This document shows positions 1-64,000 of a DNA stretch of 64,000 bases, one piece after another. Location of the stretch: positions 1 to 64,000 of the forward strand of contig PAPT01000024.1 in assembly GCA_002708995.1 (NCBI GenBank), in the 5' to 3' direction. Made by a program: the position numbers and the translations under genes. This stretch comes from Geminicoccus sp. Its GTDB lineage: Bacteria > Pseudomonadota > Alphaproteobacteria > UBA7985. Within the stretch, counting starts at the first letter, position 1; each line of letters starts with the position of its first letter. The notes beneath the pieces were generated by a model. That model searched no databases, was not told where the DNA came from, and saw only the letters and a list, made by a program, of their open reading frames with translations.

Positions 1-573
1 ATCGACGGCGACCAGATCATGGCGCTGATTGCGCTAAATATGCAGCAATCCGGCCGCCTGCGCGGGGAGGGGCTGGTGACCACGGTCATGTCCAACCTCG
101 GGCTCGAGCGTTTCCTGCAGTCCCACGATCTGCGGATGGAGCGGACCCGGGTCGGTGACCGCTTCGTGCTCGAACGCATGCGCGACCTGGGCTGGAATTT
201 CGGCGGGGAGCAGTCCGGGCACATGATCCTGTCCGACTACGCCACCACCGGCGACGGCATGGTCGCAGCGCTGCAGGTGCTGGCCGTCATGGTGCGGCAG
301 CAGCGCCGGGCGAGCGAGGTGCTCAACCTCGTCACCCCCGTGCCGCAGGTGCTCAAAAACGTCCGCTTCACGGGCGCAAACCCGCTCGACGGCGGTCCGG
401 TGCAGGCGCTGATCGCGACCGCAGAGCAGGAATTCGGTGACGCTGGCCGGCTGGTCATCCGCAAGTCGGGCACCGAACCGCTGATCCGGATCATGGCCGA
501 GGGCGATGACGCTGCGCAGGTCGAAGCCGTGGTCGACCGCATCTGCGAGGCTGTGCAGGCGCAGGCGGGCTGA
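1..573 (+). CDS. glmM: Phosphoglucosamine mutase, C-terminal part (5' truncated by window edge)
   Basis: Frame open from base 1 ([36 protein letters not shown]...); GGEQSGHMI and [15 protein letters not shown] phosphohexomutase motifs. Confidence 0.95.
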
Positions 574-609
574 GACGGCGCAACACCAATTGACTGAAGG
601 GGCAGGGGT

Positions 610-1452
610 ATGAAGGGCCGGGTTCTCATCGTTGCCGGATCGGATTCCGGCGGCGGCGCCGGGATACAGGCGGACATCAAGACAGTGACGGCGCTGGGCG
701 GCTTTGCCATGACGGCGCTGACGGCGCTGACCGCGCAGAACACGCGCGGGGTGCACGGTATCCACGCGGTGCCAGAGGCCTTCATCACCCAGCAGATCGA
801 CGTGGTGCTGAGCGATCTGGGCGCCGATGCGGTCAAGACCGGCATGCTGCACAGCCTGGCCGTGATCGAAACCGTGGTGGCGGCATTGGCGCAGACCGAC
901 GCGCCGCTGGTCGTTGACCCGGTAATGCGGGCCAAGGGCGGTGCAGCCCTGCTCCAGCCCGAAGCGCAGGCTGCGCTGACTGAAATGCTGTTGCCGCGCG
1001 CGGCGGTGCTGACCCCCAATGTCCCCGAGGCCGAAGCGCTGACCGGGATGAGCATCGAGACGGCCGCCGACCTGCGCCGGGTCGGCGAAGCCCTGCTGGC
1101 GCTGGGCCCGCAGGCGGTGCTGATGAAGGGCGGGCACCTGCCCGGTGCAGCCATGACTGACCTGCTGGTGACGGCCGAGGGGGCGAGCGCCATCGGTCTG
1201 GGCCGGGCGCGGCGCGAGACGCCCCATACCCACGGCACCGGCTGCACGCTGGCCAGCGCCATCACCGCCGGGCTGGCCCAGCAGATGATCCTGCAGCGCG
1301 CCGTTGAGCGCGCCGTCGCTTATGTCGACCGGGCCATCGCCAGCGCCCCGGGCTTCGGCGGCGGGCACGGCCCCATCAATCACGCGCATCCGCTCGATGC
1401 TGCGGCCGAGGACTGGTTTGCGGCCGATGCCGTGGACGAAACCGTGGTTTGA
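610..1452 (+). CDS. thiD: Hydroxymethylpyrimidine/phosphomethylpyrimidine kinase
   Basis: MKGRVLIVAGSDSGGGAGIQADIKT...HGTGCTLASAI typical ThiD motifs. Confidence 0.95.
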   Translation: MKGRVLIVAGSDSGGGAGIQADIKTVTALGGFAMTALTALTAQNTRGVHGIHAVPEAFITQQIDVVLSDLGADAVKTGMLHSLAVIETVVAALAQTDAPLVVDPVMRAKGGAALLQPEAQAALTEMLLPRAAVLTPNVPEAEALTGMSIETAADLRRVGEALLALGPQAVLMKGGHLPGAAMTDLLVTAEGASAIGLGRARRETPHTHGTGCTLASAITAGLAQQMILQRAVERAVAYVDRAIASAPGFGGGHGPINHAHPLDAAAEDWFAADAVDETVV

Positions 1453-1521
1453 AGCCGTTCGACCGCATTCCCGCGAAACTCCCGTGACCTGACGGCGCGA
1501 CCAACGACAAGGAAAGCCGAG

Positions 1522-2256
1522 ATGACCCGTAAACTGTTCCTCGAAGACGCCTATCAGCGTTCCTGCACCGCCCGCGTGGAGGCGATCACCGCCGAGGGCG
1601 GGGTCGTGCTCGACCAGTCGGTGTTCTACGCCACCGGCGGGGGGCAGCCTGGCGACAGCGGCTGGCTGCGGCTCTCAGGCGGCGCAGAAGCCGCCATCGG
1701 CACATGCATCAAGGGCGAGGGCGACGCGCTGGTTCTGCTCCCCGCCGAGGGGCCCATCGACGGATTACGCGTGGACGACAGCGTCGAGGCCGTGCTTGAC
1801 TGGGACCGCCGCTTTGCGCATATGGCCATGCACACCAGCCTGCATTTGCTCTGCGCCAGCGTCGATGCCGGCGTCACCGGCGGTTCGATCGGTGTGGAGA
1901 AATCGCGGCTGGACTTTGATCTCGAAGAAAGCCCGGACAAGGAAGCGCTGGAAGAACGCCTCAATGCCCTGATCGCCGGCGCCCATGCCGTGAGCGCCTC
2001 GACCATCACCGCCGAGGAACTCGACGCCCAGCCCGAGCTGGTGCGGACCATGTCCGTGGCCCCGCCCCGGGATGCCAGCGGCCTGATCCGGGTGGTGCAG
2101 ATCGGGGTAGAAGACGACAGCGTCGATTTCCAGCCCTGCGGCGGCACCCACGTCGCCAACACCAGCGACATCGGCCGGGTGCGGGTCGGCAAGATCGAGA
2201 AAAAGGGACGGCAGAACCGCCGGATCAACATCCACTGGGAACCAGCCGCCGCCTAA
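1522..2256 (+). CDS. Alanyl-tRNA editing (AlaX-type) protein
   Basis: TGGGQPGDSG, HTSLH and CGGTHVANTSDIG zinc/editing-site motifs of the AlaRS/ThrRS second additional domain. Confidence 0.85.
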   Translation: MTRKLFLEDAYQRSCTARVEAITAEGGVVLDQSVFYATGGGQPGDSGWLRLSGGAEAAIGTCIKGEGDALVLLPAEGPIDGLRVDDSVEAVLDWDRRFAHMAMHTSLHLLCASVDAGVTGGSIGVEKSRLDFDLEESPDKEALEERLNALIAGAHAVSASTITAEELDAQPELVRTMSVAPPRDASGLIRVVQIGVEDDSVDFQPCGGTHVANTSDIGRVRVGKIEKKGRQNRRINIHWEPAAA

Positions 2257-2368
2257 ACTGGCTGCAGCGCGCGTTGGTGCAAAGCAGCCTCTAGGCTGGC
2301 CGGGTTGTGCTGACCCGGTCCGGCGTGCTGTATCTTGGTCGTAATAAACAGCGCAGAGGGCTGCCGCC

Positions 2369-3400
2369 ATGGGCGACGCTCCATCCTTGCTCCCCGCTGG
2401 CCTCGAAGACCAGCTGCCGCCCTGGGCCGAAGCCGAGGCGGAAGCGCTCAGCCTTATCCTCGGCGCCGCGCGTAGCTTTGGCTATGATCGGGTCAAGCCG
2501 CCCTTGCTCGAATACGAAGACACCCTCACCGCCTTCGCCCCGGATGCCCTGCGCAAGGGCTTCAAGCTCGCCGACCCACAGGCCGAGGGCCTGCTGGTCC
2601 TGCGTTCGGACAAGACCGGGCAGGTGGTGCGCATCGCCCAGACTCGCCTGAAAGACGAACCTCGGCCCCTGCGCCTGTCCTACGGTGGGCAGGTGCTGCG
2701 CGCCAAGGGGTCGCAGCTGCGCCCGGAGCGGCAGTTCACCCAGGCCGGGGTCGAGCTGATCGGGGTGCCTGAGGGAGCTGAGACCCGGGCGCTGGTGGAG
2801 ATTGCTGACCTGTGCCTGACCGCGCTGGGAACGATCGGGGTCGAGGACATCACGCTGGATCTGACCCTGCCGCATCTGGCGCGCGAGGCAGCGGGTGGCG
2901 ACAGTGCGCTGATCCGGGCGCTGAGCGAACGCAACGCGGCACTGGCCGGAGACGCCGGGGCGGCGGGCGAGCAAGTCGCAGCCCTGATCGGTGCCTTTGG
3001 CTCGTGGGATACAGCGATCGATGCGCTGGCAGCCGCAGGCCCGTCCCCGCAGATGACCGCCGCCGCTGCCGGAGTGCGCGCCGTGGCCGAGGCCATGCAG
3101 GATCGCCACCCCAAGGCGGAGATCATGCTCGATCCCGCCGAACTGCGCGGCTTTGACTACCACAGCGGGCTGTCGTTCGTGCTCTACGCCAAGGGGATCC
3201 GTGGCGAGCTCGGCCGGGGTGGGCTCTACCCCGCCGGCGAGGAGCAGGCGGCGGGCTTCACGCTCTATATGGATACGATCCTGCGCGCCCTGCCTGCGCC
3301 CGTCCGGCCCGAGAAGGTCTGGGTCGCGGCCGACGCCGATGCGGGCGAGATCGCGCGCCGCCGGGGGGCGGGCGAGGTGATCGTCGCGGATCTGGACTGA
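2369..3400 (+). CDS. hisZ: ATP phosphoribosyltransferase regulatory subunit (HisS-like)
   Basis: Class II aaRS-like fold motifs, [16 protein letters not shown], located before purA. Confidence 0.8.
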
Positions 3401-3464
3401 CCCGAGTTCGGTTCCGCGAACCGCCCAACACTCACACCGAAGTTGCACAACGAGAAGACTGAAC

Positions 3465-4757
3465 ATGGCGAACGTGGCTGTCGTAGGCTCCCAGTGGGGC
3501 GACGAAGGAAAAGGCAAAATCGTGGACTGGCTGTCCGAACGCGCCGACGTGGTGGTGCGGTTTCAGGGCGGGCATAACGCCGGCCACACGCTGGTCGTCG
3601 ACGATGTCACCTACGCGCTGTCGCTGCTGCCCTCCGGTGTGGTGCGCAAGGGCAAGCAGGCCCTGATCGGTAACGGCGTCGTGCTCGACCCCTGGGCGCT
3701 GGTCGACGAGATCGAGCGCTGCCGGCAGTTGGGGCTGGAGATCGACGAGCGCCGCCTCGGCATCGCTGAGAACACGCCGCTGATCCTGCCCGTTCATTCT
3801 GCGCTGGATCACGCCCGGGAACGGGCACGCGGCGCCGAGAAAATCGGCACCACCGGGCGCGGCATCGGCCCCGCCTACGAGGACAAAGTCGCCCGCCGGG
3901 CGGTACGCCTGTCCGACCTCGCCGACGAAGACCGCCTGCGCGGGGCGCTGACCGAGCTGTTCCGCCATCACAGCGCGCTGGCGCGCGGCATGGGCGAGCC
4001 AGAGCCGGATTTCGATGAGCACCTGCGGATGCTGCAGGAGGTTGCACCCATGGTGCTGCCCTACCGCGCCCGCGTCTGGCAGCAGCTGGCCGAAGCCCGC
4101 CGCCGCCGGGAGCGCGTGCTGTTCGAGGGCGCGCAGGGCGCGATGCTCGACATCGATCACGGTACCTTCCCGTTCGTCACCTCGTCCAACACCGTCGCCG
4201 GGCAGGCCTCGGCGGGCGCAGGCGTTGGCCCGGCACAGGTCGGCTACGTGCTGGGCATTACCAAGGCCTACACCACGCGCGTCGGCTCCGGCCCGTTCCC
4301 GACCGAGCTGGACGACGAGGTTGGCACCCGTCTAGGTGAGCGCGGCCGCGAATTCGGCACCGTCACCGGGCGCAAGCGCCGCTGCGGCTGGTTCGACGCG
4401 GTCATGGTCCGGCAGGCGGTGCAGATTTCCGGGATCAGCGGCATTGCCTTCACCAAGCTCGACGTGCTCGACGGCTTTGACGAGCTGCGTATCTGCGTCG
4501 GCTACCGGCTGGGCGACGAACGCATCGACTACTTCCCCACGGCGCCGGATGAACAGGCAGCCGTCGAGCCGATCTACGAGGTTGTGCCCGGCTGGTCGGA
4601 AAGCACCTTTGGCGCGCGGTCGTGGGCAGACCTGCCGGCGAACTGCGTCAAGTACGTGCGCCACGTCGAGGAGCTGATCGGGGTGCCGATTGCGCTGCTG
4701 TCGACCTCGCCCAAGCGCGAAGACACCATCCTTGTCCGCGACCCGTTCGAGGACTAA
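3465..4757 (+). CDS. purA: Adenylosuccinate synthetase
   Basis: [44 protein letters not shown]. Confidence 0.98.
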
Positions 4758-4802
4758 TCACAGGGGGAGGCTCCGGCATCCCGGCAGAAGGCTGAACGCA
4801 CC

Positions 4803-5441
4803 ATGACCCAGATCGCCCCTTCCTTGCTCGCCTGCGACTTCGGCAACCTCGAAGCCGAGGTGTGCGCCGTCGAGGCCGGCGGTGCCGACATGCATCACAT
4901 CGACATCATGGACGGGCACTTCGTGCCCAACCTCTCCTTTGGTCTGCCGGTGGTCGAGGCCATTGCGCGGGCGGCGTCGATCCCGCTCGATGTGCACCTG
5001 ATGATCGAGCCCTACGAGCCCTATCTCGACGCCTTTCGAGACGCCGGAGCGCACCGCATCGCGGTCCACGTCGAGGCTAGCCCGCACCCGCACCGGGCGC
5101 TGCAGGCGATCCGCGACATGGGGCTGGTCGCCGGGCTGGCGCTCAATCCCGGTACGCCGCTGGAAACTGTCATGCCGCTGCTGAACTCGGTTGATCAGGT
5201 TGTGCTGATGTCGGTGAACCCCGGCTTCGGGGGGCAGCGCTTTATTCCCGAAACGCTGGAGCGTGTCGCCCAGCTGAGGTCGATGATCGGTGACTGGTCG
5301 ATCGATATTGAGATTGATGGTGGTGTGGGCGAGGGCAATGCCCGCGATCTGATCAATGCCGGGGCAACGATCCTCGTTGCTGGCACCAGCGTGTTCAAGG
5401 CCGAGGACTACGGCACGGCCATCGCGGCGCTGCGCGCCTGA
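4803..5441 (+). CDS. rpe: Ribulose-phosphate 3-epimerase
   Basis: IAPSLLACDFGNLEAEV, HIDIMDGHFVPNLSFG, MSVNPGFGGQRFIP. Confidence 0.97.
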   Translation: MTQIAPSLLACDFGNLEAEVCAVEAGGADMHHIDIMDGHFVPNLSFGLPVVEAIARAASIPLDVHLMIEPYEPYLDAFRDAGAHRIAVHVEASPHPHRALQAIRDMGLVAGLALNPGTPLETVMPLLNSVDQVVLMSVNPGFGGQRFIPETLERVAQLRSMIGDWSIDIEIDGGVGEGNARDLINAGATILVAGTSVFKAEDYGTAIAALRA

Positions 5442-5942
5442 GGCCGTTTCTGCCTGTCGGTACAGTTGCTGATCTGCTTGCTTGGAGAGAAACGCCGGCG
5501 ATGCCCTGTTTATGGGGGTGAGACTGGTACCGCCGACGCTCTGCTATGCTCGAAGCCCGTGGCAGCTGGGTTCGAGTTCCTTCGTGCAGTTGGACCTCAG
5601 GACGGTTGGGGAGGTGTAGGCCGACGTCTGATCGTGCTCGCCAATGCACCAGGCGTGATGCAACTTGATTCAGTTCAATAAATCTTAAAGTAGCGGAAAG
5701 TCTAGTAAATTATGTAATTGCGATACAAAATCAAGTGAAAAAACACCTTTGGGTTTGGTTAAATGAGTGAAATCTCGTTTTTAGGGGTGTTCTGGGCAGA
5801 TTTTTAGCGGGCTGGGACCGCTTTGAGGTCCCGAAACAGCGGTCTGGAACGACTTTTGCTTGTAGTGACTCGATAGATTATGAGCCTTATGCGCCCAATT
5901 GCGGTAAGCTGAGCTGGTTTTTGAACATAGGATCTTCAGCGC

Positions 5943-7214
5943 ATGCGCATTTTTCAGCGTCTGACCCGAACCGACGGCTCCCGCCGCCCCCCGTCCCTCG
6001 TCGTTCTCGCCGCAGCGCCCCTGATGGCGCTGGGGCTGGCGTTGGGGGTCACCGCGCCTGCGCAGGATGCGCGGGTGATCGACGTGAGCATGGAGAGCCG
6101 CGCGGCCGAGAGCGCGCTGACCGGCTGCAGCGGGCAGAGCAATCGCCTGCTGCGCTTCGTCGGTGGCTCCTACGTCACCAAGCACGACGTCTGCCGCGTT
6201 GGTGAAGCGCTGGCGGTGGAGCAGGCACGGCTGGGCGCCATGGCGCTGGCAAATCGTGCGCTGGAGGCCGAGCGCGATGGCGCGATTGCCCGCGCTGACA
6301 CCCTGCAGGCCGAGGTTACAGCGCTGGGCCAGTGCCGCGCCGATGAACTTCAGGCCGAGCTGGATCAGCGCGAGGCCGAGACCAACACCCTGCTCGCCAT
6401 GCAGGAGAGCCTGACCACGCAAATCGCCGGGCTGGATCAGCGGGTCGAAGCCTGTCAGGCCGAGATGGAGGGGCAAGCCAGCACCGAAGCCGACCTGCGC
6501 GATAAAATCGCAGCGCTGCAGGCTGATCTCGCCGCCGCCGAGGCTGCGGCGCGTCAGGCCAGCGACGACAGCGCGGCTGAGATTGCCCGGTTGCAGAGCC
6601 TGCTTGATCAGGCGCTGTCGCAGGCAGAAGCCGCACAGACCGACTTTGCTGCCGTGGGTGAGATGGCCGGTGATCTGGCCGCCGCACAGGCTGAAATCGA
6701 GCGCCTCGAAGGGGTGATTGAGGCCGATGCAGGGGCGGCTGAGGCGACCTCGGCTGCCACCGCCCTGAACCAAGGCTTGCAGGCCTGGTCCACCGTCGCC
6801 AGTCAGGCACGGCCGGAGGTCGAGGGTCTGGCCCTGCCCGGAGACAGCCTCGTGCTCTCGGGCTCTGAATCGATTTTCCTGACCGGCAGTGCCGAGATCA
6901 GCGAAACCGGGCAGGCGTTGCTCGACGAGCTGGCCGCCGAAATCCTGTCGATCATGGCAACGCTGCCCGCGGACGCTGATTGGCGGCTGGAGGTGCAGGG
7001 CCACGCCGATATCCGGCCCACGGGCGCGCGCTGGCCGTCAAACTGGGAGCTGTCGGCCTATCGGGCGTCGGCAGCCGTGCGGGTGCTGGCTGAAGCCGGC
7101 GTGCCGGTGGAAAGGCTGGCTGCGGTCGGGCTGGGCGAGTATCACCCGCTGGTCGATGAAGCCAGGCAGGCAGCCTACGCGATGAACCGTCGGCTGGAGC
7201 TGCGGTTCCGCTAG
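5943..7214 (+). CDS. OmpA-family peptidoglycan-binding protein with long Ala/Glu-rich coiled coil
   Basis: Signal-like N-terminus, coiled-coil composition, C-terminal OmpA-like QGHADIRPTG...ELSAYRASAAVRVLAEAGVPVERLAAVGLGEYHP. Confidence 0.8.
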   Translation: MRIFQRLTRTDGSRRPPSLVVLAAAPLMALGLALGVTAPAQDARVIDVSMESRAAESALTGCSGQSNRLLRFVGGSYVTKHDVCRVGEALAVEQARLGAMALANRALEAERDGAIARADTLQAEVTALGQCRADELQAELDQREAETNTLLAMQESLTTQIAGLDQRVEACQAEMEGQASTEADLRDKIAALQADLAAAEAAARQASDDSAAEIARLQSLLDQALSQAEAAQTDFAAVGEMAGDLAAAQAEIERLEGVIEADAGAAEATSAATALNQGLQAWSTVASQARPEVEGLALPGDSLVLSGSESIFLTGSAEISETGQALLDELAAEILSIMATLPADADWRLEVQGHADIRPTGARWPSNWELSAYRASAAVRVLAEAGVPVERLAAVGLGEYHPLVDEARQAAYAMNRRLELRFR

Positions 7215-7273
7215 GCGGCTGAGGCTGAGGCTTTGACGCCGGGGACAGGAAACAGGAAACGGGGTTCGGGAAC

Positions 7274-7582
7274 ATGAACGCACGACGGATTATCGCTCTG
7301 GTATTGGGGGTGGCAGCGGCCCTGAGCCTGCTCGCCAAGTTCGGGCTGCTGCGCGCGGTCGGGCTGGACGATTTTCCGTTCTGGCTGATCTGGCCGCTGA
7401 CCGTCGCCGGTCTGGCAGGTGCGGTGATGCTGTGGTTCGTCCCGGGGGGGCAGGGCAGTGGCGCCAGTTCAGCCGTGCCCGACGAGGACACCGCGCAGGC
7501 GCTGGCGACCCGTGATGCCCGGATCGCCTCGCTCGAAGTCGAGCTGGCGCAGGTGAAAATGGCGGTGCAGGACGAGGACTGA
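7274..7582 (+). CDS. Small membrane protein, unknown function
   Basis: ORF directly downstream of the OmpA-family gene; two hydrophobic segments. Confidence 0.6.
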   Translation: MNARRIIALVLGVAAALSLLAKFGLLRAVGLDDFPFWLIWPLTVAGLAGAVMLWFVPGGQGSGASSAVPDEDTAQALATRDARIASLEVELAQVKMAVQDED

Positions 7583-7613
7583 CCGCCCCGGCTGCGAGCG
7601 CGGCCGAGTGCGG

Positions 7614-8579
7614 CTAGGGCTTGATCACCACTTTGCCGACCGACTGACGGTTGGCGAGGGCTTCGAGGCCCTTGGTCGCCTCATCCAGCGAATAGACCGC
7701 CGAGACGTGGGGCCGAAGCTGGCCTTCCTTGAGCCAGTGGGTCAGCTGCACCAGTGATTTCATCAGCACGCTGGGATTGTTGCGGGCGTAGCTGCCCCAG
7801 TACACCCCTACCACCGAGATGTTCTTGACCAGCAGCAGGTTGGCCGGCACCTGCGGGATCTCGCCCGAGGCAAAGCCAACGGTGAGTAGCCGTCCTTCGA
7901 ATTTCATACAGCGGAGCATGGTGTTGAAGGCATCCCCGCCAACCACGTCGTAGCCGACGTCAGCCCCGCCCAGCGCCTTGACCTTGTCGCGCAGGTCGGG
8001 ATCGGCCACGTCGAAGACGTGATCCGCGCCGTGTTCGGCCACCAGTGCGCGCTTTTCTTCGGTGCTGGCCAGACCGATCACGGTGGCGCCCATCATTTTG
8101 CCGATTTCCAGCGCGGTCAGGCCAACCCCGCCCGACGCGCCGTTGATGATCAGGGTTTCCCCTGCCTTGAGCTGCGCGCGGGTTTCCAGCGCTACGTGCG
8201 ATGTGCCGTAGGCGACGGTGAAGGCGGCGGCGTCGGTGAAGTCGATCCCGTCGGGCAGGGGGATCAGCGTGTCGGCAGCGGCCAGCGCGATTTCGGCAAA
8301 GCCGCCCACGGAGGTCAGGGCCATGACCCGCTGGCCCAGTGCGATGCCCTTCACGCCCTCACCCAGTGCAATAACCTCGCCCGCGACCTCGGAGCCGGGG
8401 ACGAAGGGCAGATCGGGCCGCTCCTGATACTTGCCCTGAATGATCAGCGTGTCGGCGAAATTGACCCCGCAGGCGTGGACCCGGACCGCGACCTGGCGCT
8501 TGCCCGGCAAGGGGTCGGGGATCTCCTGCACCCGGTGAGAATTAATGGGGCCAAGGGTTTCGCAGACCAGAGCGCGCAT
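7614..8579 (-). CDS. NADPH:quinone oxidoreductase family protein (zinc-independent MDR)
   Basis: VHACGVNFADTLIIQGKYQ, GASGGVGLTALEIGKMMGA. Confidence 0.9.
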   Translation of the reverse strand: MRALVCETLGPINSHRVQEIPDPLPGKRQVAVRVHACGVNFADTLIIQGKYQERPDLPFVPGSEVAGEVIALGEGVKGIALGQRVMALTSVGGFAEIALAAADTLIPLPDGIDFTDAAAFTVAYGTSHVALETRAQLKAGETLIINGASGGVGLTALEIGKMMGATVIGLASTEEKRALVAEHGADHVFDVADPDLRDKVKALGGADVGYDVVGGDAFNTMLRCMKFEGRLLTVGFASGEIPQVPANLLLVKNISVVGVYWGSYARNNPSVLMKSLVQLTHWLKEGQLRPHVSAVYSLDEATKGLEALANRQSVGKVVIKP

Positions 8580-8633
8580 GATGGGAAGTCCTTTTTTCCT
8601 GTCTTACTGTCTTTCTGATCCGGCCGTCCCAGA

Positions 8634-8987
8634 TCACTTGAAGCCATACTGGCAGGCCATGGTCACCCGCCGCAAGTCGTCCCGGATCTGAAGCGGCTGA
8701 GATGCCGGGAAGGCGTAGTTCTCCGGCGTGCCGGGGCAGTTCTTGTGCGCGTGCCAGAGCACGCCGTCGTCTGAAATCACCGAGGGGTCGTAGACGGCGA
8801 GAAAAGTCGGCCCGTCCAGCTCAAACACCATCACCGGGGCCTGGCGGGTCAGCGTGCCGGGGGCGGGTAGTTCGTCGAAGGTCGGCCCGGGGGCCAGATC
8901 GGTGGCGTCACAGCCCGATAGCCAGAACAGCGCGCCGACCAGCGCACTCGCCGTGATCAGGCTTGGCGGGATCAGGCCCGGCGCCAC
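8634..8987 (-). CDS. Putative small lipoprotein, unknown function
   Basis: Hydrophobic N-terminus with lipobox-like FWLSGC; overlaps the cysS 3' end. Confidence 0.5.
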   Translation of the reverse strand: MAPGLIPPSLITASALVGALFWLSGCDATDLAPGPTFDELPAPGTLTRQAPVMVFELDGPTFLAVYDPSVISDDGVLWHAHKNCPGTPENYAFPASQPLQIRDDLRRVTMACQYGFK

Positions 8988-10351
8988 GTGGTCCCGCCTG
9001 CGCCGTCTTCGAGCACGATCCCGGTCTCGGTCAGCTGGTCCCGGATCGCGTCCGCGCGGCCGAAGTCGCGGGCCTTCTTGGCCTCAGCCCGTTCCGCGAT
9101 CAGCGCGTCGATGTCGTTGGGGCTCAGCCCTGCATCCCCGCCCGTCCCCGCGCCTTCACCCGCGCCACCGCCACCTCGGAACCACTGGTCCGGCGTAAGC
9201 TGGAGCAGGCCGAGGAATTGCGCGGCAGCGGCGAGCTGGTCGGACTGTCCGCGTAGGGTGTCGATTTCAGCCATGGCCTGCGGGGTGTTGAGGTCGTCGC
9301 GGATAGCATTCAGGACCGCTTCGGGCACCTTGTCTGCCGGGGTCACTCCGTCCCACACGCGGTACCAGCCATCGAGCCGGTTCTTGGCTTCGGTCAGCTT
9401 AGCCTGCGTGAAGTCCAGGGGCGCACGATAGTGCCCCGAAAGCAGCGACAGCCGCAGGGTCTCTCCCCGGTGGCCCTGCCCCAACAGGTCGCGCACGGTG
9501 AAAAAGTTGCCCAGTGACTTGGACATTTTCTGCCCTTCGACCATCAGCATGCCGTTGTGCAGCCAGGTGCGGGCCATGTGCGCGGTTTCGTTGGCGCAGC
9601 GGCTCTGGGCGATTTCGTTTTCGTGGTGGGGAAAGATCAGATCGTTGCCGCCGGCGTGGATGTCGAAGACCTCGCCCAGAATGGCCTTGGACATGGCCGA
9701 ACATTCGATGTGCCAGCCCGGGCGGCCCCGGCCCCAGGGGCTGTCGAAGGTGGCGTGGTCTGGCTCGTCGGGCTTCTGCGGTTTCCACAGCACGAAGTCG
9801 GAAGGATCGCGCTTGGCCGAGCTGACCTCGACCCGCGCGCCGGCGATGATATCGTCCTGACTGCGGCGGGAGAGCTGGCCGTAGTCCGGCATGGAGGGCA
9901 CGTGGAACAGCACGTTGCCATCGTCGGCGGGGTAGGCGTGGCCCTTGTCGATCAGGGTCTGGATCATGGCAATCATCTCGTCGATGTATTCGGTGGCGCG
10001 CGGCTGGTTGGTCACCGACAGTACGCACAGCGCCTCCAGATCATCCAGATAGTCCTGCGTCGAACCGGCGGTTAGGTCGGCGATGGAAACGCCGGTCTCC
10101 AGCGCGCGGGCGATGATCTTGTCATCGACGTCGGTGATGTTGCGGACAAAGGCGACATTCGCGACGCCGAAATCATGGCGCAGCAGGCGATGCAGCATGT
10201 CGAAGTTGACCGCCGAGCGGGCATTGCCCAGATGCGCAAGGTCGTAGACCGTGGGGCCGCAGAGGTAGACGCCGACCCGGCCCGGGACCATGGGCTCGAA
10301 GGGTTCAAGCTGCCGGGTCAGGGTGTTGGTCAGGCGGATGGCGCTGCTCAT
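8972..10351 (-). CDS. cysS: Cysteinyl-tRNA synthetase
   Basis: VYLCGPTVYDLAHLGNARSAV, WHIECSAMS, KMSKSLGNFFTV. Confidence 0.97.
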   Translation of the reverse strand: MSSAIRLTNTLTRQLEPFEPMVPGRVGVYLCGPTVYDLAHLGNARSAVNFDMLHRLLRHDFGVANVAFVRNITDVDDKIIARALETGVSIADLTAGSTQDYLDDLEALCVLSVTNQPRATEYIDEMIAMIQTLIDKGHAYPADDGNVLFHVPSMPDYGQLSRRSQDDIIAGARVEVSSAKRDPSDFVLWKPQKPDEPDHATFDSPWGRGRPGWHIECSAMSKAILGEVFDIHAGGNDLIFPHHENEIAQSRCANETAHMARTWLHNGMLMVEGQKMSKSLGNFFTVRDLLGQGHRGETLRLSLLSGHYRAPLDFTQAKLTEAKNRLDGWYRVWDGVTPADKVPEAVLNAIRDDLNTPQAMAEIDTLRGQSDQLAAAAQFLGLLQLTPDQWFRGGGGAGEGAGTGGDAGLSPNDIDALIAERAEAKKARDFGRADAIRDQLTETGIVLEDGAGGTTWRRA

Positions 10352-11697
10352 GCGGCCTCACCCCGGAGCCGCGCAAGGATCTTGTCGCGGTCGAGCAGGG
10401 GCAGCAGTACGGCCATTTCCGGCCCGCGTTCCTGCCCGGTCAGTGCCTGACGCAGCGGCATGAACAGGCCCCGGCCCTTGGCACCGGTTTCGGCTTTGAC
10501 TGCATCGGTCCAGGCCGACCAGCTGTCCGCGTTGAGCGCGCCCTCGGGCAGCAAACCGGCAGCGGTTTCGACGAAGGCCGCATCCTCGATCACCGGCGTC
10601 ACCGGGCCTTCGATCAGCCGCAGCCAGTCTGCGACGTCGCCCAGGCGCTCCAGATTGGGCTGGATCACGGCCCAGCGGGTCTCGTTCAGGCCCTCGAACC
10701 GGCCTTCCACGGCGGCGTAGGGCAGCTGCCGCACGATCTTGCCGTTGAGCGGGACCAGCTCGTCGGGGTCCATGCGCGGGCTCGACCGGCCGAAGCGGGC
10801 GATGTCGAAACTCCCGGCAAGCTCGTCGATGGCGGACACGGGTTGCGGGCCATCGGGGGTGCCCAGTCGGCTGAGGAAGGTCACGATCGTCAGCGGCTCC
10901 AGTCCGCAGTCTTCGCGCAGATCGCGGATCGACAGCGCGCCGTTGGACTTGGACAGCTTGGAGCCGTCCGCGCCGGTCACCAGCGGCATGTGGGCAAAGC
11001 GCGGCACGCTGAAGTCACTCAGCCCCTTCATCGCCGCCAGCACTTCGAACAGCTGGATCTGGGTCGCGGTGTTGGAGGTGTGGTCTTCCCCGCGGATGAT
11101 GTCGGTCATGCCCAGGTCGATGTCATCGAGCACCGAACACAGGGTGTAGAGGTAGGAACCATCGCCACGGATCAGCACTGGGTCGGACAGGTTTTCCGCC
11201 TCGAAGCTGGTATCGCCGCGCGCCAGATCATCCCAGCGGATTTCGCCGGGGGTGAGGGCAAAGCGCCAGTGTGGCGTCCGGCCTTCGGCCTTGAACGCGG
11301 CTTCGTCCTCGTCCGACAGCGGGTAGGTCGCACGGTTGTAGATGAAGGGCTTGCCCTGGATCGATGCAGTCTTGCGCATCAGCTCCAGCTCGGCGCCGGT
11401 TTCGTAACAGGGATAGAGCCGACCGGCTGCAATCAGTCCGTCGCGCGCCGCGTCATAGGCCTCGAAGCGCTCGGACTGCTTGGCGTAGTCGTCCCAGTCC
11501 AGCCCGAGCCAGCGCAGGTCTTCTTCGATGCCCGCGCGGAATTCATCCGTGCTGCGTTCGAGGTCGGTGTCGTCGATCCGGAGCAGGAAGTCGCCCCCGG
11601 CCTGCTTGGCGTGCATCCAGTTGATCACGGCGGTGCGGATGTTGCCCAGATGCAGCCAACCGGTGGGCGAAGGGGCAAAGCGAACGCGAAGGGTCAC
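10348..11697 (-). CDS. gltX: Glutamyl-tRNA synthetase (GTG start proposed; supplied ORF is longer)
   Basis: VTLRVRFAPSPTGWLHLGNIRTAVINW, RGEDHTSNTATQIQLFE, KLSKSNGAL. Confidence 0.93.
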   Translation of the reverse strand: MTLRVRFAPSPTGWLHLGNIRTAVINWMHAKQAGGDFLLRIDDTDLERSTDEFRAGIEEDLRWLGLDWDDYAKQSERFEAYDAARDGLIAAGRLYPCYETGAELELMRKTASIQGKPFIYNRATYPLSDEDEAAFKAEGRTPHWRFALTPGEIRWDDLARGDTSFEAENLSDPVLIRGDGSYLYTLCSVLDDIDLGMTDIIRGEDHTSNTATQIQLFEVLAAMKGLSDFSVPRFAHMPLVTGADGSKLSKSNGALSIRDLREDCGLEPLTIVTFLSRLGTPDGPQPVSAIDELAGSFDIARFGRSSPRMDPDELVPLNGKIVRQLPYAAVEGRFEGLNETRWAVIQPNLERLGDVADWLRLIEGPVTPVIEDAAFVETAAGLLPEGALNADSWSAWTDAVKAETGAKGRGLFMPLRQALTGQERGPEMAVLLPLLDRDKILARLRGEAA

Positions 11698-11708
11698 AGG
11701 CGCGGTTC

Positions 11709-13094
11709 CTAGGTATCCGCCGGCAGGCGGTAGCGATTGGTCACAGGATAGTTGCGGTCGTCGATCAGCGCCCGCTGGCTCAGGCGCAGCACCATCGGCG
11801 CGGCCCGGCGCTTGAATTCGGAGCGCGCCATGCGCTTCCACAGGTCGATGCAGGCATCAACCCGGTAGCCGTCTTCTTCGAGCGCGTCGACGCACAACTC
11901 GTCCTCGATCAGCGCCTGCAGCTGGCGGTCGGTTTCGGTGTTGCCCACCGGCGGTGCGTCTTCGCCCATGGCTTCGGCGAGCGAGGACAGGTCCGAGCTG
12001 TAGACATCGCCGAAGGGGGCCAGCCGCGGGCCGTCGAGGCCGTGGCGGTTCTCAAACTCACCCAGCGCCAGTTCGGTCTTGGTCCAGGGCAGCAGGGTCA
12101 GTGTGTTCCCGGCCTTCCAGTCGGTCTCGGTGGGCACGAGCTGGCGCAGCATGTCGATCGCCGGGTGGGCAACGTCGGCGACCTCCACGGCCAGCTTGTT
12201 CTTGGCGGCGAAGTCATAGACGCCCAGCGCGATGATCTTGGCAGAGGCCGCCCAGCTGGTTTCCGGCTCTTCCTTGGGTGCTGAGACGCAGCGCCAGCTG
12301 CCCTCAACCTTCATCCAGCGGGTGGCAAAGTTACCGGTCTCGGCCAGCGGGAAGCTGCCCGCCATATCCCCGCCGGGGTTGATGCAGAAGCCGCCGCCGT
12401 CGAAGACCATGCTGTCCTGCCCACCGACGAGGTTGGTGTAGATCAGCGGAAAACCGTGGACCTGGCTCAGCCGGCTCATGGCCGCGTAGCGCTGGTCCAT
12501 GATATCGGCGGTGAAGCCCGAGCCATTGAGCGCAATCATCAGGTCGGTGCCGGTTTCCTCCAGCGTTTCCGGCCCGTCTTCGCGCCAGGCATCGTCGCAA
12601 ATTTGCAGGCCGATCTTGGCACCGCGGAACAGGATCGGCCCCTGCAGCGGTCCCGGCTCGAACCAGCGGGCTTCGTCGAAGGGGCCGAAGGTTGGCAGCG
12701 AGCGCTTGTAGCGTTGGCCGGCGATGGCGCCGCCCTCGGCAAGAATGGCGGCGTTGAAGACCTGCCCCTTCATCCGTCGGTGCGGCGCCTGATAGGCGTA
12801 GAAGGGGACATCAGCCGCGGGGTCCTGAACGATGGTGCCGAACAGGATCCCGGGCGCGCCCTCGGCCTTTGTCAGGTCAACCAGCTCGGCATTGGCCCGC
12901 GCACAGTCCTGAATGAACTGTTCATGCAGGGCGAGATCGCCGACGGGGTAACCGGTCAGCGACCCTTCGGCAAAGACAACGAGGTCGGCGCCGTCTGCCG
13001 CTTCTTCGTAGGCCTGCTTGTGCAGTTCGAGGTTGCACAGAATATCCCCGGCAATCGGGTTGATCTGCGCCACCACTATTCGGAGTTGGTCCAT
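11709..13094 (-). CDS. NadE-like protein: nitrilase/amidase domain plus degenerate NAD+ synthetase domain lacking SGGxDS
   Basis: Nitrilase triad E43 (FAEGSLTGYP), K130 (KRSLPTFGPFDE), C166 (GLQICDDAW); C-terminal YPVTNRYR and FKRR resemble NadE, but the P-loop segment is absent. Confidence 0.85.
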   Translation of the reverse strand: MDQLRIVVAQINPIAGDILCNLELHKQAYEEAADGADLVVFAEGSLTGYPVGDLALHEQFIQDCARANAELVDLTKAEGAPGILFGTIVQDPAADVPFYAYQAPHRRMKGQVFNAAILAEGGAIAGQRYKRSLPTFGPFDEARWFEPGPLQGPILFRGAKIGLQICDDAWREDGPETLEETGTDLMIALNGSGFTADIMDQRYAAMSRLSQVHGFPLIYTNLVGGQDSMVFDGGGFCINPGGDMAGSFPLAETGNFATRWMKVEGSWRCVSAPKEEPETSWAASAKIIALGVYDFAAKNKLAVEVADVAHPAIDMLRQLVPTETDWKAGNTLTLLPWTKTELALGEFENRHGLDGPRLAPFGDVYSSDLSSLAEAMGEDAPPVGNTETDRQLQALIEDELCVDALEEDGYRVDACIDLWKRMARSEFKRRAAPMVLRLSQRALIDDRNYPVTNRYRLPADT

Positions 13095-13280
13095 TCAGAC
13101 ACTCTCAACGGCTGTGGCTCCGGTCGGGCGTGGACCGGGGTGCATTCACGCGGCGAATGGCGGGTTTTGTAGCGACAAAACAGAGTGCTGCAAAGTCATG
13201 GTTGCCCTGTGAAACTGCCGCTACACGTCCGGGCATAGGGGTCGGTAGCGGCTGATTCACGCGTGGATTTAGGTGTTTGA

Positions 13281-16200
13281 TCAGCCTTCGAACTTGAGCA
13301 GCAGATCCTTGGCGTCGACCTGGTCGCCCGACTTCACAAAAACTTCGGATACGCGGCCGTCGCGGTCGGCGTAAACGCTGGTCTCCATCTTCATGGCTTC
13401 CAGCGACAGCAGGACGTCGCTCTTCTTCACTTCGTCGCCCACCGTGACATTCACGGTCACGATTGCGCCGGGCATGGGCGCGGCAACCTCTCCGGGGGCG
13501 CCGGTGGCCACCGGGCGGGCGGTGATGTCGGCGGCGGCGTTCTTGTCCTGAATGACGACGTTTCGCGGCTGTCCGTTGAGCTCGAAGAATACCGTGCGCC
13601 GCCCCTTGGCATCGGGGTCAGACACGGCGAGCAGGCGGATGATCAGCCGCTTACCGGCGTCGATTTCGACCGACAGCTCTTCGCCGACCTCGGGGCCGTA
13701 GAAGAACACCGGCGTGGGCAGCAGCGAGGTATCGCCGAAGTCACGGCGGTGGCTGGCAAAATCGAGGAATACCTTGGGGTAGAGCACGTAGGCGGCGATG
13801 TCCTGGTCGCTGACGCTCTCGGGCTTGCGGCGGAAGGTTTCAGCCAGCTCCGCCCGCACGGCGGCAAAGTCGACTGGCGGCAGCGAAGCGCCCGGCCTCT
13901 CGGACAGCGGTGCTTCACCGCGCAGCACCTTGGTCTGCAGCGCCTGCGGGAAGCCGCCGGTGGGCTGGCCCAGATCACCGCGGAAGAAGGAAACCACGGA
14001 ATCGGGGAAGGCGACCTCCTTATCCGGGTTGGTCAAGTCCTCGGGGCTGAGGTTGTGGGAGACCATGAACAGCGCCATGTCGCCAACGACCTTCGAGGAC
14101 GGCGTCACCTTGACGATGTTGCCGAACAGAATATTGACGTCGGCGTAACGCTTCACCACCTCGGGCCAGCGGTGCTCGATGCCGAGGCTCCGGGCCTGTT
14201 GACGCAGGTTGGTGTACTGGCCCCCGGGCATGGCGTGCTCGAACACGTCCGAGGAGCCCGCGCGCATGTCGGCTTCGAAGGCCGCATAGTGGCGGCGGGC
14301 GCCGTCCCAGTAGTGGGCAATCTTGTCCAGCGTGTCGCGGGGCAGTTCCGGGTCACGCTCCAGCCCGCGCAGGGCTTCGGCGATGGTGCCGAGGTTGGGC
14401 TGCGAGGTCAGACCCGAGAGGGGATCCATGGCGGCATCGATGATATCGACCTCGGCAGCGCTCGCCGCGAGCACGGTGGCGACCTGTCCGCCGGATGTAT
14501 CGTGGGTGTGGAAATGGATCGGCAGCCCGACTTCGCCCTTGAGCGTTTCAACCAGCTTGGCAGCCGCTGCGGGGCGGGCGACCCCGGCCATGTCCTTGAT
14601 CGCCAGCGTATGCGCGCCGGCGGCCTCGAACTGACGCGCCATGTCGACGTAGTAGGCGAGGGTGTATTTGTCTTCGTCCGGGCTGAGCAGGTCGCCGGAG
14701 TAGCAGATCGTCGCCTCGCAGATTGCCCCGGCGTCGATTACCGCGTCGATGGCGACGCGCATGTTATCGACCCAGTTGAGGCTGTCGAACACGCGGAAGA
14801 CGTCGACCCCGCGACCGTTGTCGAAGGCTTTGACGACGAAGTCCTTGACCACGTTGTCCGGGTAGTTGGTGTAGCCCACGGCGTTGGAGCCGCGCAGCAG
14901 CATCTGGAACAGGTGGCTGGGGGCGGCGGCCCGCATCTGTTCGAGGCGCTGCCATGGGTCTTCCTTGAGGAAGCGATAGGCGACGTCGAAGGTCGCACCG
15001 CCCCAGACTTCGAGGCTGAACAGCCCGCGCAGGCCGTTCTCGTACGCCGCCATAGGGGCCACGAGGTCAGCCGTCCGCATCCGGGTCGCCAGCAGCGACT
15101 GGTGGGCATCGCGGAAGGTGGTGTCGGTCACCAGCAGGCGGTCCTGCGCACCGATCCATTTGACCAGACCAGCCGCGCCATCGCGGTCGAAGACGGTCTT
15201 GGCGGTCTCACGGTGCTCGGTGTCGGCATCGACCAGCGGCAGGCGCTGCAGTGGTGCCCGGGCGACCGCAGGACGGCCTTCCATCTCCGGGTTGCCGTTG
15301 ACCACGGTCTCACCGAGGAATTTGAGCAGCTTAGAGGCCCGGTCGCGCCGGGGCGGGAAGTGGAACAGCTCAGGCGTGTCGTCGATGAAGCGGGTCGTCA
15401 GAACCCCGGTGCGGAAATCATCGTGCCGGACCACGCGCTGCAGGAAGGGCAGGTTGGTCTTGATGCCCCGGATGCGGAATTCGGCCAGCGCCCGGCTCAT
15501 CCGGGCAATGCCCTGATCCCGGTCGGGGGCGTGGACGGTGACCTTGGCCAGCAGCGAGTCATAGTGCGGGGTTACCACCGCGCCAGCGAAGGCCGTACCG
15601 CCGTCCAGACGCACGCCGAAACCGGCGGGCGAGCGGTAGGCGACGATCTTGCCGTAGTCGGGGACAAAGGCGTTTTCCGGGTCTTCGGTGGTCACGCGGC
15701 ACTGAATCGCGACCCCGCGCGGGCGGCGATCTTCCTCGGCCTCGGGCACCCCGGATTCGGCCAGCGTCGCACCGCCGGCAATCAGCAGCTGGGTCTTGAC
15801 GATATCGACCGACGTGACTTCCTCGGTCACCGTGTGCTCGACCTGAATGCGCGGGTTGACCTCGATGAAGTAGAAGGCACCGTCGCGGACGTCGTAGAGA
15901 AATTCAACCGTACCGGCGTTCTGGTAGCCGGCGGTCTCGGCAAGGCGCACGGCGGCTTGGCACATGCCCTGCCGGGTGTCTTCGTCGAGCCACGTGGCCG
16001 GGGCCATCTCCACGACCTTCTGATTGCGGCGCTGCACCGAGCAGTCGCGCTCGAACAGATGGGTGACGTTGCCGTGGGTGTCGGCGATGACCTGCACCTC
16101 GACGTGGCGGGCGTGCTCGATCAGCTTTTCGAGGTAGACATCATCTTTGCCGAAGGCAGCGGCCGCTTCCCGCTTGGCGATAGCGACTTCTTCGGCGAGC

Positions 16201-16757
16201 TTGTCGGCGTCGTAGACCCGGCGCATGCCGCGTCCACCGCCGCCCCAGCTGGCCTTAACCATCACCGGCAGGCCGATTTTCTCGCCGGCTGCATCCGCAG
16301 CAGCGTCGCCGTCGGGCAGGGCGTCCGTCGCCGGAACGGTTGGGACGTTGGCGGCTTCCGCGAGCTTTCGCGAGGCGACCTTGTCACCCAGATCGATCAG
16401 GGTCTGGGCGCGCGGGCCGACGAATGTGATGCCAGCGGCGTCTGCGGCGGCGGCCAGCTCGGGCGATTCGGAAAGAAAGCCATAGCCGGGGTGGATGGCG
16501 TCGGCGCCGGAGAGCTGCGCAACGCAAATGATTTCCTCGACCGAGAGATAGGCCGCGATCGGCTCCATCCCCACCCCGATTTCGTAGGCTTCATCGGCTT
16601 TGAAGCGGTGCAGGGCAAAGCGGTCTTCGTGGGCGTAAACGGCGACAGTCTGGATGCCCAGTTCTGTTGCGCCACGGAACACACGGATGGCGATTTCAGA
16701 ACGGTTGGCAACGAGTAGCTTGCGGATGGGCTGGGGAGAAGGTCGGCTGGGGGCCAT
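13281..16757 (-). CDS. pyc: Pyruvate carboxylase (start MAPSRPSPQPIRKLLVANR proposed)
   Basis: Biotin carboxylase, carboxyltransferase (DTTFRDAHQSLLATRMRT) and biotinyl domain (LEAMKMETSV) in one ORF. Confidence 0.97.
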   Translation of the reverse strand: MAPSRPSPQPIRKLLVANRSEIAIRVFRGATELGIQTVAVYAHEDRFALHRFKADEAYEIGVGMEPIAAYLSVEEIICVAQLSGADAIHPGYGFLSESPELAAAADAAGITFVGPRAQTLIDLGDKVASRKLAEAANVPTVPATDALPDGDAAADAAGEKIGLPVMVKASWGGGGRGMRRVYDADKLAEEVAIAKREAAAAFGKDDVYLEKLIEHARHVEVQVIADTHGNVTHLFERDCSVQRRNQKVVEMAPATWLDEDTRQGMCQAAVRLAETAGYQNAGTVEFLYDVRDGAFYFIEVNPRIQVEHTVTEEVTSVDIVKTQLLIAGGATLAESGVPEAEEDRRPRGVAIQCRVTTEDPENAFVPDYGKIVAYRSPAGFGVRLDGGTAFAGAVVTPHYDSLLAKVTVHAPDRDQGIARMSRALAEFRIRGIKTNLPFLQRVVRHDDFRTGVLTTRFIDDTPELFHFPPRRDRASKLLKFLGETVVNGNPEMEGRPAVARAPLQRLPLVDADTEHRETAKTVFDRDGAAGLVKWIGAQDRLLVTDTTFRDAHQSLLATRMRTADLVAPMAAYENGLRGLFSLEVWGGATFDVAYRFLKEDPWQRLEQMRAAAPSHLFQMLLRGSNAVGYTNYPDNVVKDFVVKAFDNGRGVDVFRVFDSLNWVDNMRVAIDAVIDAGAICEATICYSGDLLSPDEDKYTLAYYVDMARQFEAAGAHTLAIKDMAGVARPAAAAKLVETLKGEVGLPIHFHTHDTSGGQVATVLAASAAEVDIIDAAMDPLSGLTSQPNLGTIAEALRGLERDPELPRDTLDKIAHYWDGARRHYAAFEADMRAGSSDVFEHAMPGGQYTNLRQQARSLGIEHRWPEVVKRYADVNILFGNIVKVTPSSKVVGDMALFMVSHNLSPEDLTNPDKEVAFPDSVVSFFRGDLGQPTGGFPQALQTKVLRGEAPLSERPGASLPPVDFAAVRAELAETFRRKPESVSDQDIAAYVLYPKVFLDFASHRRDFGDTSLLPTPVFFYGPEVGEELSVEIDAGKRLIIRLLAVSDPDAKGRRTVFFELNGQPRNVVIQDKNAAADITARPVATGAPGEVAAPMPGAIVTVNVTVGDEVKKSDVLLSLEAMKMETSVYADRDGRVSEVFVKSGDQVDAKDLLLKFEG

Positions 16758-16846
16758 GGGGCTGGTCCTCTTAGGCGGTCGTATGTCAGAAGCGACACTA
16801 GCGAGGTTTGGTCCCCGCCAACAACGTACGCAAATGAGGATGACCC

Positions 16847-17551
16847 ATGCACCTTGACCAGTCCACGATGGTGCCTGCCACATTGGTTAAACGCTACAAG
16901 CGGTTTCTCAGCGATCACCGGCTGGAAAGCGGTGAGGTGATCACCGCATCCTGTCCCAATACCGGCACGATGCTGGGCCTGACCACACCGGGCAGCGCGA
17001 CCTGGCTAGTGCACGCGCCTTCGCCAACACGGAAGTACGATTACCGCTGGGAGCTGATTGAAGACGAGGGCACATGGGTCGGGATCAACACCGGCCGCCC
17101 CAACGCCATGGTCGAAGAAGCGATCCGGGCCGGGGTGATCACCGAACTGGCGGGCTATGCCGACCTGTGCCGGGAGGTGAAATACGGCACCAACAGCCGT
17201 ATCGACCTGCTGCTCGAAGACCCCGGCCGGCCGCAGGCCTTCGTCGAGGTCAAGAACTGCCATCTGCGCCGCGAAGCGGGGTTGGCTGAATTCCCCGATT
17301 CCATCACCACCCGGGGCGCCAAGCACCTCGATGAGTTGGCCGCTCAGGTGGCGCTCGGCCACCGCGCAGTCATGGTCTTCTGCGTGCAGCGGGCCGACTG
17401 TGATCACTTCGACGTCGCCGCCGATATCGACCCGGGCTATTCGGTAGCCTTCCAGCGGGCGCGCGCCGCAGGGGTGGAAGCGCTGGCCTACGTGTGCCAT
17501 GTCTCTGCCGAGACCATAGCCCTGACCCACTCGATTCCGATCAAGGACTGA
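16847..17551 (+). CDS. sfsA: SfsA family protein (sugar fermentation stimulation protein homolog)
   Basis: KRYKRFLSDHRLESGEVITASCPNTGTMLGL, VEVKNCHLRR. Confidence 0.92.
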   Translation: MHLDQSTMVPATLVKRYKRFLSDHRLESGEVITASCPNTGTMLGLTTPGSATWLVHAPSPTRKYDYRWELIEDEGTWVGINTGRPNAMVEEAIRAGVITELAGYADLCREVKYGTNSRIDLLLEDPGRPQAFVEVKNCHLRREAGLAEFPDSITTRGAKHLDELAAQVALGHRAVMVFCVQRADCDHFDVAADIDPGYSVAFQRARAAGVEALAYVCHVSAETIALTHSIPIKD

Positions 17552-17560
17552 CGCCCGCCC

Positions 17561-18394
17561 ATGCTGCCCACCACACGCCAGCTCTACGACCACCCGGACA
17601 GCAGTGGTCCCATTACCCTGCACACCGCCGAGGACTTCGAAGGCATGCACGCCGCCGGCCGGCTGGCATCCGAGTGTCTGGATATGATCACCGAGCACGT
17701 GGTTGCCGGGGTCAGCACGGGGGAGCTTGACCGCCGGATTCAGGATTTCGTCGAAGGCCGGGGCGCCGTGTCGGCGACCATCGGCTACCGCGGCTACCAG
17801 CATGCGTCCTGTATTTCGCTCAACGAAGTCGTCTGCCACGGCATCCCCTCGGACGACGAACAGCTGGTCGACAAGGACATTCTGAACATCGACGTTACCG
17901 TCATCGTCGACGGCTGGCACGGTGATACCTCGCGCATGTACATCGTCGGCGGCTCCTCGCACCCGACCCGGGAAAAGCTGGTGCGGGTGACCTATGAGGC
18001 CATGTGGCATGGCATCAACTCCGTCCGGCCGGGGGCGACGCTGGGCGATGTCGGCGCTGCGATCCAGAAGCACGGGGAGAAGGCGGGCTTTTCCATCGTC
18101 CGGCAGTTCGTCGGCCATGGGCTGGGCGAGCAGTTCCACATGGCGCCCAACATCTTCCACTTCGGCAAGCCCGGTAAGGGCGTGGAGTTGGTGCCCGGGA
18201 TGCTGTTTACCATCGAGCCCATGCTCAACGTCGGCACCTACCGCGTCGAGATCGACGAGAGCGACGGCTGGACCGCCCGCACCCGTGACCGCAAGTCATC
18301 GGCACAGTTCGAGCACTCGGTCGGGGTCACGGCTGACGGCTTCGAGATTTTCACCACCTCGCCGAAGGGCTTCGAGCAGCCGCCCTACCTCTGA
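17561..18394 (+). CDS. map: Type I methionine aminopeptidase
   Basis: SLNEVVCHGIPSDDEQLVDKDILNIDVTVIVDGWHGDTSRM, VGHGLGEQFHMAPNI, FTIEPML. Confidence 0.96.
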   Translation: MLPTTRQLYDHPDSSGPITLHTAEDFEGMHAAGRLASECLDMITEHVVAGVSTGELDRRIQDFVEGRGAVSATIGYRGYQHASCISLNEVVCHGIPSDDEQLVDKDILNIDVTVIVDGWHGDTSRMYIVGGSSHPTREKLVRVTYEAMWHGINSVRPGATLGDVGAAIQKHGEKAGFSIVRQFVGHGLGEQFHMAPNIFHFGKPGKGVELVPGMLFTIEPMLNVGTYRVEIDESDGWTARTRDRKSSAQFEHSVGVTADGFEIFTTSPKGFEQPPYL

Positions 18395-18526
18395 GCGCGC
18401 GGTCCGTGGCGGCCGTTGAAATTCTGGGGTTGAAATAAACGACGATATCATACCTATAGGTTGATAACCCGATTTCGTCACACCTGCGGCTGATCCATAA
18501 CCCTGCGCGACGCCAAGGCCCCAGCC

Positions 18527-19205
18527 TTGGAAACCACCGACATCGGCGGCCATCGCCACCGCCTGCGCGACCGCCTGATCCGGGGCGGACCGGAAGCGCT
18601 GGCCGACTGCGAGGTGCTGGAAGTCCTGCTGTTCGCGGCAATGCCCCGGGGTGATACTAAGGCGCTCGCCAAATCGCTGATCGCGCAATTCGGTTCCCTC
18701 GGTGACGTGCTCTCCGCACCCCCTGAGGCGCTGGTCACCGTCAAGGGCGTCGGTCAGGCGGCCGTTGCCGCGATTGCCGTGGTGCGCGAGGCCTCTCGGC
18801 GGCTGGCAGCGGAGCAGATTGCGGACAAACCGCTGCTCTCGTCCTTTGATGCCCTGCTCGAATACTGCCGCCTGCTCCTTAGTCACAGCCGGGTGGAGGA
18901 GTTTCACCTGTTGTTTCTCGACACCAAGAACCGGCTGATCCGCCACGAACGGCAGGGGAGTTGGAACGGTCGATCAGGCCCCGGTTTACGTGCGCGAAGT
19001 GCTGCGCCGGGCGCTGGATCTGGCTTCGACCAACGTAATCATGCTGCACAATCACCCCTCGGGTGACCCTGCGCCCTCGCGCGCCGATATCGCTATCACG
19101 CAGCAGGTGATCAAAGCCGGACAACCGCTGGGCGTGAAGGTGCATGACCATCTGATCATTGGTCGCTCGGGTCAGGTGTCGCTAAGGAGTAAGGGATACA
19201 TTTAA
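18527..19205 (+). pseudogene. radC: RadC/JAB-domain protein interrupted by a +1 frameshift near 18961
   Basis: Frame 2 gives N-terminus to [14 protein letters not shown]; the next frame continues [43 protein letters not shown]...; removing one T at 18961-18962 joins them. Confidence 0.85.
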
Positions 19206-19227
19206 CTGGCTGGAAGGCTGCTCAGCG

Positions 19228-20556
19228 ATGATCCCGCGCTATTCAAGACCCGACATGGTTTCCGTCTGGGAACCAGCAAACAAGTTCCGCATCTGGTACC
19301 TGATCGAGGCCCATGCGACTCAGGCACAGGCCGACCTCGGTACGGTGCCCCAGCGCGCGGCCGAAGCGGTCTGGAAGGTGCGTGAGCGCATGGAGGCGCG
19401 CGATATCGACGTGGCCGCCATCGATGAGATCGAAGCTGAAGTGAAGCACGACGTCATTGCGTTCCTGACCTGGCTGGCGGACCTCGTTGGTGAAGACAGC
19501 CGGTTCGTGCATCAGGGTATGACCTCCTCCGACGTGCTCGACACCACCCTCGCCGTGCAACTCAAGGAAGCCGGGGCCCTGCTGCTCGCCGGTTCCGAGC
19601 GCCTGCTCGCTGCGCTGAAGACCCGAGCACATGAGCTCAAGGACGTGCCGACCATCGGGCGCAGCCACGCCATTCACGCCGAGCCGACGACATTCGGCCT
19701 CAAGCTCGCCGGTCACTACGCGCTGATCCATCGCTGTTACGACCGGCTGGCGCAGGCGATCGACGAGGTGTCGACTTGCGCGATTTCCGGTGCTGTTGGC
19801 ACCTTCGCCAATATCGACCCGGCGGTCGAGGTCCACGTCGCTGATGCTCTGGGCCTGCACGTCGAGCCACACTCGACGCAGGTCATTCCCCGGGACCGGC
19901 ATGCGCACTTTTTCAATGCCTGCGCGCTCATGGCGTCGGCCATCGAGAACCTCGCGGTGGAAATCCGCCACCTGCAGCGCTCAGAAGTTCGGGAGGCGGA
20001 GGAGTTCTTTTCCGCCGGTCAGAAGTTCTCGTCGGCCATGCCGCATAAGCGCAACCCGGTGCTGACCGAGAACCTGACCGGGCTGGCTCGCTTTGTCCGG
20101 GCGCAGGCGCTGCCGGCGATGGAGAACGTCGCGCTCTGGCACGAACGCGATATCTCGCACTCTTCGGTCGAGCGGATGATCGCGCCCGACGTCACCATCA
20201 CGCTGGACTTTGCACTGCACCGCCTCGCTGGTGTGATCGAGAAGCTGGTGGTCTACCCCGAGCGGATGATGGTGAACATCGAGGGCATGGGCGGACTGGT
20301 GCACTCGCAGCGGATCCTGCTTGCCCTGACCCAGGCGGGGATGAGCCGCGAAGACGCCTACCGCGTGGTGCAGACCAACGCGATGGCGGTCTGGCACGAG
20401 GGTGGGCAGTTGCTCGACCGTTTGCTGGCTGACCCGCAGGTGGTTGAGGCGCTGAGGGAAGAGGCGCTGCGCGGGTTCTTCGATCTCGGCTACCACCTCA
20501 AGCACGTGGATATGATTTTTGCGCGAGTTTTCTCGCAGGTCGACGGTGGGGACTGA
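19228..20556 (+). CDS. purB: Adenylosuccinate lyase
   Basis: MIPRYSRPDMVSVWEPANKFRIWYLIEAHA, SSAMPHKRNPVLTENLTG. Confidence 0.98.
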   Translation: MIPRYSRPDMVSVWEPANKFRIWYLIEAHATQAQADLGTVPQRAAEAVWKVRERMEARDIDVAAIDEIEAEVKHDVIAFLTWLADLVGEDSRFVHQGMTSSDVLDTTLAVQLKEAGALLLAGSERLLAALKTRAHELKDVPTIGRSHAIHAEPTTFGLKLAGHYALIHRCYDRLAQAIDEVSTCAISGAVGTFANIDPAVEVHVADALGLHVEPHSTQVIPRDRHAHFFNACALMASAIENLAVEIRHLQRSEVREAEEFFSAGQKFSSAMPHKRNPVLTENLTGLARFVRAQALPAMENVALWHERDISHSSVERMIAPDVTITLDFALHRLAGVIEKLVVYPERMMVNIEGMGGLVHSQRILLALTQAGMSREDAYRVVQTNAMAVWHEGGQLLDRLLADPQVVEALREEALRGFFDLGYHLKHVDMIFARVFSQVDGGD

Positions 20557-20679
20557 AGGGCAGCTGCCCCCTGCGGCTGGACCCAGCGCCCCTCAGGTCT
20601 TCGGCCAGTCGGGTACAGCCATGCAGACGCATAAGCGATTTACCGGTTGAGTCTCGGCGGTGGGGGCTTATACCCACTC

Positions 20680-20800
20680 TCGACTGTCCAAGACCGCCGG
20701 TGAGCCCTTGAGGCTCTCAATCATTGCCTGCGCAGACGAGTAAGAACCATGTCGACCAGCCTCTGCGTCCCCGCACGCGTCGTGAGGGTGGTCCGCGTTT
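20680..20800 (+). promoter_or_regulatory. Candidate rplJ leader (alphaproteobacterial L10-leader type)
   Basis: Untranslated segment before rplJ with AAGACCGCCGGTGAGCCCTTGAGGCTCTCAATCATTGCCTGCGCAGACG, resembling known alpha rplJ leaders. Confidence 0.65.
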
Positions 20801-20899
20801 TTCTCCGAAACTTGTTGTTCAGTCGTTTTTAACGAACCGGCTCGCCTGCGCGCCTTTTGGTTTGCGGGTTGGCTCAACCTTGAAGAAGGAGGCGTTCCC

Positions 20900-21415
20900 T
20901 TGGATCGTTCTGAAAAGGAAGCCCTCGTCGCCGAAATCAAGTCGGCCTTCGAAGAAAGCGCTATCGTGCTGGTGTCACGCCAGTCCGGTATGACCGTGTC
21001 TGAAGCTCAGGACCTCCGCGCGCGGATGCGTGCGGCGGGTGCGAAGCATCGGGTTGTGAAAAATCGTCTCGTCAAGATCGCCATCGAAGGTGGCGCTTTT
21101 GAAGGCATTGGCGATTTGCTCACCGGCCCGACCTCGATTTCGTACTCCGACGACCCCGTGGGTCCGGCCAAGGCGCTGTCCGAATTTGCCAAAGACCTCG
21201 ACAAGATCGAAGTCCTAGGCGGTGCGATGGACGGCAAGGCCCTGAGCGCCAGCGAAGTTGATGCCCTGGCAAAACTGCCATCGCTCGACCAGCTGCGGGC
21301 GCAGATCATTGGTCTCCTGAATGCTCCCGCATCCAAGATCGTGGGCGTGGTGGACGCACCGGCTTCCAAGCTGGCGCGTGTTTTCGCGGCCTACGGCGCA
21401 AAAGAAGGCGCCTGA
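20900..21415 (+). CDS. rplJ: 50S ribosomal protein L10
   Basis: MDRSEKEALVAEIKSAFEESAIVLVSRQSGMTVSEAQDLRARMR. Confidence 0.97.
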   Translation: MDRSEKEALVAEIKSAFEESAIVLVSRQSGMTVSEAQDLRARMRAAGAKHRVVKNRLVKIAIEGGAFEGIGDLLTGPTSISYSDDPVGPAKALSEFAKDLDKIEVLGGAMDGKALSASEVDALAKLPSLDQLRAQIIGLLNAPASKIVGVVDAPASKLARVFAAYGAKEGA

Positions 21416-21484
21416 CCCGGCGGCTCTTACCCGAATTGAACCAAACTGAACTCAACAATCTCTGATTAGACTGGAAATACGAAA

Positions 21485-21874
21485 ATGGCTGATCTTGATG
21501 CTCTCGTAGAAGAACTCGGCAAGCTGACCATTCTGGAAGCCGCTGAACTCTCAAAGAAACTCGAAGAAGAGTGGGGCGTTTCCGCTGCTGCTCCTGCTGC
21601 TGGCATGATGATGATGGCCGGCGCAGCTGGCGGTGACGCTGGCGGTGCAGCTGCAGAAGAAAAGACCGAATTCGACGTCATCCTGAAGTCCGCTGGCGAC
21701 AAGAAGATCAACGTGATCAAGGAAGTCCGCGGCATCACCGGCCTGGGCCTGAAGGAAGCCAAGGACCTGGTCGAAGGCGCGCCAAAGCCTGTGAAGGAAG
21801 GTGCTCCGACGGACGAAGCCGAAGAAATCAAGAAGAAGCTGGAAGAAGCTGGCGCAGAAGTTGAACTCAAGTAA
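21485..21874 (+). CDS. rplL: 50S ribosomal protein L7/L12
   Basis: [37 protein letters not shown]...[12 protein letters not shown]. Confidence 0.98.
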
Positions 21875-21909
21875 GACGCGCCGCTGTTTCAGTGGAATTG
21901 ACGAAAAAA

Positions 21910-21943
21910 GGGGCGTGGTTCCGGTCAGAGCCACGCCCTTTTT
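21910..21943 (+). terminator. Rho-independent terminator downstream of rplL
   Basis: GGGGCGTGG-ttccggtcagag-CCACGCCC followed by TTTTT. Confidence 0.85.
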
Positions 21944-22037
21944 CTATGCGGACGGTGGTGGACGGCCGCGGGAGAGGAAGCTGGTGCCCGAAGGCTGTGG
22001 GGTGAGCCTCCGGGTTTAAGGGGTCAGAGGCGCAGAA

Positions 22038-22421
22038 TTAGCGGTCGCGGCGGTCACCCTTCATGCCTTTGCCCTTACCCTTTTTGCCCTTACCCGGACG
22101 ACGGGCTGGCAGCTCGACGCCGGCGGCTTCGGCAGCAGCCTCGACCACTTCACGCTCGGGACGCTCGTAGCCGGCTTCTTCAGCAAGGGCGCGGACACTT
22201 TCCTTCACGGTCCGGCGGTCTTCTTCTGGCCAGTTGGAGGCTGCACACTCGGTCGCCAGCGTTGACCAGAAACCCGCTGCGTCATCGAGGCCGATGGAGG
22301 AGAAGAAGTCGGCCCGGTTGCTGAAGCCGGCACAGTCGCGCGGCTGGGCCTGGGCGACAGTGGCACCGAGGGTGATCAGGACGGTGGCGGCGGCGAGGCT
22401 GGAGAGGATCATGGTTTTCAT
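22038..22421 (-). CDS. Small secreted protein with Lys/Gly-rich C-terminal tail, unknown function
   Basis: MKTMILSSLAAATVLITLGATVAQAQ signal peptide; tail RRPGKGKKGKGKGMKGDRRDR. Confidence 0.7.
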   Translation of the reverse strand: MKTMILSSLAAATVLITLGATVAQAQPRDCAGFSNRADFFSSIGLDDAAGFWSTLATECAASNWPEEDRRTVKESVRALAEEAGYERPEREVVEAAAEAAGVELPARRPGKGKKGKGKGMKGDRRDR

Positions 22422-22456
22422 GGGTTGGTTCCTATTCGTTTCCTGTTGTTGGCGTG

Positions 22457-22532
22457 TGCGCGTTGTGCTCACACACCAATGCATATATGAGCAAAAAGCG
22501 CACGTCAACAGAAAATGTGAGCTTTTTGCGCA
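22457..22532. promoter_or_regulatory. Divergent promoter/operator region with three TGAGC-N5-GCGCA motifs
   Basis: 22457-22471 TGCGCGTTGTGCTCA (reverse orientation), 22488-22502 TGAGCAAAAAGCGCA, 22518-22532 TGAGCTTTTTGCGCA. Confidence 0.75.
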
Positions 22533-22627
22533 GAAAGTCGCTACGTCATGAGGGGGCATGGGCAAAAAGACCTAAACAAGGCCCCAATCACCGCCAGCGC
22601 GCGGACAAGACAAAGAGACGAGGACCA

Positions 22628-23533
22628 ATGACGGGAACCGATCCGAAGCACGCTTATCTGCAGGCCACGCGGCGCCTGATGCAGCAACTGGCAGCCGGTG
22701 GGCTGCGGTTGGGGCTGTCGCATGGCCAGCTTGAGGCGGGTCTGCGCGATGCCATGCTCGAGGCAGCCTACCTGCAGTCCCAACGCAGCGGGGGGCGGGT
22801 GACCGTATCGTCGCTGCACGTGGCAACCGGGATCCATCGGCGTGAGATATCCCGCTGGCTGAGCGAGCGGAACGAGGTGGCAGCCGGTGAAACCGGGGCT
22901 GGCGAAACCGGGGCTAGCGAGGCCGCGCCGGCCAAAGGAGACAGCGCGTCGGCGCTGACGCTGGGCAACGACAGCCCCTCGGCCCGGGTGGTCGCGCGCT
23001 GGACCACCAACGCAGGCTATACGGACGCGCAGGGCGAGCCACTGGCGCTGCCCATGCAGAAGCGGGCCGATGGCCCCAGCTTTGCGCAGCTGGTCGAGGA
23101 TATCGGTCCTGAAGTCCGTGCGCGCTCGGTGCTCGACGGGCTGATCGCCGCCGGGCTGGTCGAGGCGCAGGCAGGCGGTCACTTCAGCCTGTCAGCCGCT
23201 GCCTATCTGCCGGAGGCCAATTCAACGGAGAGCATCGGCTTTCTCGCGGCCAACGTCGGTGATCACCTTGCCGCCGCGATCCATAACATTTCAGCGCCGG
23301 CTGATGCGCGTTTTTTCGAGCGGGCGTTCTTCGACGATGATGTCAGCGCGGAAACGGTCCTTACCTTGCAGGAAACCTTGCGCACTGAGGGCATGGACCT
23401 GCTCCGCGGTCTGGTCACCACCAGCGACAGCGTCGAGCGCGCGCAGCGCGAGGCCGGGGATGGCGGCGGGCAGCGGGTTCGTATTGGTCTCTTTTGCTTC
23501 ACGGAGAGTGGGGATGCTGATGCGGGCACCTGA
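22628..23533 (+). CDS. DUF6502-like protein with an HTH-like segment
   Basis: HTH-like RVTVSSLHVATGIHRREISRWLSE; overall resemblance to DUF6502 recalled, not searched; ATG at 22628 preceded by GAGGA. Confidence 0.6.
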   Translation: MTGTDPKHAYLQATRRLMQQLAAGGLRLGLSHGQLEAGLRDAMLEAAYLQSQRSGGRVTVSSLHVATGIHRREISRWLSERNEVAAGETGAGETGASEAAPAKGDSASALTLGNDSPSARVVARWTTNAGYTDAQGEPLALPMQKRADGPSFAQLVEDIGPEVRARSVLDGLIAAGLVEAQAGGHFSLSAAAYLPEANSTESIGFLAANVGDHLAAAIHNISAPADARFFERAFFDDDVSAETVLTLQETLRTEGMDLLRGLVTTSDSVERAQREAGDGGGQRVRIGLFCFTESGDADAGT

Positions 23534-23648
23534 AACTGGCCTTGAACTCCGGTCCTGGACACCGGCCCTTAAGACGCCTCGAAGTCCGATTAGAAGACCC
23601 GCGCTACACATTTCTCTCTGACCCGCTAAACCATGAGAACGCCCCGGC

Positions 23649-24800
23649 ATGACCAACACCCCCGACCGCCGCCGACTGCTGACCCTTCTCGGGGGGTCTG
23701 CCCTGAGCCTGACCCTCGGCGGCTCTGTCTGGGCGCAGAGTGGCGCAGGCATTGGTGGTACTGGCATCGACAGCGGCCTTGGCGGCACGGGTATCGATGC
23801 CGGTCTGGGGGGTACCGGGATCGACGGCGGGCTTGGTGGGACCGGGATCTTCGGCCTGATCGAAGGCTTTTCGTCAATCTGGGTCAACGACGTCCGTATT
23901 GAAATCCCCGAGACCGCCGTCATCACCCTAAACGGCCGACCTGCGCGCGAAGCGGATCTGACGCTGGGCCAGACCGTAGCGGTCGAGGCCGAAGACGATG
24001 GGCAGGACGGATTTGTCGCCCGCCGGATCGACGCGGCCTTTGCGCTCGTTGGCCCCATCAGCGGCGCGGAAAGCGCGGGCGATCGCCTGCGGCTGCGCGT
24101 ACTGGGGCAGGTGATCGAGGTCTCGGCGTTGACCCTTACCAACAGCCTGCGCCTGGGCGACTGGGTGGTGGTGACCGGGCTGCGTGACCACCGCGGCACG
24201 ATTCAGGCGGCGAACGTTGCACGTACGGACAGTCGGGAAGCCGTGGTTACCGGGCCGGTCAATCGCGACGGTCGTGTGGCGGGGGTGCAGGTTGTGCGCC
24301 TCGCAGGCACGGCGGCAGACCCGAGCCTAAGCGTGGTGCCAGGAACGCGGGCGACGGTGCTGGGGCCGCTGACCGATGAACCGGAGCCGAGGCTGGTGGC
24401 GACGACGGTCGCGACCCGGCCGCTGGAGGTCTTCGATCGCCGCCGCTTCAGCACGCTGGTGCTCGGCGGACTGCCGGGCAACGAGGACGATACGCTGTAC
24501 GTCGACGGCGTGCGGTTCAGCCTGCCCGGTGCGCGCGGGCGGGCCGACCCAGGGCAGCGAGGCCTGCGTGACCGCATCCATGGGCGCTTTGGCGCTTCGG
24601 AAGCCGGCCTGCGTCCCATCGGCCCGGTGGGCATTGCTCGGGAGCCGCTGGCGCCCTTCGCCGGTCCGGGGCGCAAGGGGCCGGGGAGGGACCGCCCCCA
24701 TCGCGGTTCGGGCTCAGGGCTTGGCGCCAGCCGCCCGGAAGAGCGACTGCGCGATATGCTCCGATCGGGTGCGCGGGCCAAGCCGCTGAAAAAGCCCTGA
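23649..24800 (+). CDS. DUF5666-like exported protein with GIGGTGI-type repeats
   Basis: DRRRLLTLLGGSALSLTLGGSVWAQ signal (Tat-like RRR), repeats, then IEGFSSIWVNDVRIEI resembling the DUF5666 motif. Confidence 0.7.
   Translation: MTNTPDRRRLLTLLGGSALSLTLGGSVWAQSGAGIGGTGIDSGLGGTGIDAGLGGTGIDGGLGGTGIFGLIEGFSSIWVNDVRIEIPETAVITLNGRPAREADLTLGQTVAVEAEDDGQDGFVARRIDAAFALVGPISGAESAGDRLRLRVLGQVIEVSALTLTNSLRLGDWVVVTGLRDHRGTIQAANVARTDSREAVVTGPVNRDGRVAGVQVVRLAGTAADPSLSVVPGTRATVLGPLTDEPEPRLVATTVATRPLEVFDRRRFSTLVLGGLPGNEDDTLYVDGVRFSLPGARGRADPGQRGLRDRIHGRFGASEAGLRPIGPVGIAREPLAPFAGPGRKGPGRDRPHRGSGSGLGASRPEERLRDMLRSGARAKPLKKP
23748..23855 (+). repeat. Four 27-bp tandem repeats encoding G(I/L)GGTGI(D/F)x
   Basis: GIGGTGIDS-GLGGTGIDA-GLGGTGIDG-GLGGTGIFG. 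Confidence 0.9.
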
Positions 24801-24803
24801 GCG

Positions 24804-24860
24804 TGGTTGCGCCGACTTGTCCCCGACCGTGCGTCACGCGACGGGGCCAAGCGTCGCGCA
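24804..24860 (+). repeat. 57-bp dispersed palindromic repeat, copy R1
   Basis: Reverse complement matches 34614-34670 with 4 mismatches. Confidence 0.85.
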
Positions 24861-25133
24861 ATCTGCCGCGCAGCAGCCCTGCCATGCCCACGCCCTTCGA
24901 GGACTTGAAGAAAGGAGTCGACCGGCGTAAATCTTCGTGTCGACAGTGATGGCTGTCGGCGCGCACTCTTTACAAAAATACGGGGCCACCGGTTCCGACC
25001 CAGGCAGACCGACCTTTTCAGCCCGGTCCTAAGCGGCTTTGGTACCCTTTAACGCAGGGACAGCCCCCGACCATCCCGACTGTGAGTGCTTTTCCGCTGG
25101 CAGAAAACGACCCAACCAGGGAGCCCTAGGTTT

Positions 25134-29426
<4,293 letters not shown>

Positions 29427-29532
29427 CCGCGGCCTCTGAGCCGCCACCGGAGCCGGGGGCAGGGCCATCGCGCCATCGCCTCCGAACGCCCCGAAACAGC
29501 CCGAAGAATTCACCCCTTTATGGGAGCCTGAC

Positions 29533-33858
<4,326 letters not shown>

Positions 33859-33959
33859 GGCGAAAGGTCTGGTCCTGAGGCCTCCCCCTTCGGTTTCAGG
33901 ACCGTGGCGACGAAACCGGGACCTCTGGCCTTGAGCTGCTGAAGTCTGATAAATGAGCA

Positions 33960-33994
33960 GGGCGCGGTACCTACGGGGTGCCGCGCCCTTTGCT
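33960..33994 (+). terminator. Terminator-like hairpin downstream of rpoC
   Basis: GGGCGCGGTACC-tacgg-GGTGCCGCGCCC TTTGCTT. Confidence 0.7.
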
Positions 33995-34026
33995 TGTTGA
34001 TCTTAGCGTGAAGGAAAGCCGCGATT

Positions 34027-34491
34027 ATGTCCGTTGAAGCCGATACATCTACAAACAAGGCCGTTGCACCGCGGGTCATGCCGCGTTTTCACCTAGCATT
34101 TCCGATCCTCGATAAGGAGGAGACGCGACAGTTCTATCGCGACGTGCTGGGCTGTGGGGTCGGGCGGGAGGCTGAGGCCTGGATCGACTTTGATCTGTGG
34201 GGCCACCAGATTTCAGCACACGTTAAGCCTGATGAATGCGCGGCGGCGCGGACCAATGGCGTGGATGGTGATGCGGTCCCGGTCCGGCACTTCGGCGCGA
34301 TCCTCGAATGGGATGACTGGGAAGCGCTGAGGGACCGCCTACAGGCTGCGGGAGTGCCCTGGATCATCGAGCCAAAGATACGGTTTAAGGGTGAGCCAGG
34401 CGAGCAGGGTACGATGTTCTGCCTCGATCCATCGGGCAATGCGCTGGAGTTCAAGACTTTCAAATCGATGGAAAGCGTCTTCGCAACTTGA
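34027..34491 (+). CDS. VOC-family (glyoxalase-like) protein
   Basis: MPRFHLAFPILDKEETRQFYRDVLGCGVGREAEAWIDFDLWGHQ...FCLDPSGNALEFKTF. Confidence 0.85.
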   Translation: MSVEADTSTNKAVAPRVMPRFHLAFPILDKEETRQFYRDVLGCGVGREAEAWIDFDLWGHQISAHVKPDECAAARTNGVDGDAVPVRHFGAILEWDDWEALRDRLQAAGVPWIIEPKIRFKGEPGEQGTMFCLDPSGNALEFKTFKSMESVFAT

Positions 34492-34509
34492 GCCGGTCAG
34501 GTTTTGCGG

Positions 34510-34779
34510 GCTCGATTTGACGCCGCTTCGCGGCTTTCAAATCTCCCTCGCGTAGTCAAACGGACAGGCCGCGCTGTACGCGGCCTGGCGTCTTTTCGCA
34601 TTTTCACTGAAAATGCGCGACGCTTGGCCCCGCCGCGCGAAGCGCGGTCGGGGACAAGTCGGCGCAACCATGTTGCAAGCTAGAACTCCAACGCGCTCAA
34701 AGCCGAAGGCGTGTTGAATGCAAAGCAAAGAAATTGCGCGGGGGAGATTTGAAAGCCGCGAAGCGGCGTCAAATCGAGC
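34510..34779. mobile_element. Candidate non-autonomous (MITE/BIME-like) multi-hairpin element with 38-bp perfect terminal inverted repeats
   Basis: 34510-34547 GCTCGATTTGACGCCGCTTCGCGGCTTTCAAATCTCCC is the exact reverse complement of 34742-34779; at least four internal hairpins. Confidence 0.7.
34614..34670 (-). repeat. 57-bp dispersed palindromic repeat, copy R2 (inside the TIR element)
   Basis: TGCGCGACGCTTGGCCCCGCCGCGCGAAGCGCGGTCGGGGACAAGTCGGCGCAACCA; 53/57 identical to the reverse complement of 24804-24860. Confidence 0.85.
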
Positions 34780-34787
34780 GCGCTACA

Positions 34788-35939
34788 TCAGTCCTGAAGC
34801 AGGTACCCGCCTTTACGCTCTTCGAGAATCTCCCGACCGACGATCTTGATCACGCAGTCGCCGGGGAACACCAGCTTCTGCATCAATCGCGAGAGCACGA
34901 AGCCATCTGTCCCTGCAAGCACTGGCGTTCTCGCTTCAGCCGGGTCCAGCACCGTTGGGTCCACCACGTCAGCCACGTGCTGCCCCCGCCTGACCTGCTC
35001 GCCGATCCTTACGTGATAGACGATGATCCCCGGCGAGCTGATCCGCAGCATTTCGGTCGCCTCCAGCGGCAGGCCCTCTGCCTCCAACTTGGGCAGTGGC
35101 GTCGCTTCGGCATTCACAAAGCCCCGCGAACACAGGATGCTGAACAGGTGCTGCGCATCCTCCGCTGCGACGCTGTCTTCGACGTCGGCCCAGCCCGCGT
35201 ATTCGAAGGTCGCCGACGGGCAGGCCAGCGGGATCGGATGCTCAGGAAAGCGGGCCTGAAGCCTGGTCCACACTGTCGACAGACACTCGTCGAAGCTGCC
35301 TCCTCCGCTGTCCGCCGCCGTGAGCGCCACCATCGAGCGGCTGGCGGCGGCGATGTCCTTCCAGTCTGGCCACTGCTCTGGGATGATGAACAGATGGCGG
35401 CCGCTGTCGTCATCACAGTGCAGGTCCCAGACCATGTCGGCGTCGTAGCACAGCCCGAGGATGGCCTTGCGGTAGCGGTCGAGCACTGTCACCGGCTCGC
35501 GCGCCGCCAGCGCTTCGCCGACCACGCGGCGGATCAGCGCCACGTTGGCCAGAGCATCGGCCCCGAGCCCCGCGTCGATGGTCTCGATGACGTCCTCGGT
35601 CAGCAGCGCCCAGCCACGGTTGTGGTTCTCGCCGTTGGGCAGGTGGAACCGCCCCACGTGCTTGTCGCGGAAGAGAACCTGCGCGCCGCCCAGCGGGTTT
35701 GCCTGCGGCAGCACCACCACTTCGCCCGGGATTTGACCGGCTTCGGCCGCGGCCTGCAGCCGGGGCAGCAGGTGGTGCAGGATCAGCATGCCCGGGGTCT
35801 CATCGGCGTGCAGCGCAGCGTGCATATAGATTTTCGGCGCGCCCGCGCGGCGCTCTCCGAAGCGGAACACGCGCAGGTTAAAATCCGTCCCCTGAAAATC
35901 GCCCTCAAGTTTTATGTCTTGGATGCTGACGTGACCCAT
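34788..35939 (-). CDS. Succinylglutamate desuccinylase/aspartoacylase (M14-like) family protein
   Basis: MHAALHADETPG, WDLHCDDDSGRHLF, C-terminal biotinyl-like PGIIVYHVRIGEQVRRGQHVADV. Confidence 0.85.
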   Translation of the reverse strand: MGHVSIQDIKLEGDFQGTDFNLRVFRFGERRAGAPKIYMHAALHADETPGMLILHHLLPRLQAAAEAGQIPGEVVVLPQANPLGGAQVLFRDKHVGRFHLPNGENHNRGWALLTEDVIETIDAGLGADALANVALIRRVVGEALAAREPVTVLDRYRKAILGLCYDADMVWDLHCDDDSGRHLFIIPEQWPDWKDIAAASRSMVALTAADSGGGSFDECLSTVWTRLQARFPEHPIPLACPSATFEYAGWADVEDSVAAEDAQHLFSILCSRGFVNAEATPLPKLEAEGLPLEATEMLRISSPGIIVYHVRIGEQVRRGQHVADVVDPTVLDPAEARTPVLAGTDGFVLSRLMQKLVFPGDCVIKIVGREILEERKGGYLLQD

Positions 35940-36031
35940 GCTTCGGTTTTCCCCAGATGTCGTGGACCCGCCCCGTCCCGCGGCGCGTAATCTCATTGGC
36001 GCGGGTGGCGGTGATGTTCTACATTCGTCCA

Positions 36032-38488
36032 ATGTCCGAGGATTTGTCCAGCCCCCTGATGCAAGACGGCCTGCGTGCGCCCGCTGCACCGGCTGTACCC
36101 GCTGCGCCAGCGGCACCAGCCGGCCCCGCTTACCTGCAGGGGCTGAACCTGCCCCAGCGCGAGGCGGTGGAGACCCTCGTCGGACCGGTGCTGGTGCTCG
36201 CGGGCGCCGGCACGGGCAAGACCCGCGCCCTGACCACTCGGATCGGCCACCTGCTGATCACCGGCACGGCGCGACCGCAGGAGCTGCTCGCCGTCACATT
36301 CACCAACAAGGCTGCCGGTGAAATGCGCGACCGGGTCGAGGCGCTGATCGGCCAGCCGACCACGGGCTGGTGGCTGGGCACCTTCCACAGCCTCGCGGCC
36401 CGCATCCTGCGCATCCACGCCAGCGCGCTCGGCGTGGACAGTTTCAACCAGAACTTCACCATCCTCGACGACGACGACCAGCTCCGGCTGCTCAAAGCGC
36501 TGATGGTTGATGCCAATATCGACCCAAAGGCGCACAGCCCGCGCGCCGTGCTGACGGCGATCAGCCGCTGGAAGGACCGTGGCTGGACCCCGGCAAAGGT
36601 GCCGTTGGACGACATTCCGCAGGGGCTGTGCGAGGGCCGGCTGGGCAAGATTTATCAGGCCTATCAGGACCGCCTGCTCGAGCTGAACGCTGCCGACTTC
36701 GGCGACCTGCTGCTCCACAACCTCAGCATCTTCCAGGCCAACGCAGCGATCCTCGAAACCTACCAGCACCGGTTTCGCTTCATCCTCGTCGACGAGTATC
36801 AGGACACCAACGTCGCCCAGTACCTGTGGCTGCGCCTGCTCGCCGCCAAGCATCAGAACATCGCCTGCGTCGGCGACGACGACCAGTCGATCTACGGCTG
36901 GCGCGGGGCTGAAGTCGGCAATATCCTGCGCTTCGAGACCGACTACCCCGCGGCCAAGACCATCCGACTGGAGCAGAACTACCGCTCGACCGGCAATATC
37001 CTCGCGGCCGCCTCGGCGCTGATCGCTCACAACAGCGAGCGACTGGGCAAGACCCTGTTCACCGACGACCAGCCCGGCCCACCGCTGCGGGTGCGGGGGC
37101 TGCCCGACGGCAACGAAGAAGCCCGCTACATCACCGACGAGATCGAGCGCCTCCACCGCGAAGGTCGGGATTATCGCGAGTTTGCCATCCTCGTGCGCTC
37201 GTCGTCGATGATGCGCGCCATCGAGGAACGCATGATCGACGTCGGCCTGCCCTACCGCGTGTTCGGCGGCCCGCGCTTCTACGAACGCCGGGAGATCCGC
37301 GACGCCATCGCCTACCTGCGGCTGGTGCGCCAGCCCGACGACGACCTCGCCTTCGAGCGCATTATCAACGTGCCCAAGCGTGGCATTGGCCAGACTACGG
37401 TGCAGCGCGTGCTGTCCTTCGCCCGCATGAACCAGATCAGCGCCATGCGTGCCGTCGCCCTACTGGTCGGCAGCGACGAGCTGCCCGCTGCAGCGCGCAA
37501 GAAGCTGGTCGCGTTTCAGGCGATGATCGAGCAGTGGCGCGAGCTGATGAACACCACCGAGCACACTGAGCTGGCCGAGCAGATCCTCGACGACAGCGGC
37601 TACCGCGACATGTGGCGCAATGAAAAGACCGCCGACGCCCGAGGCCGGTTGGAAAACCTCGACGAGCTGGTCGGCTCGATGGGCAACTTCGAGTCTCTGG
37701 CTGGCTTCCTTGAGCACATCTCGCTGGTCCTCGACACCAACGCGGGCAGCGGCGGGGATGAGCTATCGCTCATGACCCTGCACGCGGCCAAGGGCATGGA
37801 GTTCCCGGTCGTGTTCCTGCCCGGCTGGGAAGACGGCGCCTTCCCCAACATGCGCGCAATGACCGACAGCGGCGACAAGGGCCTCGAAGAAGAACGGAGG
37901 CTTGCCTACGTCGGCCTGACCCGCGCGCGCGAAGAGCTCTACATTCTCTACGTCGGCAGCCGTTTTCTGCACGGCCAATGGAACTACGCGCGGCCCTCCC
38001 GTTTTGTCGAGGAGCTGCCCGACGACGTGCTCGACGTCGACGACATCTCCGGGGCCTCAATGTTCGCCGCTGTCACCGGAGGTGACGGCAGCGAGGATGG
38101 TGGATTTGGCAGTGGCGGCGGCCTCGCCCGGCAGTACGGCGGCGGGGCAACCGGTGCCCGCGATCTGGGCGCGCTGCCCCCGCTGGAGTGGGCCGAGCGG
38201 CGCAGCTTCCGCGGCATCGACAGCCCCGGCATGAATCGCCTCAAGCAGAATCTGGAGCAGGTCAAGCAAGGCTCCCCGCCGGTCATCGACGGCAGCTTTG
38301 ACCCCATCGGCTTCGCCAGCCGCGGCGCTGACCACGGCTTCGCGCTGGGCCAGCGGGTGTTTCACCGCAAGTTTGGCTACGGACTGATCTCTGCCGTTGA
38401 GGGCGAGAAGCTGGTCATCGACTTTGACGCCGCCGGGGAGAAGCGGGTCATGGCTTCCTTCGTCGTCGACGCAGCCGAGGCAAGCTAG
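36032..38488 (+). CDS. UvrD/PcrA-family superfamily 1 DNA helicase
   Basis: GAGTGKTRALTTRI, VDEYQDTNVAQYLWLRLLA, GDDDQSIYGWRGA, LTRAREELYIL. Confidence 0.95.
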   Translation: MSEDLSSPLMQDGLRAPAAPAVPAAPAAPAGPAYLQGLNLPQREAVETLVGPVLVLAGAGTGKTRALTTRIGHLLITGTARPQELLAVTFTNKAAGEMRDRVEALIGQPTTGWWLGTFHSLAARILRIHASALGVDSFNQNFTILDDDDQLRLLKALMVDANIDPKAHSPRAVLTAISRWKDRGWTPAKVPLDDIPQGLCEGRLGKIYQAYQDRLLELNAADFGDLLLHNLSIFQANAAILETYQHRFRFILVDEYQDTNVAQYLWLRLLAAKHQNIACVGDDDQSIYGWRGAEVGNILRFETDYPAAKTIRLEQNYRSTGNILAAASALIAHNSERLGKTLFTDDQPGPPLRVRGLPDGNEEARYITDEIERLHREGRDYREFAILVRSSSMMRAIEERMIDVGLPYRVFGGPRFYERREIRDAIAYLRLVRQPDDDLAFERIINVPKRGIGQTTVQRVLSFARMNQISAMRAVALLVGSDELPAAARKKLVAFQAMIEQWRELMNTTEHTELAEQILDDSGYRDMWRNEKTADARGRLENLDELVGSMGNFESLAGFLEHISLVLDTNAGSGGDELSLMTLHAAKGMEFPVVFLPGWEDGAFPNMRAMTDSGDKGLEEERRLAYVGLTRAREELYILYVGSRFLHGQWNYARPSRFVEELPDDVLDVDDISGASMFAAVTGGDGSEDGGFGSGGGLARQYGGGATGARDLGALPPLEWAERRSFRGIDSPGMNRLKQNLEQVKQGSPPVIDGSFDPIGFASRGADHGFALGQRVFHRKFGYGLISAVEGEKLVIDFDAAGEKRVMASFVVDAAEAS

Positions 38489-39496
38489 GTGGCCGAAACC
38501 TACCTCGTCCGTATCCCTGTACCGCGCGAGCATGCCGAGGTTTTCGAGGGGCTGCTGGCAAGTCTGTCCGAAGCCGTCGTGGGGCGACAGGCGCCGCTGA
38601 TCGATACCGGTGTCGACCTGCGGGACAGCGACGAGCTGACGGTAATGGCTTATCTGAGCGAGCAGCCGCAGACCGAAACCGTGGCAGCGCTGGTCGCCAT
38701 GGGGCAGCACCTGTCTGGGCTGACCGAGATAGATTTTGACATCGAAACCCTGCCGGACATCGATTGGGTGGCGGAAAGCCAGTCGGCGCTGACGGCCATC
38801 CACGCCGGGCGTTTCTTCCTACGCGGCAGTCATGACCCAAGCCCGGTGCCGGCGGGTGCTGTCGGCCTGCTCATCGACGCGCAGAACGCCTTCGGCACCG
38901 GCCATCACGATACCACCCATGGCTGTCTGGAACTCATCACCGGACTGCTGCGGGGCCGGCCCCGGAGCCAAAGCCAGAGCCAGAGCCGGAGACTGGGACG
39001 GCGCGCGCCGCAGGTGCTGGACCTCGGCGCAGGCTCGGGGGTGCTGGCGCTGGCGTGGGCACGGGCCAGCCATCAACCGGTGCTGGGCTCGGACATCGAC
39101 CCGGCGACCGTTGGCGTCGCAGCGGTCAACGCCCGGCGCAACGGCGTGAGGCACCTGGCCCGCTTCGTTCCGGCGGCGGGCATCGGCCACAAAGCGATCC
39201 GCACGGGCGGGCGGAACGACATTGTGTTCGCCAATATCCTCTCCGGGCACCTGATCAACCTTGCGCCCTCGATCGCCTCGGTGACGGCATCCGGTGGACG
39301 GGTGCTGCTGGCGGGACTGCTACGGCGGCAGGAGCAGCAGGTCGAGCGCAGCTTCCTCGCACTGGGCTTCCGCACCGAGCGCCGCCTGCGGCGCGGTCCC
39401 TGGGCTATGCTGCAGCTGCGCAATGGCCGCGCGCGCCTGCCCCGGCAGATCAATCGGCGGTGTCAGGCCTGGCTGCGCTACATCGATTTTCACTAA
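38489..39496 (+). CDS. prmA: Ribosomal protein L11 methyltransferase-like (GTG start)
   Basis: QNAFGTGHHDTTHGCLELI, VLDLGAGSGVLALAWARA, DIVFANILSGHLINLAPSI. Confidence 0.85.
   Translation: MAETYLVRIPVPREHAEVFEGLLASLSEAVVGRQAPLIDTGVDLRDSDELTVMAYLSEQPQTETVAALVAMGQHLSGLTEIDFDIETLPDIDWVAESQSALTAIHAGRFFLRGSHDPSPVPAGAVGLLIDAQNAFGTGHHDTTHGCLELITGLLRGRPRSQSQSQSRRLGRRAPQVLDLGAGSGVLALAWARASHQPVLGSDIDPATVGVAAVNARRNGVRHLARFVPAAGIGHKAIRTGGRNDIVFANILSGHLINLAPSIASVTASGGRVLLAGLLRRQEQQVERSFLALGFRTERRLRRGPWAMLQLRNGRARLPRQINRRCQAWLRYIDFH
38966..38989 (+). repeat. Hexanucleotide tandem repeat (AGCCAR-type x4) within prmA
   Basis: AGCCAA AGCCAG AGCCAG AGCCGG; encodes SQSQSQSR. Confidence 0.8.
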
Positions 39497-39687
39497 GCCA
39501 CTGATCGCGCGCTGAATTCCCGCCGACCCGCTCGGGAGGCGGTCGGCCCGCCGGCAGCCGGGAAAAACCCGGCCCACGTCAGGAAATGCAGCCAAAACCT
39601 GGATAAATTGCCCCCAATTGACCTGCAAATGGCTCCAGAGGCACCGCCGGACTTGACGAGACAGGCCATACGCGACTCTATGCGCGT

Positions 39688-40191
39688 ATGCGCATTATCG
39701 GACTCGATCCCGGACTCCGGGTGACGGGCTGGGGCGTGATCGACCAGACGGGAAACCGCCTGTCGCCGGTCGCCCACGGCACCGTCAAAACCGACGCGGC
39801 TCTGCCCATGGCACAGCGGCTGGTTCAGCTTGAAAAAGCGCTGGTGAAGGTCGTCGCCGAATACAGTCCCGACGAAGCGGCGGTCGAGGAAACCTTTGTC
39901 AACCAGAACCCGGCCTCAACGCTCAAGCTCGGTATGGCCCGCGGCGTGGTGCTGCTGGCCCCGGCGAGCCTCGGCCTGCCCGTTGGCGAGTACGCCCCAA
40001 CCCGGGTCAAGAAAGCCGTGGTCGGCGCGGGTAAGGCCGCCAAGGAACAGGTGCAGATGATGGTCCGGCGCCTGCTGCCCGGTGTCGATGTCACCTCGGC
40101 CGACGCCGCTGACGCGCTCGCCGTCGCCATCTGCCACGCCCACTTCGCCGAGTCTGACCGACGGCTGTCCGCATCGAGGATGTCCGCATGA
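39688..40191 (+). CDS. ruvC: Holliday junction resolvase RuvC
   Basis: [42 protein letters not shown]. Confidence 0.98.
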
Positions 40192-40799
40192 TCGCCAAGC
40201 TCAAGGGACTGGTCGAGGGCCAGGAAGAGGGCGCCGCCCTGATCGACGTCGGCGGGGTGGTCTACCGCACCCTCAGCTCGGCCAAGACGCTGGCCGGCCT
40301 GCCTGCCAAGGGCCAGCCGGTGGCGCTTGAGACCGAGTATCTGGTGATCCAGGAGGTGCCAACGCTGGTCGGCTTCGGCACGCTGGCAGAACTCGAGGCC
40401 TTCCGCCTGCTGGTCACGGTCAACGGCGTCGGGCCCAAGGCAGCGCTGGCCATCCTCAGCATCTTTGCCCCCGACGTGCTTTTCGGCGCCATTGCCAACG
40501 GCGAGGCCAAGGCTATTCAGGCGGCTAAGGGCGTCGGCGGCAAGGCCGCCGCCCGCATCATCACCGACCTGCGCGACAAGGTTGGCGCCTTCGCTGGCGT
40601 GGTCAGCAGCGCCGGCGGGGTCGGCACCGCGCCGACACCGGAAGGCACCATCGCCGCCGATGCCGTCTCCGCCCTGACCAATCTGGGCTACCAGCAGCCA
40701 GAGGCCAGCAAGGCCGTCGCCGCCGTCATGGAAAAAGACCGTGACGCCGATGTCTCCACCCTGATCCGGTTGGCGCTCAAGCGCCTGTCGGGCAGCTGA
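40188..40799 (+). CDS. ruvA: Holliday junction helicase subunit RuvA
   Basis: [11 protein letters not shown]..., [31 protein letters not shown]. Confidence 0.97.
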
Positions 40800-40815
40800 A
40801 CCGGGGGCGCGAAGC

Positions 40816-41907
40816 ATGACCGCCGATGATCCGCTCAACCCCGACGGCACCCACACCCGGCTGGTGGACGCGCTGAACAGCGGCGACACGTCGGTGGATC
40901 AGGGCCTGCGCCCGCAGATGCTGCAGGATTTCGTCGGGCAGGAGCGCCTGCGCCGCAACCTCAAGATCGGCATCGAAGCCGCCAAGCAGCGCAGCGAAGC
41001 GGTCGATCACGTGCTGTTCCACGGCCCGCCTGGGCTGGGTAAGACCACGCTGGCACAGATCGTAGCCTCGGAGCTGGGGGTCGGCTTCCGCCAGACCTCC
41101 GGGCCGATGATTTCCCGGGCGGGGGACCTTGCGGCGATCCTGACCAATCTTCAGCCCCGCGATGTGCTGTTCATCGACGAGATCCACCGGCTCTCCACGG
41201 CGGTCGAAGAGGTGCTCTATTCGGCCATGGAAGATTTCCAGCTGGATCTGATCATCGGCGAAGGCCCGGCCGCGCGCTCGGTGCGGGTCGATCTGGCGCC
41301 CTTTACGCTAGTGGGGGCAACCACGCGCGTCGGCCTGCTGTCTAAGCCGCTGCAGGATCGCTTCGGCATCGTCCAGCGGCTCGATTTTTATGACGAAGGC
41401 GACCTCGAACAGATCATCGTGCGCGGCGCGCGGGTCCTCGACGTCGCGCTCGAAGGCGACGCCTGTGTCGAGATTGCCCGGCGCGCGCGCGGGACCCCGC
41501 GCATCGCTGGACGGCTGCTGCGCCGGGTGCGCGACTTCGCCGTGGTCATGGGCGACGGGCGCATCACCCTGCCACTGGCACGATCGGCGCTGGATGAGCT
41601 GGAGGTCGATCCGCTAGGACTCGACGATATGGACCAGCGCTACCTGCGTGCGCTGGCCAAGACCTATCGCGGCGGGCCGGTGGGGGTGGAGACGCTGGCC
41701 GTCGCCCTTTCCGAGCAGCGCGATACGCTCGAACACGTGGTCGAGCCCTATCTGATCCAGCGCGCGCTGATTCAGCGAACCCCGCGCGGCAGGGTGCTGG
41801 AGCGCTTTGGCTGGAACCATCTGGGCCTGAAGCCCCTTCCCAAGGGGGGCGAGGATGGCCCCGGAACCCTGTTCCACGGGTCGGAGCCCGGTGCCGATGA
41901 GCGATGA
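40816..41907 (+). CDS. ruvB: Holliday junction helicase RuvB
   Basis: [47 protein letters not shown]. Confidence 0.98.
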
Positions 41908-42382
41908 TTTGAAGGTGGGCGCGAGCGCTGATGCCACCGGGGCGCTGGGGCATTTCGAAGGTAAGACCTTCGTGCTCCACAACCGCGTCTACTTCCACGA
42001 CACGGATGCGGCCGGGATCGTCTATCACGGCACGTACTTCAACTTCGCCGAGCGCGCCCGCACGGAAATGCTGCGTCATCTGCGTGTGGACCCGGACTGG
42101 CTGTGGCAGGAATACCGGCTGCGGTTCGTCATCGTCAGCGCGGAACTCGACTTCCGCCGGCCAGCGGTCCACGACGACGTGATCGAAATTCGGACAGATT
42201 ATCGTGCCACAACTGCGGCGAGAATGATCCTGCATCAGACCATGCTGGTCGACGGCGAGGTCTGCACGGCGCTGCGCATTACCGTGTCACAGATCAAGGA
42301 AAACGGCCGCCCTGTGCGCTTGCCGCAACCGGCACTGGACGCAATGGCGTCCTACCTGCAACCCCTGAAGCCGAGCGAGTGA
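41897..42382 (+). CDS. ybgC: Tol-Pal-associated acyl-CoA thioesterase
   Basis: [32 protein letters not shown]; next to tolQ. Confidence 0.95.
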
Positions 42383-42389
42383 TCCAAGC

Positions 42390-43082
42390 ATGGAACTTTC
42401 AACCAGCGTCAGCACAGCTTCCATCTTCGAGATCGTTCTCGGGGCGCCTCTGGTGGTCAAATTCGTCATGGCCCTGCTGGTGTTCCTGTCGATCTGGACC
42501 TGGGCGATTATCGTTTCCAAGATCCTGCTGATCTCACGTGCGACCCGTGAAGCGGCGGCGTTCGAAAGCAGCTTCTGGTCGGGCGGCAACCTTGATGAGC
42601 TCTACGAAAAGGTCGGCCAGAACCCCAAGGATCCGATGCAGGCGGTTTTTGCCGCCGGCATGCGCGAGTGGCGCCGGACCCCCGCTGGCCTGCCCAGTGG
42701 CAGCGCGCTTTCGATCGCGCAGCGGATTGACCGGGCGATGATGCTGACCGTCGCGCGCGAACTGGGCCGGATGGAGACCCAGATGATCGTGCTCGCCAGC
42801 ATCGGCACGGCGGCGCCGTTTATCGGCCTGTTCGGCACGGTCTGGGGGGTGATGAACTCCTTCCTCGGCATCGCAGCGGCGGGCAATACGACGCTTGCAG
42901 TCGTGGCACCGGGCATCGCCGAAGCCCTGCTGGCCACCGCGCTCGGGCTGGTTGCGGCGATACCGGCGTCGATCGCCTACAACAGCTTCACCACCGATCT
43001 GGCCCGCTACGCCGGGCGGCTTGAAGACTTCTCCGGCGAATTCGGCACCATTTTGGCCCGGCAGCTGGAAGTGAAGGCCTGA
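42390..43082 (+). CDS. tolQ: TolQ
   Basis: IGTAAPFIGLFGTVWGVMNSFLGIAAAGNTTLAVVAPGIAEALLATALGL. Confidence 0.97.
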   Translation: MELSTSVSTASIFEIVLGAPLVVKFVMALLVFLSIWTWAIIVSKILLISRATREAAAFESSFWSGGNLDELYEKVGQNPKDPMQAVFAAGMREWRRTPAGLPSGSALSIAQRIDRAMMLTVARELGRMETQMIVLASIGTAAPFIGLFGTVWGVMNSFLGIAAAGNTTLAVVAPGIAEALLATALGLVAAIPASIAYNSFTTDLARYAGRLEDFSGEFGTILARQLEVKA

Positions 43083-43085
43083 GCC

Positions 43086-43529
43086 ATGGCGCTGCGCAGC
43101 CTCAACCCCGGCGACCGGTCCAACCGCACCCGCTACCGCCCGATGGCGGAGATCAACGTCACGCCCTTTGTCGACGTCATGCTGATCCTGCTGGTGGTGT
43201 TCATGGTTTCCGCGCCACTGCTCACCGTCGGTGTCCCGCTGGACCTTCCCAAGGGCAATGCGCCAGCGTTGAACGAGCCGGATGACCCGATCACGCTGTC
43301 GATCCAGCCCGACGGCAGCCTGTTCCTCAACGACCAGCCCACCACGGCGCAGAGCATCCTGATCGAGCTTGAAGCCCTGACCGAGGGCAACCGGCATGCG
43401 CGGATCTTCCTGCGCGGTGACCGCACGCTGCTATACGGCGATGTCATGGGCATCATGGCCGACCTCGCCGCCGATGGTTACACCAGCCTGCGACTGGTGA
43501 CCGAGCAACCCGGCATCAGCGAGAGGTAG
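43086..43529 (+). CDS. tolR: TolR (ExbD-family)
   Basis: MAEINVTPFVDVMLILLVVFMVSAPLLTVGVPLDLPK. Confidence 0.97.
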   Translation: MALRSLNPGDRSNRTRYRPMAEINVTPFVDVMLILLVVFMVSAPLLTVGVPLDLPKGNAPALNEPDDPITLSIQPDGSLFLNDQPTTAQSILIELEALTEGNRHARIFLRGDRTLLYGDVMGIMADLAADGYTSLRLVTEQPGISER

Positions 43530-43538
43530 CGCCGGGCC

Positions 43539-44501
43539 ATGATGCGGGCGCTCCTCATCTCCACAGTCAGCCACGCGGTGGTGTTCACGGCCTTTGCCGT
43601 CGAGCTGAACATCCCGCTGTTTACCCTGCCCGAGCCGGACCCGATCGAGGTCGAGATCGTCTTTGAGGAAGAAAAGATCAAGGTCAGCGACACGGCGGTG
43701 ATCGAAGACTTTTCGGACCCCCAGCCGCTGGATGATTCGGATCCTGGACCGGTTGCTGAGCCCGTCGCCGAAGACGTGCCACCCGACCCGCTGTTCCTGC
43801 CCGAGACCACGGAGAATCCTGACCTGCCCGAGGGGCTGGATGAATTCATCGAGCAGGACGCCGTGCCGGAGGCCGATACGCTGCCTGAGTCGGCCAACGA
43901 CCAGTCACCCGATGAGTCAGACTTCGCCGAGGACGACGGCGACGCGCTGGCCGACCTGATCTCCGAAATCACCGATGCTGCTACAGATGAGGCAGCAGAC
44001 GAAGACGATGTCTTTGTTCCGGCCTACCCCAAGCCACGGCCCCGCGCCTTGCCCGTGCACCGGGATCTGGCCGAGGAAGCACGGGAGGCTGAAGCCGCCG
44101 TGGCTGCCGAAGCCGCAGAAGCCGCCGCGCAGGCCGAGGCCAACGAGCAGGCCGCCGCCGATCAGCGCGAGGCCGACGCGCGTCAGCGTGCGGCCGAATT
44201 GCGGTCCTCGGACTACGTTCAGAGCTGCGTCAACGGCGAATGGAACTATCCGCTGTTCATCCGCTATCCACGGGAATGGCAGGTGAGCTTCACCCTCAGT
44301 CTCAACCAGAACGGCGATATTGCAGAGGTCGAGCGCGGTTCCGTGGCGGCGGAGGATGATGCCACCAACGACCAGCTCAGTGCCTTCGTGCAATCGGCCG
44401 AAAGCGCGCTCTACAGCTGCGAGCCCTTCCTCAACCCAACGGGCGCCAGCGGCGAGGCCTTCGAGATCGAGGTTGTCATGCAGCCAAGGTCCACATTTTG
44501 A
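43539..44501 (+). CDS. tolA: TolA-like protein
   Basis: Position between tolR and tolB; TM anchor, acidic/Ala-rich central region, C-terminal domain. Confidence 0.85.
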   Translation: MMRALLISTVSHAVVFTAFAVELNIPLFTLPEPDPIEVEIVFEEEKIKVSDTAVIEDFSDPQPLDDSDPGPVAEPVAEDVPPDPLFLPETTENPDLPEGLDEFIEQDAVPEADTLPESANDQSPDESDFAEDDGDALADLISEITDAATDEAADEDDVFVPAYPKPRPRALPVHRDLAEEAREAEAAVAAEAAEAAAQAEANEQAAADQREADARQRAAELRSSDYVQSCVNGEWNYPLFIRYPREWQVSFTLSLNQNGDIAEVERGSVAAEDDATNDQLSAFVQSAESALYSCEPFLNPTGASGEAFEIEVVMQPRSTF

Positions 44502-44609
44502 CCGCAAATACGGATCACTGTGACGTGAACGCAACAAGATCGGGAATCCCACGGAGGGGGTTATTCCAGCCCCATTTCCGCCCTAGTGCACCCGTTTTTA
44601 GGCAGGGTT

Positions 44610-45932
44610 ATGCGTAGTGTGTTTCTCATCGCTGTTATTGGCTTGTGCTTTTCTGGCGTGGCGTCGGCCCAATTCCGTGTGGGCGTCACCGGTGGCGAAA
44701 AGGGCTCGATCCCTGTTGCCGTGCTCGAATTGTACGCGGAGCAGAGCGGATCCTCTCAGCATGCCCGCGATCTGACCAAGATCATGCGCCAGAACCTGAG
44801 CAAGTCCGGCGCCTTCGAAGTGGTTGATCCCACGGCCTATCCACAGCAGGCGGCAGACTTCCTCGAAAACCCCGACTGGCGCGTCTGGCGCGAGTCTCCG
44901 GCGCAGGCGCTGGTGGTCGGGTCGGTGTCGGTCAACGAGAGCGACATCGAGGTCAAATATTTTCTCTACCAGCCGCGAAGCAAGCAGCGCCGGGAGGCGC
45001 AGCGCGCGCGCCTGCCGCTCAACCAGTGGCGCGGGCTGGCGCACTTCATCTCTGATCGCATCCACCTCAAGTTTGCCGGGATGGACGGCCACTTCGGCAG
45101 CCAGATCCTGTTCATCGCCGAGGACGGTTCGGCCACGCAGCGGGTCAAGCGGCTGGCGATGATGGATCAGGATGGCCACAACATCCGCTACCTCTCTGAC
45201 GGCCGGAACATCGTTGTGACGCCACGCTTCTCCCCGGACGGGCGCGAAATCACCTACACCGAGATCAGCAATGGCCGGGTTCAGGTCATCCTTAAGCATC
45301 TCGTGACCGGTCAGCAGGAAGTGCTGGAAACCGCGCAGGGAACCTCGACCTTCTCGCCTCGGTTCTCCCCCGACGGCAGGGGAATCGTCTACTCGCTGGC
45401 GCTGAACGGTAACACAGACATCTACTACATGGACCTGCAGACCCGGGGGCGGGAGCGGGTAACCAGGGCGCCGAGCGCCGAGACGTCGCCCTCGATTTCA
45501 CCCGACGGGCGGCTGGTCGCCTTCGAGAGTGACCGCAGCGGCTCGCAGCAGATCTACGTCCTCAACCGGCAGACGGGGCAGGTGCGCCGCATATCGGTGC
45601 AGGACCGCGCCCGCTATGCCACCCCGGTCTGGTCCCCCAACGGTGACTGGATCGCCTTTACCCGGATCAAGGATGGCGAGTTTTCCATCGGCGTGATGCG
45701 GCCTGACGGCACCACCGAGCAGATCCTTGCCACCGGCTACGTGGTCGAGAGCCCGACCTGGTCGCCCAACGGCTCAGCGCTGGCCTTTGCCCGGCAGGAG
45801 CGGCAGACGGGCGACGGCTCGGTGAAGACCCGCATCTACGCGGTCGATGTCTTCAGCCGGCAGGAATGGATGCTGCCGACGACCAGCGAGGCCTCTGATC
45901 CAGCCTGGTCGCCGCGGGTTGCGCGCAACTAA
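44610..45932 (+). CDS. tolB: Tol-Pal system beta-propeller protein TolB
   Basis: Repeated SPDGR blades (FSPDGREITYTE, FSPDGRGIVYSL, SPDGRLVAFESDRSGSQQIYV). Confidence 0.97.
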   Translation: MRSVFLIAVIGLCFSGVASAQFRVGVTGGEKGSIPVAVLELYAEQSGSSQHARDLTKIMRQNLSKSGAFEVVDPTAYPQQAADFLENPDWRVWRESPAQALVVGSVSVNESDIEVKYFLYQPRSKQRREAQRARLPLNQWRGLAHFISDRIHLKFAGMDGHFGSQILFIAEDGSATQRVKRLAMMDQDGHNIRYLSDGRNIVVTPRFSPDGREITYTEISNGRVQVILKHLVTGQQEVLETAQGTSTFSPRFSPDGRGIVYSLALNGNTDIYYMDLQTRGRERVTRAPSAETSPSISPDGRLVAFESDRSGSQQIYVLNRQTGQVRRISVQDRARYATPVWSPNGDWIAFTRIKDGEFSIGVMRPDGTTEQILATGYVVESPTWSPNGSALAFARQERQTGDGSVKTRIYAVDVFSRQEWMLPTTSEASDPAWSPRVARN

Positions 45933-46279
45933 ACCAGTCGGCCGCGCCGTCTCCTGACTTTTCCACAGATACTCGCCGGTGTGGGATAACTCCGCCGAAG
46001 CAGCGTTTTGACTGCAAACTATCCACACTATTAAAACTAGTGGCTTCGCACTTGTTTTCAGCTTTTCCGCCCTGATTCGGCCGAAATCACCGCATAAGGT
46101 GTGTATTTGTTCCCCCTTTGCTTGCAAAAGTGTGGCTCGGAATCATTTTTCTTTGCCTGGCAAAGCACGGTGGTGTAAAACAGCAACAGTCTTAAAGCGG
46201 TGAAAACACCTATTTGATTTTTCGCTTTGAGGCTTGGCTTTCACGGGAGCGCCCGGAGTTTTTTGGAGTTTAGCCGACG

Positions 46280-46891
46280 ATGTTGAAACGGACCTTCTTA
46301 GCGATTTTTGCGCCTTTGGTCCTTGTCGCCTGCGACCCTCAGGTTCGCGCGAACGAGCAGGAGCCAGCCGCCAACACGGCTGCCGCTGCTGCGCCGGATC
46401 AGTTTTTCCAGCAGTCGCCTGCGCCCTTGCTCGGGTCTCAGCCCGGTCAGGTGCTTCTGACCGGCAACAATCCCGGTCCGCAGCAGATCCCCGTTGCCAC
46501 CGCCAATGTCTACAGCCCGCCCCAGTTTGCCAGCGGAGCAAGCCAAGTTGGCCTGCGTTCTGACGTGGGTGATCGCGTGTTCTTCACCACCGACAGCGCG
46601 GTTCTCGATCCGCGTGGTGCTGGTGTGGTCGACCAGCTGGCGGCTTGGATGCGGCAGTACCCCTCGACCACCCTTCGCATCGAAGGGCATGCGGACGAGC
46701 GGGGAACCCGTGACTACAACATCGCGCTAGGTGACCAGCGCGCGACGGCCATCCGCAATCGCCTTCTCCAACTTGGCATCGCCTCTGAGCGGCTTTCCAC
46801 GGTTTCATACGGCAAGGAGCGCCCCGTCGCCTCCGGCTCGACCCCGACCGTGTGGGCCCAGAACCGCCGCGCCGTTTTTGTGGTTCTGTGA
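46280..46891 (+). CDS. pal: Peptidoglycan-associated lipoprotein
   Basis: Lipobox LVLVAC; RIEGHADERGTRDYNIALGDQRA. Confidence 0.97.
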   Translation: MLKRTFLAIFAPLVLVACDPQVRANEQEPAANTAAAAAPDQFFQQSPAPLLGSQPGQVLLTGNNPGPQQIPVATANVYSPPQFASGASQVGLRSDVGDRVFFTTDSAVLDPRGAGVVDQLAAWMRQYPSTTLRIEGHADERGTRDYNIALGDQRATAIRNRLLQLGIASERLSTVSYGKERPVASGSTPTVWAQNRRAVFVVL

Positions 46892-46924
46892 CCGCCTGAC
46901 AATCAGATCAAAATGCTTTTCCTT

Positions 46925-46953
46925 GGGGGGCTGTTCCGGCCCCCCATTTTTTT
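46925..46953 (+). terminator. Rho-independent terminator after pal
   Basis: GGGGGGC-tgttccg-GCCCCCC A TTTTTTT. Confidence 0.85.
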
Positions 46954-47028
46954 GACACCAATCCTGTATGAGCAGGCCAGTGGTCCGGCGGTGAAAGGTT
47001 CCATCGGCGGCGAAAACCCACTAATCTT

Positions 47029-48312
47029 ATGGTGTATTTGGAGAGGGACAGGACAGGGATGCCTGTATCGGTTTCCGGCGTGCACCGCCTCGCGAAAGGC
47101 GGCGCGCTGGGTTTGGCTTTATTGGGGATGGCCGCAGCGGTGCGGGCGCAGGACGAGGATGCCGGTGCCCAGCTGGCGCTCGAGTTGCGTCAATTGCGCA
47201 GTGAGGTGGACTTTCTCCGCGACCAGCTGGAAACCGGTGACGGCGTTGCCAATGTCCGCTTCGAAAGCCTGCAGGCCCGCATCGACCAGTTGCTCCAATA
47301 TGCCACCGCCGTGAATGAGGAGGCTGACCGCGCGTCGCGATTGGCTGAGTCAGCCCTGCGCAGCACCAGCGAGCTGACCTTCAAGATTGCCTCGCTCGAA
47401 GAAACCATCGCGGCGATGCAGGACCAGATCGACACCCTGAGCGCAGCAGCGCCTGCGGCGGCACCGGAAGAGGTACCGGACACCGCCCCCGCTCCGGTCC
47501 CCGCGTCCGATCCCGTAGCCGTTGACGCTGAGGCTGATCAGGCGGTCGTCGCCCCCGCCCTGCCTAAGGACCGACCCGAGGACGGCATTCCCGCCCATGA
47601 AGCGCTCGCCGGAGACCCCGACTATGTAGAACCCGAGGGCGGGGCTGATACTGAGGCTGCGCGAAAGACCGGAAGCGAAACCGAGACCGAAACCGAGTCT
47701 GAGGCGTCTGGAGCCGAGGTGGCTCAGGCTGACACGCCCGCAGCGGCCGATGACACGGTGGGGTCTGATACAGCCACTCCGCCGGACGAGGGCAGCGAGA
47801 CCGAAACCGTAGACTTCAGCGACACCTTCGGCGCGGCCGCCCCGGCGGTCCCGGCCGTGCGGCCCGAGGCGCCAGCCCACGTGCAGCTGGATGACGATCG
47901 TGCAGCCCTTGCGGCGTCGGCGGAGATCGATGAAGCCACCCGCGAGGCCTTTGAGGCTGCCAGTGACCTGTTCGAAGCCGGAGACTTCAGTGGCGCTTCG
48001 GCTGCCCTGCGGCAAGTGATCGACACCGGCGCGCTGGGTAGTGAGGAGGCCGAAGCCCTCTACATGCTTGGCACCGCCTACCTGCGCGCCAGGGACTATC
48101 CGCTGGCCATTCAGGTGCTGGCGCAGGGCCTGCGCTCGTTCCCGACCTCGAACTTTGCGGCGCGATCGATCCTAAACCTCGCAGATGCGCTGAATGCCAA
48201 CGGGCAGCGGGCCGAGGGCTGCCGCCTGCTGTCCTTCGTCCCGGTCGAGTATCCCCTCGATACCGACGCTATTTCCGATGCCTCCGCGCGATCCGAGCAG
48301 CTTGACTGCTGA
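47029..48312 (+). CDS. cpoB: Cell division coordinator CpoB/YbgF-like, with extended acidic linker
   Basis: Coiled coil plus C-terminal TPR (FEAASDLFEAGDFSGASAALRQVI...) downstream of pal. Confidence 0.85.
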   Translation: MVYLERDRTGMPVSVSGVHRLAKGGALGLALLGMAAAVRAQDEDAGAQLALELRQLRSEVDFLRDQLETGDGVANVRFESLQARIDQLLQYATAVNEEADRASRLAESALRSTSELTFKIASLEETIAAMQDQIDTLSAAAPAAAPEEVPDTAPAPVPASDPVAVDAEADQAVVAPALPKDRPEDGIPAHEALAGDPDYVEPEGGADTEAARKTGSETETETESEASGAEVAQADTPAAADDTVGSDTATPPDEGSETETVDFSDTFGAAAPAVPAVRPEAPAHVQLDDDRAALAASAEIDEATREAFEAASDLFEAGDFSGASAALRQVIDTGALGSEEAEALYMLGTAYLRARDYPLAIQVLAQGLRSFPTSNFAARSILNLADALNANGQRAEGCRLLSFVPVEYPLDTDAISDASARSEQLDC

Positions 48313-49471
48313 GGCCTTCCGGGCCGCTGTCTCAGCATCACTGCCGCCGCTGGCGCCGGGGACGGCGCTGGGTCTGGCCGTCTCCGGGGGGCCGGACTCG
48401 CTCGCGCTGGCCCACCTGACCGCCGCGGCCTTTCCTGACCTCAGGCTGCGGGTGGCCGTCGTTGACCATGGTCTGCGACCGGACAGTGCTGCGGAAGCCA
48501 TTGCGGTGCGGCAGCGCTTAACGGCCTTTCTCCCCGACGTGGATATCCTGACCTGGAAGCCGCCCTTTGCCGTGACAGCAGGGCGACTGGAGAAGGCTAG
48601 GCTGGCACGGTTCGCCCTGCTGACAGACTGGGCGCGGGCGCAGGGGATCCTGCGGGCCTGGCTGGGGCACCACGCCGATGATCAGGCCGAGACCATCGCC
48701 CTGCGGCGGGCCCGGGGGACGGGCGCGTTCGGCGCGCGCGGGATGGCGCGGCGCCGGGTTGACCCCGACGTGATCTTCGAACGCCCGCTGTTGGACTGGC
48801 CCAAACAAGGGTTGGTCGACTACTGCAGGGCGCAGGGGCTGTCTTTCGTGCTCGACCCGACAAACAGCGATCCACGCACGGGGCGGGGTCTACTGCGGCA
48901 GCAGGCAACTGCCCCCGCGACTGTATCAAGGCCACCGGAGCCGTCCGTTGACCCATCGGTAAGGGCTTCCGCACGGGGGGTCGTCACCGATCCCATGGGC
49001 TATGCCTGGTGCCGGAGCGATGCCCTCGATCAAGCAACACTGTCGGCGGTTACAGCGTGGGTCCGGGGCGGGTTCTACGCTCCTTCAGCCGAGCGGGTTG
49101 CGGCAGCCTGCCGGCGCCTTCAAACCGAGCCAAGGGTGTCCCTGCAGGGCTGTGTAGTCGAGCGCAGGCGGGAGGGCTGGAGCCTCATCACCCGCGAAGC
49201 GAGGGCAGGGCGCAGCCTGCGCCCGCAGCAGGACGTCGACGGCCGCTGGCGGCTGGACGACCGCTGGGCCCTCGCCGGACCGGGAGGCGACTGGACGCTG
49301 GCCGGTCAGGCCGGATTGGCGATCGACCCTACCCGACCCGGGCAGGCACTGGCCGCCGTCCCGCTGCTGCAGGGGCAAGTGCCGGCGTGGGATGGCAAGG
49401 GCTTCGGGTGGGCCGATAACCACGCGGTTTTCGCCCCGCGACGCCCCTTGCTGGCGTGGATCGGAGACTGA
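48278..49471 (+). CDS. tilS: tRNA(Ile)-lysidine synthase
   Basis: LAVSGGPDSLALAHL PP-loop, VDHGLRPDSAAEA, GHHADDQAETIALRRARGTG. Confidence 0.92.
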   Translation: MPPRDPSSLTAEAFRAAVSASLPPLAPGTALGLAVSGGPDSLALAHLTAAAFPDLRLRVAVVDHGLRPDSAAEAIAVRQRLTAFLPDVDILTWKPPFAVTAGRLEKARLARFALLTDWARAQGILRAWLGHHADDQAETIALRRARGTGAFGARGMARRRVDPDVIFERPLLDWPKQGLVDYCRAQGLSFVLDPTNSDPRTGRGLLRQQATAPATVSRPPEPSVDPSVRASARGVVTDPMGYAWCRSDALDQATLSAVTAWVRGGFYAPSAERVAAACRRLQTEPRVSLQGCVVERRREGWSLITREARAGRSLRPQQDVDGRWRLDDRWALAGPGGDWTLAGQAGLAIDPTRPGQALAAVPLLQGQVPAWDGKGFGWADNHAVFAPRRPLLAWIGD

Positions 49472-49563
49472 TTCCCCGCGATGAAACGCCACAAGCGTTG
49501 CATCCTTCTCCCGGGGTCTTACATTGATTGTCAGGTTATTCGCTCAAGGGCTAAGGAACAGGC

Positions 49564-51501
49564 ATGAATATCGGACGCAATGTCTTGATTTGGTTGGTAA
49601 TTCTGATCGTCGGACTGGTGGTGCTGCAGGGGCTGTTTGGCAACAGCTTGACCAGCAATTCGTCGAAGGTTGCCATTTCGCAGTTCGAAGAACTGGTCGA
49701 TCAGGGCCAGGTGCGCGAGGTTGTGATCGAGGGCTCGACCGCCACCGGCACCACCGTAGCCGGTCGCCGGTTCGCGGCTGAAATCCCGCCCGGCGGGATG
49801 GAATTGTTCCTTTCCAAGCTCGATGACGCCGGTACGACGTACGAGTATTCGCCGCCCAGCGGCTTTGCCTTCGGGCAGCTGTTTGCCTACCTGCTACCGA
49901 TCCTGCTGCTGGTGGGTTTCTGGTTCTTCATGATGCGGCAGATGCAGGGCCGTGGCGGGGGCGGGATGGGCTTCGGCCGGTCCAAGGCCAAGCTGCTGAC
50001 CCAGGACATGCACCGCGCGACCTTCGCCGACGTGGCGGGGGTTGAAGAAGCCAAGGCCGACGTCGAGGAAATCGTCGACTTCCTGCGCGACCCGCAGAAG
50101 TTCCAGCGTCTGGGCGGCAAGATCCCCAAGGGCGTGCTCATGGTAGGTCCGCCGGGCACGGGTAAGACCCTGCTCGCCAAGGCGATCGCAGGCGAGGCGA
50201 ACGTGCCGTTCTTCACCATTTCCGGTTCTGACTTCGTCGAGATGTTCGTCGGTGTCGGTGCCAGCCGTGTGCGCGACATGTTCGAACAGGCACGCAAGAA
50301 CGCCCCCTGTATCATCTTCATCGACGAGATCGATGCTGTCGGCCGCGCCCGCTCCATGGGCATGTCCGGCGGCCACGAAGAACGCGAGCAGACGCTGAAC
50401 CAGCTGCTGGTTGAGATGGACGGCTTCGAGGCCAACGAGGGCATCATCCTGATCGCCGCGACCAACCGTGCCGACATCCTCGATAAGGCGCTGCTGCGTC
50501 CGGGCCGTTTCGACCGTCAGGTGCAGGTCAACCTGCCGGACTCGATCGGTCGTGAGAAGATTCTGGGCATCCACTCCAAGAACGTGCCACTGGGCCCCGA
50601 CGTGGACCTCGCCCGTATCGCTAAAGGCACCCCGACCTTCTCCGGTGCTGACCTCGCCAACCTGGTGAACGAAGCAGCCTTGCTCGCCGCCCGCGCCAAC
50701 AAGCGCGTGGTGACGCAGGAGGACTTCGAGAACGCCAAGGACAAGGTCACCATGGGCCCAGAGCGGCGCTCCGCCGTGCGGACCGAGGAAGAGATCGAGC
50801 TGGTCGCCTACCACGAAGGCGGTCACGCACTGGTCGGCGTCAACGTGCCGCTGCGCGACAAGCTCAACAAGGTGACGATCATTCCGCGCGGCGGGGCGGG
50901 CGGCTATGCCCAGTTCCTGCCCGAGAACGACGCCGCCATGCTCAAGCGCAAGGAGCAGTGGAAGGCTGAACTGGCCATGGCTTACGGCGGCCGCATCGCT
51001 GAGGAGCTGATCTACGGCGTGGACCACGTGACCGCCGGTGCGATTTCGGACATCCAGATGGCGACCCAGCAGGCGCGCGTCATGGTGGAGCGGCTTGGCT
51101 TCTCCGAGCGGCTGGGGCTGCGGGCCTTCGGACCGGATCAGTCCGAAGGTATGTTCGGGTCGATGACCAAAAACTACTCCGACGACTACGCAAAGATCAT
51201 CGACGAAGAAGTCGAGCAGATTCTGAAGACGGCGGAGACCACTGCACGCGAAATCATCAGCGAGAACCTCGAAGGCCTCAAGCGCCTGAAGGAAGCGCTG
51301 ATCGAGTACGAAACCCTGAGCCGGGAAGAGGTTGAGGCCGTCCTGCGCGGTGAGACGCTCGAGCGCGAAAGCCGCCGGGTCGAGCCGACCCGTCATGCCG
51401 ACAGCAGCGAGGCTGAGCCGCCAGCGCCCAAGCCGACGCCCAAGCCAGCGTCGGGGACCTCTGCGCTGCCGGGTATTGGCGGGCCAGCCGCAGACAGCTA
51501 A
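49564..51501 (+). CDS. ftsH: ATP-dependent zinc metalloprotease FtsH
   Basis: [32 protein letters not shown]. Confidence 0.98.
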
Positions 51502-51546
51502 GCAGGCTGCAGCAGACTTTCGTCCCGACGGGACAAGGCGAAATAC

Positions 51547-51583
51547 TACGCCCGGCGACGAACGTTGTCGGGCGTATTTTTTG
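51547..51583 (+). terminator. Terminator-like hairpin after ftsH
   Basis: TACGCCCGGCGAC-gaac-GTTGTCGGGCGTA TTTTTT. Confidence 0.8.
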
Positions 51584-51615
51584 GCGACCCGGCTTCGGCG
51601 ACGCGATTTAAATGA

Positions 51616-51644
51616 CAGGGGCAGGGGCAGGGGCAGGGGCAGGG
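51616..51644 (+). repeat. Hexanucleotide tandem repeat (CAGGGG x4 plus partial) just upstream of folP
   Basis: CAGGGGCAGGGGCAGGGGCAGGGGCAGGG. Confidence 0.9.
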
Positions 51645-51650
51645 CTAAGG

Positions 51651-52496
51651 ATGAGCGAAGATACCTTTCACGTGACACACTGGGCCGGGCTCGACCTTGC
51701 CCGTCCGCAGGTCATGGGCATCCTCAACGTAACCCCCGACAGTTTCAGCGACGGCGGACGCTTCCACCACGTTGATGCGGCGCTGGCGCAGGCCGCAGCG
51801 CTGCGCGCGCAAGGCGCTGCCATCATCGACGTGGGTGGCGAGAGCACCCGCCCGGGCGCCGCACCGGTCTCCGAGGCCGAGGAGATCGACCGCGTGCGAC
51901 CGGTGATCGAGGCCCTGAGCGCAGAAGGGGCGCTGGTTTCCATCGACACCCGCAAGCCGGCGGTCATGGAAGCCGCCGCCGCCGCCGGGGCCGGGATCAT
52001 CAACGACGTCACCGGACTGACCGGCGACCCGCGCTCCTTCGACACGGCCGTCGCGCTGGGGCTGCCCTTGTGCCTGATGCACATGCAGGGTGAGCCGCAG
52101 ACCATGCAGGCCGATCCACAGTACGACGATGCCCCGGCGGAGGTCTTCACCTTCCTTGCCGGGCAGGCGATAGCGCTGATGGAGGCGGGGGTGAGCGCCG
52201 AGAAGATTTGCCTCGATCCGGGTATCGGTTTTGGCAAGACGCTGGAGCATAACCTGCAGATCATGGCGCGACTGGACGAGCTGGTCGACGCCGGCTGGCC
52301 GGTGTTGCTTGGTGCCTCGCGCAAGTCGTTCATCGCCAAGATCACCCCGACGGGGTCGGAAGAGCGGCTGGGCGGGTCACTGGCGGCTGTTCTGGCCGGG
52401 TTCGGAGCCGGGGTCAGCCTGTTCCGCGTTCACGACGTGCAGGAGACCGTGCAGGCGCTCGCGGTCGCTGACGCGATTTCCGAAATCGGGCTTTAA
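51651..52496 (+). CDS. folP: Dihydropteroate synthase (alternative upstream ATG at 51612)
   Basis: VMGILNVTPDSFSDGGRF, IDVGGESTRPGA. Confidence 0.96.
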   Translation: MSEDTFHVTHWAGLDLARPQVMGILNVTPDSFSDGGRFHHVDAALAQAAALRAQGAAIIDVGGESTRPGAAPVSEAEEIDRVRPVIEALSAEGALVSIDTRKPAVMEAAAAAGAGIINDVTGLTGDPRSFDTAVALGLPLCLMHMQGEPQTMQADPQYDDAPAEVFTFLAGQAIALMEAGVSAEKICLDPGIGFGKTLEHNLQIMARLDELVDAGWPVLLGASRKSFIAKITPTGSEERLGGSLAAVLAGFGAGVSLFRVHDVQETVQALAVADAISEIGL

Positions 52497-52526
52497 GTCA
52501 GCGGAGTTAAGCGCCAGCCAGAGGCG

Positions 52527-53477
52527 TCAGGACACCTTTGCAACCCACGAGGGCGGCTGGCCGAGCCGGTAGTAGGTGTAGGAAATGCCGCTGGCGACCA
52601 GTGCTGTCGTGAAGGCGGTGATGATGAAGGTGGGCACCATCCCCACCCAGGTCTTGAGGTTCAGCTGTGTCGCGTCGAGCGTGCTCACGTCCGTCACGCC
52701 CTGGAACAGAATCCGGTTGATCCCATTATCGAACAGAAAACCCAGCACGGTGAACGGGATCAGCAGGCCGGCGTAGATCAGCATCAGCCGCCCGGCGTGT
52801 CCCCGGGTCGCGCGCCACGCGGTCCGAATACCAAACTCGTAGATGCCCAGCGCAGCTGCGGGCAGGCACAGGATCAACCGCGCCCACAGATAGAGCCAGA
52901 GCAGGATCATCACCCCAGCCGTCAGGATCGAAAAGATGCCAGCGAGTCCAGGGACAATGGCCGACAGCACGCCGGTGAGAATGCCAATGATCACCCCGGC
53001 TACCACCAGCCCCAGTACCGTCAGCAGCACCATGACCACCGCTCGGTAGAAATAGCTGACCTCCGTCCGGCCAAAATGCAGGCCAAGGCCCGTCCGCTCG
53101 GCATCGAGGCCGATCAGCGTCGTCCGGTGCCAAGCCGCTGCCATCGCCGCGCCAGCGAGCCCGCCAAGAACCAACAGCGGCACAAGCCACTGCATCATGC
53201 TGATCCCCGCTTGCACCATCTGGAGCATGGCGGCGCCGAATTCAGCCTCGGCAGCATTGGGGTCGAGGGCCGCCAGCTCGTTCGAGGCCGCCATCACCTC
53301 CGCCGCTGCCTTGTTCAGGAACTGAACCTGTATCCAGGACGAGGCGAGGGCGTAGAGGCCCAGAGGAAGCAACGCGGTCAGGAGCACCCGCAGCGGCACT
53401 GAGAACACGAATCCGTAGGCCTCGCGCCAAATCTGGGTCACGGGTAGCTGGTTCTGTTCGGTATTTTGGGCGGTCAT
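52527..53477 (-). CDS. Polytopic membrane protein, unknown function
   Basis: Multiple hydrophobic segments; no recognised motif. Confidence 0.7.
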   Translation of the reverse strand: MTAQNTEQNQLPVTQIWREAYGFVFSVPLRVLLTALLPLGLYALASSWIQVQFLNKAAAEVMAASNELAALDPNAAEAEFGAAMLQMVQAGISMMQWLVPLLVLGGLAGAAMAAAWHRTTLIGLDAERTGLGLHFGRTEVSYFYRAVVMVLLTVLGLVVAGVIIGILTGVLSAIVPGLAGIFSILTAGVMILLWLYLWARLILCLPAAALGIYEFGIRTAWRATRGHAGRLMLIYAGLLIPFTVLGFLFDNGINRILFQGVTDVSTLDATQLNLKTWVGMVPTFIITAFTTALVASGISYTYYRLGQPPSWVAKVS

Positions 53478-53480
53478 GCG

Positions 53481-54173
53481 CTATTCCTCTGGCAAGAGCT
53501 GTCGGAGAGTTTCGGCCAGTTGAGCGGGGCTGTCCAGCACTGCGAGAGCACCAAGGGCGGCAAAGGCCTCGTGGCGTTGCGGCTTAATCTCATCTGGGAC
53601 GGCGTAGAGCACGCCGATGACGTCGACCCCGGCCGCCCGGGCGCCGCTGGCCCCGGCGGGGGAGTCCTCGATTACCAGCGCCCGCTCCGGGCCAAGGTCA
53701 AAGTGCGACAGCACCCCCCGGTGCAGGTCCGGCGCGGGCTTGGGTCTGGGGACATCGAGACCGGAGAAACACGCTGCCGCCGGGATCAGATCGTCGTAGC
53801 CGGTGGTGATCAGATTGCGCAGCACGTTAGCGCGCGGTGCGTTGGACGCGACGGCAATGGCCGCGCGTGACTGCGCCAGCTCGACCACGGACCGCACCCC
53901 GGCGATCGGCTCCAGCTCGGTGAGAAAGGCATGCTCGGAGATGGCATACATCTGCTCGATGAAATCATCGGGCAGGACGGCACCTTCAGCGCGCAGCTCG
54001 GCGACCATGTCCCGGTCTGACAGCCCGGCAAAGCGGCGCTCGCAGTCCTCGGCCGTCATGGGGTAGCCCAGCCCGGTCAGCAGTTCGGCGTTGCCACGCG
54101 CGGCCAGCTTTTCTGAGTCGATCAACACGCCGTCGTTGTCGAAAATCACTAGGTCATAGGTCGGGTCGGGCAT
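53481..54173 (-). CDS. HAD-superfamily hydrolase (phosphoglycolate phosphatase-like)
   Basis: DLVIFDNDGVLIDSEKLAARG, KPAPDLH, VIEDSPAGASGARAAGVDVIGV. Confidence 0.9.
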   Translation of the reverse strand: MPDPTYDLVIFDNDGVLIDSEKLAARGNAELLTGLGYPMTAEDCERRFAGLSDRDMVAELRAEGAVLPDDFIEQMYAISEHAFLTELEPIAGVRSVVELAQSRAAIAVASNAPRANVLRNLITTGYDDLIPAAACFSGLDVPRPKPAPDLHRGVLSHFDLGPERALVIEDSPAGASGARAAGVDVIGVLYAVPDEIKPQRHEAFAALGALAVLDSPAQLAETLRQLLPEE

Positions 54174-54323
54174 GGAGATCCTGTTTCGGGCATAGGGCAG
54201 CGGGCTGGTCTCGACGCGCTTCTACCAGTTTGAGCAGAATTTGCACATTCGGGATCAATATTTGGAAAGTCTGTGCAGTGGCTTTTCAAGCCCCTGCGCG
54301 GGGCTTAAGCTGTTGTCATTCCG

Positions 54324-55028
54324 GTGTTTCTGAGAGCTAAGATGAACTGCATCCTCGTCGTCGACGACGACCCCCATATCCGCGAAGTCGTGCAGTTTGC
54401 CCTCGACAAGGAAGGCTTCGATACCCTCGAAGCCGGTGACGGCGCGCAGGCGCTCGAGCGCTTCGCGGCGGAGCGGCCGGATCTAATCGTGCTCGATATC
54501 ACCATGCCGGAGCTGGACGGCACCGAGGTCTGCCGCCGCATCCGCCAGACCAGCCGCACGCCGATCATCTTCCTGTCTTCCCGTGATGATGAGATCGACC
54601 GCGTGCTGGGGCTGGAACTGGGCGGGGACGACTACATTACCAAGCCCTTCTCCCCGCGGGAGCTGGTGGCGCGGGTCAAGGCGGTACTGCGGCGGCTGGA
54701 AGACGCCAAGGCCCCCCGCGATGAGGGCACGGCGATCATGCAGCACGGGCGGCTGTCGCTGAACCTCGACGATTTCACCGGCAGCTGGGATGATACCCAG
54801 ATCGTGCTTACCCTGACCGAATTCGGCATCATCCGCACGCTGATGCAGCGGCCGGGCAAAGTCTATTCGCGCGATGACCTGATGAGCAGCGCCTACGAGC
54901 TCGCACGCATCGTCTCCGACCGTACCATCGACAGCCACGTCCGCCGGGTCCGGAAGAAGTTTGCCGACATCGGTGCCGACCCGGTCGAGACCGTCCACGG
55001 CATCGGCTACAAGCTCGGCGATTGCTGA
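54324..55028 (+). CDS. OmpR/PhoB-family response regulator
   Basis: ILVVDDDPHIREVVQFALDKEGF receiver; winged-helix C-terminus DRTIDSHVRRVRKKF. Confidence 0.93.
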   Translation: MFLRAKMNCILVVDDDPHIREVVQFALDKEGFDTLEAGDGAQALERFAAERPDLIVLDITMPELDGTEVCRRIRQTSRTPIIFLSSRDDEIDRVLGLELGGDDYITKPFSPRELVARVKAVLRRLEDAKAPRDEGTAIMQHGRLSLNLDDFTGSWDDTQIVLTLTEFGIIRTLMQRPGKVYSRDDLMSSAYELARIVSDRTIDSHVRRVRKKFADIGADPVETVHGIGYKLGDC

Positions 55029-55042
55029 GGCCCCGCTGACCC

Positions 55043-56773
55043 ATGGTCGCACCCGATCCCGCATCTGCGCCTGCTTCACCGCCGCCGGGTAAGCCGCCCT
55101 CAGGGCGGTTCGGGCGCCTGCTCGGCCGCCCGCGGCTGTCGACCCTGCTGCTCGCCGTCAATCTGATCCTGCTGATCGCACCGCTGAGCGGCGTGTTTGC
55201 CATGCGGCTCTATGAGTCGGCCCTGCTGCGGCAGACCGAGTCCGCGCTGCTCTCGCAGACGGCCTTCATTGCCGCTTCCTACCGGGCCGCGCTGGAGCGT
55301 AACCGGACCTCTTCGCTCGACGGTGGTGGGCTGTCGCATCCCGTCGACCCCGCCTTCGCCGTTGACACCTCCAAGGGAGAGCCCTGGCGCCCCCGGCCAC
55401 CCGTGCTCGATCTGGCACGCGACAAGCCGCTGCCGCCCGCGCCGGTGCCGCGCCGGACGCCTTCGCCCACCCATTGGCTGTCCGAGGCCGTGGGGAAGGA
55501 TATCAGTCCGGTGATCGTCGAGGCCCACCACTTCACCCTGTCTTCGATCCGCGTGCTCGATCACCGCGGTACGATCGTGGCTAGCACGGCGGAGAATGTC
55601 GGCCAGAGCGTCGCCCACCTGCCCGAGGTCGAGCGCGCGCTGCGGGGTGAGATCGTCTCGCTGCTGCGGGAGAAGGAGGAATTTGCCGAGGGCCAGCGCG
55701 GTTTCAACGCCTTCGAGCGGTCTTCGGGCATCCGTGTGCATGTCGCAGCCCCGATCATCCTCGACAACCGTGTGGTTGGCGGGGTGCTGCTGGGACGGAC
55801 CCCTTCGACCCTGCGCAATGCGCTGCGCAGCAAAGTGCAGATCTTTATCGTCGGCGGCGTGCTGCTGGTGGTGATGGCGATGGCGCTGTCGCTGTTCCTC
55901 GCTGCGACCATCGTCGGCCCGGTGTCGCGGCTGATCCACCAGGCCAAGCTGGTCGCCGATGGGCGCCGCAGCGGGATCAGGCCGCTGCGCTACCCCGTCA
56001 CCGCCGATATCGCCGAGCTGTCCGAGGCGGTGGTCGCCATGGCCAACACCCTCGAAACCCGCTCGGCCTATATCCGCGAGTTTGCCGCCAACGTCAGCCA
56101 CGAATTCAAGACCCCGCTGACCAGCATTCAGGGCGCGGTCGAGCTCCTGCGCGATCACGCGGCGAGCATGGACGAAGACCGACGCGCCCGCTTTCTCGAT
56201 AACATCGCCAAGGACAGCGACCGGCTGGCCCGGCTGGTAACCCGCTTGCTGGAACTGGCCCGCGCCGACGTCATGCAGCCCGGCGGAGCAGGGGAAAGCC
56301 GGTTGGGGGCGCTGCTGCTGGACCTGCAGCGGCACTACGCCGATCTGGGCCAGTCCTTCGGGATCGAGCGTGCCGACAGCGACACCGGCATCGGCGCAGG
56401 AGGTGAGGACGACATTCGCGTTTCCATGGACGGCGACAACCTCGCCTCGGTGGTGCGCAACCTGATCGAAAACGCCCTGCACCACGGCAAGGGCGAGCCT
56501 CGGCTTGTCATCGAGCCGGCGACGGCTCAGGTCAGACTGCGGGTGATTGATGATGGCCTGGGGGTATCTCCGGCCAATGCTGACCGGATCTTCAGTGCCT
56601 TTTTCACCACCGACCGCGAAGGGGGTGGCACCGGCCTGGGACTGGCGCTGGTCAAGACGCTGGTGGAGGTCCACGGCGGGCAGATCCGGCTTGCGGACCG
56701 GGCAGAAGGCTGTGAGTTTGTGGTAACCCTGCCGCGCTTGAGCGGATCTGTGGCGAGTGAAGCGGCGTCTTGA
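55043..56773 (+). CDS. Sensor histidine kinase (CreC-like arrangement)
   Basis: H-box FAANVSHEFKTPLTSIQGAVELL; N and G boxes; HAMP-like region. Confidence 0.93.
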   Translation: MVAPDPASAPASPPPGKPPSGRFGRLLGRPRLSTLLLAVNLILLIAPLSGVFAMRLYESALLRQTESALLSQTAFIAASYRAALERNRTSSLDGGGLSHPVDPAFAVDTSKGEPWRPRPPVLDLARDKPLPPAPVPRRTPSPTHWLSEAVGKDISPVIVEAHHFTLSSIRVLDHRGTIVASTAENVGQSVAHLPEVERALRGEIVSLLREKEEFAEGQRGFNAFERSSGIRVHVAAPIILDNRVVGGVLLGRTPSTLRNALRSKVQIFIVGGVLLVVMAMALSLFLAATIVGPVSRLIHQAKLVADGRRSGIRPLRYPVTADIAELSEAVVAMANTLETRSAYIREFAANVSHEFKTPLTSIQGAVELLRDHAASMDEDRRARFLDNIAKDSDRLARLVTRLLELARADVMQPGGAGESRLGALLLDLQRHYADLGQSFGIERADSDTGIGAGGEDDIRVSMDGDNLASVVRNLIENALHHGKGEPRLVIEPATAQVRLRVIDDGLGVSPANADRIFSAFFTTDREGGGTGLGLALVKTLVEVHGGQIRLADRAEGCEFVVTLPRLSGSVASEAAS

Positions 56774-56847
56774 TCCCGAATGGCTTTATCGGTTATTTAA
56801 CCGCTGCTCAGGGCGCGAACCAAGGCGTTCCGAGGATGAAGTGCGGT

Positions 56848-56923
<76 letters not shown>

Positions 56924-57090
56924 TTTCTCTTCCAGATATTTGGGTTCTTCTGATCGGTTTCAGTTTCAGAAACTTTGACGGTTGTTCCAATAGCGGGATC
57001 ACTATTTTCTTGGGCAAAACCTGATCCCCGCGGTTGATCCTCGCAATCGCGCCTCGCAAAGAGAGTCAGGCGTGTGGTGCTTTGGGGCAA

Positions 57091-57990
57091 TCAACTGTTC
57101 ATCAGATCCCTTATAATCATTCTCGCTTCTCGTGTGTTCAGTGGCCAGTAGCCACCGCCAGGACAATGCGTCAGTTCCCCAACAAAGAACTGCTCCGTTT
57201 TCGCGGACCAGTAAATATCGATGCGTATGAACTCGAAACCCGTCGCAAGTGTTTCCGCAATGGCGACGATACTCGTCAGATTGCCGGGGGCCTCAATGGT
57301 TCTTACTGTCAAATCAGGACCGAAACATATGTTCAAGTCCGTCCAATCTCGGTCGTAGAGTCGGTTTGCTTCGCAGCTCCAAAGGGGGTCAAGCAGACCG
57401 CCGGAAACGTACTCCGGCCAAAAGTCCCGCATTACGAATTTGACCACACCATCGAAGCAATAAAACTGCAACTGCACAAGCTCAGCGGCTGGAAAAATTT
57501 CGGGCTCAACAATGACTTGCCCGATCAGACCCTTATAGTTTTTTTCCCGACTGTTTCGGTAATAGTCGATCTTCAACCATTGTTTTAATGTATCGATATC
57601 AACATCAGACGCTTCTCTAATGATGGTGAAATACCCCGATGCGTGGGTGGGTTTGAGCACGTCGCCCGGCTCACAGGTGTAACGCTCAATATCCTGTTCG
57701 TTGCTCAGTATGGCCTTGGTCGGCACAACAAATTTGTCTCCTACACGTTCCTCAATAAAGGACTTGGCCTTGATTTTGTCCGTTGTAAGTAAGACGAGTG
57801 GGTCGCCTAAGGCGTCGCCAAGTTTGTGATGAAGGAGGTATTCCGCCAGTCCGTCCTCGTTTGGCAGTCGCCTATGCGCAAAGCAAAAACGCGCGTAAAC
57901 CAGAGCCTGATCAAAGGGTCTTCCCAGTGGCAAGTGCAGCATGAGTTGAAAGGCGTGCCGAAAAAAACTGATTAGCAAAACAAACCCCAA
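57091..57990 (-). CDS. TupA-like ATP-grasp family protein
   Basis: YYRNSREKNYKGLIGQVIVEPEI and FIRIDIYWSAKTEQFFVGELTHCPGGGYWP resemble TupA-like ATP-grasp. Confidence 0.7.
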   Translation of the reverse strand: MGFVLLISFFRHAFQLMLHLPLGRPFDQALVYARFCFAHRRLPNEDGLAEYLLHHKLGDALGDPLVLLTTDKIKAKSFIEERVGDKFVVPTKAILSNEQDIERYTCEPGDVLKPTHASGYFTIIREASDVDIDTLKQWLKIDYYRNSREKNYKGLIGQVIVEPEIFPAAELVQLQFYCFDGVVKFVMRDFWPEYVSGGLLDPLWSCEANRLYDRDWTDLNICFGPDLTVRTIEAPGNLTSIVAIAETLATGFEFIRIDIYWSAKTEQFFVGELTHCPGGGYWPLNTREARMIIRDLMNS

Positions 57991-58029
57991 CTCATCCCAA
58001 TAATTCCTGAACGCTCATGATTTTTGTCC

Positions 58030-58854
58030 CTAGCGGCGCGAAACATTGGGCAAGCGCTGCAACATGTTCTGGGCTTCATGGCTAACAACGACAGCGACTT
58101 CCAGCGCGGCACCAAACTGACGGTAAACCGAGTGCGAGTGCACCTCGCCATCAATGCTCGTCGTCAAAATTTCAAGAGGGATCGGCCGTGTACCGGGATC
58201 CTCGGTGAAAATGATAATGAATGCCCTGCGCTTTCTTGTGTAGGCTTGTTGAACCTGTTCAAAGAAATCTGAAAGTACCACGTCATTGAAGGGCGAATAC
58301 ATGTAGATCAATTGCGGCCTATCGCTGAACTCCATGTCTCGTGCGTCTATGTTCAGGATCTGGCTGTTACTCAGAAATCTCTCACAATTCGCCTTAGCCA
58401 CGTGCGCCAGGTAGCTCGAATGCTCAACACCTATGTAAGCCTCAAAGCCGTAGGGCTTGGCCACAATCAAGGTGCGCCCTTTGCCGCAACCGATGTCAAC
58501 AAGATCAAAGGCTGTGAAATCCAACTCCAAACCACTCAAAATGGAGTTAAAGATCTTGGCCGGCGTTGGAGCGTATACTTCGGAATATTGCCGCGTTTCA
58601 TCTGAAACATCCAAATCATCAACTGCGATATGGCCCCTCGTATCGATGCCCAATCGCTTGTCGAAGATGTAGTCCGAAACGGTTATCCAAGCCCGGCCAG
58701 TTGTTCGCCAGATTTTGGCCAGCGTTTGTTCGGGTCCGATGGACTTTGCATAAGCCCATAAGCCGAGCAACCCACCTTTGGCAGAAATTGGTTCCAGCAG
58801 GGTCATCAGAGGGCCAAGTTTCTTATCCCTCGGCTTGGTCTCGTTAGAAGTCAC
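58030..58854 (-). CDS. Class I SAM-dependent methyltransferase-like protein
   Basis: LVDIGCGKGRTLIVAKPYGFEAYIGVEHS, MYSPFND. Confidence 0.75.
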   Translation of the reverse strand: MTSNETKPRDKKLGPLMTLLEPISAKGGLLGLWAYAKSIGPEQTLAKIWRTTGRAWITVSDYIFDKRLGIDTRGHIAVDDLDVSDETRQYSEVYAPTPAKIFNSILSGLELDFTAFDLVDIGCGKGRTLIVAKPYGFEAYIGVEHSSYLAHVAKANCERFLSNSQILNIDARDMEFSDRPQLIYMYSPFNDVVLSDFFEQVQQAYTRKRRAFIIIFTEDPGTRPIPLEILTTSIDGEVHSHSVYRQFGAALEVAVVVSHEAQNMLQRLPNVSRR

Positions 58855-59020
58855 ACCTAATCATCCTCTGTAAAACCTATGCATTGAAATACTGTACCCA
58901 ACTAAAAACGCACGAATCATGCTCTAGTAAAGATTTAATAATTAGTCAGATTGATAAACCCAGAGGCACAAGTTGGACGTGTTTTGCCCCAATCAGCCGA
59001 CCGGGATAGTTGGATCATAT

Positions 59021-60388
59021 TCAGTTCAGTCGCCACAAACCTACAAGGCCAAAGGCCCCGATATATAGGACAACCAACAACCAATTTGACAAAGAGGCTA
59101 AAAAACCACCATGAATATACGCCATGCCGTAGAGGTAAAAAAAGTACAAAATACTCGCTGTGAGAAATCCAATGCCAAGATACGCTGGATTACCTGTAAG
59201 GCAGCCTAGGACGATGAATGTTAGCCAAAACCCATTCCAAATAGTCTCAGCCACGGCAAAATGGATTGGGTTTTTTTGTGCCATAAGTAGGACATGGGCA
59301 GGCTGGGCTACAATTATAAATAAAGACCCTGTGAGACTCAGAGCAAACAAATCAGTAGCTTCAAGAAACTGTTCACTAAAAATAATACTGATTATCTGGC
59401 ACAAAAATATAGATAATAAAAGTAATGTAGTTCCAAATACGAGGAAAATAACAGAAATATCTCTATTGAGATCTCGAGAAATATCAAACCCCTCTGAGAA
59501 ATTCCGCGAAAGTCTTGGCAGCAAAATATTCTCGCAGTAATCATAAATAACATTATTCATGAATAATGCAAAAAAATATACTGCGCTAAAATAACCTAAC
59601 CATTCCATTGAGAAAAAATATGCAATGAGCATTTGAGAAATGAATAACGAAAAAAGAGCGATTAATTTTGTCGATAATACTACATATGCGGTTCTATTTA
59701 GAATGGATATATGTCGAAATATTTTTCTGAATGTTGGAAATTTTCTGTTCAAATCAATATTGTTTGCAATAAAAAAGCTAAAGCATAAAAAAATAATTGA
59801 TGGAATTATGGGTAGCGCTAAGATTGCACCAAATGTATTAAGATAAATTATTGCAATAATACTCAGAATACTACCAAAAATATTGGACACTGTAATAATC
59901 GTATAAGATATGACGTATTTTTTCATACCAAATAATAATGACTGTTGGATTGATGATAGGCTGAAAAGAGTGCAAGCCATAGATATCAGTAAGACGTGAA
60001 TGTAGCTGACATCAAAATCTAAAAAATGGCTAACTGTAAATAAAGTGAGCGGTATTAATAATATCGAGATAATTATACTTGATAAAATCGTTACAGCGTA
60101 AGCAGAATTGAAATAAAAAGCTACAGTTTTATAATTTTTTTCTATTGTTGGTATTTTTTTGGCCAAAGCCGGTCCTAATCCCAAGGATCCAAGAGAAGAA
60201 TAGATGTCAATTATATTTGTATATAAGGCAATCAGACCATAGACCTGAGGACCCAAAAGTAAGGCGATCAATTTGGTTCTGATTAGAAGTGTTGCTGACC
60301 TTACGCCAAAGGCACACGCCGTCAGTATGAGAGGAAGATGCGCGTTCAGAGCCTTCTTTAGAAGAGTGGTCATCGTGGCCCGGCTCAT
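59021..60388 (-). CDS. Polysaccharide flippase (Wzx/MATE-like membrane protein)
   Basis: About 12 hydrophobic segments, RTKLIALLLGPQVYGLIALYTNIIDIYSSLGSLGLGPAL; AT-rich. Confidence 0.8.
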   Translation of the reverse strand: MSRATMTTLLKKALNAHLPLILTACAFGVRSATLLIRTKLIALLLGPQVYGLIALYTNIIDIYSSLGSLGLGPALAKKIPTIEKNYKTVAFYFNSAYAVTILSSIIISILLIPLTLFTVSHFLDFDVSYIHVLLISMACTLFSLSSIQQSLLFGMKKYVISYTIITVSNIFGSILSIIAIIYLNTFGAILALPIIPSIIFLCFSFFIANNIDLNRKFPTFRKIFRHISILNRTAYVVLSTKLIALFSLFISQMLIAYFFSMEWLGYFSAVYFFALFMNNVIYDYCENILLPRLSRNFSEGFDISRDLNRDISVIFLVFGTTLLLLSIFLCQIISIIFSEQFLEATDLFALSLTGSLFIIVAQPAHVLLMAQKNPIHFAVAETIWNGFWLTFIVLGCLTGNPAYLGIGFLTASILYFFYLYGMAYIHGGFLASLSNWLLVVLYIGAFGLVGLWRLN

Positions 60389-60711
60389 TACAGTGGTGAA
60401 ACCTAAATGTCGGCAGCGGCTTTAACTCGGAATTGTGCCTTGTGGTCCCTATTCAGCCTAGCGGATTTTGAGGCGCGAGCAAGGTTGCTGGTCGAGTGTT
60501 TATCTAGTGAAACTGAACGCTTGGTGTTTATCGAGCCGGTTAATGGCGAGCTTGATGCTCATCTATACTTTAGTGGCGGTGATACTGTCTGATGCAGTTG
60601 ATCTGTCGAAGCACTGTCCGTGCGTTGCGCTTCATCGTCGCGTTTATCAATCGCGATCATTTTTTCTGCCTTGTGAAATGCTTACTGTCACGAAAGGCAG
60701 GCACTAAAAAA

Positions 60712-60759
60712 TGCATTCGTAATGCGTGGGTCGTGTGTTCGAGTCGCACTACCAGCACC
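60712..60759 (+). repeat. tRNA-Thr 3' fragment (att-like direct repeat of 56873-56923 region)
   Basis: GCATTCGTAATGCGTGGGTCGTGTGTTCGAGTCGCACTACCAGCACCA; four differences, all in the T-stem. Confidence 0.85.
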
Positions 60760-61062
60760 ACTTCAACCGCCTCTCTCAATTCGACGGTGCCGGTCATGCC
60801 ATTGGCGGGTCATGAGCCCCGCTGCAGGGCGTGCACGCCGTGGTGCCCTCCTCGCAGCCGCTCGGTTGGCTCCACCACGATCGAAGGGCGTCGGCGGCCC
60901 TTGAATTCAGTCTCGCACAGGGCGAAGGGTTGCTTAATTCGGTTGACATGATCGCCGGATTTGGGCCGGTCAAAGAAGCAGCCAGGCTGGACGACGCCGA
61001 ACAAGGCATCGAACAGGGGGCAGGGACCACCCGGTTGGTGGGTCGCAGGAGGAGGACAGGGC

Positions 61063-62225
61063 ATGTTTCTAGGGTCAATGAATTTTGATCTGGGCGAAGA
61101 CGTTAACGCCTTGCGCGATGTCGTTCACCGCTGGGCGCAGGATCGCGTCAAACCCATGGCCGCTGAGATCGATGCCAACAACGAATTCCCCGCCGGGCTG
61201 TGGCAGGAGATGGGTGAACTCGGCCTGCTGGGCATGACCGTTCCCGAGCGCTTCGGCGGTGCCGGCATGGGCTACCTCGCGCACACCGTAGTGCTCGAGG
61301 AAATTGCCCGGGCCAGCGCTTCGGTCAGCCTGAGCTACGGTGCGCACTCGAACCTGTGCGTGAACCAGCTGCAGCTCAACGCCACCGACGCGCAGAGAAG
61401 CAAGTACCTGCCCGACCTGATTTCGGGCCGGCGGGTCGGCGCGCTGGCCATGTCCGAATCTGGGGCGGGTTCCGATGTCGTCGGCATGAAGCTCCACGCG
61501 GAGAAGCGCAACGACCGCTTCATTCTCAACGGCAGTAAGTACTGGATCACAAACGGCGGTGAGGCCGGCACGCTGGTGGTCTTCGCCAAAACCGACCCCG
61601 CGGCGGGCTCCAAGGGGATCACGGCCTTCATCATCGAAAAGGACATGCCCGGTTTCAGCCAGTCCGATCACTTCGACAAGCTGGGCATGCGGGGTTCGAA
61701 CACGGTCGAGCTGGTGTTTCAGGACTGCGAGGTGCCCTTCGACAATATTCTGGGCGAAGAGGGGCAAGGTGTTAAGGTCTTGATGTCCGGGCTGGACTAC
61801 GAGCGCGTTGTGCTTTCGGGGATCGGCACCGGCATCATGGCGGCCTGCCTCGATGAAATCATGCCCTATCTCGTCGAGCGCAAGCAGTTCGGCCAACCGA
61901 TTGGAAATTTCCAGCTCATGCAGGGAAAGATCGCGGACATGTACACCAAGCTGAACTCGGCCCGCGCCTACGTCTACGAAGTCGCCCGCGCCTGCGACCG
62001 GGGCGAAGTCACGCGACAGGATGCAGCCGCCTGTGTCCTCTATTCCTCCGAAGAAGCCATGGTCGTCGCGCACCAGGCCGTGCAGGCCATGGGCGGGGCA
62101 GGCTTCATGAACGACACGCCCGTCAGCCGGCTTTTCCGCGATGCCAAACTCATGGAGATCGGCGCCGGCACCTCCGAGATCCGGCGGATGCTGATCGGGC
62201 GGGAACTGATGGGGGCGATGGGCTG

Positions 62226-62226
<1 letters not shown>
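61063..62226 (+). CDS. ivd: Isovaleryl-CoA dehydrogenase-like acyl-CoA dehydrogenase
   Basis: ACAD motifs ([61 protein letters not shown]); next to mccB. Confidence 0.9.
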
Positions 62227-63833
<1,607 letters not shown>

Positions 63834-63844
63834 GGACCAGGCTG

Positions 63845-64000
63845 GTGTTCAGCAAAATCCTGATCGCCAACCGCGGCGAGATTGCCTGCCGGGTTATGGC
63901 CACGGCCCGCAAATTCGGCATCCAGACGGTCGCGGTCTACGCCGATGCGGATGCTGATGCGAAACACGTTGCCATGGCCGATGAAGCCGTTGCCATCGGC
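63845..64000 (+). CDS. mccA: Methylcrotonyl-CoA carboxylase biotin carboxylase (alpha) subunit, N-terminus (truncated by window edge)
   Basis: GTG start; [52 protein letters not shown]. Confidence 0.88.

Follow-up and report, generated by a model that had tools for sequence, protein, structure and literature searches.

A conserved palindromic array of probable operators upstream of a DUF6502 gene points to a local autoregulator

Helix-turn-helix (HTH) autorepressors of the TetR/tetA or MarR type act locally at divergent promoters, and activators of the MerR type also bind in a promoter spacer, MerR promoters having spacers of 19-20 bp. NtrC sites are palindromes of the form TGCACC-N5-GGTGCA. 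For the DUF6502 family (PF20112), the Pfam entry gives no function, and a search of the open-licence literature (subscription papers lay outside it) found no paper naming DUF6502, PF20112 or the motif strings described here. The locus analyzed here carries a member of this family, followed by a DUF5666 gene as at most of the DUF6502 loci read, next to an array of palindromes that can be compared with each of these systems.

Within the window, the whole 64,000-nucleotide stretch of DNA that was analyzed, three exact TGAGC-N5-GCGCA motifs lie between divergent genes, just as a sequence-only reading had claimed: putative operator site 1 (22457..22471, reading TGAGC-ACAAC-GCGCA on the minus strand), site 2 (22488..22502, plus strand, TGAGC-AAAAA-GCGCA) and site 3 (22518..22532, plus strand, TGAGC-TTTTT-GCGCA), the last being proximal to the DUF6502 gene. 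All three are 15-bp imperfect palindromes described by TGMGC-N5-GCKCA. The putative divergent target gene (22041..22421, minus strand) encodes a small secreted protein of 127 aa that matched no Pfam family and has an orthologue in the same place in three other members of the genus (G001, G002 and G005). On the other side, the inferred regulator, a 301-aa DUF6502 protein (22628..23533, plus strand; PF20112, E = 2.4e-19, 69.7 bits, where the curated threshold is 27 bits), is followed by its downstream partner, a DUF5666 protein with GIGGTGI repeats (23649..24800, plus strand; PF18914, E = 4.2e-8); a GIGGTG-type or annotated DUF5666 gene comes after DUF6502 in most loci read. The cassette of small gene, DUF6502 and DUF5666 (21874-25086) stands between rplL and rpoB, genes usually close together, and a terminator-like hairpin was seen by eye after rplL near 21910-21945. 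Elsewhere in the window (18527-19205), radC appears to run in two frames with a one-base shift near 18955-18975, which may reflect a genuine frameshift or an error in the assembly.

The three motifs are very probably operators of the adjacent DUF6502 protein, an autoregulator that would probably repress both itself and the divergent gene; the sequence evidence pairing this protein with the sites is strong. The sequence-only reading had listed a DUF6502-like protein among the candidate regulators, and all the evidence points to DUF6502. We infer that the protein binds physically, as a dimer, through an N-terminal HTH (residues 60-88), its target being the 15-bp palindrome, whose centre is rich in A+T. 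Site 2 would sit between the -35 and -10 elements of the small secreted protein's divergent promoter, site 1 just downstream of the inferred transcript start of the same gene, and site 3, on the DUF6502 side, would control the DUF6502-DUF5666 operon. Bound DUF6502 would block RNA polymerase at both promoters, repressing itself and its divergent neighbour, until released by a signal presumably sensed by its C-terminal region.

The predicted fold is compatible with such a role. Single-sequence AlphaFold2 modelling of residues 1-90 (mean pLDDT 80; 88-95 over residues 51-80) placed helices 60-67 and 71-88 in an HTH arrangement, encoded at 22805..22891 on the plus strand. The structure search was made with residues 1-90 only, the full-length fold being too poor (pLDDT 37.9); the four-helix N-terminal model matched the HTHs of TetR, TrpR and MntR/IdeR at Z 6-7 with no clear winner, a level reached with common HTHs that therefore shows no family. 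A Pfam search of the window protein with E up to 5 returned nothing beyond DUF6502 and a weak match to DUF6142, none of the Pfam HTH families, including the TetR, MarR and MerR profiles, matched, and a profile search of solved structures found no relative.

Alignment of the window genome with G001, G002 and G005 revealed that 27 of the 30 positions in motifs 2 and 3 were invariant in the four genus members (12/15 in site 2 and 15/15 in site 3), against 10-25% in the flanks. The gap between these two motifs kept 11/15 positions; conservation was 10% in the leader to the DUF6502 start and 23% in that of the small gene. Site 1 was the least conserved of the three, with only 6/15 positions invariant; it reads TGTGC-N5-GCTCA in G001 and G002 and is absent from G005. 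The proposal that the array serves as operators between divergent genes is borne out by a footprint in four same-genus genomes, with motifs 2 and 3 kept in the orthologous intergenic regions and motif 1 only partly so. In G001, G002 and G005 the intergenic array stays together with the genes for the small secreted protein, DUF6502 and DUF5666; in G001 and G005, whose DUF6502 proteins are 60-61% identical to that of the window, the cassette lies elsewhere, beside a transporter-like gene and not between rplL and rpoB. The footprint, kept across this change of genomic context in two of the four genomes, counts in favour of the DUF6502 reading.

The divergent promoter on the minus strand, TTGACG-17-TATGCA with the middle motif filling its spacer, is present as the sequence-only reading described it. 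Its -35 element TTGACG (22503..22508) is kept in all four genus members and abuts the operator in distant families, and its -10 element TATGCA (22480..22485), 17 nt away, is weak; the four genus hexamers (TATGCA, TATGTG, TATTGC and TATCTG) all lack the final T. The arrangement agrees with a sigma-70 promoter (TTGACA-like -35, 16-18 bp, TATAAT-like -10) apart from the weak -10, and it scored below the threshold of a consensus promoter scan, which called no promoter here. Among 24 DUF6502 loci picked by a TTGACG/A hexamer facing away from DUF6502, TA was found exactly 17 nt downstream of the hexamer in 20, with other offsets at no more than four. An operator adjoining the -35 and occupying the whole spacer, the arrangement of motif 2 in the window, was present in 18; because the loci were chosen by the hexamer, the evidence is the fixed 17-nt TA and not the hexamer itself. 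For DUF6502's own promoter, no conserved -10 was found downstream of motif 3 in the window genus. At gamma-type loci, TANNNT lies inside the N6 form of the operator in 14 of 25 cases, usually a few bases ahead of the start codon, an arrangement that suggests self-repression.

These promoters also bear on whether DUF6502 might bind the same sites and activate the divergent promoter, compensating for the weak -10, a reading that we consider unlikely. The missing final T in every genus -10 hexamer would suit it, as would the general precedent of MerR-type activators, which likewise bind inside the spacer; however, the spacer has the usual length of 17 bp and is not stretched as in MerR promoters, and in other families the site either lies in promoters with a fair -10 or covers the -10, which suits repression.

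Less likely still is a helically phased, cooperative array that would also control a plus-strand promoter, TTGTGC-17-TATGAG. The distance between motif centres is indeed 30-32 bp in each of the four genus members, but none of the other three retains the plus-strand -10, so that this promoter, also put forward from the sequence alone, is unsupported. Strict phasing at three helical turns, part of the same proposal, proved weak as well: across the family, loci carry one to three sites, with neighbouring sites mostly 28-39 bp apart, rising to 60 bp, and this range suggests that the two promoters, not a helical face, determine the spacing. Two back-to-back promoters fit the spacing better.

The association of the palindromes with DUF6502 extends well beyond the genus. 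A set of 190 distinct DUF6502 genes of Pseudomonadota was examined over the 250 bp upstream: a perfect TGnnn-N5-nnnCA palindrome was present at 67, against 3.0 (maximum 8) in 20 rounds of dinucleotide shuffles, and the N6 form at 25 (shuffles 3.1); the other 15 end dinucleotides with N5 reached 9 at most. About half of the 190 genes had no perfect site within this distance. N9 palindromes were also enriched (14 vs 3.8) and were rejected as a new class, since they probably arise from TGTGG..CCACA in the outer part of the palindrome already described. DUF6502 homologues in other families share the layout and differ in the arms, as in GTGGGAAAAAATCCCACGTCAACAAAAATGTGGGTAGTTTTCCCAC (G019) versus GTGAGCAAAAAGCGCACGTCAATAAAAAATGTGAGCTTTTTGCGCA (G002): relatives with a site usually have TGGGA/TCCCA arms, whereas the window genus has TGAGC/TGCGC. 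Four of five named loci have TGGGA-N5-TCCCA upstream of DUF6502, namely the annotated DUF6502-DUF5666 pairs of Azospirillum lipoferum 4B plasmid AZO_p2 (the site of this relative reads TGGGAAAATTTCCCA), Methylocystis iwaonis and Pseudoroseomonas cervicalis, and the locus of Microvirga lotononidis, where the DUF6502 copy is unannotated. The fifth, that of Rhizobium etli CFN 42 p42f (L246), keeps the pair and has no operator palindrome upstream. Three same-order relatives (L032, L033 and L036, family f3) have no TG..CA site upstream by the strict rule; GTAAATGGGAATTT occurs there twice in opposed orientation, the copies being about 190 bp from each other. A single-protein scan recovered one close relative in genome contigs and none in viral contigs.

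Within this family, the arm bases follow the protein. In 89 DUF6502 genes with sites, arm base 5, which adjoins the spacer, was compared with position p3 of the recognition helix: 61 paired K with A, 17 R with C, and 7 R with A, six of these seven exceptions having HRRDVR- or HRRDLR-type helices. The window protein follows the same rule, with arginine R72 (codon 22841-22843) and C-type arms. Among well-filled protein columns, p3 ranked first by standardised association (z 19.9; next 12.5), a ranking that is a fair internal control because all protein columns share one phylogeny; on raw mutual information, p3 (0.47) is outscored by a column with more variation (0.66), and the covariation claim therefore rests on the standardised value. 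On a tree built with the helix masked, four K/R switches were found, two of them forced by well-supported branches, and all were on average in the expected direction; a tree-aware sign test was not significant, four independent switches on the best tree being too few. A sub-group with helix VHRKDVKRI (L185, L189 and L193) has TGCGA-N5-TCGCA sites, in which arm base 3 varies as well. Several genomes of family f194, namely G612 (L057, L076, L077, L078), G755, G812, G821 and G874, each have between three and five paralogues of DUF6502, and those of G612 differ in both recognition helices and operator arms.

Both sets of results weigh against a different, global regulator that would bind the sites with DUF6502 merely one of its targets, which we regard as highly improbable. 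A palindromic half-site by itself names no protein, and the bare motif TGMGCN5GCKCA occurs at 55 places in the 2.6-Mb genome (the reversed pattern at 14); such a common word makes frequency alone no proof. Strict sites, however, are nearly confined to the DUF6502 locus: strict TGGGAWWWWWTCCCA occurs at 11 places in 16 DUF6502-bearing genomes, 10 of which map by coordinates to the DUF6502 locus, the eleventh lying inside a histidine-kinase-like ORF, and at none in 13 genomes without DUF6502. The arm bases, too, track the DUF6502 recognition helix. In the window genome, requiring an A/T-only centre and freeing the third arm position left three places: motifs 2 and 3, and a third (C19:25084) that sits between unrelated genes. 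A pair of motifs 10-22 bp apart was found in 7 of 289 genomes, four being of the same genus with the pair upstream of DUF6502, and the remaining three having single GC-rich matches each.

Chance clustering of a common GC-rich word can be dismissed: TGMGCN5GCKCA is abundant genome-wide, yet at its genome density only about 6e-5 triples are expected within 76 bp, and motifs 2 and 3 of this unusual cluster are nearly invariant across genomes with ~60% identical DUF6502 proteins, a conservation that refutes the chance reading.

Beyond this locus, it is reasonably likely that DUF6502 constitutes an unrecognised and widespread family of local regulators, in which K or R in the recognition helix sets A or C in the operator arm and N5 and N6 spacers mark sub-families. 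For this protein family, which is found in many families throughout the phylum Pseudomonadota and is listed as unknown in databases, the analysis supplies a function that can be tested, a defined site on the DNA and a candidate residue for specificity, and the regulated genes are named as those for DUF5666 and small secreted proteins, themselves uncharacterised. If this is true, paralogues within one genome (up to five) could be naturally orthogonal switches, serving DUF5666 and small secreted proteins.

Compared with known systems, the arrangement would resemble the TetR/tetA and MarR type in having palindromic operators over two back-to-back promoters, one of them the regulator's own, but the window protein matches neither profile, and its N-terminal model resembles the HTHs of TetR, TrpR and MntR/IdeR only at the common level already given. 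With MerR-type regulators it shares an operator within the -35/-10 spacer of a divergent promoter, and it differs in the length of that spacer, 17 bp and not 19-20, and in the lack of a MerR profile match. The sites themselves recall those of NtrC, being TG...N5...CA palindromes of similar length, but they differ in the inner arm bases and lie on sigma-70-type rather than sigma-54 elements.
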